Of a stretch of 64,000 nucleotides of DNA, positions 1-64,000 are shown piece after piece. The stretch lies in contig CANQLV010000009.1 in assembly GCA_947624785.1 (NCBI GenBank), positions 1 to 64,000 of the forward strand. Direction: 5' to 3'. The notes under the pieces were generated by a model. The model did not search any database. It saw only the letters and a program-made list of their open reading frames with translations, and had not been told where the DNA came from. Position numbers and translations under genes: made by a program. The stretch is from Akkermansia muciniphila (GTDB taxonomy: Bacteria > Verrucomicrobiota > Verrucomicrobiia > Verrucomicrobiales > Akkermansiaceae). Positions within the stretch are counted from its first letter, which is position 1, and every line of letters starts with the position of its first letter.

Positions 1-3000
1 TGGTCGCTGAGGTCCACGTCCATGCCCACGGTGCCGCCCCAGGTGGTGAGCTGGTAGCCGCTTTCATCCCCCCTGGTATCCAGCTTGGCGTAGGAGCCCG
101 TGCCTTCCATCCACATGTGGAAGTAGGGGAGGTCTTCATTGACATAGGCGGGGTTGACGCCCATGAGGGTGGTGCGGTTGCGGATCCATCCCATCTGGTC
201 GCGCAGGGCGTCTTTCTGGGCCGTTCCCAGTGCGTTGACCGTGCTGCCTGCGGCTGCCGCCATGGAGCGCGCCGCACGGGAGGTGTTGCCCGTCTGGATG
301 TCATTTCTGACGGCTTCCCTCAAGTCACCGAGCTGCGTGCCCTTCGGCGCGTTGCCGCGGTTGTTCCACAGGAGGTTGGCCCCGGCTTCCGAGTTGGCCG
401 TATTGGCAGCATCCATAAAGGCGTTCTCCGTCTTGACCATGCCCGTCACCACAATCTTGCCGCCTTCCGTCCGGATGCCGAATTCCTGGTAGTAGAAGTC
501 AAAGTAGCCGGAGGGATCCACCGTGGCTCCGTTGGCCGAGACCGTTCCGGCTCCCGTCGCGTCCACCAGCGTGAAGTTGAGGTTGGCCGTCGGGTCCGCC
601 GGGTCGTCGTAGTCCCCCAGGCTTCCCAGGGAAACGGTGGTTCCGTCCAGGTTGACGTCTCCGGCCTGCACGGTGATGACCGGGCTGGAGAAGAGGTCGT
701 CACGGTTGGTGTTGATGACCAGGTCCAGATGGGAGTTTTGCAGGTTGAGTCCGTTGGCGACGGTGAGCGTCGTGTTGACCGCTCCGTTTCCTTCCCCTAC
801 CGGGCTCAGGCGCACATGGGCGCCGCTTCCCGCCGTGAGGCTCTTGTAGGTAACGGAGCCGTTGCCGCCTTCCGCACCCGTCAGTTCCAGCGTTCCCTTC
901 GTGACGCTGAGAGCCTGCCCGATCGCGCCGTTCCCCTTCAGAACCTGCGTGCCGGCGCCGTTCATGGTGATGCTGCCTTCTCCGCTGAGAGCGCCTTCAT
1001 ACAGGGCATTCCCGGCGGTGGTGATTTCCAGGGCGGAGCCGTTGTTCAGCGCGCCGCTTCCCGTCAGGCCGGAAATGCTGTTGGACGCGTTGCCGAGCTC
1101 CAGCGTTCCGTTGCCGTCCAGGTCCACCTGCACGCCGTCAAGCTTGGAGGCGCCGTTGAGCGCCAGGGAGGCGTTGTCCGCCACCTGGAGCACGCCGTCT
1201 CCGGAAACGGTGCTGCTGGAAAGTTCGGAATCGGCTCCCGTAAGCGTGAGCGTACCGTCCTTACCGATGGAGAGGTTGCCGCCGTTGCCTTCATCCGTCA
1301 GCGTTCCCGCTTCCGTCTTGCCGGTAATGTCCAGGGAGGAAAGGCTGCCGGAGTTGGAGGAGTTGAGCTTGATGGAGCCGAGGTCCGCCGTGCCGGAGAG
1401 GATGAGTTTGCCGTCCTGCATGTCCAGCGTTCCGCTGGTATTCAGGGTTCCGGCAAGCTCCAGGGAGCCGTCTCCCGTCTTGGTGATATTGGCCGCGCCT
1501 CCATTGATGGTTCCGGAGTACTTCGTATCGGGACCGGACGTATTCGGATCGGTTCCCAGAAGCTCGTTGTTCAGGATGACGGAAGCCGTCTTGTCGTTCG
1601 TGCTGGTGATGTTGATGACGCCGGAAGCCGCACCGGAAAGGTTGTTGATCGTCAGGCCGTCAGCCGTATCGTCCACGCCGGGGAGGTTGAGGGCCAGGTT
1701 GCCGTCCACGATGACCGCGCGGTACGGGTCCAGCTCGGAGTTGTTCGTGACCGTCTTGTCTTCGCTTCCCACGGCGTAAATCTGCGTGGCGTCCCCCGTG
1801 ATGCCGATGGAGCCTCCGTTGAGGCCCGTCACCGTAAAGCCCAGGGATTCCAGCAGCGGGTTGAAGATGGCCGTACCGTAGCCCAGCACTCCGTTGGTCA
1901 GGTTGAGCCACGCCGTGCGGTCTCCCGCGCCCCAGCCCTGCATGGCGTTGATCACGTCAGCGGAGAGGGTAAGGGTGAGCGTTTCAATTTCCAACTGCGT
2001 TCCGTTCGCGTCAAACTGAATCATGGAAGTGCTTCCGGCCAGGTCCTGCGTCTTGGAGACGTTCCCCGTGCCCACCACCAGGCTGGCGCTGTCCAGATTG
2101 GCGGCGCCGTTGATGCCGCTGATGACCGTTCCGGCGTCCGTCATGTTGACGGTCTTGAGCGCGGAACCGGAAAGGCCGCCCAGGGAAATGGCGCTGACGC
2201 CGGAGGCCGCGTTGACGGTGACGTTTTTAGTTCCTTTGTGGTTGTTGCCTCCCGTGAGGGTGCCTCCGGTGATGTTGAGCGCTCCCTTGTAGCCGTCCGC
2301 CGTGAGGGCGAGCGTGCCGGAGGTGAGCGTGATCATGCCCGTGTAGCCCGTGCTGGCGTTGCCGAGCGTAAGTGTGCCCGTGCCGGTTTTCAGGAGGCTG
2401 CCGGTGCCGCTGAGCGCGCCGTTGAGGGTGATGCTGCCGCCCGTGGTGTCCACGGTGGCGGTTTTGCCGGAGGCGGCGTTGAGGAGGACGCTAAGGGAAG
2501 CGCTCCAGTCCGCTGTGGAGTTGAGCGTGCCTTCTCCCAGCGCGAGGGTGCCGGAGGCGCCGGTAATGTCACCGCCCAGCGTGATGGTTCCGTTGCCGGC
2601 CAGCGTGATGCCGGAGTTGGAGTCGTTTTCCAGGTTGATGCCGCCCAGAACGGCCGTGCCGCCGTTGATGTTGAGGTTGCCGCCCAGGGCTCCCTGGCCG
2701 TTGGCCCCGCCCAGCTTGACGCCGGTGCTGGTGAGCGTGACGCCCGTCCCCACGTTGACCGCGGAAGCCTGCGTGTTGCCTCCCATCGTGCCGCCGCCGA
2801 TTTGCAGCGTGGCGATATCAAGATCCTTCTTCAAGTCCAGAGTCACGCCGTACGTGACGTCAATGAGGTCGGCATTCAGCGTGCCGTTCACCGTGATGGT
2901 ACGGTTGGCCGTAGCCGCTCCGTAGCCGGAAAGAACGATGCTGCCTCCGGCATTGCTGAGCGTGCCGTTAAGCGCGTCATTGCCGTTGGCCGCCTTGACG

Positions 3001-6000
3001 AGCAGGGAGCCGCCGTCCGTCTTGGCCAGGGTGCCGTTAATGTTCTTGAGCACGCCGGAAAGGGCGATTTCATTGCCGCCGGAGAGCTTGAGGGTGGAGC
3101 CGTTGGCCACCGTCACGGTTCCGGATAGGATCTTGGTATTGGCGATGTTCCCCAGCGCCACGGCTCCATTCCCGGAGATGTTCCAGTTGAGGGACAGGAA
3201 GCTGTCCTGCCCGGCCGTATCCACCGTCAGCGTGGTGCCGGCTCCGGAGGCCGCCAGCTTGACCGCGTCACCGGCGTTTTTCTGCACCATGGTCTGCGTC
3301 AGCGTCACGTTCCCGGAGGCCTGCAGGGTGCCTCCCCCGAAGATGATGGAACCCGTTCCCAGCGCCCCGTCTCCGTTGATGTCCACAATGCCCCCTTCCA
3401 GGGACGTAGAGCCCCCGTAGGTGTTCGTGTTGCGGATTTGCAGGGTGCCGTCCCCCCTCTTGGTCAGGATGGTCGTGGCGCCCGTGATGTGCCCGTCTCC
3501 CTGGAAGGTGTAGGTGTTGTCCCCGCTGTTGCTCACAACAATGGAGGACGGAGCCACGTCTTCCGTGATCGTCACGGTTTTGTTGGCCGCCGTGTTGTCA
3601 AAGAGGAGGGGCTGGCCGTCCGTGGTCGCCGGCGCGGAGCCGCCCCCGCCGTAGGTCCAGTTGCTCACGTCGCCCGCGCTCCATGTTCCGGCGTCCGCCG
3701 TTCCGTTCCAGGTGAGCATGTTCGCGGAGGATTCGATCTTGAGCTGAAGCGTTTTGCCGTCCGCGGAGAGTCCCAGCGTGTAGGTCAGTTCCGGATGGGC
3801 GTCATTGATGAGATCCCCGATGTTGAAGGAGCCGAGCGTGAGCGTTCCGCTTCCCACCGTGAGCAGGGAGTAGTCTCCCGCGTCGGTAAGCGTGTCGTAG
3901 TTGTTGAGGGTGACGTTGTGCGTTCCGGTGAGCGTCAGTCCGCCGGTGAGCGTCACCAGGGCGCTTCCTCCCGCCGTCAGCCCCGTCATGTCAAAGGTGA
4001 AGGAGGAACCCGCGGCCATCGCCATGCTTCCGGCCACGTTCAGGCGCGAGTAGCTGCCCAGCGTCAGGCTGCCGATGGCGCCGCCATCGCTGGTGATCGC
4101 TCCCGTGGAGAGCGCATCCGCCGTGCTGGCTTTCACGCTGACCGCGTTGTTCACCGCATAATTGCCGATGTCCAGCGTCGCTCCGGAGGAGATGGAGACC
4201 GCGCTGGTCCCAAACGCCGTAGCGCTTCCCGCCGCCAGCGTTCCGGCTTCCGCATGGGTCGTTCCCGTGTAGGTGTTGGCGCCGCTGAGCGTGACCTTGC
4301 CCGGACCCTTCTGGGTGATGGAACCCGTTCCGCCGATGACGTTGGCCACCGTCTGGTCCGCGTCCACCGCATAGGTCAGGAAGGCGTCTCCATTGCCCCC
4401 TAGCGTTACCGCTCCCGTTCCAAGTTTTCCTGCTCCCGTCAGCAGGATGGTCCCTTCCTTGATCAAGGTTTGTCCTGTATATGTGTTGGCTTTCGTCAGT
4501 TCCAGCACTCCGTTCCCTTGCTTGGTCAGGTTGGTGCCGCTCTGTTCCGTGGCAACGACCAGGTCCAGCTTCAAATCAGACGTATTGACATCATCCAGAG
4601 AGAAGTTGCCCCGCGCAATGTCAAAGATGGCCGTTCCGCCGCGCAGAGTCAGAGCATTGATGGTTCCACTCGCGGTACCGCCTTCCGCCACGGAGAAGGA
4701 ACTCATGCCGGTTGCCGACTGCTGCGTGATGATGTAGTTGGTGCCACTAAATAGATCCAAGCCGTTTTCAGCGCCGGTAAGATTTAATATCACCCGGCTG
4801 TTGTTGAATACCATCCTCGTATTGGCCATCGTGGTATTGCCTCCGGTAATATTCCAGGTGCCGTTGTTCACGGTCAGCGTGCCGAAGTTAGTTGTGTTGT
4901 TGTAGCCGAAGGGGTCGCCCACCGTGGTGTTCAGCGTGCCGCCGTTCACCATCAGGTTCCCGTAAAGGATGGATTCTCCTCCGCCCCCATTTTTGCCGAG
5001 GTTCAGGACAGCGCCTTCCCCGACGGTGGTCAGCGCGGTTTTCGTCTGGGCGGTGGAAACCGTCAGGGCCGTTCCGGCGCCCGCCACTTCCAGATTGATG
5101 CCGGAGCCGTTGGCCAGATTGGTCCCGAGCGTATTGGCGCCTCCGGAAACGAAGGCGATCGTGCCTCCGTTGATCGTCGGCATCGTGGCTCCCAGAATAC
5201 CCGCGATTCCGCCCGTTACGCCTATTTCCAGCCGTCCCGTCCTGTCCACGGTCACCGTTCCGGTCCCCAGGGCCATGTTCGCCTTCACGGCAACGGTTCC
5301 TTCCTTGATGTTGACCGCGCCGGAATAATCGTTGTTGGAGCTGTTGAAGGTCACTTTTCCTTCACCCAGCTTGGTCAGGGCGCCGTTCCCGGAAAGCTTG
5401 CCCCCGTTGTTGGTCAGCTCCAGGTCCTGACCTACCCCGTTGTTGAAATAAATGGCCTTGGCATTCACGTCCCCCGTCAGGGACGCCACTCCTGTGTGCG
5501 TTCCGTCAAACAGGTAGGTCGTCGTATTGTCCACGGCGCCGATCGGGTTGCCGTCCCAGACCACCACGCCGTCCGCCATGCTGACGGAAACGGTCACCGT
5601 CTTTTCCCCGGTGTTCACGTTGAAGGTTCCCTGGTACAGGCTGGCCAGCGTACCGGTCAGGGTCATCGTCCCCGCATCCGCGAAGTTGCCGGCCGTCAGA
5701 TTGTCCCAGGAAACCAGCGTATAAGTCCCCGCGGTGATATTCCCGTTGATGTCCAGGCTGACGCCCGCATCCGCGCCCAGGGCCAGGTTGCTCACCGTCA
5801 GCGTCGCTCCGTCCGCGCTCAGGGCGCTTCCGTCAACCGCCAGTGAAGCGGCGTTCAACGTTCCGGTCACGTTCTGCTTCCGCAGCGCCGTCACCTTGGC
5901 GGCGGAGGCGTTCAGCGTTCCGGCCAGCGCCGTATCCGCATTCAGGTAAAGGTTGGCTCCGGAAAGGTTCAGCGTTCCGGAAAAGCCGGAGACGTCCCCT

Positions 6001-8798
6001 CCCAGCGTCAGGGCTCCCGCATTGTTGCGGGTATTGACAGCCAGCGTTCCCGCTCCGCCCAGGCCGCCAAGCATCTGGAGGCTGTCCCCGCTGGAGATGA
6101 CCGCCGTTCCGGTGCCGGACGTTTCCACGGATACCTTGCCGTTGAGGTTGACGTTCACGGTGGCTCCGCTAAAGATACTCAGCGCCGTGGCCGCATTCGT
6201 CCCTTTCAGGGTGATGTCCCCGGCCAGGGAGACGCCGCCCGTGACGGTATTGGAATTCAAGTTGCTGAACGTCACGGTGACGTTCTTCTCACTGCCGCCC
6301 AGCGTTACATTGCCCTGCCCCCACGGAGTCAGGGTCTGGCCGGAGACGATGGAAGCGTCCCCGATATTGTACGTCAGATTGACCAGGTTGCCCGTGCCGG
6401 CTATTTCCGTATCCCCGTCATAGGAATTCTTCACCCAGCCCGTTTTAAAACCCCAGCCGTTCGCACCGGCGTCGGAAATGATCTTGAGGCCACCCGTTCC
6501 GGTGATGGTGGATGAAACCGCGGTGGCATTTCCATAAATGGCTCCATTCAGGGAAGCAAATCCACCTGCGGCATTCAGGACGATTTTCATGTCGAAATTC
6601 GCGCCGGCGGGATTTCCGTTCCTCAGATGCAGGGTGGAGCCCTTCCCCATGGTAAGGGTTCCCGTCCCCGTTACCTTGTTCGCGGGTCCAACTACGTCCA
6701 TCACGGTATTTTCCCCCAGCGTAATGTTCAGGTTGGAGCTCCACGTTCCGGAGTTGTCCGCAAGCTTCACGGTGCCCTGTTCCACCACCAGCGTTCCCCC
6801 ACCCGAAGCGTTGAAGGAATTAAGGCCCAGCGTTAACGTTCCGGTCCCCGTCTTGGTGACGGTGCCGTTGATTCCCCCGTTCAGGGTGGAGTCCCCCGCT
6901 CCGATCACCAGGGAACCGGAGCCGCTGTTGGTCAATTTGCCTCCATAGGTACCGGCCCCCAGCAGCAGGCTGCCGCTTCCCGTACGGGTGACGGTCCCCG
7001 TCCAGCCGGCCAGGGAAGCCCACGTTACGGCATTCCCGTTCGTGTCCACCAGAATGGAATTGGATGCCAGCGCATCCGTCCTGATCTGGCCGGAGACGTC
7101 CGCCGTAATGCCCGCGCCGTACTTGAGCGCGCCTCCATTAAAGATGATGTTGCCGGTGCCCAAAGCGCCGGCATGCTGCATTTCCACCGTGCCGCCGCCC
7201 AGCAGGATTTCTCCGGAAAAACCGGCGTTATCCGTGGCGATGGACAAGGTTCCGCTGCCAGTCTTCTGCAGCTTGGAGCTTCCCGCCAGGGAACCGGTTC
7301 CCGTCCACGTGTAGCTGGTGGCCTCCGCATTGACGACGATCAGGCCCGGATCCACCTGTCCGGCGATGTTCACGGTCTGCGGCGCATTGCCGGCGATGTC
7401 TCCAAAGATGACTCCGTTGCCGTTGGCAAAGGGCAAGCCCGCATTCCAGGGGGAATTCCCCGTTCCCCCCACCGTCCACGTATTGTCTCCGCCGCCCGTC
7501 CAGGTCAGGGACGTGACCTGCTCCACAACGAATTTCAGGGTATTGTCCGTCGTGCTCCAGTTGCCGATGTAGTCGGTCCCCAGCAGAATGGTATTGGCCA
7601 AGTCCCCGGTGATGCCGCCCGTGGCATTGATCAGATTGTACGAGCCCGCGCTCCAGCTCACGCTGTCGCTATTCTCCAGCAGCAGACTGCCGTTCACCGT
7701 CAGGGCGCCGTTCAGGGCCAGCATGGCGTTGCCGTTCACCGTCATGTGGGTGGCGTCAATCCGCACGGCCGCGCCCAGGTTCAGGTTGCCGGTCATCGTA
7801 TTCTGCCCCCCAAGGGACAGGACGCCGGAGGTCATGGTCAGGCCGGCATTGCTGTCCACGGCGGAGACGTCCAGGCCCACTCCCGCGGACAGGGAAAGCC
7901 CGCCGTATCCCGCGGAAATGCCCCCGATGGCCGCATTCCCCGTTACGGAAAGGTTCTTGTTCGTCCCCATCCCGGAGGCATGACTGACAATGAGGGTGCC
8001 CCCTTTCAGCTCCACGCCGCCCGTGAAGGAAGAGGTTTTGGACAGGGTCAGCGTTCCGGAGCCGTCCTTGACCAGCAGCCCGGTTCCACGGAATACATTG
8101 TCACTGTTCGTAACCATGTTCCCGGCCCCGGTAATGGTCAGAGCGCCGTTCAACTGGATATAATGAGTGTCATCAGCAGAAATTGTCATGGTGCTGGCGG
8201 CATTCACCACCTCCACGGTGCCGCCGCCCGCCGCGACCGTCAGGCCGTTGCCGAAGGATCCGTCAGTTTCCTTGGTAATCTCCAGGCGCCCGTTGTTCAA
8301 GGTCCAGTAACTCGTATTGACGGCCATGGAGCCCAGCCCCGCACCGTCATACGCAAATTCTCCCACGCGCAGCACGCCGCCGTTGGTGACGGTTACATTG
8401 TAGCGCGTGTAATTATCCCCCTTCATGCTGAGGCTGGCTCCCGGAGAGCTCAAATCCAGCGTGGCGTTGTCAATGGTCAGGGTCTTGTCGGGAGGATTGG
8501 TCGTGGTTCCTGCCTTCTGCGTCGCTGTCGTTTCAATCTTGAACACGCCGCCGCCGGTAATGGTGAGGCTGTTGCTTCCGATGTTGAACGCCCCTTCCGC
8601 CTGGGTAACCGTCTTTCCGGCCTCAATAGTCAGCGTCAGGCCATTGGCGCCGATGGTCGTAGTTTCATTCCACGTAACGTCCGTATCAAACGTCTGGTTG
8701 GTCGTAATGGTGAGGGGATCCGCCTGAACGGATGCGGACAACGCGGCGCAGCAGGCAAGAAGAGCGGACAACAAATTGAGGGGCAAATGCAGCTTCAT
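1..8798 (-). CDS. giant autotransporter with beta-strand (PATR-type) repeats, 3' end outside window
   Basis: The frame starting at ATG 8798-8796 was read in translation from 8798 down to about 8350 and from about 4370 to the window start. It is open and in one register in both, which implies about 2930 residues inside the window. The first 26 residues (MKLHLPLNLLSALLACCAAL then SASVQA) form a Sec signal peptide. The body is low-complexity Gly/Thr/Asn/Ser-rich repeats of the form GTLTLSGANTYTGTT, the autotransporter-associated beta-strand repeat, with WNG...GTWS-type linkers near 3700. The last visible residues (YFHMWMEGTGSYAKLD and GYQLTTWGGTVGMDVDLSD) look like the start of an outer-membrane beta-barrel. 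Inference: a surface-displayed or secreted adhesin-like passenger. Passenger function cannot be assigned. The frame between the two translated stretches was not read codon by codon. Confidence 0.88.
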   Translation of the reverse strand, partial: MKLHLPLNLLSALLACCAALSASVQADPLTITTNQTFDTDVTWNETTTIGANGLTLTIEAGKTVTQAEGAFNIGSNSLTITGGGVFKIETTATQKAGTTTNPPDKTLTIDNATLDLSSPGASLSMKGDNYTRYNVTVTNGGVLRVGEFAYDGAGLGSMAVNTSYWTLNNGRLEITKETDGSFGNGLTVAAGGGTVEVVNAASTMTISADDTHYIQLNGALTITGAGNMVTNSDNVFRGTGLLVKDGSGTLTLSKTSSFTGGVELKGGTLIVSHASGMGTNKNLSVTGNAAIGGISAGYGGLSLSAGVGLDVSAVDSNAGLTMTSGVLSLGGQNTMTGNLNLGAAVRIDATHMTVNGNAMLALNGALTVNGSLLLENSDSVSWSAGSYNLINATGGITGDLANTILLGTDYIGNWSTTDNTLKFVVEQVTSLTWTGGGDNTWTVGGTGNSPWNAGLPFANGNGVIFGDIAGNAPQTVNIAGQVDPGLIVVNAEATSYTWTGTGSLAGSSKLQKTGSGTLSIATDNAGFSGEILLGGGTVEMQHAGALGTGNIIFNGGALKYGAGITADVSGQIRTDALASNSILVDTNGNAVTWASLAGWTGTVTRTGSGSLLLGAGTYGGKLTNSGSGSLVIGAGDSTLNGGINGTVTKTGTGTLTLGLNSFNASGGGTLVVEQGTVKLADNSGTWSSNLNITLGENTVMDVVGPANKVTGTGTLTMGKGSTLHLRNGNPAGANFDMKIVLNAAGGFASLNGAIYGNATAVSSTITGTGGLKIISDAGANGWGFKTGWVKNSYDGDTEIAGTGNLVNLTYNIGDASIVSGQTLTPWGQGNVTLGGSEKNVTVTFSNLNSNTVTGGVSLAGDITLKGTNAATALSIFSGATVNVNLNGKVSVETSGTGTAVISSGDSLQMLGGLGGAGTLAVNTRNNAGALTLGGDVSGFSGTLNLSGANLYLNADTALAGTLNASAAKVTALRKQNVTGTLNAASLAVDGSALSADGATLTVSNLALGADAGVSLDINGNITAGTYTLVSWDNLTAGNFADAGTMTLTGTLASLYQGTFNVNTGEKTVTVSVSMADGVVVWDGNPIGAVDNTTTYLFDGTHTGVASLTGDVNAKAIYFNNGVGQDLELTNNGGKLSGNGALTKLGEGKVTFNSSNNDYSGAVNIKEGTVAVKANMALGTGTVTVDRTGRLEIGVTGGIAGILGATMPTINGGTIAFVSGGANTLGTNLANGSGINLEVAGAGTALTVSTAQTKTALTTVGEGAVLNLGKNGGGGESILYGNLMVNGGTLNTTVGDPFGYNNTTNFGTLTVNNGTWNITGGNTTMANTRMVFNNSRVILNLTGAENGLDLFSGTNYIITQQSATGMSSFSVAEGGTASGTINALTLRGGTAIFDIARGNFSLDDVNTSDLKLDLVVATEQSGTNLTKQGNGVLELTKANTYTGQTLIKEGTILLTGAGKLGTGAVTLGGNGDAFLTYAVDADQTVANVIGGTGSITQKGPGKVTLSGANTYTGTTHAEAGTLAAGSATAFGTSAVSISSGATLDIGNYAVNNAVSVKASTADALSTGAITSDGGAIGSLTLGSYSRLNVAGSMAMAAGSSFTFDMTGLTAGGSALVTLTGGLTLTGTHNVTLNNYDTLTDAGDYSLLTVGSGTLTLGSFNIGDLINDAHPELTYTLGLSADGKTLQLKIESSANMLTWNGTADAGTWSAGDVSNWTYGGGGSAPATTDGQPLLFDNTAANKTVTITEDVAPSSIVVSNSGDNTYTFQGDGHITGATTILTKRGDGTLQIRNTNTYGGSTSLEGGIVDINGDGALGTGSIIFGGGTLQASGNVTLTQTMVQKNAGDAVKLAASGAGTTLTVDTAGQDSFLSLNWNISGNGAVALGNIANTKILSGTVTVANGSTLKLSGGNEIALSGVLKNINGTLAKTDGGSLLVKAANGNDALNGTLSNAGGSIVLSGYGAATANRTITVNGTLNADLIDVTYGVTLDLKKDLDIATLQIGGGTMGGNTQASAVNVGTGVTLTSTGVKLGGANGQGALGGNLNINGGTAVLGGINLENDSNSGITLAGNGTITLGGDITGASGTLALGEGTLNSTADWSASLSVLLNAASGKTATVDTTGGSITLNGALSGTGSLLKTGTGTLTLGNASTGYTGMITLTSGTLALTADGYKGALNITGGTLTGGNNHKGTKNVTVNAASGVSAISLGGLSGSALKTVNMTDAGTVISGINGAANLDSASLVVGTGNVSKTQDLAGSTSMIQFDANGTQLEIETLTLTLSADVINAMQGWGAGDRTAWLNLTNGVLGYGTAIFNPLLESLGFTVTGLNGGSIGITGDATQIYAVGSEDKTVTNNSELDPYRAVIVDGNLALNLPGVDDTADGLTINNLSGAASGVINITSTNDKTASVILNNELLGTDPNTSGPDTKYSGTINGGAANITKTGDGSLELAGTLNTSGTLDMQDGKLILSGTADLGSIKLNSSNSGSLSSLDITGKTEAGTLTDEGNGGNLSIGKDGTLTLTGADSELSSSTVSGDGVLQVADNASLALNGASKLDGVQVDLDGNGTLELGNASNSISGLTGSGALNNGSALEITTAGNALYEGALSGEGSITMNGAGTQVLKGNGAIGQALSVTKGTLELTGAEGGNGSVTYKSLTAGSGAHVRLSPVGEGNGAVNTTLTVANGLNLQNSHLDLVINTNRDDLFSSPVITVQAGDVNLDGTTVSLGSLGDYDDPADPTANLNFTLVDATGAGTVSANGATVDPSGYFDFYYQEFGIRTEGGKIVVTGMVKTENAFMDAANTANSEAGANLLWNNRGNAPKGTQLGDLREAVRNDIQTGNTSRAARSMAAAAGSTVNALGTAQKDALRDQMGWIRNRTTLMGVNPAYVNEDLPYFHMWMEGTGSYAKLDTRGDESGYQLTTWGGTVGMDVDLSD

Positions 8799-9415
8799 AA
8801 AGAAAAACAATTAATTATAAACACATTAAACAAGACGTGGTCTTTTAGCAGAGATGAGACATGCTATTAGGTAAATGAAATATCGGATTTGAAATCCGGT
8901 GTCAATCTGGAAGTGCCGTTTCCAAGGCTTTAAATTATTTCCATTATTTCCATCCTATTCCATGCCCTCATTCAAATTAGCCTCATTATTCAAAAAACAA
9001 AACAAATAGAACTTAAAATAAACATCTGCGGATAAACAAATTAGTTCATCACCGGCACTCTCATGCCTCCTCTGCCGCCCTTCTTGGCCGGATTTCAAAT
9101 CCGTTCTTTTTCTTTTCCGGCATGCAGGGCCTTCAGGCAGCCGGGAGGCCATCCATGGAGGGCACAATGAAAAACCTCCTAAGGATTTCATCATGAAACC
9201 GCTTGTTTCCGAAAACGCTGCCGCGGGAAAAGAAGCGTGAAATCCAGGCAGTCCCATGAAAAACAACATCCTTCCCATAAAAGGCATTCCACAGTCAGGG
9301 ACGAATTCCGGGACCGGTCCGGAGGGAGCAAAAGCAGCGCGGGATGTATCTTTCCTCCTTGCTCCCCGCCCGGCAAGTTGCTAGAATACGTCAAGCAAGT
9401 TTTTCCCCTTTTCCC
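8799..9415. other. 617-bp intergenic region with paired palindromes
   Basis: No convincing gene is present. The half next to the autotransporter gene is AT-rich and carries a TATAAT-like hexamer on the minus strand near 8815, a plausible promoter for that gene. A perfect 15-bp palindrome pair (8884-8898 and 9089-9103) lies inside. A 110-aa minus reading frame here (8955-9287) is probably not a gene, because part of it matches a second copy of the same repeat near 51.7 kb. A TAGAAT hexamer at 9382-9387 could serve as the -10 of the following plus-strand gene. Confidence 0.5.
8884..9103. repeat. 15-bp inverted repeat pair bounding a 190-bp AT-rich segment
   Basis: Left arm 8884-8898 reads CGGATTTGAAATCCG and right arm 9089-9103 reads CGGATTTCAAATCCG, its exact reverse complement. 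Each arm is itself a palindrome with one central base. Next to the right arm on the minus strand is a stretch whose translation (GDELICLSAD) resembles the equivalent stretch (NDELIFFHAD) beside the pair at 51563-51755. This supports a shared dispersed element rather than chance. It could be an invertible segment or a REP/MITE-like repeat. Confidence 0.65.
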
Positions 9416-11578
9416 ATGGCCATTTTTGGTTCCTCCAATCTATCCGACTCCGGCGACCTGCTGATTTTCAACAAAGTATCTCATAAAACCCTCCTGATGT
9501 TCGAAAAGGAACTGGGCAGGGACCGCATGACGTACCTGGTGGAAGAAAGCCTCCCCCCGGATGCGGCCACCGCCGCCCATCTGGAATCCACCAAGGCGGA
9601 CGGCATCCTGTTCCAGGCCGGCGGCAGCGACCCCATCGCCCTGCGCTCCGCCATCATGGAACGCATCAACGAGGGCAGAAGGGTAGTATTCCTGCCCGGT
9701 CCCGTAGCCCACGTGAAAGGGTCCATCAGCCACATTCCCCCACGGGTGATCAAGGCCCTGGAAGCGCTCCATATTTCCCCCGTGCCGGTATGCGCGGGCT
9801 TTTACACCGGCTCCGTGCTGGACGCGGAGGCGGATACGGACGCCCAGGCGGATATCCAGGTACACATTCTCCCCAAGCTGGCTCCCGGGGCGGAAATGGC
9901 GGCGCGCCTCACCTCCGCATGGCTGGAATGCTCCGCCCAGGCCTACGCCACGCTGCCGCAGCTGCACGGCTCCCTGTCCGCTCTGCTGTTCCGCAGCCTC
10001 AAGCTTCACTCCGACTGCCGGGTGATCGACGGCATTGACGATACCACGCTGACCTACGGCCAGCTCCTGGCCATCTCCGTGGCCTTTGCCAAGCGGCTGA
10101 AAAAGATCACCACGAACCGCCGGGTGGGCATCATCCTGCCGCCCGGCAAGGGGGCGGCGATCGCCAACCTGGGCTGCCTGTTCGCCGGGAAAACGCCGGT
10201 GAATTTCAACTATTCCGCCTCGGAAGGGGCCTTTGCCAGCTCCGTGAAGCAGTCCGGCGTGGACTGGTTCATCACGGCGGACACCTTCATGCGCAAGCTC
10301 CAGAACTTCCCGTGGCCCCCCCAGCGGGACCTGATCCTCATGGAGCGGGAGATTCCGCTGCTCAAGGGTTCCGCCAAACGCTGGGGCGTGGCCATCAAAT
10401 TCCTGACGGCGGGGTTCATGATTAAAAAGCTGGGGCTGGATGCGCCCACGGGCGCGGATGAAGCCGTGCTGATGTTCACCTCCGGCTCCTCCGGAGAACC
10501 GAAAGGCGTGCCGCTGACCCACCACAACATCCTTTCCAACATCTCCCAGTGTTCCTCCCGCATCACGCTGGCGCCGCAAAGCAGGTTCCTGGGCAGCCTC
10601 CCTGTATTCCACTGCTTCGGCATCACGATCGGGCTGTGGTACCCGATGATCGGCGGGTACGACATGGTCACCTACCCCTCCCCGCTGGAGGCCAAGCGCC
10701 TGGGCGCCCTCATCAAGCAGTACGGCATCAGCCTGGTGGTCACCACTCCCACCTTCCTGCGCGGCTTCATGAAGCGCTGCGAGCCGGATACCTTCAAAAC
10801 CGTGCGCTACCTGATCGTAGGAGCGGAAAAATTGCCGGACGAGCTTTCCGCCGCCTTCCGGGAAAAATTCGGCACCATTCCGTGCGAAGGCTACGGCCTG
10901 ACGGAAGCCTCCCCGGTCTGCTCCGTCAACTTCATCGACCCGGCCCCATCCAACGCCGCCGGAGACTTCATTCCCGGCATGAAGAAGGGCTCCGTGGGCG
11001 CTCTGCTCCCCGGCATCGCCGTACGCATCACCAGCCCGCATACGGGCCGCGTGGTACCCGTGACGACCTCCGGCATGATCTGGCTGAAGGGGCCGAATAT
11101 CTTCCCCGGCTATCTGGGCGGCCCGGAAGCCGACCGCGACATTTTCGTGGACGGCTGGCTGAAAACCGGAGACATAGGCTCCGCGGACGAATTCGGCTTC
11201 CTGAAAATTGAGGGCCGCATCTCCCGCTTCTCCAAGATAGGCGGGGAAATGGTGCCCCATGAAGCCCTGGAAGCCGCTATCATGAACATCTGGAACCTGG
11301 ACCCGGCGGACGAGGAACGGCGGATAGCCGTCGTCACCATTCCGGACCCCGTGAAGGGGGAGGCCGTGGCCCTGCTCACCACCCTGGTGACGGACTACGT
11401 GCACCAGGCGCGCACCCTCATCAGGCACGGCCTGATTGACCAGGGGCTCCCCGCCCTGTGGTGCCCCAAGGAAATCATCCCCGTGGAGCACATTCCGGTG
11501 CTGCCGTCCGGCAAGCTGGACATCAAGCAATGCAGGATGCTGGCTTATGAAGCGCTGAACATCCCCTTTGAACCATAA
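9416..11578 (+). CDS. AMP-forming acyl-CoA/acyl-ACP synthetase (Aas-like)
   Basis: A 720-residue member of the adenylate-forming (ANL) superfamily that activates a carboxylic, probably fatty, acid with ATP. The P-loop-like motif A3 MFTSGSSGEPKGVPLTH is near residue 352, GYGLTEASP near 491, GWLKTGDIGS near 579 and the C-terminal PSGKLD near 697. The first about 200 residues precede the adenylation domain. They occupy the place of the acyltransferase half of Aas-type proteins but show no HX4D motif, so they look divergent or inactive. ATG 9416 is preferred over an upstream in-frame start at 9344 because homology-like sequence begins after it. xseA starts 3 bp after the stop, so the two are probably cotranscribed. 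The substrate is not readable from sequence. Confidence 0.85.
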   Translation: MAIFGSSNLSDSGDLLIFNKVSHKTLLMFEKELGRDRMTYLVEESLPPDAATAAHLESTKADGILFQAGGSDPIALRSAIMERINEGRRVVFLPGPVAHVKGSISHIPPRVIKALEALHISPVPVCAGFYTGSVLDAEADTDAQADIQVHILPKLAPGAEMAARLTSAWLECSAQAYATLPQLHGSLSALLFRSLKLHSDCRVIDGIDDTTLTYGQLLAISVAFAKRLKKITTNRRVGIILPPGKGAAIANLGCLFAGKTPVNFNYSASEGAFASSVKQSGVDWFITADTFMRKLQNFPWPPQRDLILMEREIPLLKGSAKRWGVAIKFLTAGFMIKKLGLDAPTGADEAVLMFTSGSSGEPKGVPLTHHNILSNISQCSSRITLAPQSRFLGSLPVFHCFGITIGLWYPMIGGYDMVTYPSPLEAKRLGALIKQYGISLVVTTPTFLRGFMKRCEPDTFKTVRYLIVGAEKLPDELSAAFREKFGTIPCEGYGLTEASPVCSVNFIDPAPSNAAGDFIPGMKKGSVGALLPGIAVRITSPHTGRVVPVTTSGMIWLKGPNIFPGYLGGPEADRDIFVDGWLKTGDIGSADEFGFLKIEGRISRFSKIGGEMVPHEALEAAIMNIWNLDPADEERRIAVVTIPDPVKGEAVALLTTLVTDYVHQARTLIRHGLIDQGLPALWCPKEIIPVEHIPVLPSGKLDIKQCRMLAYEALNIPFEP

Positions 11579-11581
11579 CCC

Positions 11582-12946
11582 ATGGAATTCCCGGAGGAAA
11601 CGCCCGCCGCTCCCAGGCCCATCACGGTCAAACAGCTCGTTTACCGCCTGAGGGACACGGTCAGCATTGCCGTGGGGACCCAGTGGGTGGTGGGAGAGCT
11701 CAGCAACGTCAAGCACCATACCAGCGGACACGTTTACTTCACCCTGAAGGAACAGGGCGCGGAAATCTTCTGCGCCTTCTTCAAGGCGGCGGCTTCCAAA
11801 TGCCCCGTACGGCTCCAGGAAGGGATGAAGGTCCATGTGCTGGGGAGCGCCACCGTGTATCCGGACCGGGGCCAGCTTCAACTGGTCATCAGGCAGGTGA
11901 AAGCCGCCGGCCAGGGAGACCTGCAGGCGCGCTTTCTGGAACTGAAGGAAAAACTCCAACGGGAGGGGTTGTTTGACGCGGAACGCAAAAAAGGCATCCC
12001 CGCCTTCCCCCGCGCCATCGGCATCGTCACCTCCCCCACCGGCGCCGTCATCCAGGACATACGCCACGTGCTGGAACGCCGCGCCCCGTGGGTGAAGGCC
12101 TACCTGCTGCCCGTGCGCGTCCAGGGGGCGGGTGCGGAGCATGAAATAGCCGCGGCCGTGCGCGCCTGGTCCGCCGCGCCCCTCAACGGCCTGCCGCCCG
12201 TGGACGTGCTCATTGTGGGCCGCGGGGGCGGCTCCATAGAAGACCTGTGGAACTTTAATGAGGAAACGGTGGCGCGCGCGATTTACGAATGCACCGTTCC
12301 CGTGATTTCCGCGGTGGGCCACGATACGGACTTCACCATTGCGGACTTTGTGGCGGACCTGCGCGCCCCCACCCCGACCGCGGCCGCGGAGCTGGCTACG
12401 CCGGACGGTCCGGAATGGCTCCGCAAGCTGGCCAGAATGGAACAGGCCCTTCACGCCTCCGCACGGCATTCCCTGTTGCGTTCCAAGCTGAAACTGGATG
12501 TTTACCTGCGCGGAAAACTGCTGGATGCGGATTCCCTCCTCTCCCCTTACGCCCAGCGCCTGGACGGCATGGAAGAAACCCTGCTGAATGCCGCGGCCAC
12601 GCGCATTTTTCAAAATACGCTCCATATCAACAAACTGGAACATCACTTGCAAATGCGCCATCCCACCCACCGCAACAGGGAGCGCGCGCAGCTTCTGGCC
12701 TCCCTCCAGGCCGGACTGGCCCATGCGGCCTCCGCGCGCATGGCGGATTTCTCTTCACAACTGGCTCTTATTCAAGCCCGGCTGGAAGCTCACAGCCCGG
12801 AGCAAACGCTCCGCCGCGGGTACGCCCTGGTGGAAAACCAGGATAAGCAGCTTATCCGGCAGACAAACCAGGTGCATGCAGGAGAAAAATTGAAAGTCCG
12901 TGTCTCCGACGGTTGTTTTTATGTCAGGGATGACACACCACAATAG
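11582..12946 (+). CDS. xseA: exodeoxyribonuclease VII large subunit
   Basis: 454 residues, the usual length for XseA. The protein with XseB degrades single-stranded DNA to oligonucleotides in the cytoplasm. An N-terminal OB-fold is visible (residues about 15-110, with WVVGELSNVKHHTSGHVYF). The nuclease core contains GIVTSPTGAVIQDI and VGRGGGSIEDLWNFNEE, a family hallmark, followed by HDTDFTIADFVADLRAPTPT. A helical C-terminal region ends with the typical RGYALV segment. It begins 3 bp after the synthetase gene. The small subunit XseB is not encoded next to it in this window, so it must lie elsewhere. Confidence 0.96.
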   Translation: MEFPEETPAAPRPITVKQLVYRLRDTVSIAVGTQWVVGELSNVKHHTSGHVYFTLKEQGAEIFCAFFKAAASKCPVRLQEGMKVHVLGSATVYPDRGQLQLVIRQVKAAGQGDLQARFLELKEKLQREGLFDAERKKGIPAFPRAIGIVTSPTGAVIQDIRHVLERRAPWVKAYLLPVRVQGAGAEHEIAAAVRAWSAAPLNGLPPVDVLIVGRGGGSIEDLWNFNEETVARAIYECTVPVISAVGHDTDFTIADFVADLRAPTPTAAAELATPDGPEWLRKLARMEQALHASARHSLLRSKLKLDVYLRGKLLDADSLLSPYAQRLDGMEETLLNAAATRIFQNTLHINKLEHHLQMRHPTHRNRERAQLLASLQAGLAHAASARMADFSSQLALIQARLEAHSPEQTLRRGYALVENQDKQLIRQTNQVHAGEKLKVRVSDGCFYVRDDTPQ

Positions 12947-12966
12947 GTTGTCTACAAAAGCCTAGA

Positions 12967-12983
12967 AGTGCATTTTTTGCACT
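12967..12983 (+). terminator. possible hairpin after xseA
   Basis: AGTGCA and TGCACT form a 6-bp stem around a five-T loop, starting 20 bp after the xseA stop. There is no T-run after the stem, so termination is doubtful. Confidence 0.25.
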
Positions 12984-13087
12984 CAATCTAACAAATTGTG
13001 TTTTTTCTGGATTTTACAGGAAGTGGAACCTATCCTAATAGAAGCCTGTCACTGCTCCTATTACCCGGTCCCATAACTTCTGTACAT

Positions 13088-13414
13088 ATGCCTTGTAAAA
13101 ACATCACCCGCTACACTTACGAAACGACAGCCTTTCAAGGCTATCGGTTGGCGATCTGTAAGAACAAGCGCTTATTCACTCGTTATTTCTCCGATTCTCA
13201 ATACGGGGGAGCCGATGCGGCGCTTCAGGAAGCAATGAGAGTGAGAGATAACATTTTCACACTTTTTGAACAGGGTAACCTTACGGTTAGCCAAATTTTC
13301 GCAAAATATACCGTGCGTTCTCGCCGTCAGTCAGCCGCAGACCGCCGTGAAAAAATGATCCACGGAAAAAGGGCTCTCGGCCACGTGCGGCAGAAAGCCA
13401 AAGTCCGCGGCTGA
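13088..13414 (+). CDS. small basic protein with AP2-like DNA-binding domain
   Basis: 108 residues. The stretch from about residue 8 to 55 (FQGYRLAICKNKRLFTRYFSD, then QYGGADAALQEAMRVRD; split here for length) follows the pattern of bacterial AP2/ERF-like domains: a three-strand sheet, a YF(S/K)D-xx-YGG turn, then a helix. The C-terminus is strongly basic (RSRRQSAADRREK and HVRQKAKVRG), fitting nucleic-acid binding. ATG 13088 is chosen because the upstream extension to 12998 is low-complexity and does not resemble the family. The domain call is by eye and is inference. Such proteins often occur as regulators or mobile-element relics. No partner is evident nearby. Confidence 0.6.
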   Translation: MPCKNITRYTYETTAFQGYRLAICKNKRLFTRYFSDSQYGGADAALQEAMRVRDNIFTLFEQGNLTVSQIFAKYTVRSRRQSAADRREKMIHGKRALGHVRQKAKVRG

Positions 13415-13734
13415 GGGTTCCGCGGAAGCTGTTTTCCAGCTTCGCCGGCGCCTTGAATCATACCGGAAACGTTGCATCCGGTAAAAACGGGGTACGCCTT
13501 TATTACATCAAAAAACTGTTCTCCGTCCGGAGAACGGAAACGCCGCAGCATTGTACCAAAGCGCCCCCCTTTCCGCCATGCTGCCCCCGGGAAAGCCGGG
13601 AGAGTCCCAACAAGAAGCCTCCGGAATCATGCGGCTGTGCTGACAGGCCGATGAAAGGCCTGCGCCACGCCGCCAGGACATTTCCCGGCCGTCTCTATCG
13701 CCCCCGCGGGGCAGTCTGCTGAAAAGGGCTTCAA
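13415..13734. other. 320-bp intergenic region between convergent genes
   Basis: No gene or known RNA recognised. A strong hairpin GTTCTCCGTCCGGAGAAC lies near 13520 and a second GC-rich stem near 13590, neither followed by a T-run. These may act as weak bidirectional terminators between the plus-strand AP2-like gene and the minus-strand TPR gene. Confidence 0.35.
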
Positions 13735-15327
13735 CTATCTGCGGCGGCGGCGCGAGGCAGGCTTTTCCGGTTCTTCCGCCGGGGCCTCCCCTATCTTCGC
13801 CAGCACCCTGCGGGCCTCCGTGGTCCGGTTCTGCTTGAGGCACACGCCAGCCCAGCTCCGGTGAATTTTGTTGTAAAGGTCTCCGGACTGGATGGAAGCC
13901 AGATTGTTCTGGAGTTTCGCCCTGTCTTCCGGGCTCAGCGCATCCCACTCTTCAACCAGCTTCCCATACTGGGCTTCCGATAGGGGCCACTGTTCCCTTC
14001 CGGCGCTTATCTCCGCCTGAAGATTCAGAATGACCGGCTGGAGGGCCTGGACAAACGTGGTATTCTCACGGGCAACCTTCATCGCCTGTTCCAGATACTT
14101 CACGGCCTGGTCATAATCCCGCGCTTTCAGGAAGGCGGCGGCGATGTTCACGTCCTCATAAGCCCGTTTCACCAGGGCTTCCGCCTGGCCGTACTTCTCA
14201 AGCTGGGAACGCAGGGCCGCAATGTCCTGGCTAAGGCTGGAACCGCTCAGAATGCGCGGGGCATCCACGCCCAAGGTCATGGCGGCCCCTTCCGCACGGG
14301 ACAGCAGGCGGGAGGCCTCCTTCAAATCCCCCATCTGCATCCTTACCCGCGCCAGGGCAAGCATCGTTTCCGGCGTGCAGTCCATCTCCGTTTCCGCGGC
14401 GCGGAAGCAGATCAGGGCGGCTTCCAACTGGTCGGCCATGGCTTTCAGCTCCGCTTGGGAATACTTCCGGCGCGCATTGAGCGGCATATTCAGCTCGTTC
14501 AGGATGATCCGGCCCATGTCCGGGCTGGCGGTCAGGCGGAACTTGGCGAGCAGTTCCCGGGCAATGGCGCTCCCCGTGCCGCCGGGCTGCCCCGTAGTCT
14601 TGTCCGGCAGGGTTTCCTGAAGCAGCAGAATCTTCACCATGCTCTTCACGTCCTCCGGCTTTTTCAGCATGCTCCTCATGACAGGAGAGGCGGCCTGCTT
14701 GCACAACGCGGAAAAACGCTCAAACCTGGCCTGGTCATACGCATAGTGGGCCAGCGGTTCCAGGCACGCCAGACGGATGGATACCTGGTCCTCCGGCGTA
14801 TTTTTCAAAATCACTTCATAAAGCTTCTCCGCCGTGGCGTCATGCTTGCGGCCAGCAAACTCCCGCGCCCAGTTCAGGCTGACGCCCAGCAGGCGGTTCC
14901 TGTCCTCCGCCGGCATGGTGGCGGAATCGGCCAGTTTCTTTTCCAGCAGGGCCGCCAGCATCGGTTCGGACTCCTTCAGCATGCCGCGCCTGTCCATTTC
15001 CACCGCCAGCAGCCACGCAAAGGAATCCCGCGCTTCCGGAGAATTCATCCATTCCACCTGCTTGTCCACGGAGGAAGCCATCTGCGCCAGCTCCGCGTCG
15101 GAACCGTTCCAGGAGGCCAGCATGCCCTGCAAATGGCCCATGGCCTGCGTCTGGCTGTGCACCTCGTGAATGGTCGGCTTGAACCACCCTTCAATCGTAG
15201 GCCAGTACTGGATGTAGCCGAACCAGAGCCCGCCCAGCAGCACCAGAAAGAGAACCGGCTTCCAATAAGACTTCTTCTTGCGTGAGGGGCGGTAGGGCTT
15301 GTTGGAAAAATGGCGCTCGGAACTCAT
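13735..15327 (-). CDS. membrane-anchored TPR protein
   Basis: 530 residues from ATG 15327. A basic N-terminus (RPSRKKKSYWK) is followed by one membrane segment (PVLFLVLLGGLWFGYIQYW, about residues 23-41), so the bulk should face the periplasm. The rest is helical with TPR-like repeats such as YDQAVKYLEQAMKVARENTTF and EASRLLSRAEGA. The C-terminus is a run of arginines. The start at 15327 is preferred over 15354 because the extra residues lie in the intergenic spacer. It is transcribed after a second TPR gene of the same layout, 78 bp upstream. Function unknown; probably protein-protein scaffolding in the envelope. Confidence 0.75.
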   Translation of the reverse strand: MSSERHFSNKPYRPSRKKKSYWKPVLFLVLLGGLWFGYIQYWPTIEGWFKPTIHEVHSQTQAMGHLQGMLASWNGSDAELAQMASSVDKQVEWMNSPEARDSFAWLLAVEMDRRGMLKESEPMLAALLEKKLADSATMPAEDRNRLLGVSLNWAREFAGRKHDATAEKLYEVILKNTPEDQVSIRLACLEPLAHYAYDQARFERFSALCKQAASPVMRSMLKKPEDVKSMVKILLLQETLPDKTTGQPGGTGSAIARELLAKFRLTASPDMGRIILNELNMPLNARRKYSQAELKAMADQLEAALICFRAAETEMDCTPETMLALARVRMQMGDLKEASRLLSRAEGAAMTLGVDAPRILSGSSLSQDIAALRSQLEKYGQAEALVKRAYEDVNIAAAFLKARDYDQAVKYLEQAMKVARENTTFVQALQPVILNLQAEISAGREQWPLSEAQYGKLVEEWDALSPEDRAKLQNNLASIQSGDLYNKIHRSWAGVCLKQNRTTEARRVLAKIGEAPAEEPEKPASRRRRR

Positions 15328-15405
15328 ACAGGCATTGAGCCAAAAAGGCGGCACAAATCAAGCAAAATAAACACCTCGCAACGTCTTACGAGGACCGCCC
15401 TAAGC

Positions 15406-17073
15406 CTACCGCCGGGAGGCTCTGGCGTTCCCGGACGGCCTGCGCCCGGGAGAGGCCATGCGCACGCGGGGAAAACCGGATTCCTTCCAGCAGGCATCCG
15501 CCTTCTCCTTCATTCCCAGTTCATCGTAACAGCGGCCAAGCTGCTTGTAATTCTCCGACCTCTGTTCCCCCTCCAGCATGGGGAGCACCGCCTCAAAAGT
15601 TTCCACGGCCTCCTTCCACTGCTCTCCGTCGCACAGGGCGTACGCCTTGCATAAATAGGACTGCACCAGCAGGCTTCTGCGCTCCGGCCCCTCCCCGCAT
15701 TTCAGCAGGGAATCCACCGCTCCGGCATAGGCGTGCAGGGCGCTTTCCCGGTCCCCCGCCATATCGCTGGCGAGGCCCAGGGAATAATAAACCCGGCCCA
15801 GGGACAAGACGTCCGAGGCAAAGTGGGATTCCCTCAATTGAAGGGCTTTTTGCAGGTTCTCCCTGGCCTTGTCCCCCTCCCCGGCATCCAGCCACGCTTT
15901 GCCCAGTCCTTCCCGGGACTGGGCGGAAATGACGGGAGAAGCCGCGCTGTTGGCAATGGCCTTCAGGAAATCCGCGCGGGCTTCCGGAGCGGCCTTGCGC
16001 ATGATGTTCACCCATCCCCTCTGATCGTACAGCCCGGCCCAGAACGCATGGTCCGCGGGCAGCACGCCGCGGGCGGCGCCCTCCGCCTGGTAAAGATAGG
16101 CCAGAGCTTCCTCATAATTCCCCTGCTCCGTGGAAATGCGCGCCAGCCCGCGCAGGGCGTTGAGGCAGTCATTCAACAGGTAGGAGGCGTTCTCCGAACC
16201 GGTAAGGCCCTTTAAAAACAACTCCCGCGCCTCATCCTTCCTGCCGGCTTCCAGCATGGCTTCCCCCATGCTGATGCTCGCCAGGGCCAGGTCACCGGTC
16301 GTCTTGTCCGGCTGGGGGCACAGGGCCAGGGCCTTCTTGAAATACGCGCGCGATTCCGGAATGCGTCCCGTGGCGCGCGCCAGCCGGCCCTGGGCGGCCA
16401 TAAGCCTGGACCTGACCGGGAGGGCGTCCGTCCCCAGATGGGCGGCGGCGTCCACCGCGCGCTGGAGCAGCACGTTCGCCTCCTCATTCCTGTTCAGCAT
16501 CTGGTCAATGGAACTCATGGTCTGGAGGGCCCGCACCAGCGGCTCGGCCATTCCTTCCTTCTCATACCCCTCCACGGCGGTTTTCAAATACCCGTAGGCC
16601 GGGGAATACTGGTGCTCCGCCAGAAGGGCCTTGGCCACGGCGTCCGCACGGGGAGCCCACACCCGGTAGCGCCCGGCGGCATATCCCGCGTCAATCAACT
16701 CCCTGGCCGTAGGAAGGGCGCGGTCCACGCCGTCCCGACTGATCAGCTCACGGGTAAGGCCCCAGGCCGTCTCCGTCCGCAACTCCGGATCCCTGATCCA
16801 TGCCAGGCGTTCCTCCCGGTTGTCCAGAATGCCGGCCAGGCTCTCGCGTGAAGCGAACACATCCGCCATGAAGCGGGATAAATTCTGCATGGCCTTTTCA
16901 TCGCTCTTCTGCACCACTACCGGCGGGGTGGTCAGCATCCCTTCATCATAACCGATGCGGTACGCCATGTGGTACGTCAGGAACTCCAGCAGCATCACGA
17001 GCACGCACAAGCACAGGGCAATCAGCCACTTGGTGCGCGGAGACAGGGGTTTCAAAGGAGAAGGGGCCTGCAT
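15406..17073 (-). CDS. membrane-anchored TPR protein (second of a pair)
   Basis: 555 residues. A single N-terminal membrane segment (WLIALCLCVLVMLLEFLTYH, residues about 14-33) precedes a long periplasmic helical domain with several recognisable TPR units, for example NYEEALAYLYQAEGAARG, DKARENLQKALQLRESHF and YKQLGRCYDELGMKEKADAC. It shares the anchor-plus-TPR layout with the downstream gene, and the two are probably cotranscribed. Function is not assigned. TPR arrays of this kind usually bind peptides or other proteins. The C-terminus is Arg/Ser-rich. Confidence 0.78.
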   Translation of the reverse strand: MQAPSPLKPLSPRTKWLIALCLCVLVMLLEFLTYHMAYRIGYDEGMLTTPPVVVQKSDEKAMQNLSRFMADVFASRESLAGILDNREERLAWIRDPELRTETAWGLTRELISRDGVDRALPTARELIDAGYAAGRYRVWAPRADAVAKALLAEHQYSPAYGYLKTAVEGYEKEGMAEPLVRALQTMSSIDQMLNRNEEANVLLQRAVDAAAHLGTDALPVRSRLMAAQGRLARATGRIPESRAYFKKALALCPQPDKTTGDLALASISMGEAMLEAGRKDEARELFLKGLTGSENASYLLNDCLNALRGLARISTEQGNYEEALAYLYQAEGAARGVLPADHAFWAGLYDQRGWVNIMRKAAPEARADFLKAIANSAASPVISAQSREGLGKAWLDAGEGDKARENLQKALQLRESHFASDVLSLGRVYYSLGLASDMAGDRESALHAYAGAVDSLLKCGEGPERRSLLVQSYLCKAYALCDGEQWKEAVETFEAVLPMLEGEQRSENYKQLGRCYDELGMKEKADACWKESGFPRVRMASPGRRPSGNARASRR

Positions 17074-17310
17074 AACAAGTGCATAACGTTACCGGGCGCT
17101 CCCTGAATTTCAAGCTTTTTGCATGGGGAGGGAATCTCCGCTGCCCCTGAATGCGGACAAACCAGCCGGCGGCAACCGTTTCCCCGCCAGTCCCCGGGAC
17201 CGGCCCGGGAAAGCTTTTTCCTGCCTTTTTCCCACTTTCCAGCCCTTCTCTCCGCATTCCGCCGGGCGCTTTTCTCCAGGCAACGGCGGCAGGCGCTGCG
17301 GCACTTCCCG

Positions 17311-18207
17311 TCAGCCGTTCCTGCGCTTTCGTTCGGACGCCCGGTACAACTGCCAGGCGTTCCATAAATTATGCCACAGCACGTAAAACGTGGGACCCAG
17401 CGCGGCAATGGGGCTGGCATACGTCAGCGCCAGGTAAATGGACAGCGTGGTATTCTTCTGCCCCAGGGCCTGGCTGCACTCCGCGGCACGGGTACGCCCC
17501 CCCAGCAAATGCCCCAGCCCGAAGTTGATCCCGCAGACCAGCAGGGAAACCGCGCCGATCTGTTCCAGCACGCGTTCCGAAACGCCGTCACGGGAGGAAA
17601 TATCATAAGAGGCGTTCGCCGCGATCAAAACCAGAATCACCACCCAGATGCCGAAGGTGACGTCCTTCAGCTTCCGCGGCCATGCAATGGCCCGCGGATA
17701 AAAACGCCGCGCCGCCAGGGCCAGAACCAGCGGGAGCAGCATCACCAGGGAAATATTCCGGGCCACGTTCAGGTAAATCTCAAAGCCGCCCTGCCCCACG
17801 ACCGCCGGCAGGATGAAAGGCAGCAGGGCGCAAATAATGCCGTTGAGCAGCAGGAGGGCCGTCAGCATGAACTCCACGCTGCCGCCCAGCAGCCCCATCA
17901 CTACGGGAGCCGCCGTGGCCGTGGGCATGATGCCCACGAAGAAAGCGGCCTCCGCCAGGTACCCGTCTCCGAAAACGAGGCGGCACGCGCCCCACGCGGC
18001 CAGGGCTACCAGCAGGTTGGCCCCCACCAGGAGCCAGTGCGCGCGCTCCGGCTTCATCCGTTTGAAGCGGATGCCCAGGAACGTCACAAACAGCATCACG
18101 ATCAGCATCCACTTGAACGTCCAGCCATACACGTGCAGGCCGGGCATCATGTACCCCGCAATAAAGGCCGCCACAATGGCAAACGTGCGGATGAGGGACT
18201 TGAACAT
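17311..18207 (-). CDS. bile acid:sodium symporter (BASS/SBF) family permease
   Basis: 298 residues with about nine or ten hydrophobic segments. Two features fit the BASS fold: GIMPTATAAPVVMG in the middle, resembling the crossover helix region, and GQKNTTLSIYLALTY near the C-terminus, matching the conserved Q-K-N-T segment of this family. It is an inner-membrane transporter for an organic anion or related solute; the substrate cannot be read off. It begins 26 bp after a TetR gene, so control by that repressor is likely (inference). Bacterial relatives are often generic rather than true bile-acid carriers. Confidence 0.75.
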   Translation of the reverse strand: MFKSLIRTFAIVAAFIAGYMMPGLHVYGWTFKWMLIVMLFVTFLGIRFKRMKPERAHWLLVGANLLVALAAWGACRLVFGDGYLAEAAFFVGIMPTATAAPVVMGLLGGSVEFMLTALLLLNGIICALLPFILPAVVGQGGFEIYLNVARNISLVMLLPLVLALAARRFYPRAIAWPRKLKDVTFGIWVVILVLIAANASYDISSRDGVSERVLEQIGAVSLLVCGINFGLGHLLGGRTRAAECSQALGQKNTTLSIYLALTYASPIAALGPTFYVLWHNLWNAWQLYRASERKRRNG

Positions 18208-18232
18208 GTGGAATATTTTGGCAGTGAAAAAG

Positions 18233-18877
18233 TTATGCTGGTTTTCCGCACAAATGGATCAGGCCGTCAACCTGGCGGACAATCAGCTCAAACAAATCCT
18301 GCACGCTGCCCTTGGGAACCCGGTTATTCTCCATCAGCTCCATAATCATCCGCAAACGGGTCAGCAGGCCGATCATGATGCTTTCAATAGCCAGTACCGT
18401 CCAGAAAATCTGGTACGTGGAAGCGCCCGGAAACATGGTGCGGATGCAGTCATGCAGCCGCCGGCGGATGGGGGAATACACCTCCTTGACATACTCCACC
18501 GCTATCTCCGGCGTCTGCACGTGGCAGATGGCCAGCAGACGCAGGTAATGGGGGAAATTGCCCAGGTCTTCCAGGTTCACATGCAGGAGGCCGTGGAAGG
18601 AGGGATAAACGTAGGCATGGGCCAGCGCCCATACCGTGCCTTTCTCCATGGCCTCATCCATCATGGAAATCCGGAAATCCCGCGCCTGCGGCGCGTACTT
18701 CATCATAACCGCCTTCCAAAGCCCCTCCTTCCCGCCAAAATAATAATTGGCCGAGGCGATGTTGACGGACGCCTGCTGGGAAATCATGCGCATGGAAGTG
18801 CCCGTATAGCCATGCTCGGCAAACAGGCACTCCGCCGCGTCCAGCAATCGTTCCTTGGTTCCTTGCTGTCGTTTCAT
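18233..18877 (-). CDS. TetR-family transcriptional regulator
   Basis: 214 residues from ATG 18877. The N-terminal HTH is typical: RLLDAAECLFAEHGYTGTSM, then ISQQASVNIASANYYFGGKE. The C-terminal ligand domain is about 150 residues and mentions no known effector. A GTG start at 18904 overlapping the hisD stop is possible, but the residues it adds are not family-like. It sits between hisD (upstream) and the BASS transporter (downstream), all on one strand. It most likely controls the transporter and itself. Confidence 0.87.
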   Translation of the reverse strand: MKRQQGTKERLLDAAECLFAEHGYTGTSMRMISQQASVNIASANYYFGGKEGLWKAVMMKYAPQARDFRISMMDEAMEKGTVWALAHAYVYPSFHGLLHVNLEDLGNFPHYLRLLAICHVQTPEIAVEYVKEVYSPIRRRLHDCIRTMFPGASTYQIFWTVLAIESIMIGLLTRLRMIMELMENNRVPKGSVQDLFELIVRQVDGLIHLCGKPA

Positions 18878-18900
18878 GGGGTGTGAGGGGAAGTTAGGAA

Positions 18901-20199
18901 TCACCGGTCCGCGCGGGCGGCGCGGACCTGGATGGAATGGTTGTGGGCGTCCAGCCCCTCCACCCTGGCGAACTCCGCCACGTACGGGGCGGACTTGAGC
19001 ACGGCGTCCCGGTTCATCCGCACCACGCTGGTGCGCCGCTGGAACTGGTCCGCCCGCAGGCCGGAAAACGACTTGCCGGCCCCGCCGGTTGGCAGGGTGT
19101 GGCTGGGACCCGCCAGGAAATCCCCGCAGGCCACCGTGGAAAGGGCGCCGGCATAAATGGCGCCCGCCGTCCGGATGCCGTCCAGCACGGCGTCTTCATC
19201 CCGCGTGACGAGCACCAGGTGCTCCGGAGCGAAGGCGTTCACCAGGTCCACCCCCTCCTGGATGGAAGAAACCAGAAAACCGTAAGCGTGCTTGTCCAGC
19301 ACCTCCCGGATGATGGAACCGCGGCTCAGCAGGGCGGCCTGGCGTTCCACCTCCGCCTCCACCTGTTCCAATAACGCCTCCGACGTGGTAACGAACACCA
19401 CTACGCTGTCCGGACCGTGTTCCCCCTGCGCCAGCAGGTCGGCGGCCAGGAACTCCGCATCCGCGGTCTCATCCGCCAGCACCATCACTTCACTGGGGCC
19501 GGGGAGCAGGTCGATGGCGACGGCCCCCACCAGCTGGCGCTTGGCCTCCACCACAAAACGGTTGCCGGGGCCGAAAATCTTCTCCACCGGCTTCACGCTC
19601 TCCGTCCCCAGCGCAAGGGCGGCAATCGCCTGCGCTCCGCCTATCTTGACAATCTCCGTCGCGCCGGAAGCCTTCAATGCATATAAAAGAGCGGGATTCA
19701 CCCGCCCGTCCGGCCCGCAGGGCGTGGCGGCCACAATCTCCCGCACGCCGGCCGCCTGCGCAAAACCGCCCGTCATGATGGACGTGGACACCAGGGGAGC
19801 CTTCCCGCCTGGAATATAAATGCCCACGCGGTCATACGGAAGGAAGCGCTCCGCCACCTCCACCCCCTGGGCGTTCACGCCGGACCAGTCCTGCCTGCGG
19901 CTGCGGTCTGAAAAATAATGGATGTTCGCCAGGGAGACGGCTATGGCCTCTTTTACGGAATCCTCCACCGCGGCTTCCGCCTCCTCCAGCTCTTCTTCCG
20001 TCACGAACAGGGAGGAAGGGTCCAGATGCACCTTGTCAAACCTGGCGGCATAATCGAAAAGGGCTTTGTCCCCGCGCGCGGAAACGTCCCGGATAATAGT
20101 GTTCACGGTATCCCTTACGGAATCCTCCGGGAGAGCGCGGCGGTTCATCCGGCTCTTCATTTCGTCAAAGCAGGTGTCTGAAGGACGGTAAATTTTCAT
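18901..20199 (-). CDS. hisD: histidinol dehydrogenase
   Basis: 432 residues, normal for HisD, which oxidises L-histidinol to L-histidine in two NAD-dependent steps using zinc. The family signature is clear near residue 230: GPSEVMVLADETADAEFLA, followed by QGEHGPDS with the conserved Gln and His. IYIPGGKAPLVSTSIMTGG and FAPEHLVLV are also canonical. ATG 20199 (MKIYRPSDTCFDEM) matches the usual N-terminus; the frame extends to 20283 but without family resemblance. No other his genes are adjacent, so the pathway is scattered. The stop is 24 bp before the TetR start. Confidence 0.96.
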   Translation of the reverse strand: MKIYRPSDTCFDEMKSRMNRRALPEDSVRDTVNTIIRDVSARGDKALFDYAARFDKVHLDPSSLFVTEEELEEAEAAVEDSVKEAIAVSLANIHYFSDRSRRQDWSGVNAQGVEVAERFLPYDRVGIYIPGGKAPLVSTSIMTGGFAQAAGVREIVAATPCGPDGRVNPALLYALKASGATEIVKIGGAQAIAALALGTESVKPVEKIFGPGNRFVVEAKRQLVGAVAIDLLPGPSEVMVLADETADAEFLAADLLAQGEHGPDSVVVFVTTSEALLEQVEAEVERQAALLSRGSIIREVLDKHAYGFLVSSIQEGVDLVNAFAPEHLVLVTRDEDAVLDGIRTAGAIYAGALSTVACGDFLAGPSHTLPTGGAGKSFSGLRADQFQRRTSVVRMNRDAVLKSAPYVAEFARVEGLDAHNHSIQVRAARADR

Positions 20200-20401
20200 A
20201 AAAGATATAATACGGAAAAATGAGAAGGAAGTTTCACAATCTTTAAGCATGCAGTCAAGCCTTCTGTCCTCTTTGATTTCCAAAGGTACTCCATGAATCT
20301 CCCGGACAAAAAATCAAAAGACCAAACCATTCTCCCTTGACCGGCACAAAAAACAGGCATAGCCTTTCTTTCGCAAACATTTGGCCGAACGGCCCACTGT
20401 C

Positions 20402-21583
20402 ATGAACATTCACGAATATCAAGCAAAACAACTCTTTGAGCGCTTTGGCGTGGCCACCCCCAGGGGCATTGCCGCCGTCACCGCCCAGGAAGCAGCACAA
20501 ATAGCCCGGAACATGGGCGTCTCCCAATACGTAGTTAAGGCACAGGTACACGCTGGCGGCCGTGGCAAAGGCACCTTCAAAAACGGCTTCAAGGGCGGCG
20601 TGCACGTCGTCGGCTCCGTGGAGGAAGTGGAAGACGTAGCCGGCAAGATGCTCAACCAGGTTCTGGTCACCAAGCAAACCGGGGAAACCGGCAAGCTGGT
20701 CAGCAAGATCATGGTGGCGGAAGCCGTGGACCTGAAGAAGGAATGCTACTTCGCCATTCTCCAGGACCGCGCCCGTGAATGCCCCGTCATCGTAGCCAGC
20801 ACGGAAGGCGGCATGGACATTGAAGAAGTGGCCGCCACCCGTCCGGAAGCCATCATCCGCGAACACATTGACCCGGCCCTGGGCATCCTGCCCTTCCAGG
20901 CCCTCAAGATCGCCGTGGCCCTGGGCCTGACCGGCCCCCTGCTCCGCCAGGCCACCAAGCTCATCACCAACGTTTACAAGCTCTTCACCGCCCTGGACTG
21001 CTCCCTGGTGGAAATCAACCCCCTCGTGGTCACCACGGACGACCGCGTGTGCGCCCTGGACGCCAAATTCAACTTTGACGACAACGCCCTGTACCGCCAC
21101 CCGGAAATCATGGAAATGCGGGATGAAACGGAAGAAGACCCCCGCGAAGTGGAAGCTGGTAAGTACGACCTGAACTACATCGGCCTGGACGGCAACATCG
21201 GCTGCATGGTGAACGGCGCCGGTCTGGCCATGGCCACGATGGACATCATCAAATACTACGGCGGGGAACCCGCCAACTTCCTGGACGTGGGCGGCTCCGC
21301 CACGGAGGAAATGGTCACCAACGCGTTCCGCATCCTCACCAGCGACAAGAATGTGAAGGCCCTTCTGGTCAACATCTTCGGCGGCATCATGCGCTGCGAC
21401 GTCATCGCCCAGGGCATTGTGTCCGCGGCGAAAAACATCGACATGAAAATCCCGCTCGTCGTCCGCCTGGAAGGCACCAACGTGGAAATCGGCAAGAAAA
21501 TCCTCGCAGACAGCGGCATCGCCATCATCCCTGCCGACAACCTGGACGAAGCAGCCCAGAAAGCGGTCGCAGCAGTCAAATAA
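20402..21583 (+). CDS. sucC: succinyl-CoA synthetase, ADP-forming, beta subunit
   Basis: 393 residues starting [17 protein letters not shown], the canonical SucC N-terminus. An ATP-grasp domain (residues about 1-240) includes [15 protein letters not shown]. The Mg-nucleotide region shows [10 protein letters not shown] and [16 protein letters not shown]. The CoA-ligase half has [16 protein letters not shown]. It forms a heterotetramer with SucD, interconverting succinyl-CoA and succinate with ATP formation. In a propionate/succinate-producing gut anaerobe it may run in either direction (inference). sucD follows after 21 bp. Confidence 0.97.
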
Positions 21584-21604
21584 CCCTCACCATTTATTAC
21601 GACA

Positions 21605-22492
21605 ATGACATCTCTCATTGACAAGAACACCCGTCTGGTCGTGCAAGGCATCACCGGCAGCGCCGGCGCGTTCCACGCCAAAAACTGCATGGACTTCGGC
21701 ACCAACGTGGTCGCCGGCGTGACCCCCGGCAAGGGCGGCCAGCTCTTTGAAGGCAAGGTCCCCGTCTTCGACACCGTGGCGGAAGCCAAAAAAGCCACGG
21801 ACTGCAACGCCTCCATGATCTTTGTGCCCCCGCCCTTCGCCGCGGACGCCATCATGGAAGCCGCAGACGCGGGCGTGAAGCTCATCGTCTGCATCACGGA
21901 AGGCATCCCGGTGCAGGACATGCAGAAGGTGAAAGCCTTCCTGAAGGACAAGGACGTCACCCTCATCGGCCCGAACTGCCCCGGCATCGTCAACCCCGCC
22001 GCCAACTGCAAAATCGGCATCATGCCGGCTTACATCTTCAAGCCCGGCAGAATCGGCATCGTCTCCCGTTCCGGCACGCTCACCTATGAAGCCGTCTGGC
22101 AGGTCACCAACATGGGCCTGGGCCAGAGCATGTGCATCGGCATCGGCGGCGACCCCGTCCACGGCATGACCCAGCAGCAGGCCGTTCAATTCTTTACGGA
22201 AGACCCCAACACGGACGCCTTCATCATGATCGGTGAAATCGGCGGTTCCGAAGAGGAAGAAGCCGCTGAATGGATCAAGAACAACTGCAAAAAGCCCGTC
22301 GCCGCCTTCATCGCAGGCGCCACGGCTCCCAAGGGACGCCGCATGGGCCACGCAGGAGCCATCGTGGCCGGAGGCAAAGGCACCGCCGCCGCCAAGCAGG
22401 AAGCCCTGAAGGACGCCGGCATCGTGGTCGCCAAGACGCCCGCCCAGATGGGCGCCGCCCTGGCGGAAGCCATGAAAAACAAGGGCATGTAA
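21605..22492 (+). CDS. sucD: succinyl-CoA synthetase alpha subunit
   Basis: 295 residues, full length. A Rossmann CoA-binding domain begins [25 protein letters not shown] and [19 protein letters not shown] are conserved. The phosphohistidine loop is [18 protein letters not shown] near residue 245; its His is the phosphorylated residue. Cotranscribed with sucC, and followed 30 bp later by a strong rho-independent terminator, so the operon is two genes. Confidence 0.97.
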
Positions 22493-22521
22493 GCCCCCGT
22501 TTACACACTTCCAATCATCCC

Positions 22522-22552
22522 AAAGCGCCTCCTGTCCGGGAGGCGCTTTTTT
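22522..22552 (+). terminator. sucCD rho-independent terminator
   Basis: AAAGCGCCTCC and GGAGGCGCTTT style arms (stem AGCGCCTCC / GGGAGGCGCT, with loop TGTCC) followed by six Ts. Confidence 0.93.
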
Positions 22553-22941
22553 CATGGAAAAACGGAGTTGAGCCCGTAACGCGGATTTTGCCCGAACTAT
22601 AGCGGGGACATTCTCTCTACGTAGGTTTGAGCCTCAGCTAAGGAACATTAACCAAAAACTGACTGTAACGCATCACGTTATTCTGGCGCGGCCATGCAGG
22701 CCCATCTTCAAAGATGGCGATTGCGAAAGACATATTAAACAAACAAGGTGTGCGGCTGTTACGCGAAAAACCCATCCGTGCCCTTGAGTTCGGCACAGAC
22801 GCTTCCCTCTTCTATCCCTGAAGCACCTGCTATCCATCTATCGCTCCCTTTGATAATTCCTGCCATACGAACTGTACAATTCTTAAAACTTGTACAGCCA
22901 CTTGTACAGCAAGCTTTCCGCTCTCCAACATGATGCACGCA
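22553..22941. other. intergenic region, no supported gene
   Basis: About 390 bp. Three TGTACA palindromes occur close together (22873, 22891 and 22903); two of them lie in a 12-bp direct repeat ACTTGTACAGCC / ACTTGTACAGCA. A 33-codon minus reading frame spans them (22830-22931) but has no supporting features. It may be a degenerated coding stretch. Confidence 0.4.
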
Positions 22942-22989
22942 TAAGAAAAAAGCACGTAAGCCATTATAAAATAACAACTTGCGTGCTTT
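22942..22989 (-). terminator. terminator of tRNA-Ser
   Basis: On the minus strand, AAAGCACGCAAG pairs with CTTACGTGCTTT (12 bp with one wobble) and is followed by a T-rich tract TTTTTTCTTAT. It lies 16 bp beyond the tRNA 3' end. Confidence 0.85.
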
Positions 22990-23004
22990 AGTAAAATAAA
23001 AAGC

Positions 23005-23097
23005 TGGCGGAGCGGGAGGGATTCGAACCCTCGGTACCGGTTTTGCCAGTACGTTCCTTTAGCAAAGGAGTGCTTTCAGCCTCTCAGCCACCGCTCC
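23005..23097 (-). tRNA. tRNA-Ser(GCU)
   Basis: 93 nt with encoded CCA. Acceptor GGAGCGG pairs with CCGCTCC, G discriminator. Anticodon loop TTGCTAA gives GCU. A long class-II variable arm (ACGTACTGGCAAAACCGGTA region) and T-loop GTTCGAATC confirm serine type. Confidence 0.97.
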
Positions 23098-23172
23098 GTC
23101 TTGGGTAATGTGTGGAAAAGAAATTACACACTTCCCAAAATGAAGTCAATACATAAATAGTACAGGCAGGAA

Positions 23173-24900
23173 TTACTCCAGGTAAGTATACTGGTAGGTC
23201 AGTTCCTTTTCTTCACCGGGCTTCAGCGCCACCTCCCACTGGAATTTCCCGTCCGGATTCAAGGAACGGTCCCAGTTGGGGAGACTGGACATTTTCCCGT
23301 CTCCGGACACGGCCTGCGGAGTCCCGATGATGGACTTGCGCACCTGAACATCCATTTCCCTGCCGGAAATATTCTTCATGGTCAGGGAACCTTTCACCGT
23401 GTACTGCTGGCGGGTGTAATTCTTGTGCTTGACTTGTTCGGAGGAGATCGTCTCTTCTGAAACATGCACCATGGTTTCCATGGATTTGTTCAGCCGGACC
23501 AGCACCTGTTCCCCCGGATTGGTGAAGGTCAGGGTGCTCTGCCCCGCCAGCCTGCCCTGCGATACCAATTCCACGATTCCCGTGGACCACGGCGCGTTCA
23601 GGGAATTCGTCAACCGGATGCAGTGCCACACCTCCAGGGGAGAAGGGGCCTTCTCTCCGCCGGAACGGTTCCGGTTCCATTCCGCCAGCGTCTTCTGGTC
23701 GGGAATGTCCCAGGTATAAACGTGGCTGTACGGGATATTTCCATCAAACAGGGTTCTGGTCACCCTTTCCCTGTACTTGCAGGAGAAGCCGGAAATGGAG
23801 TAGAAGAACAGGTCTTCCGCCTGCCTGATCTTGTTCGGATCAATGGCCGTGGGCGCTTCCATGTTGAATACAGGCTGCCATGTCCTGCTCTGGCTCATAA
23901 TGTTGGACGTCAGCAGGGACCGTGCGTATTCCGTTCCCGGCTTATCCGAACCAAGGGAGGCAAACAAATCACTCATGGTCTGCTTCATGGAGATGGGTGA
24001 AGGCAAACCGGGCATTTGCAGGGAAGGAAAGCCGGAGATCAATTCCATATCCACCTTGTCCAAGTCCATCAGTTCATTCATGATGATGGCCTTGCATTGC
24101 AGATGCCCCTTTCCTCCCTCACCCAGTTCCACCCGGTAGCTGGGCAGCCAGCTGATGCCGGAGGAAAGGCTGCTGACCGTAATGGTTTTTCCCGGAGCAG
24201 GATTTTCCAGATTCAGGACCAGCCGCGTCCTCTCCACAATCCAGAAGGGAAAGGAAACATCCTTGTCCAACATCTCAATCTGCCGGAGAGAGTTTTCCTG
24301 GAACATGACATATCCCGTCTCCGTTTGCAGCAGTATTCCTTTGTCCATGGAAGAGGGAAAGCCGTATCCCACACTACCTTCTTCCACCACCGGGGAAGAT
24401 GCGGCATCCATCATATTGGGACGGCGTGCATCCATCAAGAGGCTACTCCCGGATGCTGCCACCCTCCCTTCAATCACCATTCCCTTATCCGTGGTGACCC
24501 GGACCAGTTTTCCCGCGTTGGCCTTCAGGAACTCGCTCCTGCCGTAATCCGTTTTGGGAATCTTGTCGTTCACCCTGCTGCTGACCAGTTCCCAGACGGA
24601 AACGCCCGGTTCCGCGGAAAGCCAGAAAGAACCGTAGGAAGGAGTGGGAAGGCCGGTCAGCTCCATCGCGGAGCCTTCCGCCGTCTTTCCCTCCAGAGTC
24701 ACGGTGCCATAGCCATTTTTGAACAGCGCCAACTTTGTGGGCTTCATCCTCACCTCCGGCAACGGAGCTTTTTCAGCCGAAGCGGTTTCCGGGAGGGAAG
24801 CGACGCAGGAAACGCCAAGCAGGAAGAACGGAATCAATCCAAGTCCGGAGATTTTCATCAGACGCCCCGCACCGGTCATGGTATCATTGTCTATTTTCAT
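23173..24900 (-). CDS. secreted DUF4139-like protein
   Basis: 575 residues from ATG 24900; a second start at 24858 would place the signal peptide at the N-terminus (MKISGLGLIPFFLLGVSCVA) and may be the true one. The mature protein is beta-rich. LALFKNGYGTVTLEG near the start and the C-terminal block with ISWLPSYRVEL and KPGEEKELTYQYTYLE resemble the DUF4139 / mucoidy-inhibitor-like family, whose biochemical role is unknown. A Cys in the signal region (GVSC) is a poor lipobox match. Monocistronic: tRNA-Ser lies downstream and recQ upstream. A TGTAACA direct repeat sits 62-79 bp before the start and could be an operator. Confidence 0.65.
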   Translation of the reverse strand: MKIDNDTMTGAGRLMKISGLGLIPFFLLGVSCVASLPETASAEKAPLPEVRMKPTKLALFKNGYGTVTLEGKTAEGSAMELTGLPTPSYGSFWLSAEPGVSVWELVSSRVNDKIPKTDYGRSEFLKANAGKLVRVTTDKGMVIEGRVAASGSSLLMDARRPNMMDAASSPVVEEGSVGYGFPSSMDKGILLQTETGYVMFQENSLRQIEMLDKDVSFPFWIVERTRLVLNLENPAPGKTITVSSLSSGISWLPSYRVELGEGGKGHLQCKAIIMNELMDLDKVDMELISGFPSLQMPGLPSPISMKQTMSDLFASLGSDKPGTEYARSLLTSNIMSQSRTWQPVFNMEAPTAIDPNKIRQAEDLFFYSISGFSCKYRERVTRTLFDGNIPYSHVYTWDIPDQKTLAEWNRNRSGGEKAPSPLEVWHCIRLTNSLNAPWSTGIVELVSQGRLAGQSTLTFTNPGEQVLVRLNKSMETMVHVSEETISSEQVKHKNYTRQQYTVKGSLTMKNISGREMDVQVRKSIIGTPQAVSGDGKMSSLPNWDRSLNPDGKFQWEVALKPGEEKELTYQYTYLE

Positions 24901-24961
24901 GCATACAGACTAAACAGTCCCCTGGCACGAAATCAACCGGAAACCGTTCTTCACCTGCAAA

Positions 24962-24979
24962 TGTAACACCGTTGTAACA
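24962..24979 (-). promoter_or_regulatory. TGTTACA direct repeat, 11-bp period
   Basis: On the minus strand TGTTACA-ACGG-TGTTACA: two identical 7-mers separated by 4 bp, the geometry of Pho-box-type response-regulator sites. It lies upstream of the DUF4139-like gene. Identity of the binding protein is inference. Confidence 0.35.
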
Positions 24980-25066
24980 TTCAGGAACCACGCCAAGGGA
25001 AAAGGAACGCCCCGGCCCTTTTCAATGCGGCGGCGCACACGGTCCAGAGAAAAAGCAGGGAGAGCC

Positions 25067-27217
25067 TCAAACTTCGCAATGCTCTGCGATCACCTCCAGA
25101 AAATCATCCAGGTACCGGGCTGCCTTCTGTTCCCCGATGCCGTGGACGTTCATGGCGCCCCGGCGGGTGGTGGGCTTCAGCCGCGCCAACCCTTCCAGGG
25201 TGGAATTGTGGAATACGGCATAAGCCGGAATCCCGGCCTCACGGGCCAATTCATTCCTGAGCTCCTTCAATTTCAAAAACAAATCTTCGTCAAACTCGCC
25301 CAGGGCAGCCAAATCCCCCGTGGCCCGCACCCTGGCCTGCCCCGTGGGGGCGGAAGCCTTTTCCCGGCGGGCAAAGGGCCAGAGCATGGACGCCTCCCTG
25401 CGCCCCATCATCACTTCATTCCCCTTCGGGCTCAAGGTAATCAGGGGGCGGTCCGCCTCCCCGCTCATTCTGATCAATCCCGCCATTTGCATGGCGCGGA
25501 ACAACTGGCGGATATCGTCTTCGCTCCAGCGGGAAAGGATGCCATACGTACTCAGACGGGCCAGGGAGGTTTTTAAAATCTCCTGATTCTTCGCCCCTTT
25601 GAGCATCTGGATGATTTTCGTCCTGCCCCACCTTCCCTGCCAGGAACCGTCCGCCATGCGCACGGACGCGCGCGCAATCCCGCTCAGCGCCTGCCGGACC
25701 ACCCTGGTTTCCTCCTCACCCAACGATTGCCCCTCCTCCACTCCCAGCGTCAGGCACTGGTCGCAGCGGCCGCACGGCGCGCCATCCTCCTCCCCGAAGT
25801 AATTCAAAATCCACTGCTGGCGGCAGCCGGAGGAATAGGCGAACTCCGTCACCGCTTTCAGTTTTTCCCGGTCCCGCACCTCCTTTTCCCGCAGGGCCTG
25901 TTCGTCCAGAGGAATCTTCAAGCCGCTTACGGCGGGGTCCGTCACTCTGGTAAGCTTCACGCGCTGCCCCGGAACGTCATGGCGGCTGATCGCGCCATTG
26001 CGCATGAGAACGGACAGGGCGGCCCCCACCTGCATGGCATTCCGGCATTTGAGGCGTTCCCCCATCTCCTCCATGGACCACGCCACATCGTGGGTTTCCG
26101 CACTGCAATACTTCCTTAACAACTCGTACAGCTCCACAATCAGCGGAACGCCCGGATTCACCCCCTCAATAAAAAACTCCTGGGTCCGCAAATCCGCATG
26201 GTTGAACAAAAGCTCGCAATAGGCTTCCTTCCCGTCGCGACCGGCACGTCCAGCTTCCTGGTAATAAGCCTCCACGCTGCCGGGAACCTCAAAATGGGCC
26301 ACAAACCTGACGTCGGCACGGTCAATGCCCATGCCAAACGCATTCGTGGCAATGACGATGTCCGCATGGCGGTTCATGAAGGCGTTCTGGGCCTCTTCCC
26401 GCTGCTCATCCGTCATGCCCGCGTGGTAAGCCGTCACGCTCAGGCCAAGGCCGGAAAGAGCCTCATGCACCTGCTCCACCTTTTTGCGGGTGGAGCAATA
26501 GATAATACCCGTCTTATGGCGCTTCACCAGCTCGTACAGCCTCTTGTACTTGTCCTTGTGCGTATCGCAAGCCGTAATGCGGAAATGCAGGTTTTCCCGC
26601 GCAAACCCCCGTACAATCGTCACCGGGTCGTCCAGCCTCAAATGTTCCAGAATATCCTCCCGCACGCGGGGAGTGGCCGTGGCGGTCAGAGCCGCTACCT
26701 GCGGGCGTCCCATCGCTTCAATAGCCCTGCCCAGCTTCAAATAATCCGGACGGAAATCATGCCCCCACTGGCTCAGGCAGTGGGCCTCATCCACGGCAAC
26801 CATATTCACGTCCACCTCCGCCAGGGCGCGCATGAACCCCTCATGGCCGAAACGCTCCGGCGCCACATACACCAGCTTGAACGCCCCGCCCTTCATGCCG
26901 GCCAGGCGTTCCCTTTGTTCAGGAAAGCTCAGGGAGCTGTTGATCATGGTGGCGGGAATCCCTCTGGCGGCAAGGGCATCCACCTGGTCTTTCATCAGGG
27001 CGATCAACGGGCTGACGACCAGGCAGACCCCGTCCCGGCACAAGGCCGGAAGCTGGTAGCACAGGGATTTTCCTCCGCCGGTGGGCATCACCACCAGCAC
27101 GTTGCGGCCTTCCATGATGGAAGCCACCACGCGGTCCTGCCCCTCCCTCAAGCCGGAAAAGCCGAAGTATTCCTTCAATGCCTCCATCGGCGACCTGATC
27201 ACCTTGAATTCACTCAT
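25067..27217 (-). CDS. recQ: ATP-dependent DNA helicase RecQ
   Basis: 716 residues. It unwinds DNA 3'-to-5' in recombination and fork repair. Walker A MPTGGGKS is at residues 44-51 and DEAH at 143-146, in the RecQ-specific context HCLSQWGHDFRPDY. Helicase motifs IV-VI include GIIYCSTRKKVEQ and QEAGRAGRDG. The RecQ zinc-binding module (SGCRQQWILNYFGEE, then PCGRCDQC) has four cysteines, followed by a winged helix. A C-terminal HRDC-like domain (LFLKLKELRNELAREAGIPA) ends the protein. Length and domain order are those of full RecQ. It appears to be a single-gene unit. Confidence 0.97.
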   Translation of the reverse strand: MSEFKVIRSPMEALKEYFGFSGLREGQDRVVASIMEGRNVLVVMPTGGGKSLCYQLPALCRDGVCLVVSPLIALMKDQVDALAARGIPATMINSSLSFPEQRERLAGMKGGAFKLVYVAPERFGHEGFMRALAEVDVNMVAVDEAHCLSQWGHDFRPDYLKLGRAIEAMGRPQVAALTATATPRVREDILEHLRLDDPVTIVRGFARENLHFRITACDTHKDKYKRLYELVKRHKTGIIYCSTRKKVEQVHEALSGLGLSVTAYHAGMTDEQREEAQNAFMNRHADIVIATNAFGMGIDRADVRFVAHFEVPGSVEAYYQEAGRAGRDGKEAYCELLFNHADLRTQEFFIEGVNPGVPLIVELYELLRKYCSAETHDVAWSMEEMGERLKCRNAMQVGAALSVLMRNGAISRHDVPGQRVKLTRVTDPAVSGLKIPLDEQALREKEVRDREKLKAVTEFAYSSGCRQQWILNYFGEEDGAPCGRCDQCLTLGVEEGQSLGEEETRVVRQALSGIARASVRMADGSWQGRWGRTKIIQMLKGAKNQEILKTSLARLSTYGILSRWSEDDIRQLFRAMQMAGLIRMSGEADRPLITLSPKGNEVMMGRREASMLWPFARREKASAPTGQARVRATGDLAALGEFDEDLFLKLKELRNELAREAGIPAYAVFHNSTLEGLARLKPTTRRGAMNVHGIGEQKAARYLDDFLEVIAEHCEV

Positions 27218-27367
27218 CTTTCCCGTTCAGTGTGCCACAGCCCATTCCGGGACGCAACGCCTTTCCCCTCCTTTTCCACCCCGGAATGAACGGCCTGCTT
27301 CTGAAAGGCACTCCTGCCCGCGAAGAGGGAAAATGAGATTTTTTTCTCAAATCTCCTTACAAACATC

Positions 27368-27395
27368 TTGACTTTCCCGGAGAAAAATCTATATT
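27368..27395 (+). promoter_or_regulatory. sigma-70-type promoter of tRNA-Arg
   Basis: TTGACT (27368-27373), 16-bp spacer, TATATT (27390-27395), ending 37 bp before the tRNA. Confidence 0.7.
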
Positions 27396-27432
27396 TCTCT
27401 CACCGCTTACGCGGTACACGACGCAAGTCAAA

Positions 27433-27509
<77 letters not shown>

Positions 27510-27539
27510 CTTGCATCACCACCGGTAAATAAAATGATT

Positions 27540-27568
27540 CCTGCCTGAACGCCATGGCGGGATTTTTT
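27540..27568 (+). terminator. terminator between tRNA-Arg and tmRNA
   Basis: CCTGCC pairs with GGCGGG across a 10-nt loop, followed by A and six Ts. Confidence 0.7.
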
Positions 27569-27590
27569 GTCTCTACCGGTAAATACATAT

Positions 27591-27950
27591 GGGGGCGCCA
27601 TGGTTTCGACTGGAAGTCTGAGGTGCTGGCTGCATGTGAAGGTTAATCGGCTGGCCTTCTAAAAAGCCGATTAAAAAAATAAATGCAGAGTCTAACGACC
27701 TTGCTCTGGCTGCCTAATTAGTTCAGCCGCGTCAGAACCTCAACGCCTGCTAGAGGGGACGACGAACATTCAGCAGGCTGGTGCAATGCGGGGTTGCCGC
27801 GCAACGCACGAGACTTCCACAGGCAACTAGCGAGCCTGCCTAGTTGGCGCATGACGAAGCAGCCGCGAAAGCAGCAATATGCGTCTGAACATGGAGATGC
27901 CGGCATTAACGGCCTTCAGGACACGGGTTCGACTCCCGTCGCCTCCACCA
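27591..27950 (+). ncRNA. ssrA: tmRNA (ssrA)
   Basis: 360 nt. The 5' end GGGGGCG pairs with the 3' CGCCTCC before A-CCA. The tRNA-like T-arm GGGTTCGACTCCC is intact. The tag frame starts at 27685 with resume codon GCA and reads AESNDLALAA, then TAA at 27715-27717. This RNA rescues stalled ribosomes with SmpB. Its 3' end borders prophage-like sequence, a common integration target. Confidence 0.97.
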
Positions 27951-28184
27951 CTTCAAAACAACCGCAAGCGCTTGAAATAGAACGCTTGCGGTTTTTGTTT
28001 TTATAGAACCGCAGTACATTATAACGGCTTTTAGAAACAATGTACTGCGGGAAATTGCCGTGCACTGCGGGTATAAAGAAGCCCTCTCCTGCGGTGGGCG
28101 GGAGAGGGCTTCGGTGAGAATGTTGTCCTGGGCGTAACGGTTAGTGTGAGTGTAGCCGTCCGCGTCCCGGTACACGGTTGTCAT
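27906..28184 (-). CDS. doubtful 92-codon reading frame running into tmRNA
   Basis: The first about 35 residues (MTTVYRDADGYTHTNRYAQD, then NILTEALSRPPQERAS) look like a genuine small phage protein. The remainder passes through a terminator-like hairpin and ends inside the antisense of the tmRNA 3' end (WWRRRESNPCPEGR, typical of translated tRNA-like ends). It is probably a phage gene whose original 3' end was lost at the integration junction. It follows the tail-fibre-like gene on the same strand. Confidence 0.3.
   Translation of the reverse strand: MTTVYRDADGYTHTNRYAQDNILTEALSRPPQERASLYPQCTAISRSTLFLKAVIMYCGSIKTKTASVLFQALAVVLKWWRRRESNPCPEGR
27961..27996 (+). terminator. tmRNA terminator
   Basis: ACCGCAAGCG and CGCTTGCGGT form a 10-bp stem around a 12-nt loop, followed by a T-rich tail. 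Confidence 0.9.
28009..28071. repeat. inverted and direct TGYACTGCGG repeats beside tmRNA
   Basis: CCGCAGTACATT (28009-28020) and AATGTACTGCGG (28039-28050) are a perfect 12-bp inverted repeat. TGCACTGCGGG (28061-28071) repeats TGTACTGCGGG (28041-28051) 20 bp away. Clusters like this next to an integration site can be integrase arm sites (inference). Confidence 0.5.
28078..28112 (-). terminator. strong hairpin, probable phage-operon terminator
   Basis: GAAGCCCTCTCC and GGAGAGGGCTTC form a perfect 12-bp stem with an 11-nt loop; on the minus strand it is followed by TTTATA. Confidence 0.55.
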
Positions 28185-28251
28185 CGTGAACTTGTCCCAC
28201 TCTCCGAGACATGGGAACTGTAGCTGTAACTATCTATCTGCAATCATGGTA

Positions 28252-29613
28252 TCAGGCTTGGTCTTGAGTATCCGGATCAATAAAATCCTCTATCGTCTCG
28301 GACTTGATCGCGTTATACTCGATGGCCGAAAATCCATAATACGCAGGGTTATAACCGTTCATGTATCGCTGCATAATGCGCGGAGCGCCTATGTCCACAG
28401 TTGTGGCGTTTGTACTGTTGTAAATGTCCAGGTGGCATGCGTTAAATCCTACCGAGTTGTAGGTATGTATGCCCCGCACATTGGCGATGCGTATGCAGCA
28501 GCGATTATCGTAGCCGCCTGTCATTAGCCACAACGTCCCATAATTGTCAGTATCCCAGCCACCGTCACGGTACTGGTGATACACCAGCCCGCTGATGGAT
28601 GCGGGCACGGCTGTGTTGCTGTCAAGGGGTAACAATGCCCTCGTAGTCTTGACAAACTTCCTTCCCGCTGAACGGGAGTAATAAATCTCTCTGACTCTGA
28701 CCCAGTACCCCCTGGCCTCAGAATCTCTTGTGTCAGATATAGTCACATCCAGCACCTCGCCAAAGTGCTCAGCGCTAGTGTGCACCCTAGTGTAATCGTC
28801 AACGTCTCTATCCGTCCTCACCGACACCTGTCCGTCACCCATGCCTAGCGTTATCTTGACAGTGGCTTTATAGGCCGACATCCGGACGGGCAGGGTAAAT
28901 CCGCCAAATTTGCTGTAATTGGCGCGGCCTATAAGAGAGTGATCCAGGCCCATATTGATAGATGACGACTGTCTGGCCGGCACGGTAACCCTCATGAGCT
29001 GCCCCGACACCCGCTCCGTCACGGCAGCATTATTGGTGGTGGTAGTAATCGCAGCATCAAGGTAAATCTGCAGGTTGTATGTCTCGGCCACGGCGGCAAG
29101 CCCGGCAGCATATATCCGGTTGACGGCTGCGGTATCAGTCGCGGCGCCCGCGGCAAGCGGGATGTTGATGCCTCCGTTGGCATTAACCGCATCGGAAAAT
29201 GTTCCGCCCTGAGCCGTTAGCCTGCCGTCCAGCGTCATATTGCCCGCTTCATCCGTCAGCTTGTCCTGCTTGCCGTTCCACGTTTCACGTTCTTTCGCCG
29301 TTATGTGGACTACGGCATCATCCTTGTGTACATTGAAGGAAGACGCGTCGGCTTTTGCAGAAAGAGCGGCAGCATCCGCCTTGGCGTTCCACGCGGCGCG
29401 TTCGTCTTCCATCACATGGATGGCCTTGTTCCCGGTATGCTCGTCAAGGTCTTCCTGAGTGGCAATGAGAATCCCCTTGGCCTTGACCGTGGTTTGATTA
29501 TTCCATGCAGTACGCTCTTCCTCTGTAACATGGGCAGTTCCATTCTCCACATGTTCATTCAGTTCATTCAGAGAAGCTATGAGGGTTCCGTTGATAGAAG
29601 TAATTTTATTCAT
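28252..29613 (-). CDS. phage tail-fibre-like protein (prophage remnant)
   Basis: 453 residues. The N-terminal 110 residues contain three repeats built around HVTEEERTAW / HVMEDERAAWN / HITAKERETWNGKQDKL, a pattern common in phage tail fibres and appendages. A Gly/Ala-rich linker (GRLTAQGGTFSDAVNANGG) leads to a beta-rich C-terminal receptor-binding-like domain without a recognisable enzyme motif. It starts 9 bp after a small minus-strand gene, as in a tail operon. No integrase, capsid or terminase gene is present, so this is a leftover module. Exact receptor unknown. Confidence 0.72.
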   Translation of the reverse strand: MNKITSINGTLIASLNELNEHVENGTAHVTEEERTAWNNQTTVKAKGILIATQEDLDEHTGNKAIHVMEDERAAWNAKADAAALSAKADASSFNVHKDDAVVHITAKERETWNGKQDKLTDEAGNMTLDGRLTAQGGTFSDAVNANGGINIPLAAGAATDTAAVNRIYAAGLAAVAETYNLQIYLDAAITTTTNNAAVTERVSGQLMRVTVPARQSSSINMGLDHSLIGRANYSKFGGFTLPVRMSAYKATVKITLGMGDGQVSVRTDRDVDDYTRVHTSAEHFGEVLDVTISDTRDSEARGYWVRVREIYYSRSAGRKFVKTTRALLPLDSNTAVPASISGLVYHQYRDGGWDTDNYGTLWLMTGGYDNRCCIRIANVRGIHTYNSVGFNACHLDIYNSTNATTVDIGAPRIMQRYMNGYNPAYYGFSAIEYNAIKSETIEDFIDPDTQDQA

Positions 29614-29622
29614 GATTATTTC

Positions 29623-29841
29623 TTATTGTTTGTTGCGAAGTGGCTGAACAACGCCGCTGCCGCCCCGTCCACCATCGTGAACTCCGAAAATCCTGGCTGG
29701 TGAAAAATCCGGCCCTTTCTGGGCTGTGGCTGCTTCCACGGCCAAAATGACGGTATCCATAGATTCCAGAGATATTTCCCTTTCCTCCAAAGTCGAGCTG
29801 ATGATCTGCTCCAGCCGCAACCGGACAAGAAACGCCTTCAT
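29623..29841 (-). CDS. small phage tail-module protein
   Basis: 72 residues (MKAFLVRLRLEQIISSTLEE and so on). It is chosen over the overlapping 84-codon frame because it has a balanced amino-acid composition and its ATG overlaps the stop of the upstream reading frame (ATGA). It is followed 9 bp later by the tail-fibre-like gene. No known domain recognised. Inference: tail assembly or attachment accessory protein. Confidence 0.5.
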   Translation of the reverse strand: MKAFLVRLRLEQIISSTLEEREISLESMDTVILAVEAATAQKGPDFSPARIFGVHDGGRGGSGVVQPLRNKQ

Positions 29842-30065
29842 TCGTCGGATAGAACGGCAACGCGTGCTGCCACTTCGTTGAAAGTTTCTACCTGTTCCTG
29901 GAAAATATCATCCTGTGAAAAGCGTCGAGACTGAACGAAGCCGTTCCTGTCCGGGAATACGGCCGTCAGGATAATCTTCCTATAGAAGTTGAAGTGTCCC
30001 TGCCCCTACCTCCCACGCGCCACGATTGCAGAGCCGGCGGATATGTTAGCCGTTAATGCAAGCAT
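29838..30065 (-). pseudogene. phage gene interrupted by an in-frame amber codon
   Basis: From ATG 30065 the frame reads MLALTANISAGSAIVARGR, then TAG at 30008-30006. It continues in the same frame as GQGHFNFYRKIILTAVFPDR and on to ...EVAARVAVLSDE and a TGA that overlaps the next start. One base change (TGG to TAG) would explain the break. Alternatively the upstream part is unrelated and only the 3' half is phage-derived. The fragment marks the outer edge of the prophage remnant. Confidence 0.5.
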
Positions 30066-30248
30066 GGTAAGCGGAAAAACATTTGGGGCGCTTCCTTTTT
30101 ACATGGGCCGCCTGGTTGCTTCCTTGAGAAACCGAGCATCCTTCTTCCTGTTGAAGCACACCGGAGCAAGACCCAAACTTCCATTCGCCCGGTTTCCGCT
30201 TCTCTTTCCCCGTGTTCCCCCGTGGAGAGGTATCCGATAGGCCCCATG

Positions 30249-32213
30249 TTAAAGCAAATCCAGTTCCGCAACAGCCGCTTTACGTGCTCCCCCGGCTCCC
30301 TTTTTAGCGCTGAATTTGACGAATCTAGCTTCAGAGGGCGCAAAATTGACTTCCTGTTCCACCGGGTTGTTGACGATATTGCCGAAACGGCCGGAAGCCA
30401 CCGGCTTCCCCCACGTTTTGCCGTCCCTGCTGAGACGGATATCATACATTTCAATATGGCCCGGGCCACCCTCCATCACAGGCGTATATATCAACCCGGC
30501 AATTTTCTGCGCTTTTCCCGTATCAATAATAATGTCACATCCCTGGGGAGGCAGGCCAATTTCCGCATAAGTATCCGTTTTTCCGTCTTTCAGCCGCTCC
30601 AACTGGGCAGCGGGAAGGTTTTTCCCGGCAACGGTTATTTTCCATTCCTTCCTGTCCAGTTTCCGGACGGCTTCCGGTTTGTCCTCCGTTGAGAAAGGAG
30701 CCAGGTAATACAAGGATAAATTGCTGAATGAAACGGATTTGCGGGAATCCAGGAAGCGTATCTTCAATTGATCAGCCTTCACCGCTTTCGGCAGCCTGAT
30801 CATTTTACGGAATCCGATGGTGGTACTTTCAGCCATGGGTTTCCATTGGCCGTCCAGCCACGCATCCACGGCAAAGCGCTCCACACGCTGGCCGTAGTCA
30901 CGGACATTTTCCTGAAGCTTGATTACGTTGAATTCTTTTTCTCCGGGCAGCTGGATTTCAACCTCCGCCCGGGTGGTGCCATCGGCAGTGGCCCAGCCTG
31001 TAAAAGGGTTGTCGTCAAACAAGAGTCCGGAGTCCGGATTTCCGGACCACCCGGAAAGGGCTTTCGCCCGGGCTCCCCTGGCCAAGTCGTTTTTTTTCAT
31101 CTTTTCAATCACCCGCCCGAATTGAATCATCCTCCTGGCGTCCGCCTCCGGAATGATTCCTTCCCTATTGGGAGAGAGATTGGGAAGAACATTGGAGTTT
31201 TGCCCGACCGTTGAAAAGTAACAGTCCACCAGGTAATCAAGGGATTTGACGGATTTGTCGTCGCGCTCATGGTAAAACCAGCCTTTGCGGATGGGAAGGC
31301 CTGCCCGTGAAGGGTACCAGACGAGCTGCTTTTTCCCCGCCAGGCTGTCAATGGAACCCAGATTCCTGTCTTTGGCCCGAATCCCCACATTATTTCCGCC
31401 AAACAGGCGTGAGGAAGCCGTAACCCCCTGGACGCACCATTCCGTTTCCCGCCCGCGCCCCATCTCGTTCCCGCCCCACCGGACATCAGGAGCCGCCCCG
31501 GAAAGAAGAACGTCAGGCTGCAATTCCCTGGCCTTTTTAAAGATCCTCTCCCAGTCGAAGGGAGTCTGTTTCCCGTTGATTTTGCTATCCACCCCGGCGC
31601 CGTCAAACCATAAAAGATAAACCGGGCCGTAATTGGTCAGCAGTTCTTCCAGTTGCTTGACATAGAAATCATTGTACTTTTCCGTCCCAAAGCTTTTTTC
31701 ATGCATGTCCCACGGGGAAAGGTAGATGCAGAATTTCATGCCCAGTTCCCGGCAGGCCGCGGAGACTTCCCTGACCAGGTCACCCTTTCCTCCCTTGTAG
31801 GGAGAACGGGAAATATTGTGATCCGTCCATTTGGTGGGCCACATGCAGAACCCGTCATGATGCTTCGCCACAAAGATCACTCCCGTTACGCCGGCATCCT
31901 TAAACGTTTTTACCCAGGAACGGGCGTCCAGCCGGGAAGGATTGAAGATTCCGGGGTCCTCCTTTCCGGTTCCCCATTCCACGCCGGTAAACGTGTTCAT
32001 GCCGAAATGGATGAAGCCCAGCATTTCCCGCTGCTGGTAATCCAGTTGGCGGCCGGACGGCCTTACCTGGACCGCCATATCCAACAGCTTTCCCCGGGAA
32101 GCCTGTTCCGGCACCGTGACGGATATGCCTTCCTTTCCTTTTCCATACGCAACAGCCGGATAACCCAGCAAGCCACAGAGCAACAGGGCGCGAAGTTGAA
32201 TAAAGGGAGTCAT
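30249..32213 (-). CDS. secreted alpha-L-fucosidase (GH29)
   Basis: 654 residues. A signal peptide covers residues 1-23 (LRALLLCGLLGYPAVAYG). The GH29 catalytic domain (about 55-400) has GFIHFGMNTFTG, AKHHDGFCMWPT, FCIYLSPWDMHE and YLLWFDGAG, where Asp204 is the expected nucleophile. The C-terminal third contains a discoidin-like (F5/8 type C) sequence around DDNPFTGWAT and a second beta-rich module. The enzyme should release terminal L-fucose from mucin glycans or host oligosaccharides, outside the cytoplasm. It is a single gene, divergent from an HTH regulator 188 bp away that might control it (inference). Confidence 0.93.
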   Translation of the reverse strand: MTPFIQLRALLLCGLLGYPAVAYGKGKEGISVTVPEQASRGKLLDMAVQVRPSGRQLDYQQREMLGFIHFGMNTFTGVEWGTGKEDPGIFNPSRLDARSWVKTFKDAGVTGVIFVAKHHDGFCMWPTKWTDHNISRSPYKGGKGDLVREVSAACRELGMKFCIYLSPWDMHEKSFGTEKYNDFYVKQLEELLTNYGPVYLLWFDGAGVDSKINGKQTPFDWERIFKKARELQPDVLLSGAAPDVRWGGNEMGRGRETEWCVQGVTASSRLFGGNNVGIRAKDRNLGSIDSLAGKKQLVWYPSRAGLPIRKGWFYHERDDKSVKSLDYLVDCYFSTVGQNSNVLPNLSPNREGIIPEADARRMIQFGRVIEKMKKNDLARGARAKALSGWSGNPDSGLLFDDNPFTGWATADGTTRAEVEIQLPGEKEFNVIKLQENVRDYGQRVERFAVDAWLDGQWKPMAESTTIGFRKMIRLPKAVKADQLKIRFLDSRKSVSFSNLSLYYLAPFSTEDKPEAVRKLDRKEWKITVAGKNLPAAQLERLKDGKTDTYAEIGLPPQGCDIIIDTGKAQKIAGLIYTPVMEGGPGHIEMYDIRLSRDGKTWGKPVASGRFGNIVNNPVEQEVNFAPSEARFVKFSAKKGAGGARKAAVAELDLL

Positions 32214-32304
32214 TTTTTTAAATCAAGAAGAGGTTTTCATTTAGTTGGATTTTGAGAATACCCCGTTAACAATAATATTCTTTCATCCCTTTCCTATCGC
32301 AATC

Positions 32305-32352
32305 CGCAATAATCATTATTTGCGAGTTATTAACATAACAAATGCGAATAAC
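32305..32352. promoter_or_regulatory. TTATTTGCG-type repeats in divergent promoter region
   Basis: CGCAATAAT (32305-32313) and ATTATTTGCG (32315-32324) form a near-palindrome; a third related inverted copy ATGCGAATAA follows at 32342. They lie between the fucosidase and HTH gene starts, where an operator would be expected. Factor identity is inference. Confidence 0.35.
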
Positions 32353-32401
32353 ACAAGCTCTTTCTTCCTATGCACAGGATTCTATTTGATAATTTCTTCG
32401 C

Positions 32402-32752
32402 ATGTTTACGAGCAATTCCCAGCCCCAAGCGGATTATGTGGACACCAGGAAACTAGGCCAGTGGCTCAATGAACATTCCATCAGCCGGGCTGAAATTGCC
32501 AGGGCTCTTGGCGTCCAGACGACGGTGGTTCACAATTGGTTTGCCCGTCAAAGGATCCCCAGGAACGCGCAGGCCTCATTACGCCATTTGATGAATGCCG
32601 GATACCCTTCGGAATTGGAATCTCAAATTGCCGTTCGAATGAAAAATTCCATTCTGAATGACGTTGTGAAGCGGGCCGTCAGAAAGGGCTTGTCCGTGGA
32701 AGAATGGATATTGAGCGCGGTGGAGGAGAAGTTGGAAAAGGATCATCAATAG
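32402..32752 (+). CDS. small HTH DNA-binding protein
   Basis: 116 residues. A helix-turn-helix is visible at about residues 28-50 (SRAEIARALGVQTTVVHNWF), in Cro/XRE style. The C-terminal half is helical and charged (VVKRAVRKGLSVEEWILSAV). No ligand domain. It is transcribed away from the fucosidase gene with repeat motifs in between. It could be a local regulator or a phage-type repressor. Target unknown. Confidence 0.65.
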   Translation: MFTSNSQPQADYVDTRKLGQWLNEHSISRAEIARALGVQTTVVHNWFARQRIPRNAQASLRHLMNAGYPSELESQIAVRMKNSILNDVVKRAVRKGLSVEEWILSAVEEKLEKDHQ

Positions 32753-32775
32753 AGGCACATCTGAAAAGATAATGT

Positions 32776-32791
32776 CTGCTCAAGCGAGCAG
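32776..32791. terminator. weak hairpin between convergent genes
   Basis: CTGCTC-AAGC-GAGCAG stem-loop between the HTH gene and the end of the exopolysaccharide locus. T-rich sequence is present on both sides but no clean T-run. Confidence 0.3.
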
Positions 32792-32836
32792 GTTCCCATT
32801 TTCCCGATCAGAAGGCACAGGAAAAACAGAAGACCG

Positions 32837-33979
32837 CTAAAGACGGGGTTCATTCATGGAGGCGGAGCGGAGGGGGCCGGCGATAAACTTTTCCTTTTTC
32901 TTCCCGTGAGCCGCCGGATTTTTCTGCCTTTGGGCAAAGATCAGGTATTCCCAACCGGGGTAATGCCGGACCACCCGCCGATGAAGAAAGAATGCTCCTG
33001 AAAATACCAGGACCGCAGCAACCAGGGCGGAAAGGATTCCCTCAGGGAGAATTTTTGACAGGAGCGGCATCAAGTAGGGCAGGACCAGGCAATGGACGGC
33101 ATAAATGAAGAAGAAGAGGGGAGCACATGCCCGCGCAATGTTGCGAAAGAACGTCTTTTCCGTCAGCAGGACGCACAGGGAGCCCAGTCCCAGAATTCCG
33201 GGAATCCAGCAAGGTATGGTGTGCAGGGTTTCCGTGGAGATGACGCCGCCATGGTTCAACCACGCTATTGCCGCCCACGCGGGAAGGGAAATATAACCTG
33301 TTTTTTTCAGGAACAGCTTGATTTCGCCCAGCGTCAGGGAGGAAAGGCAGAATCCCAGCATGAAAAAAGCCAAGGCGTCCGCCCACGGAACCCGCGGAGG
33401 GTCGGAAAACAGCGCGTTGAGCTCCGGAAACAGCACCACGGAGAAGAGAACGGCTATCGTCGCGGGAATCAGCAGCTTCCTTTTTCCGAGGACGAATAAA
33501 AGCGGGGAGAGCATGCTCAGCGCCATCACGTATTTCAGGAACCACAAGGGGCCGTCGTAAGGAAAGGTGGTTCCCAATCCCGTCAGCTTCCAGGGCAGGA
33601 TGCTCCAGTCCCACGCGCTTGAATGGCCCAGGCTTGAATAAATCCAATGCCTGAAGAACGCTTCCAGAAAAGCCGCCCCGTTCCATGCCAGATAAAATAG
33701 AACATACCTGCACGGGGAATGGCGCCAGTCGAACATTTTCCTGCGTCCCACAAAGTAGGCCGCCGCCATGAACAGAAAGGGCACCCGCTGGAAGAAGAGA
33801 GGGAATTCCACCCCATTTCCCGCAGCATGAAAAAGGACGATGAAGAACAGGCCCGCCACCCTGCCCAGGTCAAGCCAGCATTCCCTCGGAGGCGCTCCGG
33901 GAACACTCCCCGGACGGGCGGCCCGTTCCTTTTCCGGCTCCCCGGCGTGACGGCATTCCTCAAGCATGGATATTTTCAT
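32837..33979 (-). CDS. acyltransferase-3 family membrane protein
   Basis: 380 residues, about ten membrane segments. Residues 36-60 (LDLGRVAGLFFIVLFHAAGN) match the N-terminal pattern of the acyltransferase-3 family, whose histidine follows the first helix. DGPLWFLKYVMALSMLSPLL also fits. Such proteins O-acetylate or succinylate sugars. It is the last gene of the exopolysaccharide locus, 12 bp after the cytidylyltransferase-kinase gene, so polymer decoration is likely (inference). ATG 33967 is an alternative start. Confidence 0.8.
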   Translation of the reverse strand: MKISMLEECRHAGEPEKERAARPGSVPGAPPRECWLDLGRVAGLFFIVLFHAAGNGVEFPLFFQRVPFLFMAAAYFVGRRKMFDWRHSPCRYVLFYLAWNGAAFLEAFFRHWIYSSLGHSSAWDWSILPWKLTGLGTTFPYDGPLWFLKYVMALSMLSPLLFVLGKRKLLIPATIAVLFSVVLFPELNALFSDPPRVPWADALAFFMLGFCLSSLTLGEIKLFLKKTGYISLPAWAAIAWLNHGGVISTETLHTIPCWIPGILGLGSLCVLLTEKTFFRNIARACAPLFFFIYAVHCLVLPYLMPLLSKILPEGILSALVAAVLVFSGAFFLHRRVVRHYPGWEYLIFAQRQKNPAAHGKKKEKFIAGPLRSASMNEPRL

Positions 33980-33991
33980 TCCGGCAAAGAA

Positions 33992-35083
33992 TCAGAACGG
34001 GCTTTTGCAATACGGTTCCACGGCCCTCATGCCGTCATGAACCCGCACCGCCTCATCCCTGTCCTCCCGGGAAGCGAACAGGTACAGGGCATATCCGCCG
34101 AATCCGCCTCCCAGGTATTTCTTCGCCAGTTCCTCCCCCAGGGCTGGAAGGGGAGCCATTCCCTCCTGGAGCTGCACGCTATGGTAGAGCGCCACTCCGG
34201 CCGCCAGTTCATGAATGCTGCGCTCCATCACTCCGGCGCGGGCAATCAGGGAAGACTGGGCGATGCGGGCATAGTCCCTGCACCCGTCAGCCATTCCCGG
34301 CGTATCATGGTCATGCCCGGTGTGGAAGACCGCCATTTTCCCAGCCAGAAAGTCACCGGAGCTCTTGATGTCCAGCACGGGAACGGCGCCGGAACGCCAG
34401 ACGCACAACCCCGTTTCCGCAATCACGGCCGGGTCCTGCCAGCCAACCCCCAGGGCAAGTTCCGACTGGACGGGGTCCCTGCCCTGCAGCATGGCCCAGG
34501 CTCCGCTGCCTCCCAGTCCGGCACGGAGTTCATAGGGCCAGTGGTCCAGGGAGACAAACGGACTGATGGCACAGTTGACAATGTACGCCCCCTGCCGCGC
34601 ATGCCTGGGAACGTCCAGCCAGCCCCCCGCAAAGTCCACGCGCAGGGGAACGCTGAGCGGGGCCTTGATTCTGTTCACCAACTGAGTGGTGGAAATCTGT
34701 TCGGAACAGGGAGGCGTTTTGGGAAGCACCACATACCGCGCTCCAATCCTTGCGCACAATTCCCTTTTAAGGCCTCCGTAACAGTCATCTTCCGTAACGG
34801 CCAGGATATCGGGCCGTTCTTTCAGGAAAACGTGTTTAAAATCCATTCCCGGCTCCAGATTTTCTCCGCAGACCACCTTGTCCACCATGCACAGGCTTTC
34901 CAGAATCACTTTTTTATGGTCGTCCGGGATGGATGGTTTTCTGCGCTTGCGTTTCCAGAGCACCTGCCCGGAAGCGAAGGAGACGATGAGGAAATCCCCC
35001 AGCGAACGCGCTTCGCGGAAGAACTGGATATGCCCGGCATGAATGATATCGTAAAAACCGGAGACGAATATTTTGGTAGCCAT
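33992..35083 (-). CDS. cytidylyltransferase-GHMP kinase fusion
   Basis: 363 residues, two domains. Residues 1-138 are a cytidylyltransferase-type nucleotidyltransferase: FYDIIHAGH with HAGH at 15-18, and QISTT ending at 133. Residues about 145-363 are a compact GHMP-type sugar kinase: PLRVDFAGGWLDVP (146-159), GLGGSGAWAML (189-199) and YLGGGFGGYALYLF (323-336). The gap between the first two kinase motifs is only about 30 residues, shorter than usual, and the whole kinase is about 220 residues. Inference: a single enzyme that phosphorylates a sugar and activates it as a nucleotide derivative for the surrounding polysaccharide pathway. Substrate and nucleotide are not determinable. Confidence 0.78.
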   Translation of the reverse strand: MATKIFVSGFYDIIHAGHIQFFREARSLGDFLIVSFASGQVLWKRKRRKPSIPDDHKKVILESLCMVDKVVCGENLEPGMDFKHVFLKERPDILAVTEDDCYGGLKRELCARIGARYVVLPKTPPCSEQISTTQLVNRIKAPLSVPLRVDFAGGWLDVPRHARQGAYIVNCAISPFVSLDHWPYELRAGLGGSGAWAMLQGRDPVQSELALGVGWQDPAVIAETGLCVWRSGAVPVLDIKSSGDFLAGKMAVFHTGHDHDTPGMADGCRDYARIAQSSLIARAGVMERSIHELAAGVALYHSVQLQEGMAPLPALGEELAKKYLGGGFGGYALYLFASREDRDEAVRVHDGMRAVEPYCKSPF

Positions 35084-35133
35084 GGTTGAAATGTATCAAG
35101 GTGTGGATGTTGCTGTATGGAGAGGGGTAAACA

Positions 35134-36291
35134 TTAAACCGGCGCGGCGGAAACCGCTGGATGGGAGAAACCCGCCTCCCACTCCAGAGCCATTGTTTCC
35201 AATTCCCGACACCCTTCCACATAGTCCTCAAAGAGAACCGGATATTGCGGCAAAAGCAGCGGGAGGTCCTCCGGAACGTTAATTTGATGCCGCCTTCCCA
35301 GTTTTTTCCTTACCAGGCGCTGGAGTTCGCAAAAAGCCATCGGCACCAGGCTGGCGTTGGACGGCAGGTTCCAGAACCCGGCATCGTCGCTCACAATGAC
35401 GAATTTCCTGCCCTCTTCCCTGCCCCAGGCCGCCAGCAGGTCACCCATGTTGCCGGGAAGCCGGCCGAAACAGGAGACCAGGGTGCAGGGAAGAGAGGAT
35501 GCCTTTTCTCCCATTCCGGAGGAGGCAGACGGCCTGGCCGCCTTTTGCCGTTGTTTTTCACGGATAAAAATCCAGGGCAGAATAGAGATTATTTTCCAGC
35601 AGCGTTTCATTTGCTTGCGGGGTTCATTGAAAATGCGGTAGAGAAATTCCAGCCTGCAGTCCACCATCCAGGCGGGGGCCCTTCTGATATGCCGCCCGGA
35701 GGCGAAGTTAAAGACGGCTCCCACGGCCACCATAACCCCCCGCTGAAGATGGGGGCACAGCCTGTTCATGAATATTTCCTGCTTGGGAGCGCCCAGTGAA
35801 ACCCAGACGATGTCCGGCAGGTATTCATTGATGCGCCCGGCAATAGCCGCGTAGTCAAATTCATCCACAGGGCAGAACGGCAATTCCTCAAAAGGCATGC
35901 TCTTCACGCGGGGGTCTTCCCCTTCCAGGGTCCGGCGCAGGGCATCCAGCGTGTCGCGGTTCCCCCCCAGGAACATCATTCTGTATTTTTTCATGCCGAT
36001 GGCGTCGCTGAAAATCTGGGCGCCGCAGTATTGGGGCCTGTCCGCATGCAGCAGCCATTTCAGGTAGACGGGCACCCAGCCGCTGTCGCAAATGGTCAGG
36101 AGCGCTCCATTCAGCACATTCCTGTATTCCCGGTTGCGCTGTACCTCGGAAAGCACATGGCCGTCCGCCACGCAGATGTATCCCGCGCCCCCGGAACGGA
36201 GCACTTCGTCCATGCGCAGGAAAACGCGTTCACGGTCAAATTCATATCTGATGTTGAAATAGGTCTCCATACGGTTTTCACTCATGGTCAA
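35134..36291 (-). CDS. WecG/TagA/CpsF glycosyltransferase with extra C-terminal domain
   Basis: 385 residues. Residues about 10-245 are the WecG/TagA/CpsF family: YICVADGHVLSEVQ, VWVSLGAPKQEIFM (GAPKQE at 167-172) and VAVGAVFNFASGRHIRRAPAWM in two parts. After a basic linker, residues 268-370 form a second domain (TLVSCFGRLPGNMGDLLAAW, then VIVSDDAGFW and LFEDYVEG) resembling the start of DUF6625-type glycan proteins. WecG-type enzymes add ManNAcA or similar to a lipid-linked sugar in the cytoplasm. The start overlaps the upstream GT stop by 4 bp. The fusion is unusual. Confidence 0.8.
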   Translation of the reverse strand: MTMSENRMETYFNIRYEFDRERVFLRMDEVLRSGGAGYICVADGHVLSEVQRNREYRNVLNGALLTICDSGWVPVYLKWLLHADRPQYCGAQIFSDAIGMKKYRMMFLGGNRDTLDALRRTLEGEDPRVKSMPFEELPFCPVDEFDYAAIAGRINEYLPDIVWVSLGAPKQEIFMNRLCPHLQRGVMVAVGAVFNFASGRHIRRAPAWMVDCRLEFLYRIFNEPRKQMKRCWKIISILPWIFIREKQRQKAARPSASSGMGEKASSLPCTLVSCFGRLPGNMGDLLAAWGREEGRKFVIVSDDAGFWNLPSNASLVPMAFCELQRLVRKKLGRRHQINVPEDLPLLLPQYPVLFEDYVEGCRELETMALEWEAGFSHPAVSAAPV

Positions 36292-37526
36292 TGTTGACGG
36301 TCCTTCAAAACTTCGCGGTAAATGCCGGCCATCCTTTCCGCCTTGAGGTTCCAGTCCAGTTCCCTCCGCCTGGCGTAAAACGCTCCATCCATCTCCCGCA
36401 AGACCTGCCTGTTATGGAAAAAGAAACGGATGCGTTCCGCAAAGTCCCGGGCGGACTGTCCGGGACGGGTCAGGGGTATCTTGCATCCCACGGTTTCATC
36501 AACGATGGTTCCCATGCCGCAGGTATCAAAGCAGAGCACGGGCAGGCGGTTCATCAGGGCTTCCACAAGCACGGTCGAGGTAGCCTCCATGATGCTCGGA
36601 AAGAAAAACAGGTCGCTTCCCCGCATGAGTGATTGCACCTTTTCATTGGAGACCGTGCCGTGCCACACGCATTGCCCCGCCACGCCCAGCCGCTCCGCAA
36701 GGTTCCGGTAGCCCGGCTCCCTCTCCCCTCCCCCGCAGATATGCAGCTTCAGCTCCGGCAAATCCCGGAGATGGGTGAGGGTTTTTAATGCCAGGGCCAA
36801 CTGCTTGCTGGGTATCATGCGGCCTGCCCACAGCAGCCTGAATGGGCCTCCGTCCGTTGCCCGCCGCACCTCCTCCGGCCGAGCGGCGCAGCCGGTTTCA
36901 CTCATCAACAGCGCTTCCCGGCGATGGTAACGTTCCATTTTCTCCCGCACTCCCTGAACGGAAGCCAGCACGGCGTCAGCGCGCTTCATGGCTTTCCGCA
37001 CCCTGGGCTGGAACCTGGCCTGTACCGTATTGATCACGTTTTTCAATGCCGCCTTCCCCACCTGCCTCCAGCCGCTTTCCCGCAAGTAGGCCACCGGCGT
37101 ATTTTCCATTCCCCCCACCGGTCCCCATATGTAGGGAATTCCCCCGATTTTCCACAGCATCCCCGGCTCCCGGAAGCCGATCATGTTTAACTGGTGAATG
37201 ACGTCTATGCGGTTTTCCGCCACGATGCGCCGCGCCAGCACAAGCGCCCGCTCCTGCCATTTTTTGTAATGGCGGTAAAAACGCCAGTCTCCCTGGTCCC
37301 AGCACATCCGGCGTATTTTTTCCGGCACGGGAAGATAATGGAACACGATGTTGCCGGCCTGGGGAAGGCGGGCGAGTTCCCGCTCTATGTTTTCCCTCCA
37401 TTCCCCTTCAGTAATCACCTGCACCTTGCAGTGCATGGCCACGTGGATGACCCAGTTCCACCCCATACCGGGTTCGCTGCCCCAGTCCGGGTTGACGGCA
37501 TAAGCGTTAATCAGGATTTGCATCAT
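36288..37526 (-). CDS. glycosyltransferase family 4
   Basis: 412 residues with a two-Rossmann GT-B layout. N-terminal domain: [21 protein letters not shown]-terminal nucleotide-sugar domain: [19 protein letters not shown], then [20 protein letters not shown], then [18 protein letters not shown] with the E-x7-E type catalytic/donor motif. It should act in the cytoplasm, extending the lipid-linked repeat unit. It overlaps the neighbouring acetyltransferase by 20 bp and the WecG gene by 4 bp, so translation is coupled. Acceptor and donor unknown. Confidence 0.9.
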
Positions 37527-38106
37527 GGCTTGTCTGTTTTATGGAATCAAGGTAGTTCCGGTGCCTTTCCTCTTCTCCCGGGGTGGCAAAGCGGCGACGG
37601 ATGACCCGGGCCGGATTGCCGCCCACCACGGTCATGGGCGGCACGTCTCCGGTCACGACGGCCCCTGCCGCCACAATGGCACCGTCCCCCACGCAAACGC
37701 CCCCCAGTATGACGGCTCCATGGCCAATCCACACGTCGCTGCCGATGACCGTCATCCCGTCCTCCCAATTCCGGGGAGAATCCCAGACGGCGCAACCGGG
37801 CCTGTTAAAGGAATGGTCCCTTTTTCCGATGAATGAAACGCGGGCGGCGCACAACACGCTGTTTCCAAAACGTATATCGCAGGAGACATGGCAGTGCGGC
37901 CCCAATTGCACCCTGTTCCCAAAAATGATCCGTTTGTGCGGGGAATTCAGATGCACATGCCTTCCTATCCTGGTCATTCCCTCCACGGTGACCCAGCGTT
38001 GGATAAGGCGGAAACGGATGAAACTGCGCACTCCGTTGGCCAGGGAACGCAGAAACAGGATGGGCCGGGACCTGCCCGGGGCTGCATTGGAGGAAGCATT
38101 CATCAT
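37507..38106 (-). CDS. LbH (hexapeptide) O-acetyltransferase
   Basis: 199 residues from ATG 38106, which overlaps the upstream GT stop (ATGA). The left-handed beta-helix repeats run through [20 protein letters not shown] and [20 protein letters not shown], ending in [12 protein letters not shown], the standard end of the xenobiotic/WcaF-type acetyltransferases. It probably acetylates a sugar of the repeat unit using acetyl-CoA. A longer start at 38163 would overlap the GT gene by 61 bp and is less likely. Confidence 0.9.
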
Positions 38107-39209
38107 ACAATATGTTCCATGAGATGGCTGACGTATTCCCGGAATCCGGCAGGCATCAGGCATTCTTTCAGGCGCGGAGAGGAAGGACAGGCGCCGCGGT
38201 CCAGGCAGGTTTTCCGGAGAAGAGAGGCCAGCCCCCTTTCATCTTCCGGATCGAACAATTCCCCATTCCAGCCCCGGCGGATCAGACAGGCGGAGCCGCA
38301 ACGCCCGGAAACCAGGCAAAAACATCCGGCAGCCAGTGCATCATTGACAACCGCTCCAAACGGTTCCACCAGGCTGGGAAGAACAAAAACGTCGGCCAGA
38401 TTGTACCAGGCGGCCAGGCGTTCGCCTTCCAGCCAGCCGGTAAAAATAGCGCTGACCTCCAGCCGGACGGCCAGATCCTGCAAGACCGTCCCCAGGCGGC
38501 CCGACCCCGCAATCACCAGAACGGCGTCCTCCGGAAGGGCCGCAGCCGCCCTGACCAGGCATTCCAGATTCTTCTCCGGGGCCAGGCGCCCCACATACAG
38601 GACCACCCGTTTTCCGTGCAGGCCGTATTCCCGCTGCATGGAATGGCTCACGGAAAGCGCTTCCCGGCATTGTTCCCGGAATGCCCGTTCATCCCTGACA
38701 ATCGGAAAAAAGACGCCCTTTCCATAACGTTCCCGGTACCAGCGGCATGCCTCCATGTCCGGGAGAATCACATCGTCCATCACCGGCATCGCCGCCTTCC
38801 GCGCCAGCGCATGCATGCGGGACAATTCATTGCCGCGGATCATGTCCATGCTGTCGTCGCAGATGCTGACAATTTTGAATTTCCAGCGGCAAACCGCGCG
38901 CAGCAGGCACACTTCCAGAGCCAGAATGGAAAACTCCGGAACGATCACCAAATCGGGCCGTCCCTGCCGGAGAACGCGCGCAAGGCCGGAGGGAACGCGC
39001 CGCCCGGCCACCCGAACATGGTTCAGGTATTGGGGGCGGAAAGCGCAGCGAGCTTCCATTTCCTCCCTGTTGTAGTGGTGGTCCGGAGAATTTTCATATT
39101 CAAAAAACGCCTCCATGTCTCCAAGCCGGGCCAGCGCATTGAAAAAATCAATGCGATAGGGAGCCAGGTATTGATGAAAGACCATCAGTTTACGTTTGTT
39201 ATCGTTCAT
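38103..39209 (-). CDS. glycosyltransferase family 4
   Basis: 368 residues. N-terminal [20 protein letters not shown] is typical of GT4 enzymes acting on polysaccharides. The donor domain shows [20 protein letters not shown] and [20 protein letters not shown], with EPFG-x3-NDA replacing the commoner EGFG-x4-EA. Part of the tightly packed locus: 3 bp downstream of the alpha/beta-hydrolase-like gene. Donor and acceptor are not predictable. Confidence 0.9.
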
Positions 39210-39212
39210 GGT

Positions 39213-40073
39213 TCAGTGCCTTTTCCTGTAATACTGCCACGCTTGCCTGAAGAAGCCGGAGGCCGTCTCCCGGACGCCTACGCACCGAAGAGAAAACCGC
39301 AAGGGGTGTTGAATTGTGCCGCTCAGCTCCAGCAGCTCTTCATCGGAATATTGGAAAAGGCGGCTCAAACAGCATTTGAGGAAGGGGATTCCATGGCGGC
39401 GGGAGTGAAAGGGAATGACGTGCACCCCCCGGCGGCGTCCCAGAAGCTCCCTTTGCCTCCGGTCAATGGGAGAAAACAGGGAATGGAAATAATAAACGGG
39501 TGTCCCCGCATGCAGAAAGGGGGCCAGGCGGTAAAAAGGCGCCCGTTCCGGGTCATTCCCGTACCGTACCAGCAGGGGATTGACTCTGGCGGCATCTTCC
39601 ATTTCCGTTTCCGGCGCAAGATCAAAATAGCCGTTGAAGGAGAAAACGCGCTCCGCATGCAGCAGGGAGCCGAAGAGAACGGCCGCATAGCCTCCCGAGG
39701 AACTGCCCACCATCGTTACCCGGCAGCCTTTCGTCTCGTTTTCAAGCCACTTCAGCACCTTTTCCGGAGAGTCCAGGCGGCTGTTGACGCCGCCCAGGTA
39801 CCATTGCTTGAAAACGTCTCGGATGAAGATGTGCCTGCCGCAGCCCGGAACCCTGGTTCCGAACCATTCAAACGTATTCCGCAGGGTGACCCGTTCATGG
39901 AACCGGGCGCGGTTGTTGGGAAAGTACAAGTCATTGCTGCTGAAATAAACGGCGCATCGCGAATCATCCCCCTCCGGAGAGCGCTCCATGAGGTAATTGT
40001 CACGGGTCCTGTACGTCTCCAGCACCTCTTCATCATCCGTCTGGAAAACCCAGTCTATTTCGTCGCTGTCCAT
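39213..40073 (-). CDS. alpha/beta-hydrolase-like polysaccharide-locus protein
   Basis: 286 residues from ATG 40073 (MDSDEIDWVFQTDDEEVLE); a start at 40121 would overlap the upstream GT gene by 67 bp. The central block VTMVGSSSGGYAAVLFGSLL has the G-x-S-x-G nucleophile elbow of alpha/beta hydrolases. A matching acid/His pair is not certain. It could be an esterase or deacetylase acting on the polymer, or a non-catalytic assembly factor. Overlaps the next gene by 19 bp. Family not recognised with confidence. Confidence 0.65.
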   Translation of the reverse strand: MDSDEIDWVFQTDDEEVLETYRTRDNYLMERSPEGDDSRCAVYFSSNDLYFPNNRARFHERVTLRNTFEWFGTRVPGCGRHIFIRDVFKQWYLGGVNSRLDSPEKVLKWLENETKGCRVTMVGSSSGGYAAVLFGSLLHAERVFSFNGYFDLAPETEMEDAARVNPLLVRYGNDPERAPFYRLAPFLHAGTPVYYFHSLFSPIDRRQRELLGRRRGVHVIPFHSRRHGIPFLKCCLSRLFQYSDEELLELSGTIQHPLRFSLRCVGVRETASGFFRQAWQYYRKRH

Positions 40074-40903
40074 AAGAAGGGGAGAAAAACTCGTACATGC
40101 ATGCAGACCATGGCCTTGCACGCAGCCAGCAGGCCGTCGTGCCTGCGGACGTAGTGGAAGTAATACCTGGGCTGGGCATTCCCCAGCGGGGAATACAAAT
40201 TGCGGAGCCTGCCTGCCAGGGGCACCTTCCGGTCCGTCCAGGAAACGGCCTTGTCATGCCGTTCGCAGGTTCCCAGGCAGGAGGGGGCCACCCGCAGCCT
40301 TATTCCGCGGGCGCGCGCCGTCCGGGAATAGTCGTAATCCCCCAGGGCGTGCAGGTAGAACCCGTCCAGAATACCGATGCGCTCCACCACCCGCCGCGGC
40401 ACCCATAGAATGTTCCCGTGGCATAATTCGCACTCCCTCAGGGTTCCATCCGGAATAACGGGCTTCCCGCCCGCCGTGCCTCCGTAAGTCCACTCATCCG
40501 TGCCGGGGTGGCAGGTGGAGCCGCAGATGACGGCGGCGTGCTCCATCCGGCGTGAGGCTTCCAATAGATGGCCCACGGCAAACGGATGCAGCACGGTATC
40601 ATCATTCAGCCACAGGTAGAAATCCGCATCCTTCTTCAGGGCGTCCTCCCATGCCGTCCTCATTCCCCGGTTCCAGAACAGGGTTCCGTCCCCCCTGATG
40701 ACGGATACGGAGGGGTAAGCCTGCCGCACGGCGTCTCCGGTGCCGTCGGAGGAACCGTCATCCACCAAATGCACGGAGACGTCCAGCCCCGCTTCCGGCA
40801 GTGCGGAGAACAGGGCGGCAAGGGAGCGGAGCGTTTTTTCCCTGCGGTTGTGGCACGTCACCAGGACCGCAAGTTTTTTTCCGGAGGTATCGTCAGTTTT
40901 CAT
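40055..40903 (-). CDS. glycosyltransferase family 2
   Basis: 282 residues from ATG 40903, which overlaps the Wzy stop (ATGA). GT-A fold: LAVLVTCHNRREKTLRSL, VHLVDDGSSDGTGDAV, and the DXD-like LWLNDDTVLHPFAVGHLL. GDGTLFWNRGMRTAWEDAL is typical of rhamnosyl-type GT2 enzymes. It should act on the cytoplasmic face, adding a sugar to the lipid-linked unit. Donor identity is inference only. Confidence 0.92.
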   Translation of the reverse strand: MKTDDTSGKKLAVLVTCHNRREKTLRSLAALFSALPEAGLDVSVHLVDDGSSDGTGDAVRQAYPSVSVIRGDGTLFWNRGMRTAWEDALKKDADFYLWLNDDTVLHPFAVGHLLEASRRMEHAAVICGSTCHPGTDEWTYGGTAGGKPVIPDGTLRECELCHGNILWVPRRVVERIGILDGFYLHALGDYDYSRTARARGIRLRVAPSCLGTCERHDKAVSWTDRKVPLAGRLRNLYSPLGNAQPRYYFHYVRRHDGLLAACKAMVCMHVRVFLPFLWTATK

Positions 40904-42228
40904 GGAATGCGTACGGAAGGGAGAGGGTTGGAAGAACGGCGGCGGAAGATGCTTTCCACCCATTCATGAAGCTCGCCATCCGTCATGGCCCGGAAACGGC
41001 TGGAATAGCACATGGCGATCATCATCCACAGGGAGATGTTCATGATATCCAGATTGAAGTTGGTATCCTCCAGCCATCCCCAGAGCCAGCGGAAGGCCAC
41101 GAACACGCCCAGCAGCTTCATCCAGCGGTTGTTGGAACGGTAAATGGCCAGATAGGAGGCCTGCCAGTAAAATCCCGTGTAAAGGAAGAGCCCCGCCACC
41201 CCCGTCCAGGCGAAAATATTGAGGAGGACGGGTTCGCACCAGGCGCGGCGCTTCTGGTCATGGTAGGACTGGCGCTCATCACTGGACATCTGGAAACTGG
41301 TTTCATACCCCTGCGCCGGGGTGCGCCCCAGCAAAATGCAGCCGTCCTTCAGGGAGGAAGAAGCCACCTCTTCAAAGACGATGCTGCGGGAATCCGCCAG
41401 CAGGTCGTCCTCCACGGAACTTCCCGGCGCTCCGGTGCAGGAGCCGACGTCCAGGACATTGAAGACGCCGCCCAGCCCAAGGGCGAGAAAGAAGGAGGGA
41501 ATTAAAAACAGGGCGTGCCGCATCATCCTGTAAAAGCAGTCCTTGAGCAAATCCCTGCCGCAATAGACGGCCAGCAGGGACAAAGCCGCCAGCGCCTTTA
41601 AAATCTGGCTCCTGGCTCCCATGCTGACGCACACCATCAGGCATGCCATGACCAGCACCACCAGCTTCCATTTCCGGGGCAGCAGGGGCAGCCACGGCAC
41701 CAGCATCAGCAAGGGATTCAGCAGGGAGGCGTAAAAGTCCGGATTGAGGGTGAGCATGAACAGGAAAAAAACGGGGATGAACACCTTGAACCAGACGGAC
41801 AGGACCTGCCGCGTCACCTCCGGCAGGCTGAATACGTAAACCAGCACGGGAATGAAAAGCGTGGGGGCATTCGTCACAAGGGCCCGCGCGGACCAGTAGC
41901 CGTCCACGGCGAAGACGCCCCGCAGGCAGCAAATGAATACCCACAGGAAATAAATGGAGAAGAGGGGATAGACGGGGGCGTCCTCCCGCCGGAAATACTT
42001 CCGCATGATGACGAAGGACACCGCCAGCAGGAGGGCGGAGGAAAGGGAAATGGCCTGTTCCGTACAAATCGGGTGAAGGACGGCGGCGGACGAGTACATG
42101 GCCAGCATGATCATGGCCTTCACCAGGATGATGAAGGGGAGCACGACCCGGATGCTTGAAGGAAGGCGGGATTTCCCGTCAAGGGGCAGGCCTTTATTCG
42201 CCTGAAATAAAAGGTCCGTATTACGCAT
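40900..42228 (-). CDS. Wzy-like polysaccharide polymerase / O-antigen ligase
   Basis: 442 residues with about eleven hydrophobic segments. A large polar loop (residues about 260-330, with SSVEDDLLADSRSIVFEEVA and GRTPAQGYETSFQM) between late helices is the layout of Wzy/WaaL proteins. Sequence similarity in this family is low, so the call rests on topology plus context: an initiating transferase, flippase and Wza/Wzc genes lie in the same operon. It would join flipped repeat units in the periplasm. It overlaps both neighbours by a few bases. Confidence 0.75.
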   Translation of the reverse strand: MRNTDLLFQANKGLPLDGKSRLPSSIRVVLPFIILVKAMIMLAMYSSAAVLHPICTEQAISLSSALLLAVSFVIMRKYFRREDAPVYPLFSIYFLWVFICCLRGVFAVDGYWSARALVTNAPTLFIPVLVYVFSLPEVTRQVLSVWFKVFIPVFFLFMLTLNPDFYASLLNPLLMLVPWLPLLPRKWKLVVLVMACLMVCVSMGARSQILKALAALSLLAVYCGRDLLKDCFYRMMRHALFLIPSFFLALGLGGVFNVLDVGSCTGAPGSSVEDDLLADSRSIVFEEVASSSLKDGCILLGRTPAQGYETSFQMSSDERQSYHDQKRRAWCEPVLLNIFAWTGVAGLFLYTGFYWQASYLAIYRSNNRWMKLLGVFVAFRWLWGWLEDTNFNLDIMNISLWMMIAMCYSSRFRAMTDGELHEWVESIFRRRSSNPLPSVRIP

Positions 42229-42895
42229 GCACGCTCCTTTCCATCATCGGAGAAACTTTCCCCTCCTCCAGCCCGCGGATGCGGCGCGCCGGATTTCCCG
42301 CCCATACCTCATTGGAAGGGATGGAACGCGTTACCACGGAACGGGCTCCTACGACGGCGTTATCCCCGATGGAAACGCCTTTTAAAATGAAAGCTCCGGC
42401 CCCGAGAAAGACGTTGTTCCCAATCCTGACGGGAGCGGACCGGCGCTGAAACCTGTCCTCCGCTCCCCGCCTGGATTCCGGGTCCAATGCGTGGAAATCC
42501 GTATCCATGATATGGACTCCGAATCCGGCCTTTACATCGTCGCCAATAGTCACCGACCGCGTGCAGATGATGACGGTATTGCTGACGCCCACCCGGTTGC
42601 CGATGCGCAGCACGCCGTCCCGGTCCACGGAAATCAGGCAGCGCTGGGAGGAACGGGAGACGCCGTGGGGGCCGTTCCGCATGGTAAATTCCCTTCCTAT
42701 GCGGCACGGAACGGAACGGCGGCGGCTTCCCCTGGATATCCTGACGTCCGGAATTCCGAACGAACAGAGGCCGGGACCGTAAACCGCATTGCCGGCATAC
42801 AGGAGCCACCTGGCATACCAATTGTGAAGCGGGTGCGTGCAGACGGCCCAGCAGCGGAGCACGGCTTTCCTGGCAAGGCAAATCAATTGCTGCAT
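42221..42895 (-). CDS. LbH (hexapeptide) acetyltransferase, WcaB/WcaF-type
   Basis: 224 residues. Repeats of the left-handed helix are clear: VLRIGNRVGVSNTVIICTRS, VTIGDDVKAGFGVHIMDTDF, VRIGNNVFLGAGAFILKGVS and IGDNAVVGARSVVTRSIPSN, ending EVWAGNPARRIRG. HIMDTDFH provides the catalytic His region. Predicted O-acetyl transfer to a sugar in the locus product. Overlaps the Wzy-like gene by 8 bp and the GT4 gene by 13 bp. Confidence 0.88.
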   Translation of the reverse strand: MQQLICLARKAVLRCWAVCTHPLHNWYARWLLYAGNAVYGPGLCSFGIPDVRISRGSRRRSVPCRIGREFTMRNGPHGVSRSSQRCLISVDRDGVLRIGNRVGVSNTVIICTRSVTIGDDVKAGFGVHIMDTDFHALDPESRRGAEDRFQRRSAPVRIGNNVFLGAGAFILKGVSIGDNAVVGARSVVTRSIPSNEVWAGNPARRIRGLEEGKVSPMMERSVHA

Positions 42896-44199
42896 GAGGC
42901 ACCCTCCCTTCCTTCATCTTCTTCCGTCCCGTTTCCGGCAATGCTCCCGTAAATGCGCTTCAGCTGTTCCGCATTCGCGGAACGGTCATGCCTTGCCAGG
43001 GAGGCCTGCCTTCCGCGGAAGGAAATGCGCCTGCACAAATCCATGTCCCCGAACAGGCGGCATACAAGCATGGCCAGCATTTCCGTCTCTTCAAACCGGT
43101 ACAGGAATCCCGTTTCCCCGTCGGACACGGAATCCATCATGCCTCCGGCATAGGACGCGATGCAGGGAGTGCCCACCATCTGAGCTTCCCCCAGAGAATT
43201 GGACTCATTTTCAATCATGGAGGGGCAAACGAAGACATGCGCCTTCTGGAATTGGCTGCACATCTGCTCCGCGTCCAGGCGGCCCAGCCAGAGGAAACGA
43301 TCCCGGACTCCAAGCCGTTCCATCAGGTTTCCCAGATAACGGGCGTAGCCGTTCCTGCGCCACGCAGGGACTGACAGGATGTCCGGTCCGGCCACCCGCA
43401 CCCTGGCGTCAGGATAATGCCGCAGGACCAGAGGAAGAGCCTCCACTACCTTGTGCAGCCCTTTCAGGGGGTAGTGGGACTGACTGAGAAAAATCGTATG
43501 CTTTTCGCACGCCCCGGCATCCCATTCATGACGGTAAAAGGGTTCCCTGAGCGTGGGATGAAGAACATGGTACCGTGCCGCGGGGTTCATGGCCCATGCG
43601 TGGGTACGGTCCCAGGCGGTACGCCCGATCACATGGCGCACTTTGCCGAACAGCTCCCGTTCATATCTTCCGCGCGCCTTCATCTTCCGCTGCTGGGCAA
43701 AAAGCGTATCGCGGCGCAACAGATCGCGGAAGGTAACGGATTTCACGAGTTCCCGGGGAGAAATGCCGCCCAGATAGAACCCGGCGCAGACGGAAGACAG
43801 CCCCTGGATGGAAACGGCCGTGCGTTCCGTCCCGCAGGCCCGCGCCCAGGCCAGGGAGTGCGGATATTCGGAACCGTGGATATGGACCACATCCGGGCCG
43901 AACATGTCCCTGATTTCCCGGAAACAGGGTTCCAGCTCCTTCCTGTACCCCCCCATGCCGGCAGGGGCGGGAATCAGGTAATAGGCCATGGCCTCCCCGT
44001 CCAGGCGGCGCAGGGTGCGCCCCGGGTAAAGCATGGCCGCGGCCAGCTTTAAATCCGGGGCGGCCTTCAACAGCTCCTGCGCCCCCGCGTACATCCAGCC
44101 TCCCAGAACCGGTTCCGGAAGTCCAAGCATCCGGCACGGTTCAGGAAACAGGATATTGGACAGCCAGAGCACGTTCATCCCTTTTTCCGGAGCATTCAT
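42883..44199 (-). CDS. glycosyltransferase family 4
   Basis: 438 residues from ATG 44199, 5 bp after the upstream stop. N-terminal NVLWLSNILFPEPCRMLGLP, then DVVHIHGSEYPHSLAWARAC. Donor domain: TIFLSQSHYPLKGLHKVVEA and FVCPSMIENESNSLGEAQMV, the E-x7-E motif in the NESNSLGEAQM form. A longer frame to 44274 overlaps the preceding gene and lacks family-like sequence. One of three GT4 enzymes in the locus. Confidence 0.92.
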   Translation of the reverse strand: MNAPEKGMNVLWLSNILFPEPCRMLGLPEPVLGGWMYAGAQELLKAAPDLKLAAAMLYPGRTLRRLDGEAMAYYLIPAPAGMGGYRKELEPCFREIRDMFGPDVVHIHGSEYPHSLAWARACGTERTAVSIQGLSSVCAGFYLGGISPRELVKSVTFRDLLRRDTLFAQQRKMKARGRYERELFGKVRHVIGRTAWDRTHAWAMNPAARYHVLHPTLREPFYRHEWDAGACEKHTIFLSQSHYPLKGLHKVVEALPLVLRHYPDARVRVAGPDILSVPAWRRNGYARYLGNLMERLGVRDRFLWLGRLDAEQMCSQFQKAHVFVCPSMIENESNSLGEAQMVGTPCIASYAGGMMDSVSDGETGFLYRFEETEMLAMLVCRLFGDMDLCRRISFRGRQASLARHDRSANAEQLKRIYGSIAGNGTEEDEGREGASCSN

Positions 44200-44204
44200 C
44201 TTCC

Positions 44205-45224
44205 TCACCAGTAGCACCCTCCTTCCACACGGCTGGCGTGGCCTACCGTTTCTTCTCTTCCCGGCCGCGCCCACGCGTCATTGAAAAGCCGGGAATAATC
44301 ATATTTGGGAGCGCCGGGATCGGCCCCGTAGGCCGGGTCTTCCCAGCGCCTGCCCCGCAGGCCGAACAGCAGTTGAAGAGCCCCTCCGAGATGCACGGCC
44401 TGCCTGCCCCGCCTCTTGGCATGGGCCGCCAGATGGAAGCCGTAAGCCCCGCATCCGATGAGACAGACGTCGTAATCCCGGCGGTCCATCTCCCCCTCCA
44501 TCCATGCCAGGGCTTCAAACCAGTCGGCAAAACGGCCTGGCCCCGCGCCCAGGCTCTGGACGGCGGCCAGCGTCTCCAGGGAAAAGGAAGGAAGAACCTC
44601 CGGATTTTCAAAAATCCTTTCCCTGTTCCGTTCGTATTGGAGCGTTATGCTTTCCGCGAAAGGATGGACCACCAGCACCTTCCTTCCCTCCAGAGCCCTG
44701 CTCCATGGCCGGGAAGACCAGTAAGGCTCCAGATTCAGCAGGCGCACGCGGGGAACGTCCCGGATGATGGGCATCACCTCCCGTTCGTACGGAAGCCAGC
44801 TTCCCAGGATATCCAGTTCCATCATGTCACGGAGCATCAGCTCGCAGAAACGGGCCAGATATTCCGGCGCGGCCGGGAAAAAACCGGACCACTCCCTCAT
44901 CTGCCTCATGATGTTTTTATTCCACCACCACTGGTCCCTCCGGCCCGTGATGTAATCCAGCGGATTCCTGCCCGCCTTTCCAATCTCCAGATAATTATGC
45001 AGGCAGGACATTTCCGTGCAGCCAAACCGTCCCACCATGGCGGGGCGCCCGGAGCGGAGAAGGTTCTCAATCATCGCGGAAGCCGCGTCCGCATCCAGTT
45101 CACAGGAGGGGGGGCGCAGTTCCTCCCTGCCGGAACAGCGCTCAAACACGCGGCGCAGCAAATGCAAACCCTGGTGCATCAGTGAAATCATGGCATGGAC
45201 AAGTTTAATTGCCTCCGCAGGCAT
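44205..45224 (-). CDS. uncharacterised polysaccharide-locus protein (possible GT-D-like fold)
   Basis: 339 residues. Recognisable blocks: PAMVGRFGCTEMSCLHNYLE near residue 60, VLVVHPFAESITLQYERNRE in the middle, CLIGCGAYGFHLAAHAKRRG and VHLGGALQLLFGLRGRRWED late. This set recurs in capsule loci as an unnamed family. The GRFG-x-E start recalls GT-D-type glycosyltransferases, so a sugar-transfer role is plausible but unproven. No membrane segments. Overlaps the next gene by 20 bp; ATG 45191 is an alternative start. Confidence 0.65.
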   Translation of the reverse strand: MPAEAIKLVHAMISLMHQGLHLLRRVFERCSGREELRPPSCELDADAASAMIENLLRSGRPAMVGRFGCTEMSCLHNYLEIGKAGRNPLDYITGRRDQWWWNKNIMRQMREWSGFFPAAPEYLARFCELMLRDMMELDILGSWLPYEREVMPIIRDVPRVRLLNLEPYWSSRPWSRALEGRKVLVVHPFAESITLQYERNRERIFENPEVLPSFSLETLAAVQSLGAGPGRFADWFEALAWMEGEMDRRDYDVCLIGCGAYGFHLAAHAKRRGRQAVHLGGALQLLFGLRGRRWEDPAYGADPGAPKYDYSRLFNDAWARPGREETVGHASRVEGGCYW

Positions 45225-46065
45225 TCCCTTCCCGGAGGAAGCGGCGCTTCATGGACCGGAGTTCCAGCCGGCTGCGCCACGTCTTCCAGTTCCTGGCGGC
45301 ATTCCTGATTCTTGCGGAGCAAGGGGTCTTTTCCTCCGGATCAAAAAAACCCCTCCTGGAAAAATCCATGGATATGCCGTGCCGTTCAAACAGCTCCGCC
45401 ACCGGCCCGTACCATTTGCCGTGGATGATGCCCGTGAAAATGTAGGGAATGATCTGGTACCCCTCCCGGGAAAACAAGGAGGGGTCCACCGTTAAAAACT
45501 CCATGCGGGAATACTTCGCCCTCCGGCTGCCGAAGTATTCGAACTTCCATGCGGATTCCTCCTTCCTCAACAGGGAAAGCAGCGCCTCCCTGCGCCACAG
45601 GGAGCCCTGGCAGCACGCGTACCAGGGGTAATCCGGGTCACTGGCGAAAAGGCCTTCATACCGCGAAGGCTCACGGGCCGGAATTCCCTCCGGGGTCAAC
45701 TGGATGCAGGGAATTTCCGGATGGGCGCGCATCAGCGCCGCATACCTTTCCACCGCCTCTCCGTCCACCGGCGCCGTCAGGAAGTAATCCTCCTGCATGT
45801 ACAGCACCGTGTCCGTTTCCATGGCCTCCAGGGCCCATTTCAGGCATTCGCTCCACGTGGCCCTCCCGCGCCCCGGAATGATCCGGCCTGCGCAGCTCCT
45901 CAGGGAAACGACGTTTTTTTCCGGACCGGAGTAGGACTTGTATTCCGTATTCAAGTAGACACGGGCGGAGCAATCGGGCCAATAAAGGGACCAGAGCCTG
46001 AAAAAAGGCTCCCAGCAGTCTTCAAAGGAATCACAGGTATTGACGAGAATGGAATAGGATTTCAT
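45205..46065 (-). CDS. glycosyltransferase-like protein (GT-A type)
   Basis: 286 residues. SYSILVNTCDSFEDCWEPFF begins like a GT-A nucleotide-sugar domain. VLYMQEDYFLTAPVDGEAVE places an acidic EDY motif where DXD would be. DYPWYACCQGSLWRREALLS resembles the acceptor-side loop of GT2-like enzymes. The family is not one I can name with confidence. Cytoplasmic. Located directly after the flippase gene (4-bp gap). Confidence 0.65.
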   Translation of the reverse strand: MKSYSILVNTCDSFEDCWEPFFRLWSLYWPDCSARVYLNTEYKSYSGPEKNVVSLRSCAGRIIPGRGRATWSECLKWALEAMETDTVLYMQEDYFLTAPVDGEAVERYAALMRAHPEIPCIQLTPEGIPAREPSRYEGLFASDPDYPWYACCQGSLWRREALLSLLRKEESAWKFEYFGSRRAKYSRMEFLTVDPSLFSREGYQIIPYIFTGIIHGKWYGPVAELFERHGISMDFSRRGFFDPEEKTPCSARIRNAARNWKTWRSRLELRSMKRRFLREGNACGGN

Positions 46066-46069
46066 GGAA

Positions 46070-47611
46070 TTATCTGGAAAACTGGATTTTCCTCCAGGCG
46101 CTTTTCAGGAAAAAAACAAGGGTGCCGCGCTCCCCGCCGTCCAGAGAAAAAAACCAGAGGAAAAGGAGAAAGACGACCAGGAGCGAGCAGGTGCGGAACA
46201 ATACCGGAACAGGTGAAAGAGACGCATCAATCCGTGACAGGAGAATGCCCGCGGCAAACGTAGCCGCGCTGGGAACAAGGCACGGCGCCAGCACCCGGAA
46301 AGAAAAATCCCGCAGGCCGAGGCCAAGGCGGCGCACGCAAATGAAAAGGGCCAGAATCCCCCCCGGCAGGGTTACGAAGAGAATGGCGGCCACATACATC
46401 ATGCAGGGGGGCCACCCCATGCGGTAGAACCCCCAGGTAGCGCCCAGGAAAAGAATTCCTGACCCTGTTTTCACCAGCGTGTACAGGCGGATGTTCCCCT
46501 CCGCGTAAATGGCGGACCCCAGGCTGAGGAAAAGCTGTTCCAGCAGGGTCCTGGCAAGCTGAAGCCTGCAGAACAGGACCGCCCAGGCGGGAACGGAATG
46601 AAGCCAGAGGCCCAGGAGCCCAGGAGCCTCCAGAATCAGGGGAATGGCGAAAACCGCCATGAGCAGGTAGGCGAATTTGCAGCCGGACAGGGAGGCCCGC
46701 AGCATGAGGCCGCGGTTGCCCGCCCCTTCGCTTTTTGAAATGACCGGATTCAGGGCCTTCAGCATGGTCCCGGAAAAGGCCATGGTTTGCCCGTTGATCT
46801 GCTGGGCGACGGCCTGCGCCGCATTGAGGGCGACGCCGAAAAAGTGGTTCAGGACAATGCCGACGCCGTATTCCGACAACATGCTGCTGGCGGAAACCGT
46901 GAAATTCCAGCCCGCAAAGCTCCCCATTTCCCGGAAAACGCCGCGTTTCCAATAACGCAGCGGCGCAATCACGCACTCCGCATAGTTCCTGCGGCAATAA
47001 ACAAGCATGGCCGTCATGGAAAGGATGGAAATCCCGGCCATCAAAGCCCCGTACAGAATCAGCTTGTCCGCCAGCACGTGAACGACAAGCAGGGCCGCCC
47101 CCAGTTTCAGGAAAGATTCCAGAACGCCTATGACGGCGAAATACAGCATGTTTTCATGGGCGTTCAGCATGGCTTCACAGGGAACGCCCAGAATGCCGGA
47201 CACGGTGCTGGCGATCATGGCCCAGTAAACGCACCTGGCGGCAAACACCCGGTCTTCCGGAATATTGAGGAGATGCCCGAACAGGAAGGGGGCCGCAGCA
47301 TACAGCAGGATTCCGACCATCACGGCAATGGCAAGATGGAGCGCCACGCTGATATTAAACACGATTTTCTGTTTCTCCGGGTCCCCTTCCCCCTCCGCGT
47401 AGCTCATGAAGCGCTGGGTAGCCGCCGCCATGCTGGCGTTGAGAAAGGCCAGCATGGCAATCACGCCCGCCACCATGTTGAAAATACCGAAGTCGTCCAC
47501 TCCCAGGGCATTCAGGACCAGGCGAGTCGTGTACAGGGAAATGAACATGGTGACGCCCATTTTCATATACAGGAATCCTGTGTTCCTTATCACTCTGGAG
47601 ACGGTGTTCAT
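46070..47611 (-). CDS. Wzx-type flippase (MOP superfamily)
   Basis: 513 residues with about fourteen hydrophobic segments. N-terminal RNTGFLYMKMGVTMFISLYT and TRLVLNALGVDDFGIFNMVA are characteristic of polysaccharide-transporter (PST) flippases. It should turn the finished undecaprenyl-linked repeat unit to the periplasmic side for the Wzy-like polymerase. Located between the Wzc-like gene and the glycosyltransferases, the usual position in Wzx/Wzy loci. Confidence 0.93.
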   Translation of the reverse strand: MNTVSRVIRNTGFLYMKMGVTMFISLYTTRLVLNALGVDDFGIFNMVAGVIAMLAFLNASMAAATQRFMSYAEGEGDPEKQKIVFNISVALHLAIAVMVGILLYAAAPFLFGHLLNIPEDRVFAARCVYWAMIASTVSGILGVPCEAMLNAHENMLYFAVIGVLESFLKLGAALLVVHVLADKLILYGALMAGISILSMTAMLVYCRRNYAECVIAPLRYWKRGVFREMGSFAGWNFTVSASSMLSEYGVGIVLNHFFGVALNAAQAVAQQINGQTMAFSGTMLKALNPVISKSEGAGNRGLMLRASLSGCKFAYLLMAVFAIPLILEAPGLLGLWLHSVPAWAVLFCRLQLARTLLEQLFLSLGSAIYAEGNIRLYTLVKTGSGILFLGATWGFYRMGWPPCMMYVAAILFVTLPGGILALFICVRRLGLGLRDFSFRVLAPCLVPSAATFAAGILLSRIDASLSPVPVLFRTCSLLVVFLLFLWFFSLDGGERGTLVFFLKSAWRKIQFSR

Positions 47612-47686
47612 GAAACGGTGGAAAAAGAAAATCCGGGGAAAAAGGCTATGGGGCGAATGCTGAAGAAAAAAGGGCGGTTAACGGCG

Positions 47687-50023
47687 CTATCCGTCAGTTT
47701 CGGAATATTCGTTGTAATAATGAAAACGGGAGTTTTTGAAATTCTCCGCATTGAGGATAACAGCTCCGGAACGGAATTCTCCTTTGTCCGCCAGCCCCTG
47801 GATGACGGGGACGTACTGCCTCTCGATCATGCCGCACCTGATGACATAAAGGACCAGGTCCGCATGGCGCGCCATGAGGGAGGCATCCGCCACGGCCTCA
47901 TAAGGGCAGCCGTCCAGAATGATGCGGTCATACCGGGCGCGCCAGTACCGGAGCAGCTCTTCCAAACGGCCCCGGGTCAGCAAGGCGACGGGATTGGGGG
48001 GAACGGGGCCTGCCGTCACCAGGTCAAATCCCGGGAACCTCCTGCCGGATTGCAGGACGGAATCCGGAGAGACCTGCGGATTCATCAGCAGGTGCACGAG
48101 TCCCCTGGCATTCTTCCCGCCGTAAAAGGCGGAAAGACTGGCCTTGCGGAGGTCTCCGTCAATGAGAAGGACTTTTTTCCCGGTCTGGGCATACGCGGCG
48201 GCCAGGTTCAGCGCCGTAAAGGTCTTCCCTTCACCCGCCCTCGTGGACGTCAGGAACAGGACGCGGGGAGCTTCCTCCGGATTGGGCAGCAGCATAAGTT
48301 CCGCATTGTTGCGGAGGATGTGAAAGCATTCCTCCATGAAGGAGCGGCCATTCGTGACGACCAGCGGCATCTTCTTCCGCTCCTTTCCGGAAAGCAGGGG
48401 CAGCTCCCCTGCCAGCGGCAGGTCCGTCAGGCCGGCAAGGTCCTTCTTATCCCGCACCTTTGTATTCAGGGCGTTTCCGGCCAGCAGGGTCACAAGGCTT
48501 GCAAAAGCGCCTCCGGCCATGCCGCCCAGCGTCATCAGGGAGAGTTTGGGCGCTACGGGGGCGTTGGAGCCGAACGCGGGTTCCAGAATGCGGGCGCTCG
48601 GTTCCGTCGTGGCCAGGGCCAGGGCGTTTTCCTCCCTCTTTTTCAGCAGCATCAGGTAAAGCTCCTCCATGACCTTCTGCTCCCGGAGCAGAGGGACCAG
48701 GCCTTCATCCTTGGAAGCCATGTCCGACAAAAGCCGGTTGAGTTCATTCCGCTCCTTTTCCAGCTCACCCATCCTCACTTCCAGCGCGTTGCAGTAATTG
48801 GCGATGGAACGGCCAATGGACTCGCGCATCTCCTTCATATTCTCCGCGAGGGAGGAAACCATGGGATTCTGCCTTCCCGCGCTGGCGAACAACTTTTTAT
48901 GCTGGAGGAAATTGTCATTGAAAAGTTCTATCTGCTTGGCAATTCCCGCATCCTGAATGCCTATATTGGCGGGGATCATGTCCTGCCGCCGGCTCCGGTC
49001 CGCCAGCAGCCTGGCGAGCACCTTCACCTGGATCAACTCCGTCCTGGTGGAAAAAAGTTCCGTCCCTATCTCCTGCACCCTGTTGAACGTGGCATCCAGC
49101 GTCGTATCCATGTCCTTGATGATCCTGCTGTTGCGCTTGTAGTCAATCACCTGCTTGTCTACGCCGCCGAGCTGGCCGCCAAGCTTGCCAATGCGTTTGA
49201 CAATGAAATCCTCCGCCCTCGAGGCGGCCATTTGCTTCTCCCGCCTGGAATGGTCATTGTAAACCTCAATAAGATAATTCAGGGCGTCTTCCGCCTTTTG
49301 CGGATGGGAAAGCCTCAACGTCAGCTCCAGCAGGCTGCTTTCCTTGGAATCGGGCCGCGTTACGCTCAGCCGGCCCAGCATTCCGGCGGTGGCCTCCTTC
49401 ACGGAAACGCGCTCCACGAAAATGGTCCTTCCCATGCTGCCGGAAGAAAAATGGGAAGTAGGGCATACCTTCACCGTGGCGAAGGGAAGCTTCAGCGGGA
49501 CGCCGAATTTTCCCTGCATAACATTTTCCCGGCCCTCCTTCTCCCGGTAGGACAGGGAAAATTCCCGGCCGTTCAGCGGAGTGACCGCCAGCGAACAAGG
49601 ATGAAACGCCGCCTCTTCACTGAACTCCGCCTTCAGGGGAGTCGTATGGTAAAGATCCACTTCCCGGATATTCCGCTTCTCCCAGTAGGAGACATCAAGC
49701 CCCAGCCCCTTCACGACACGGCTCATCACCTCCGAGGACTTGACCACATAGCTCTCATTCGCCAGATTGGCCTCCCCCGGCTCGAACCCCAGATCGGAAA
49801 GAATGATTTCCGAAACCTGGGCGTTCTTCTGCTTGTCATCCCTCAGCATGATGCGGGCGGTCTTCTGGTACGAATACCCCTGCCGGGCGCAGATGAAATA
49901 AGCCAGCCCCCCGCCCAGCAGGGCGCACGCCAGAATCCATGGCCAGTACCTCCTGGCCGTGGAAAAAATGAACCGGAAGGAAAAAATATCGTTGTCCTCA
50001 GGCTGTATCACTGAAACGGGCAT
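47687..50023 (-). CDS. Wzc-like polysaccharide co-polymerase / BY-kinase
   Basis: 778 residues. First membrane segment at about 29-46 (WILACALLGGGLAYFICA), then a long periplasmic coiled region, then a second segment (LSLMTLGGMAGGAFASLVTL) near 510. The cytoplasmic kinase has Walker A STRAGEGKTFTALNLA near 590 and Walker A' VLLIDGDLRKAS near 613. The Walker B-like stretch is RIILDGCPYEAVADA near 699, where the usual ILDTPP is ILDGCP. The tail FHYYNEYSETDG has only three tyrosines instead of a long cluster. It controls chain length and export with the Wza-like protein. Kinase activity is likely but the changes are notable. No phosphatase gene is adjacent. Confidence 0.9.
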   Translation of the reverse strand: MPVSVIQPEDNDIFSFRFIFSTARRYWPWILACALLGGGLAYFICARQGYSYQKTARIMLRDDKQKNAQVSEIILSDLGFEPGEANLANESYVVKSSEVMSRVVKGLGLDVSYWEKRNIREVDLYHTTPLKAEFSEEAAFHPCSLAVTPLNGREFSLSYREKEGRENVMQGKFGVPLKLPFATVKVCPTSHFSSGSMGRTIFVERVSVKEATAGMLGRLSVTRPDSKESSLLELTLRLSHPQKAEDALNYLIEVYNDHSRREKQMAASRAEDFIVKRIGKLGGQLGGVDKQVIDYKRNSRIIKDMDTTLDATFNRVQEIGTELFSTRTELIQVKVLARLLADRSRRQDMIPANIGIQDAGIAKQIELFNDNFLQHKKLFASAGRQNPMVSSLAENMKEMRESIGRSIANYCNALEVRMGELEKERNELNRLLSDMASKDEGLVPLLREQKVMEELYLMLLKKREENALALATTEPSARILEPAFGSNAPVAPKLSLMTLGGMAGGAFASLVTLLAGNALNTKVRDKKDLAGLTDLPLAGELPLLSGKERKKMPLVVTNGRSFMEECFHILRNNAELMLLPNPEEAPRVLFLTSTRAGEGKTFTALNLAAAYAQTGKKVLLIDGDLRKASLSAFYGGKNARGLVHLLMNPQVSPDSVLQSGRRFPGFDLVTAGPVPPNPVALLTRGRLEELLRYWRARYDRIILDGCPYEAVADASLMARHADLVLYVIRCGMIERQYVPVIQGLADKGEFRSGAVILNAENFKNSRFHYYNEYSETDG

Positions 50024-50047
50024 GAAAGGAAAACAGGATGAAACGGC

Positions 50048-50845
50048 TTACAGGCTGATGGCGATGACGGCAATCAGCAGGGACAGGCCCGAAAGGCCCC
50101 AGGCGTAGTACTGGGCGCTTTCGCTCCTCATGTTGATCTTGCGGTCCGACGGAGTGACATAAATAATATCATTCTGCCGGATGTAGTAATAAGGGGAGGA
50201 GAAAATGGACTTGCTGCGCAGGTCCAGCTTGACGATCTTCCGGTCACGCTCCATTTCCCGGATCAGCACGATGTCCCGGTTGCCGTCGATATTCAAATCT
50301 CCCGCCCGGCTGATGGCGTCAAAAATGGTGACGCGCTGGCCGTCCACCTGGTAGGAGCCGGGATTATTCACCTCCCCCAGAACGGAAAACTTGAAATTCA
50401 TGATCTGGACATTGACGGAAGCGTCCTTGATGTAATCACTGTTGCGGAGCTTCGCGGAAATGTCATGGGCAAGCTGGGAGCACGTCTTCCGGGCGGCCTT
50501 CATCCTTCCGATGACCGGCAGGACAATATATCCCTCGTCGTCAACCAGATACCCTTTAGGCCGCGAATTGCCGGCGTTGTTGGAGATGGAATTGCCCATT
50601 TCCGCCATAATGAAGGGGGTAGTCAGTTCCGGCTGCTTGCTGCTGACGGAAATATAAAGCTGATCGTCTTTTTGAATAGTCGTCTGGTATTTGGTGACTA
50701 TATCCTGCCGGGTCTCCCCCGTAATGTCCTGGATATAGAGAACCTCTTTCGGATTGACGCAGGAGGCCAGCAGCATGGTGCAGGCAGCCAGGGAGGCCAG
50801 GCGGAAAATGCCGGAAGAAAAGAGAGGGGGATGTTTCATCATCAT
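50048..50845 (-). CDS. Wza-like polysaccharide export lipoprotein
   Basis: 265 residues. Lipoprotein signal with lipobox LLASC, lipidated Cys at residue 29. The poly-export domain follows (KDDQLYISVSSKQPELTTPF, LVDDEGYIVLPVIGRMKAAR), then one SLBB-like domain (FSVLGEVNNPGSYQVDGQRV). A C-terminal hydrophobic helix (YYAWGLSGLSLLIAVIAISL) differs from the amphipathic exit helix of E. coli Wza and could be an inner-membrane anchor. It is shorter than Wza. Exports the polymer with the Wzc-like protein. Confidence 0.9.
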   Translation of the reverse strand: MMMKHPPLFSSGIFRLASLAACTMLLASCVNPKEVLYIQDITGETRQDIVTKYQTTIQKDDQLYISVSSKQPELTTPFIMAEMGNSISNNAGNSRPKGYLVDDEGYIVLPVIGRMKAARKTCSQLAHDISAKLRNSDYIKDASVNVQIMNFKFSVLGEVNNPGSYQVDGQRVTIFDAISRAGDLNIDGNRDIVLIREMERDRKIVKLDLRSKSIFSSPYYYIRQNDIIYVTPSDRKINMRSESAQYYAWGLSGLSLLIAVIAISL

Positions 50846-50881
50846 TAAGGTATAAGGGTATGGCTTTAAACAAATAAACAG

Positions 50882-51544
50882 TCAGGATTCCTCCTGCTTG
50901 GACGGGAAAAGCACAGGAACGGAAAGATCGTTCCTGATGAGCACGCCGCCCGAGATGTTCCTGAAAGCGTCCTCGCACTGCCGCACATCCTTATGGGCCA
51001 GCAAGCGGACAACGGTTTGGAAAACGATCCTGGCGTCCATGAACAGGGAAACATTCCGGGCATAAACGATGTCGTAGCACAACCGCCTGTAGAACGGGAT
51101 TCCGTTCCTTCCGTATACCTGGGCCATGCCGGTCAATCCGGGCCGGACGGAACAGCGCGCCATGCGACAGCGGCCGGGAAAAACATCCAGCTGCTCCGGA
51201 ATCCATGGCCGGGGGCCTACAATGGACATGTCTCCCTTGATGATGTTGACCAGCTGGGGGAGTTCATCCAGGGAATAGCGGCGTAAAAAAGTTCCCAGCG
51301 GAAAAGACCTCAGGTCATCCGGAAGCAGGAGCCCCTCCGGATCACGGGCATCCGTCATGGTCTTGAACTTAAAAACCCTGAACAATTTCCCGCGGTACCC
51401 CACACGCGTCTGGGAAAAAAACGGAGACTTCCGCGTATGAACCAGGAGTATTATGGATATAATGGCCAGAAGAGGCGATACGAACATCAATGTCCATAAG
51501 GAGATAGCAATATCCAATACACGTTTTCCAAAAAACTTATACAT
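50882..51544 (-). CDS. initiating sugar-phosphate transferase (bacterial sugar transferase family)
   Basis: 220 residues, a short-form polyprenyl-phosphate transferase. One N-terminal membrane segment (VLDIAISLWTLMFVSPLLAI) precedes the catalytic domain: QTRVGYRGKLFRVFKFKTM, then RRYSLDELPQLVNIIKGDMS and IVGPRPWIPEQL, with VRPGLTGMAQVYGRN. It transfers the first sugar-1-phosphate to undecaprenyl phosphate and so starts repeat-unit synthesis. It is the first gene of the locus. Its ATG lies 18 bp from a palindrome that bounds a possible invertible promoter. Confidence 0.94.
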   Translation of the reverse strand: MYKFFGKRVLDIAISLWTLMFVSPLLAIISIILLVHTRKSPFFSQTRVGYRGKLFRVFKFKTMTDARDPEGLLLPDDLRSFPLGTFLRRYSLDELPQLVNIIKGDMSIVGPRPWIPEQLDVFPGRCRMARCSVRPGLTGMAQVYGRNGIPFYRRLCYDIVYARNVSLFMDARIVFQTVVRLLAHKDVRQCEDAFRNISGGVLIRNDLSVPVLFPSKQEES

Positions 51545-51562
51545 GACTCCGCCCGCAAACTA

Positions 51563-51755
51563 CCGGATTTCAAATCCGGCATCTGCCTGTCCGGGAAAAA
51601 ACGTTCATCATCAATGATGGTAAATAACTTGCATGATTCTAAACTTTCTTTTCATGCCGCCTTGCGGAAGACCTGCCATTTATATATTCAACCACAAGTA
51701 TCTGATCCGCATGAAAAAATATTAATTCGTCATTGACGGCGGATTTGAAATCCGC
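51563..51755. repeat. inverted repeat pair upstream of the exopolysaccharide operon
   Basis: Left arm 51563-51579 CCGGATTTCAAATCCGG; right arm 51739-51755 GCGGATTTGAAATCCGC. The inner 15 bases (51564-51578 and 51740-51754) are perfect inverted repeats. The enclosed AT-rich segment has a TAGAAT hexamer on the minus strand (51636-51641) pointing to the operon. A related pair lies at 8884-9103. An invertible promoter or a dispersed REP-like element are the two readings. Confidence 0.65.
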
Positions 51756-52050
51756 ACTTTTCATGACCTTAACAACAACAAAATGGAAAGGCGAAAAACA
51801 CCGCCATTCCTGAAAAAGGAAACCGTTTTCCGCTCTCACAGGAACAACCAGAATATTCCGGCTCCCATATGCCGCAGTTGAAGGGAACCGCCATGGCAAA
51901 ACAGGAAAATTAAGGGAAAAGGAACCTGAATTTCCGCGGGTTGGAAAATTCTTTCGCAAAAGGACGTCATTCCGAAGAAATGCGCCTGGGACATGCGCCA
52001 AAAGCGCACACCTTCACGGACAATGAATCGCCGACAACAGGCATCAAGAC
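51756..52050. other. intergenic region, no supported gene
   Basis: About 300 bp between the palindrome pair and the tRNA-Glu terminator. A 120-codon minus frame (51639-52001) crosses it but overlaps the repeat and lacks conserved-looking sequence. Nothing else recognised. Confidence 0.4.
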
Positions 52051-52082
52051 AAAAAACCGGTCCCTATGGCGCCATAGACCGG
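52051..52082 (-). terminator. terminator of candidate tRNA-Glu
   Basis: Minus strand: CCGGTC-TATGGCGCCATAGG-GACCGG stem followed by six Ts. It lies immediately past the tRNA CCA end. Confidence 0.8.
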
Positions 52083-52083
52083 A

Positions 52084-52159
52084 TGGCATTCCCTGCCGGA
52101 GTTGAACCGAGCCTTTGCCGTTGGAGAGACGGCCTTCCTGACCGCTAGAAGAAGGGAAC
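52084..52159 (-). tRNA. candidate tRNA-Glu(CUC)
   Basis: 76 nt with encoded CCA. Acceptor GTTCCCT pairs with AGGGAAT (one G-U). D-arm TCTAGCGGTCAGGA. Anticodon stem GCCGT/ACGGC encloses CTCTCCA, anticodon CTC. The T-loop TTCAACT fits TTCRANY, but the T-stem CTCGG/CCGGC has one C-C mismatch and one U-G. A strong terminator follows. A functional but slightly degenerate tRNA is the best reading. Confidence 0.72.
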
Positions 52160-52260
52160 GTTATAGCCGGAATAAAACAGCCCGCTTTTCGCAAGCCGCT
52201 GGAACTGGCATAGCACTTTCCCGGAAAGAGTCAATGATTTTACCGTATATGTTCCCTTTT

Positions 52261-52911
52261 TTAATCAAACACGGGATTCCAGCAGGGATCATCCGCCGCA
52301 TCAAAGCACAGCAGCGCCTGTTCCGGCGTGTTCTTTTCCAAAGCCATGGGAGGCAGTTCATCCCGTCCGAACCAGCGGCTTTCAGACGTTTCCGGATTGG
52401 GATGGAAGGAGCCGCCCTTTTCTTCACATAATACAAAGACCTTGCAAACCCCGTACGCATAGGGGGGAGGGTTGTGCCTGTTCCTGTCATGCAGGGCAAT
52501 CAGGCGCACGGCCTCCACACGCAGGCCCGACTCTTCCAGAACCTCCTTGACCGTGTTGCCGCGCACGGACTGGTTCACATCCACCCAGCCGCCCGGCATG
52601 GACCACAAGCCGGAACCTTTTTCCTTCACCAGCAAGATTTTACCTTCACGAAAAATGGCCGCGCGGGTATCCATTTTCGGCGTTTGAAATCCGGTCTCAC
52701 TGCAAAACAGCCCCCGGACCGTATCCATATCCAGCCCGGATTTGGCGCTCATGATTTCCGCGGCGATTTCCCTCAACCGCTGGAAACGCTCCAGATCATA
52801 GGGGTCTTTCGCATACGTTATCCCCGCCTGGGCCATAAACTGAAGTTCCACCGCCCATTCCAGCCATTGCGGAGGCAGTGCATTACGGACCGTTTCACCA
52901 GCGTCACCCAT
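52261..52911 (-). CDS. Nudix hydrolase
   Basis: 216 residues. An N-terminal helical region (about 1-75) precedes the Nudix fold, as in ADP-ribose-type hydrolases with an N-terminal extension. The Nudix box runs from Gly108 (GWVDVNQSVRGNTVKEVLEE, then SGL). The key Glu123, Glu126 and Glu127 are present, but the first Glu of the consensus is Gln114 and the Arg is Lys122. Hydrolysis of a nucleoside-diphosphate-linked compound is likely; substrate unknown. Single gene. Confidence 0.85.
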   Translation of the reverse strand: MGDAGETVRNALPPQWLEWAVELQFMAQAGITYAKDPYDLERFQRLREIAAEIMSAKSGLDMDTVRGLFCSETGFQTPKMDTRAAIFREGKILLVKEKGSGLWSMPGGWVDVNQSVRGNTVKEVLEESGLRVEAVRLIALHDRNRHNPPPYAYGVCKVFVLCEEKGGSFHPNPETSESRWFGRDELPPMALEKNTPEQALLCFDAADDPCWNPVFD

Positions 52912-53109
52912 GCGTCCACTTTATCACAAGAGGCTATTCCGGCGAACCTTATTTTCCCTCCAGCCGCCTTCCGTGGCGGATTGTTCACTCACGCCTTCTG
53001 GACCATTCCCTATCCCCATGGCAGATTCCCCCACGTAACCGGAACGATTGATTCATCCAGTCTTAATGGACCAAGGTACGGGCACTCCCCAGGTTTGCCG
53101 TTCCGCATG

Positions 53110-53150
53110 AAAAAAGACGCCTCATGACGCTCCAGGACGCATGAGGCGTT
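53110..53150 (-). terminator. terminator after SanA-like gene
   Basis: ACGCCTCATG and CATGAGGCGT form a 10-bp stem with a 13-nt loop (53117-53149), followed on the minus strand by CTTTTTTC. Confidence 0.88.
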
Positions 53151-53152
53151 GA

Positions 53153-53872
53153 TTATTTTTCCCCTTTTACTTCCGGCACCGCCACGGGTTCCCCCAGGAA
53201 CCGGGGTTCACGCCCCCACAGCCACAAGTCCAGCATCATCCATACGCGCGCCGCGCGCTCCCTGAACCAGCTTCTAATGCGTGAACCGCGGTTGGGAACA
53301 TCCGGGGCGCTGACGGCCCACGCGTCCATTCCCTCATGCCCGGCGATGGCCAGGGCGCGTTCATTGTGAAAGGCCTGGGAAACGACGATCATGGTTGAAA
53401 CGCCAAAGACCTCCTTCATCCTCACGACGGAATCCAGGGTCCGCAGCCCCGCAAAGTCACACACAATCCGGTCCGCCGGAACGCCGCGCTCCACCAGGGC
53501 CTGCTTCATCCATTCCGGTTCATTGTAGGAGTGGGAGCTATTGTCCCCGGAAACGACAAAAACCGTCGCCTTCCCGGCCCTCCAAAGTTCCGCCGCCGTA
53601 TCCATTCTATTATGGAAATACCCGTTGGGACCTCCCGTGAACGTCGGGGAGCACCCCAGCACCAGGGCAGGCGCGCGAACGGGAACATCCGCGGAATGCT
53701 CAAAAATCCTGCCGCCGGAGGCGGAAGCTATGTACCACTCCGCTCCCGCCGACAACAAGGCCAGCGCCAGAAAAATACCGCACGCTATTTTCAACGCCAG
53801 CAGCAGGTTCTTTTTCCCGTTGCGGCAGGAACCATTCGTTTCTCCAAACCGACAGATATTAAAAAATTTCAT
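53153..53872 (-). CDS. SanA/YdcF-like (DUF218) membrane protein
   Basis: 239 residues. One N-terminal membrane segment (ALKIACGIFLALALLSAGAE, about 26-45) and a DUF218 domain: PALVLGCSPTFTGGPNGYFH, FVVSGDNSSHSYNEPEWMKQ, AGLRTLDSVVRMKEVFGVST and SQAFHNERALAIAGHEGMDA. This matches the SanA branch, linked in other bacteria to envelope barrier function. Biochemical role unknown. Single gene with its own terminator. Confidence 0.88.
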   Translation of the reverse strand: MKFFNICRFGETNGSCRNGKKNLLLALKIACGIFLALALLSAGAEWYIASASGGRIFEHSADVPVRAPALVLGCSPTFTGGPNGYFHNRMDTAAELWRAGKATVFVVSGDNSSHSYNEPEWMKQALVERGVPADRIVCDFAGLRTLDSVVRMKEVFGVSTMIVVSQAFHNERALAIAGHEGMDAWAVSAPDVPNRGSRIRSWFRERAARVWMMLDLWLWGREPRFLGEPVAVPEVKGEK

Positions 53873-54089
53873 AAGTAATCTTCAATCCTTACAGACGGAT
53901 ATGCCTTATCTTTCCCATTCCAACTTCCTTGTCTGGAACTATGCCTCCCATTGTCTTTTCATTGTTTCCCGCATTATAAACGAAGTCACGGAACATAACC
54001 ATCTTTATTCCTTCCTCAAACGGAGTTCCAAATAAATCTTTACACGGAACAGAAAACACTTCATAAATAAGAGGCTATATTATGATTTT

Positions 54090-54911
54090 ATGAGAGAAAT
54101 ACTTACTGTAGGGGAACAGTTACTAAGAACAACCGTTTTAATTAATATTAAAAAGGGCATATCCCTCATCTCCGGAACAGGTTTTTTATTTTCCTCTCAT
54201 CAAAACATATTCCTGGTCACTAATAAACATGTTATCGAAGGTGCAAGGGAAATAGAATTAAAATTTTACGGCCAAAACGGCTTTATCGTGATAGAAAACA
54301 ATTTTGTAGCAAGCTTGCAATATGATATCGCAATCTGTGAATTGAATGATATTCCTCCCTCCATAAAAACGTTAACTCCAAATCAAATTCCAACTCGGAA
54401 GCAGTTAGAAAATTTCGACGCCATCGAAGATATTTTATTTATTGGTTATCCTACAGGCATATACGACACATACAATAACTCCCCAATTGCCCGGAAAGGC
54501 ATCACTGCCACACCTATTGCATTAGATTATGAAGGGAAATATCAATTCCTTATTGATGCCTCCATCTTTCCGGGAAGCAGCGGAAGTCCCGTTTTTATTA
54601 TTTTTCAAGATGCCCATCCGGCTAAAGTTTCAGAATCTGCCTGTGCAGAATCAACGCAAGTACTTTTATTGGGTATTATAGCTGAAGGATATGTGTTTGG
54701 GAATTCAATAGAAACATGCTGTTCTCCTCCACCCTTTCCTGTCATAACAACCAGACAGATGATTGATCTTGGAATCGTTATTAAGTCCAGTGAGCTTATC
54801 AAGCTTATTAATGATATGCGAAATCCCCATTCCCTTATAAAAAAACCGTTCAACAGTTCTTTGTTAAACGAAGAAAAAACCGGCAAAAAAATGAAAAGGC
54901 CCGCTGACTAG
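54090..54911 (+). CDS. trypsin-like serine protease, AT-rich, probably acquired
   Basis: 273 residues, no signal peptide, so apparently cytoplasmic. A chymotrypsin-fold catalytic triad is readable: His47 in FLVTNKHVIE, Asp79 in LQYDIAICEL and Ser164 in FPGSSGSPVF. Loop GTGFLFSS is typical of this fold. The gene is strikingly AT-rich, with many AAA and ATT codons, unlike all its neighbours, suggesting recent transfer. It is a single gene between sanA-like and tRNA-Leu and shares a bidirectional terminator with the tRNA. Substrate unknown; similar intracellular trypsin-like domains occur in some defence proteins (inference). Confidence 0.82.
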   Translation: MREILTVGEQLLRTTVLINIKKGISLISGTGFLFSSHQNIFLVTNKHVIEGAREIELKFYGQNGFIVIENNFVASLQYDIAICELNDIPPSIKTLTPNQIPTRKQLENFDAIEDILFIGYPTGIYDTYNNSPIARKGITATPIALDYEGKYQFLIDASIFPGSSGSPVFIIFQDAHPAKVSESACAESTQVLLLGIIAEGYVFGNSIETCCSPPPFPVITTRQMIDLGIVIKSSELIKLINDMRNPHSLIKKPFNSSLLNEEKTGKKMKRPAD

Positions 54912-54922
54912 CGGGCTTTTTA
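54894..54922. terminator. bidirectional terminator
   Basis: GCCCGCT-GACT-AGCGGGC stem with T-tract on the plus strand and AAAA before it, serving the protease gene (its stop is inside the stem) and tRNA-Leu on the opposite strand. Confidence 0.88.
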
Positions 54923-54948
54923 TCTACATAGATTTGCATTTAGCTAAG

Positions 54949-55031
54949 TACCCCCGACCGGACTCGAACCGGTACGTCCTTGCGGACAACAGATTTTAAG
55001 TCTGCAGCGTCTACCATTCCGCCACGAGGGC
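54949..55031 (-). tRNA. tRNA-Leu(UAA)
   Basis: 83 nt, CCA not encoded (ACTT follows). Acceptor GCCCTCG pairs with CGGGGGT. Anticodon loop CTTAAAA gives UAA. Long variable arm TGTCCGCAAGGACGT and T-loop GTTCGAGTC confirm class II leucine tRNA. Confidence 0.95.
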
Positions 55032-55102
55032 ATTGACCGGACGGCACTCTACAGGAATGCCGCGGGGATTCAAGCACGAATCCCCTTCCGGTTTTTAAAT
55101 CC

Positions 55103-55564
55103 CTAGCCGCAGACCTCCACAACCATGCTTATTTCCACCGCCACGTTGAGCGGCAGTGCGGACACGCCCACGGCCGTGCGGCTGTGGCGGCCGATTTCAC
55201 CGAAGGCTTCCACCAGCAGGTCGGACGCACCGTTCAGCACCTTGGGATGGTCGTAAAAATCCGGGCCGGCATTCACAAATCCGTTCACGGCCACAATGCG
55301 GGAAACCTTTTCCAGGGAGCCCACGGCCTGCACGATGACGGCCAGGCGGTTCAGAATGGCGGCCCGCGCGGCGGCCTGCCCTTCTTCCACCGTCAAGTCC
55401 TGCCCTACCTTGCCGAAGTATTTGTCCTCCCCGTTCACGGAGATGCCGCCGGAGAGGTGAAGCAGATTGCCCGTACGCACGCATTGCACGTAGGAACCCA
55501 CGGGCGCGGGCGCATCGTAAATGGCGTAACCAAGATCGGAAAGGCGTTGACGTATTTTATCCAT
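55103..55564 (-). CDS. RidA/YjgF-family protein
   Basis: 153 residues from ATG 55564. RidA-type enzymes hydrolyse reactive enamine/imine intermediates. Conserved features: APVGSYVQCVRTGNLLHLSG near the start, EEGQAAARAAILNRLAVIVQ in the helix, and SRTAVGVSALPLNVAVEISM near the end, where Arg and Pro positions fit the family. This is the longer subtype of about 150 residues. An extension to 55687 exists but lies in the intergenic region. Divergent from the RG-rich protein gene. It is the chorismate-mutase-like fold, trimeric. Confidence 0.9.
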   Translation of the reverse strand: MDKIRQRLSDLGYAIYDAPAPVGSYVQCVRTGNLLHLSGGISVNGEDKYFGKVGQDLTVEEGQAAARAAILNRLAVIVQAVGSLEKVSRIVAVNGFVNAGPDFYDHPKVLNGASDLLVEAFGEIGRHSRTAVGVSALPLNVAVEISMVVEVCG

Positions 55565-55718
55565 AATAGAGAATTTGACAAAGGTTGGATTGAAAGAATG
55601 CACCGGAAATATTTGCGTTTCCAGATGCATTTCATGACATTTTGAACAATTTTCGGCCTGTTTGCACGTAAAATGATTGCCATCCACCTCATTTAGTTGC
55701 TATTGAAACAACCCGTAC

Positions 55719-57383
55719 ATGATGACCGAAGAAACTCCTTCCACAGACCCCAAGCAGCAAATTCCGGACCTTTCCGGCTTGGCCGACTTCCAATTTGGTC
55801 CGGCCTGGGCGAGACCGGGAGCCCGTCAGGAACGACCCGCGTCCTATCCGGAACGCAGGTCCGGCGACAGGCAGGGAGGCGACCGCCGCCCGCGGCGCGA
55901 CAACCGCGAAGGGCGCCAGCCCAGGGGGGAACGCCGTTTTGACGGTCAGAATGGTGAAAGAAGGTTCAACCGGGAAGACCGCACCCGCGGTTCCTTCCGC
56001 CCGCGCCGCGACGGAGACCGCCGCGAACAGGCGCCCCGGGCTCCCATGGCGGAACCGGCTGAAGGCCTGCGCGTGGAGCTGCGCCCCGTGGATTCCGGCC
56101 TGGCCGCCCTGCACCAGGAGGTGCAGAAACACCGCCGCACCATTTCCCTGCTGGACCTTGCCAAGGTGGTCATGGGTTCCTACGACCGTTATGACCTGGT
56201 GTTCATGAAGCAGGAGAACGGCCCGGACCTTTACCACTGCAAGCACGGCGACGGAGCCTGCTTCATTTCCCGCCAGGAGGCAGTCAAGCATCTCTGGCAG
56301 TCTTCCTGGATGCCCAAGTATTACGAATCCGTGGAACAGGAAGTGGAAGCGCCCAAGGGCGATTTCAAGGCGATTGCCAAGTGTTCCCTGAACAACGAGC
56401 TGGTGGGCCCCGTCAACTGGCACGGCTACCAGTCCGCCCTAGTGAACCTGCACCGCACCAAGTTTGCGAGCATGCCCTTTGAGGCATTCCGTTCCAAGAT
56501 CGTGACGGACAAGAGCGAGGAAGCCGTGCAGGCATGGCAGGAAGCCGTTTCCAAGCGCACCGCCTGGAAGCCCGTCCGCGAAGGAGCCTCCGGGGTCCTT
56601 CTGGAATCCCCCGCCGCCGTGGAACAGGATTTCGAGTCCAACCACTTTGAAGAGTGCTATGACGTCACGGACAAGGTGTTCGTCAACGGAGCCGTGAAGA
56701 AAAACCATCTTTCCCCCGGCCTGTGGGCGCACCTGATCCAGTTGTCCGGCACTACCCGCCGCCATCCCAGCATGCTGATTCCGAACCTCTGCCACGGGCT
56801 GGCGCGCCACCACATGCCCATTTTCAAGTGGAAGGGCAACCATTACACCGGCCCGGCACGCCCCAAGGCCATGGAAGAAGGCACCGTTCTTTCGGATTCC
56901 CTGATGTCCATCGCCACCTGGGTGGCCAACAATCCGGGCAAGGGCGTGGACGCCATGCTCAGGGAGCTGGCCCCCGTGCCGGACCCGGAAAAGGCCACGG
57001 AAGAGGAAGTGGCCCAGGCTACGGAAAAACAGCAGAACCTGGTCCGCGACCTGTTCTGGCTGTCCGAACAGGGCTATATTCTGGTTTTCTCCAACAACAC
57101 CGTCAGCCGTCCGAAGGCCGTTCCGGCCCAGGCCCCCTCTCCCAAAAAGGTTTCCAAGGAGAAGCAGAAACCGGAAGTGAAGGCCCAGGATATGCCGGTG
57201 GCGGAAGCCGCCGCGCCCCAGGAGGAGAAGGAAGGCAACCCTTCTTCCGGAGCCCCGGCTGCCCGGGAGGAACCCGCTGAAGAAACTGATACGGCAGCCG
57301 AGCCTGCGGAAGCAGCCGCCCCTCCCGCGGAGGAAGAGCTTCCTGCGGAAAATGTTCCGGAGGCGGTTGCCGCAAAAGCCTGA
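55719..57383 (+). CDS. protein with RG-rich basic head and acidic tail, unknown core
   Basis: 554 residues, not recognised as any known family. Residues about 30-110 are Arg/Gly/Asp-rich and disordered-looking (RRSGDRQGGDRRPRRDNREG). A folded core (about 115-430) contains NLVRDLFWLSEQGYILVFSN and SLLDLAKVVMGSYDRYDLVF. The tail from about 450 is Pro/Ala/Glu-rich and acidic (PAEETDTAAEPAEAAAP). The head resembles RGG RNA-binding tracts. An RNA- or ribosome-associated role is inference. Single gene, divergent from ridA-like, 97 bp before ferritin. Confidence 0.7.
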   Translation: MMTEETPSTDPKQQIPDLSGLADFQFGPAWARPGARQERPASYPERRSGDRQGGDRRPRRDNREGRQPRGERRFDGQNGERRFNREDRTRGSFRPRRDGDRREQAPRAPMAEPAEGLRVELRPVDSGLAALHQEVQKHRRTISLLDLAKVVMGSYDRYDLVFMKQENGPDLYHCKHGDGACFISRQEAVKHLWQSSWMPKYYESVEQEVEAPKGDFKAIAKCSLNNELVGPVNWHGYQSALVNLHRTKFASMPFEAFRSKIVTDKSEEAVQAWQEAVSKRTAWKPVREGASGVLLESPAAVEQDFESNHFEECYDVTDKVFVNGAVKKNHLSPGLWAHLIQLSGTTRRHPSMLIPNLCHGLARHHMPIFKWKGNHYTGPARPKAMEEGTVLSDSLMSIATWVANNPGKGVDAMLRELAPVPDPEKATEEEVAQATEKQQNLVRDLFWLSEQGYILVFSNNTVSRPKAVPAQAPSPKKVSKEKQKPEVKAQDMPVAEAAAPQEEKEGNPSSGAPAAREEPAEETDTAAEPAEAAAPPAEEELPAENVPEAVAAKA

Positions 57384-57480
57384 CGCCTTTCCCGAATTCC
57401 CCGTCATACAGTCCGCAGGATTATCTTGATTCTGCGGACTTTGTTTTGTAGAAGAAAAGGAAATCAACAGGATTTTACAT

Positions 57481-57990
57481 ATGATCAGTACAACAATGGC
57501 AACCGCTCTTAATGAGCAAATCAAATGGGAAATGTATTCAGCCAACCTTTACCTGGCCATGTCCGCCTACCTGCAGGACTCCGGCCTGACGGGGTTCGCC
57601 CACTGGATGCGCGTCCAGTACCAGGAAGAAACCGCCCATGCCTTGAAATTTTACGATTTCCTTCTGGCGCGCGGAGGCCAGTTTACCATGTTGTCCATCG
57701 ATGCCCCGGCCGCGAGCTGGTCCAACATTCTGGAAATGTTTGAAGAAACGCTGGCCCACGAACAGGAGGTCACGCGCCGCATCAATGACCTGGTCCGCCT
57801 CTCCAAGGAGGAAAAGGACTTCGCTACGGATATTTTCCTGCACTGGTTTGTCAGTGAACAGGTGGAAGAGGAAGAGACCGTCAAGGACATCATCAGCAAA
57901 TTGCGCATGATTAAGGGAGAAGGCCAGGGAATGCTGCTCATGGACAAGGAGCTGGCGGCCCGCATCTTTACGCCTCCCCCCGCCAATTAA
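57481..57990 (+). CDS. ftnA: bacterial non-haem ferritin
   Basis: 169 residues, normal for FtnA. Four-helix bundle with the ferroxidase residues in EQIKWEMYSANLYLAMSAYL (first helix), QEETAHALKFYDFLL (EETAH) and FLHWFVSEQVEEEETV. The protein forms a 24-mer that oxidises and stores iron in the cytoplasm. The ATG at 57481 is adopted; another in-frame Met lies five codons later. Preceded by an AT-rich stretch with a possible promoter, and followed by the broken GNAT gene. Confidence 0.95.
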   Translation: MISTTMATALNEQIKWEMYSANLYLAMSAYLQDSGLTGFAHWMRVQYQEETAHALKFYDFLLARGGQFTMLSIDAPAASWSNILEMFEETLAHEQEVTRRINDLVRLSKEEKDFATDIFLHWFVSEQVEEEETVKDIISKLRMIKGEGQGMLLMDKELAARIFTPPPAN

Positions 57991-58088
57991 CTCATTCAGC
58001 CGCTTTTCCGGCCATTCTCCGGCATGTTTTCCCCATGAAAACGCTTTCCGGAGAATGTCCGGCGGAATAGTTCGGCTATCAGGAGCGT

Positions 58089-58591
58089 ATGAACATCAAG
58101 ACAAGGCCGGCCGCAAGGGAGGATGTCCAAAAAACAAGCGCGCCATACGATGATTTTTTTGTCTGTCATGCTGTCCAGCAACCGGAATATTGCGTTGCGG
58201 CAACTGAAACGGAAGGATTTTTACCCGAATCCAGTGATTGAAAGCGGCAGCGGCGATATCATGATCGCGGAAGGAGACGATGCCTTATCGGATCAGTACA
58301 CGTTGAAGAAAACGCGGCCCTCCCTGTCCTCCCGCAGTTCCTCACACATATGCCTGCATCGTGGACTTTTTCGCCATGGAGCAGGACAGGAGGAATGGAA
58401 CAGGACACCTGCTTTTGGATGAAGCCAAGCGCTGGGCAAAATCACCAAACCAGCAATACCCGGAACTCATGGTATGGGAGAATAACGGCATGGGGAGAAG
58501 ATTTTACGAGCGTGAACATTTTATAACAGCATCCCGGACAATGCGCATGGACGTGTACCCGGTTTTTAAATGGAATTTTAAAGATGAATGA
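58089..58591 (+). pseudogene. GNAT-family N-acetyltransferase, frameshifted
   Basis: An AGGAG site at 58081 precedes ATG 58089. The frame gives MNIKTRPAAREDVQKTSAPY and DDFFVCHAVQQPEYCVATET, then stops near residue 49. The C-terminal part resumes in another frame near 58350: YACIVDFFAMEQDRRNGTGH, LLLDEAKRWAK and MGRRFYEREHF, a clear acetyl-CoA-binding GNAT half. At least two indels or a small deletion separate them. The 3' end overlaps the next gene start by 8 bp. Confidence 0.78.
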
Positions 58592-59087
58592 TTTTGAAAC
58601 AGCCTTGGTGAGCCCGGGGAAAAACAGCCTTATTCCGGAGGAGGACAACTGGTTCGGCCCCCTCGTCGGAACCTGGGATATTGAATGGGTTGACGGGCAC
58701 GGGACGGAACATGAACGTCACGTGAAAGGAGAATGGATTTTTTCATGGGTCCTGGAAGGCATGGCCGTCCAGGATGTATTCATCTGCCCTTCCCGGGTGG
58801 CCCGGAATATCAAAACCTGGCCGGACGCCGCCTACGGCACGACGATCAGGATTTACAATCCCCGGCAACGGACATGGGACATTTTTTACGGCGCGGCCGG
58901 AGAAGCCACGCGGCTGGAAGCGAGAAAGGAAGGCAGCCGGATTGTCCTGACGGAAATTACCGGACAAAAGATGAAATGGATTTTTTCTGAACTTACGGAA
59001 AATACGTTCCATTGGAGAAACATGGCCACGGAGGACGGGGCGCGTTGGTTTCTCCAAGGGGAAGCATTCGCCGCCAGACGCGCCTAG
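58584..59087 (+). CDS. conserved-looking hypothetical protein
   Basis: 167 residues, no signal peptide or membrane segment. A beta-rich sequence with LVGTWDIEWVDGHGTEHERH, GEWIFSWVLEGMAVQDVFIC and IRIYNPRQRTWDIFYGAAGE suggests a lipocalin-like (DUF1579-type) barrel, by eye. Function unknown. It overlaps the GNAT pseudogene, suggesting they were once cotranscribed. Confidence 0.7.
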   Translation: MNDFETALVSPGKNSLIPEEDNWFGPLVGTWDIEWVDGHGTEHERHVKGEWIFSWVLEGMAVQDVFICPSRVARNIKTWPDAAYGTTIRIYNPRQRTWDIFYGAAGEATRLEARKEGSRIVLTEITGQKMKWIFSELTENTFHWRNMATEDGARWFLQGEAFAARRA

Positions 59088-59678
59088 AACACGCTTGTTC
59101 ACCGGCATGGCCCAAATATGCCGTCTTTCCCTTTCTGCACCCTTCCAGGCCCGTTTAAAGGGATTTCTCCTGTCTTTACGCCTGTCCGGCAAATGAAGCA
59201 GCCCGGACTCAACAATGCGCCATGGCCGCCGATGCCCGGCAGGCATCCATAAAAATTTCCTGGTGGGGAAATGCTGTTTTTCCCTCTTTTCCGGCTGGCC
59301 GGCACCGATGAAGGAGCCTCTTTCCAAAGGAAGAAGCATTCCGTTTTTCCTTCCGCCCAGCCTTATAAAACTTTCTTGAAACAGGCCGTCATTTCCCATG
59401 GAGAGCCCTTGCATGAGGCCTCTTTCGGTCCGGGCTTGTCATGCTGACGCGCCCTTTTATGCCAGATTTATGCCGGTTTCCCGGCAGTTCCGGAAAAGAC
59501 TTTCATTCATCAACAGCTTACGCCTATTTTTAACATGTTATTCACATTCTATCTTCAAAATACCACCATTCTATTAACATTCAACATATTGTATCGCAAA
59601 TACCATCAAAAGGCTTATTATCCGCAAATGTAAAATTTTAATAAAAATTTATATTTTTGACTTGCCCGCGGAAGGAGG
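59088..59678. other. intergenic region with AT-rich promoter zone
   Basis: About 590 bp. The first 370 bases are GC-rich with no supported gene; a 223-codon minus frame there (58743-59414) is antisense to the hypothetical gene and rejected. From about 59500 to 59660 the sequence is very AT-rich and ends in TTGACTTGC, likely the promoter of the MarR gene. Confidence 0.45.
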
Positions 59679-59738
59679 CGGCGGTAGGTTGGCTGAACCG
59701 CCGGCGAGCCTCCGGACGGCTCCGTTACCAAACCTACC
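59679..59738 (+). promoter_or_regulatory. hairpin-rich leader before marR-family gene
   Basis: CGGCGGT (59679-59685) can pair with ACCGCCG (59697-59703). Alternatively GGTAGGTTGG (59683-59692) can pair with CCAAACCTACC (59728-59738), enclosing a GAGCC/GGCTC hairpin (59706-59722). The two folds exclude each other. A regulatory leader or a regulator-binding site is possible. Confidence 0.4.
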
Positions 59739-59758
59739 CCCAGACATTCACCACCACC

Positions 59759-60193
59759 ATGAGCTCCATTTCCGAAGAAGCAAACAAGCTGGCGGATTTC
59801 ATCCTGTTCACGCAGCGTTCCTGCATTCTGAACCTTTCTTCAGAATTGAATGAGGGCAAGGTTTCCTATCCCCAGTTTTTCCTGCTGACCTACCTGGCCA
59901 GCGAGGATTTCCTGAGCATGTCCAGCATTGCCCTGAAGATGGGGCATTCCACGGCGGCGGCTACCGGCATGGTGGACAAACTTCAGGAAATGGGCTACCT
60001 GAAACGCATGAGCGCGGCCAAGGACCGCCGTAAAATCATGGTCGCCATCACCCAGGAGGGGCGCGACCTGGTGGACCGCATGCGCCAGAATATCGTCCGG
60101 GACCTGGCTGCCCTGATGGCCGGAGCGGATACCGACGCACGGCAGACGCTTGCCGATACCGGAAAATCCATCAGGAAGCGCCGCCTGGCCTGA
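59759..60193 (+). CDS. MarR-family transcriptional regulator
   Basis: 144 residues from ATG 59759. The winged helix is clear: KVSYPQFFLLTYLASEDFLS, then SIALKMGHSTAAATGMVDKL, then the wing MGYLKRMSAAKDRRKIMVAI with the DRR hallmark. The C-terminal dimerisation helix follows. An upstream extension to 59657 passes through the leader hairpins and is not family-like. The target is unknown; autoregulation is plausible. Confidence 0.9.
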   Translation: MSSISEEANKLADFILFTQRSCILNLSSELNEGKVSYPQFFLLTYLASEDFLSMSSIALKMGHSTAAATGMVDKLQEMGYLKRMSAAKDRRKIMVAITQEGRDLVDRMRQNIVRDLAALMAGADTDARQTLADTGKSIRKRRLA

Positions 60194-60554
60194 TTTCCGT
60201 CTTTCTTCCATCCGTTCCATTTCGGGTAAAAGAACCCGGAGTCCGGGGTTCCGGCAACTCCCGCTCTTTCTTTTACCATTCGTTCGGAGAGGTACGCAGG
60301 GAGCGGCTTCCTTCCCTTGCAGCGAGAGCAGGCCGCGCTCTTCACGGCCTTAAAACGGAGATTCCTCATGAACCGGCCATCCCCGGCATCCCGGTCCGGT
60401 CCCGGCCCGACCGGGGCATAAGGTTTCCGGCCTCCCGGCCCGTTCCGCTTCCCCTGCGGAGTATTTTTCCCTATCCCGCTTTTTTTAAAAGGGCTTCCTG
60501 CGGAGATTGTTTTTGCCTGAACTGGGGCATCGTGCTAAATACTGGCAGTCACGA
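60194..60554. other. intergenic region between marR and trpB
   Basis: About 360 bp. A hairpin GAACCCGG/CCGGGGTTC sits near 60225 without a T-run. A 17-codon frame at 60369 lacks Trp codons, so it is not a trp leader peptide. T-rich stretches at 60462-60490 may belong to the trpB promoter. Confidence 0.4.
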
Positions 60555-61790
60555 ATGCAACAGACCATGGATCTCCATACCTATTTACGCAATTTTCCGG
60601 ACGCCCAGGGCCGTTTTGGCGAATACGGCGGCGTTTACCTGCCGGACGAGCTTGTTCCCGCCTTTGAAGAAATTACGGAAGCCTACCAGACGATAGCCCA
60701 CTCCGCCCAGTTCATCAATGAACTGCGCCGCATCCGCAAACAGTTTCAGGGGCGCCCCACCCCGGTTTACCACTGCGAACGCCTTTCCCGCCACCTGGGT
60801 ACCTCCCAGATTTACCTGAAACGGGAAGACCTGAACCACACGGGCGCCCACAAGCTCAACCACTGCATGGGTGAAGGCCTTCTCGCCAAATACATGGGCA
60901 AGAAGCGCATCATTGCGGAAACGGGTGCCGGCCAGCACGGCGTGGCGCTGGCTACGGCCGCCGCCTTCTTCGGCCTGGAGTGCGAGATTCACATGGGCGC
61001 GGTGGACATTGCCAAGCAGGCCCCCAACGTCACCCGCATGAAAATCCTGGGCGCCAAGGTGGTGCCCGTCACGCACGGCCTCCAGAGCCTGAAGGAAGCC
61101 GTGGATTCCGCCTTTGATTCCTACCTGAACAGCTATCAGGATTCCATTTACTGCATCGGTTCCGTGGTAGGCCCCCACCCCTTCCCGCAGATGGTGCGCG
61201 ATTTCCAGATGTGCATCGGCGTGGAGGCCCGGGAGCAGTTCATGGAAATGACGGGGCTTCTTCCGGACGCGGTGTGCGCCTGCGTGGGCGGCGGCAGCAA
61301 TTCCATGGGCATGTTTACCGCTTTCCTGGGAGACCCGCTGGATATTTACGGCGTGGAACCGCTCGGCAAGGGGCCCAGGCTCGGAGACCATTCCGCCTCC
61401 ATCTCCTACGGGAGCAAGGGCGTCCTGCACGGGTTCGAGAGCATCATGCTCCAGGATGAGGACGGCAATCCGGGACCGGTCCATTCCGTAGCCAGCGGAC
61501 TGGATTATCCTTCCGTGGGTCCGGAGCACGCCTACCTGCACGACATCGGCCGCGTGAATTACGTTACCGCCACGGATGAAGAGGCCGTGGACGCCTTCTT
61601 CAAGCTTTCCCGCTATGAGGGAATTATTCCCGCCCTGGAAAGCTCCCACGCCATCGCCTACGCCATGAAGTGGGCCCGGGAGAACAGCGGAGGCGCCATT
61701 CTGGTGAACTGCTCCGGCCGCGGGGACAAGGATGTGGATTACGTGGTGGAGCATTACGGCTACGGGGAGGACCGCCAGTTCCCCTCCTGA
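60555..61790 (+). CDS. trpB: tryptophan synthase beta chain
   Basis: 411 residues from ATG 60555; ATG 60567 is an alternative. The enzyme joins indole and L-serine with PLP. The PLP lysine is Lys100 in [15 protein letters not shown], the catalytic Glu is Glu122 in [11 protein letters not shown], and the phosphate loop is [26 protein letters not shown] and [11 protein letters not shown] close the protein. This is the TrpB1 type. No trpA or other trp gene is adjacent. Followed after 90 bp by a sugar-kinase-like gene. Confidence 0.97.
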
Positions 61791-61880
61791 TTTCATCCCC
61801 TTCTCCGTTTCCGGCGGAGGGAGGGCTTCCCTGCCCTCTCTCCGCCGCCTTTCCGCAAGGCCCCACTGCCACGCCCCTCC

Positions 61881-62819
61881 ATGAAAGAATTGTCCAGCCT
61901 GGTTCAACGGAGTTTCCACGTCGTTCCGCGGGAAGAGGATTTCCATACCCTGGCTCTGGGCGCGTCCGGCCGCACCATCGTCCGCATCCGGCTTGGCTCC
62001 CGCACGTGCATCGGCGTCCGGTGGGGCAATGACCGCGCGGACAATGATTCCTTCATTCCCGCGGACCGGCACCTGCGCGCCCACGGCGTGAACGTGCCGG
62101 AGATTTACGATTACGAACCGCTCGGCCCCGGCTGCGGAGCCGCGCTGGTGGAAGACCTGGGAGACGCCAATCTGCTGGCCTTCCGGGGAGAATCCTGGCC
62201 CTCTCTGCGCCTGCGCTACATCCGGGCCATGGAACAGCTCCATCTGCTTCACTCCTGCCCGTTTCCGGAGGAGTTCCCCCTCCAGCCCTCCTTTGACGAA
62301 GCCCTGTACCGCTGGGAGCAGTCCTATTTTGCGGAACACCTGCTGGGCGCCCACCTGGGGCTGGAAACGGAGTCTTTCCTGAACCATCCGGCCCTGGAAG
62401 AGCTGGCGCAGTTCCTAGCCTCCCTTCCGGAATGCCCCGTGCACCGGGACAGCCAGTCCCAGAACGTGCACATCCACGCGGGAAAGACCTGGCTGATTGA
62501 TTTTCAGGGCATGCGCGGCGGCCGTCCCGAGTACGACCTGGCCTCCCTGGTTTATGACGGCTATGCCCGTCTGGAACCGGAGCAGGCGGAGGAATTGCTC
62601 AGGGAGTGGGAAAAGATTACCGGGCAGCCCCTGGATAACCGCATTTTCCGAGCCTGCGCCCTGCAACGGCTCATGCAGATGCTGGGCGCCTACGCCAACA
62701 TAGGCCGCAACCAGGGAAAAACCTGGTATCTGGCCCAGATTCCCGCCGGGCTGGAACACCTGCGGAAGCTTCTGCCCGACTCCACGCTTGCAGAACCGCT
62801 GGCGGCCATGCTAGCATGA
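61881..62819 (+). CDS. APH-family sugar kinase, AmgK-like
   Basis: 312 residues of the aminoglycoside phosphotransferase fold. Catalytic loop CPVHRDSQSQNVHI (Asp190, Asn195) and the metal-binding WLIDFQGMRGGRPEYDLASL (Asp207) are intact. The pattern HRDSQSQN with DFQG resembles AmgK, the anomeric MurNAc/GlcNAc kinase of cell-wall recycling. This is family-level resemblance. The partner MurU-type uridylyltransferase is not adjacent. Followed 18 bp later by a membrane protein gene, perhaps cotranscribed. Confidence 0.78.
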   Translation: MKELSSLVQRSFHVVPREEDFHTLALGASGRTIVRIRLGSRTCIGVRWGNDRADNDSFIPADRHLRAHGVNVPEIYDYEPLGPGCGAALVEDLGDANLLAFRGESWPSLRLRYIRAMEQLHLLHSCPFPEEFPLQPSFDEALYRWEQSYFAEHLLGAHLGLETESFLNHPALEELAQFLASLPECPVHRDSQSQNVHIHAGKTWLIDFQGMRGGRPEYDLASLVYDGYARLEPEQAEELLREWEKITGQPLDNRIFRACALQRLMQMLGAYANIGRNQGKTWYLAQIPAGLEHLRKLLPDSTLAEPLAAMLA

Positions 62820-62837
62820 TTTTTCTCCCTGCCCCTG

Positions 62838-64000
62838 ATGACGCTGACCCCCAGATTCCTGCTTGTGCTGTCCCTGTTCCAGATTTCCCTGGGGCTGGGC
62901 TGGATTCTGGGGTACGTGTTTCTTCCGCCCACCATTTTCTGTTATGAGCGGGCGGCGGAACTCTCCCTGGCAGGGAAGTACCGGACCGTGCGCCCGGAAG
63001 GGCTGAATGCGGAAAGCAGCATCGTCCTCCAGCCTTACGATTATTTCAACAAGGGACAGACGGCCCAGCTTCCCGTGGTTTCCCTGCACCGGGAATCCTC
63101 CCTGAACAGCTTTGCAGCCTATCCTCCCAATCCCATGGATTACACGGTGCTGTTCCGCCACCTGTACGAGCAGGGGGCCAGGAATGTTTACGTGATGGCT
63201 CCCATGGCCTGGGAGGAAGAGCCGGACAGCATCGTCAAGGCCGCCGTGGGGTATGAGCTGGACCGCTTCCGCCACAAGGCGCTGGGACGGCAGATGAGCG
63301 AGTCCTCCCGCCGCGCCCCCCTCCCGCCGGACTGGAAAGACCTGGTTATTCCCACCTCCAACATCGTGGGAAAGACGGACCTGTTCCCCCGCGCGGACAG
63401 GCTGGTGGGGGAAGCTCCGCAACTGACTACGGCAGCCCCCTCCCTGGGAACCGTCGTGGAAAACAACGGGCTGTTTTCCCCCTCCCCGGAGAACAGGGTT
63501 TCTCCGCCGCTTTTCATCCGCTGGGGTGAGGAGATCATCCCCACCCTTCCGCTGGCCGCCGCCCTGAACGCGCTGGACCTGAAACCCGGCGACGTCAGGA
63601 TCATTCCGGGCGACACCCTTTTCCTGGGCGGCAAGCGCTCCGTTCCGCTGGACAAATACGGCCGCATTCCCCTGGCGGAACACAGCAGCCCCACCATGCT
63701 GGACACCAAGGAGGTGATCGTCCCCGTCATGTCCGGCCTGCGTCCGCCGGATACCGCCGCCGTCAGAAAACTGCTTTCCTCCGCGGATGCCGTTCTCGTT
63801 TCCGAACCGTCCGCCCTATCCGACACGCCGGACGCGCAAGCCCTCCTGGCGGCGCAAACCATCCGCAGCCTCATGGGGGCGCTGGCTCCGGCCCCTGCCG
63901 TCCTGATTCCGGTAGCCCCCGTCTGGGTGCAGTGGGTCATCGTGCTGGACGTCCTGCTCCTGGCAACCTGGGCCCTGCGTTTCCAGCGCAGGGGGCGCTT
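62838..64000 (+). CDS. CHASE2-like membrane protein, 3' end outside window
   Basis: 387 residues are visible from ATG 62838. One membrane segment is at the N-terminus (FLLVLSLFQISLGLGWILGY) and another at the end of the window (VWVQWVIVLDVLLLATWALR). Between them, an extracytoplasmic region holds PPLFIRWGEEIIPTLPLAAA, LKPGDVRIIPGDTLFLGGKR and VPLDKYGRIPLAEH, a pattern of CHASE2 sensor domains (the Pro-Leu-Asp-x-x-Gly-x-Ile turn). CHASE2 domains usually precede kinase or cyclase output domains, which would lie beyond 64000. The call is by eye. Confidence 0.65.
   Translation, partial: MTLTPRFLLVLSLFQISLGLGWILGYVFLPPTIFCYERAAELSLAGKYRTVRPEGLNAESSIVLQPYDYFNKGQTAQLPVVSLHRESSLNSFAAYPPNPMDYTVLFRHLYEQGARNVYVMAPMAWEEEPDSIVKAAVGYELDRFRHKALGRQMSESSRRAPLPPDWKDLVIPTSNIVGKTDLFPRADRLVGEAPQLTTAAPSLGTVVENNGLFSPSPENRVSPPLFIRWGEEIIPTLPLAAALNALDLKPGDVRIIPGDTLFLGGKRSVPLDKYGRIPLAEHSSPTMLDTKEVIVPVMSGLRPPDTAAVRKLLSSADAVLVSEPSALSDTPDAQALLAAQTIRSLMGALAPAPAVLIPVAPVWVQWVIVLDVLLLATWALRFQRRGR

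Follow-up and report, generated by a model that had tools for sequence, protein, structure and literature searches.

The intergenic element preceding a Wzx/Wzy-type exopolysaccharide (EPS)/capsule operon of Akkermansia is likely to be a phase-variable promoter switch, that is, an inverton of the CGGATT-NNN-AATCCG family in which the promoter is split between the invertible segment and its fixed flank and on which a tyrosine recombinase encoded elsewhere, P0001, acts in trans. The element was located in a 64-kb window, by which we mean the whole stretch of DNA analyzed. Its near arm, CGGATTTCAAATCCG, occupies positions 51564-51578 on the EPS side (+ strand), and the exact reverse complement forms the far arm at 51740-51754 (- strand), so that the 15-bp perfect inverted repeat encloses 161 bp (51579-51739), exactly where the initial annotation had placed it. 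The repeat extends inwards (20 nt at 90% identity), and each arm is itself a palindrome of 6-3-6 architecture, CGGATT-TCA-AATCCG, with a 3-bp center, a feature missed in that annotation. The window contains four exact sites, and five when up to two mismatches are allowed, compared to 0.41 in shuffled sequence; the EPS repeat is real, perfect, and beyond chance.

The operon itself lies on the minus strand and begins with a gene encoding an undecaprenyl-phosphate sugar transferase (Bac_transf, PF02397; 50882-51544), the ATG of which, at 51544, is 19 nt from the arm, followed by genes encoding a Wza-like polysaccharide export protein (50048-50845) and a Wzc-like chain-length/tyrosine autokinase (47687-50023). 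An intergenic position ahead of a polysaccharide gene is also that of the Akkermansia invertons carrying CGGATT..AATCCG, the inverton motif of Jiang 2019 as used in the available portion of PMC13343947, and the EPS element shares with these invertons the motif, the genus, the element sizes, and the nature of the downstream surface genes. The best characterized of them, the cps1 inverton, occurs in both orientations, flips in culture, in mice, and in humans, and correlates with capsule (PMC13343947). Published cps1 (the amuc_2077-2098 locus) adjoins ftsK, while no FtsK was found among the neighboring products tested, a subset of the window open reading frames (ORFs); for this reason the EPS locus is probably an additional cps locus (cps2/cps3-type) and not cps1. 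A second inverton, likewise overlooked initially, is present in the window at 8884-9103 (sites 8884-8898 and 9089-9103), has a TCA/TGA center identical to that of the EPS element, and is conserved in the related species G026. Its -35 element, TTGACA (8900-8905, - strand), points left, where a large ORF (7173-8870) is found on the + strand.

Analysis of the stretches around such sites in the Akkermansia genome containing the window (G000; 3.08 Mb in 24 contigs) places the EPS element within a large family. Exact CGGATTNNNAATCCG sites number 70 in the whole genome, in which a control pattern, the motif read backwards, has no match. When sites were paired with two mismatches allowed and matched centers preferred, 43 inverted pairs were obtained, with distances mostly of 144-208, 258-328, or about 500 bp, and the EPS arms make up one of them. 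The centers are reverse-complementary in all 43 pairs, a count to be read with the knowledge that the pairing favored matched centers, and comprise 22 different sequences. A center-blind test, in which neighboring exact sites within about 500 bp were compared, returned matched centers in 26 of 27 pairs; the 27th joins two adjacent elements, the true partners of which carry one mismatch. Site-specific recombination that involves an overlap region would call for matched centers of this kind, and the 3-bp center is probably part of an overlap in which partner sites must match, which would explain why each pair keeps matched centers. The initial annotation had named single palindromes at hundreds of loci as the observation that would speak against a switch, and nearly all sites proved to be paired. 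The interiors of the elements form paralogous families within G000. Additionally, two contigs start at a GCT-centered site (L051, C10:1; L057, C20:63), which suggests that a flipping element interrupted the assembly there.

The elements also share an arrangement of promoter motifs. In 37 of the 43 elements of G000 one arm, and never both, has TTGAC on its inner side at a distance of 2-3 nt (six elements lack it at either arm); across the 86 ends, the rest of the inner 60 nt contains only two further copies (P about 1e-87). Immediately outside the arms, a TA at a distance of 1 nt is found at 28 of 86 ends, against a background of 6% (P 3e-14), and is missing in about a third of the 43 elements. 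The pattern is repeated in G026 (TTGAC in 33 of 41 elements, TA at 26 of 82 ends), in which many loci are orthologous to those of G000, such that the two counts are not fully independent. A further genome, G067, holds about 40 copies of a near-uniform 195-bp element in which TTGACAG lies on the inner side of one arm and CTATGCT flanks the second arm externally; these copies share one center (TTG/CAA) and mostly face genes on the -10 side, several with signal-peptide-like N-termini. In most of the copies examined, the TATGCT-like -10 and TTGACA stand at opposite ends, an OFF-like state. Read as TTGACN + 1 + 15 + 1 + TANNNT, the arrangement yields a spacer of 17 bp, the usual sigma-70 optimum. 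Because TTGAC lies inside one arm and TA is enriched just outside the arms, the recombination arm is taken to provide the 17-bp spacer between the two halves of a promoter, a predicted -35 element within and a predicted -10 element outside the invertible segment.

At the EPS locus, the putative -35 element, TTGACG (51733-51738, + strand), lies 1 nt inside the far arm and points away from the EPS genes, CATTGAC or CATTGCC being present in all relatives, while the candidate -10 element, TAGTTT (51557-51562, - strand), lies 1 nt outside the near arm and is represented by TAGTTT or TAATCT in 8/8 genomes. Inversion would bring TTGACG, now beside the far arm, up to the near arm, where the 15-bp site and one base on each side would form the 17-bp spacer to the fixed TAGTTT, and the EPS operon would be transcribed. 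In the assembled orientation the two motifs stand at opposite ends with the -35 facing away, and the operon is accordingly read as OFF. The predicted ON promoter matches only 8 of 12 consensus positions and would leave a leader of about 6-9 nt before the ATG. Among those G000 elements with clear marks, 7 appear ON-like vs 21 OFF-like.

Comparison between genomes revealed elements of the family in opposite orientations. Among 19 elements with flanks and interiors both alignable between G000 and G026, seven are inverted between collinear flanks (both flanks aligning in six of them), and the remaining 12 show no inversion. Genome comparison thus shows that elements of the CGGATT family flip, as has been published for cps1. 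The EPS element, with a segment of 161-162 bp, shows a single orientation in all eight genomes compared (G000 and seven relatives), and we infer its flipping from its membership in this family. The central claim of the initial annotation, that an invertible promoter switches the EPS operon, is supported by the published inverton family, by sister elements flipped between species, and by the genome-wide repetition of the same anatomy. Separately, seven loci with collinear flanks hold different elements in G000 and G026, the center differing in six and the length clearly differing in six, with cassettes that differ in both length and center between the flanks at L025/L168, L026/L170, L050/L189, L055/L180, and L059/L181; inverton cassettes thus apparently undergo replacement at fixed positions.

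Several other readings of the EPS element were weighed against the split-promoter switch. The initial annotation had proposed that the segment contains an entire promoter, as in the capsule loci of Bacteroides, such that the assembled orientation would be ON. The hexamer on which this proposal was built, TAGAAT, does exist (51636-51641, - strand) and points toward the EPS gene, but an acceptable -35 is missing, and in relatives the hexamer is replaced by CAGATT or TATCAT, whereas TTGAC and the outer TAnnnT persist; given also that the genome-wide pattern is a -35 at the arm with a -10 outside, TAGAAT was rejected as a -10 element and the whole-promoter reading is considered quite improbable. 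A further suggestion is that the palindromes act as transcription terminators or REP-like repeats that bracket the intergenic region without recombination. The right arm and its tail do score as a terminator-like hairpin; however, such repeats would not account for centers matched pairwise across 22 sequences nor for arms placed as promoter spacers, and segments inverted between species contradict this explanation, which we regard as extremely improbable. An improbable but somewhat less strained reading is that the EPS element could once invert but has since become locked in the OFF state, as a single orientation in 8/8 genomes might suggest. Against it, in every species the two sites have remained intact and their centers still match, flipping occurs at other elements, and the OFF state is common in assemblies, as the G000 counts illustrate. 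A functional split-promoter switch remains the preferred interpretation.

As the initial annotation had stated, no recombinase gene is present in the 64-kb window; a candidate was found 72 kb further along the same contig. No match to PF00239 was obtained in the G000 genome, and a serine recombinase was for that reason set aside as the flipping enzyme. Eight tyrosine recombinases are encoded by G000, namely XerC, XerD, three resembling prophage or island integrases, and three paralogs, P0001 to P0003. P0001 (123936-125033), a conserved orphan and putative tyrosine recombinase, matches PF00589 (E 5e-12) and retains R, R, H, and Y of the catalytic set, but the conserved HxxR is DxxR in P0001 and likewise in P0002 and P0003 (L067, L068, L069). 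Across 32 Akkermansia genomes the number of sites is bimodal. P0001 orthologs (91-100% identity) were found in 12/12 of the genomes that are rich in diverse pairs (at least 36 sites in every case) and in 0/19 poor genomes (0-11 sites). These 12 genomes probably belong to a single clade, however, so that one gain or loss event may account for the correlation. Among the non-Xer enzymes of G000, only P0001 is also present in both G022 and G026, the latter of which (74 sites) encodes as tyrosine recombinases only XerC, XerD, P0001, and one other of a type absent from G000. The P0001 orthologs group with full support in one clade, in which the branches are very short, and P0001 has evolved more slowly than P0002 (for example, identity to G050 of 99% vs 79%), as would be expected if many sites constrain the enzyme. 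Scans of viral contigs for the element flank and the recombinase family gave no match, and a plasmid scan gave one weak match.

Paralogs of P0001 are associated with similar sites of their own. In six genomes, the P0002 orthologs (L068, L072-L076) have an AGGATT-NNN-AATCCT pair, with its sites 188-191 bp apart, just upstream, and the centers of this pair vary between species while always being matched within the pair. The exact AGGATT-NNN-AATCCT pairs found in the 32 genomes lie upstream of P0002 orthologs, with the addition of one upstream of another family member in G083, and other members of the P0001 family have further 6-3-6 pairs. Taken together, these sequence comparisons make P0001 the most likely candidate for flipping the CGGATT pairs, and it would recombine both 15-bp sites of the EPS element in trans. 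The same switch might instead be operated by XerC/XerD, a mobile-element integrase, or an IS110/Piv-type recombinase, and this we hold to be unlikely, if less so than the readings considered above. In its favor is G067, the 13th rich genome, with 88 sites and no P0001, in which the flipping could fall to a P0001 relative whose own promoter carries a CGGATT pair. Yet XerC and XerD are also found in G083, a genome with few sites, the remaining integrases are not common to G000, G022, and G026, and the paralogs of P0001 carry similar private pairs. G067 had itself been considered as a counterexample and then as a case of a mobile repeat, and both views were set aside, its copies being near-identical split-promoter invertons that mostly stand before genes.

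Invertible promoters are well known from other bacteria. In Bacteroides, the capsule promoters are inverted by Mpi, a serine recombinase that serves many loci in trans, and the whole promoter lies inside the segment, while fimS of E. coli is a single locus at which a tyrosine recombinase (FimB/FimE) flips a segment likewise containing the whole promoter. The likeness to Bacteroides drawn in the initial annotation is apt insofar as short invertible promoter segments precede polysaccharide operons and many loci depend upon one trans-acting enzyme, but the Akkermansia enzyme is likely to be a tyrosine recombinase, and the -10 would lie outside the flipping segment. With fimS, the use of a tyrosine recombinase is likely to be shared, but in Akkermansia the elements are spread over dozens of loci, among which the matched 3-bp centers vary. 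The class of element is already known; the motif was rediscovered as inverton group 138 in PMC11892184, according to the portion of that work available, and a proximity search across gut strains reported there paired no invertase with the Akkermansia group. In the portions consulted of PMC13343947 and PMC11892184, neither a recombinase nor a split promoter is described. What is new is the split-promoter anatomy (in comparison with literature other than Jiang 2019), the predicted OFF state, the matched-center address pattern, and the candidate recombinase.

Extended to the genome as a whole, these observations suggest a switchboard in which one orphan tyrosine recombinase would serve some 40 promoters, each site doubling as a 17-bp spacer across which the -35 flips while the -10 stays, the 3-bp centers acting as partner addresses, and several paralogs of the enzyme controlling themselves via a private pair; we consider this broader model slightly more probable than its negation. 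With a single candidate gene, the idea that a common gut symbiont uses one switching enzyme for its capsule and for dozens of its surface proteins becomes testable. The predicted split-promoter anatomy would allow any assembly to be scored directly for ON and OFF states, and the matched centers suggest how many switches served by one enzyme may avoid rearrangement of the chromosome.
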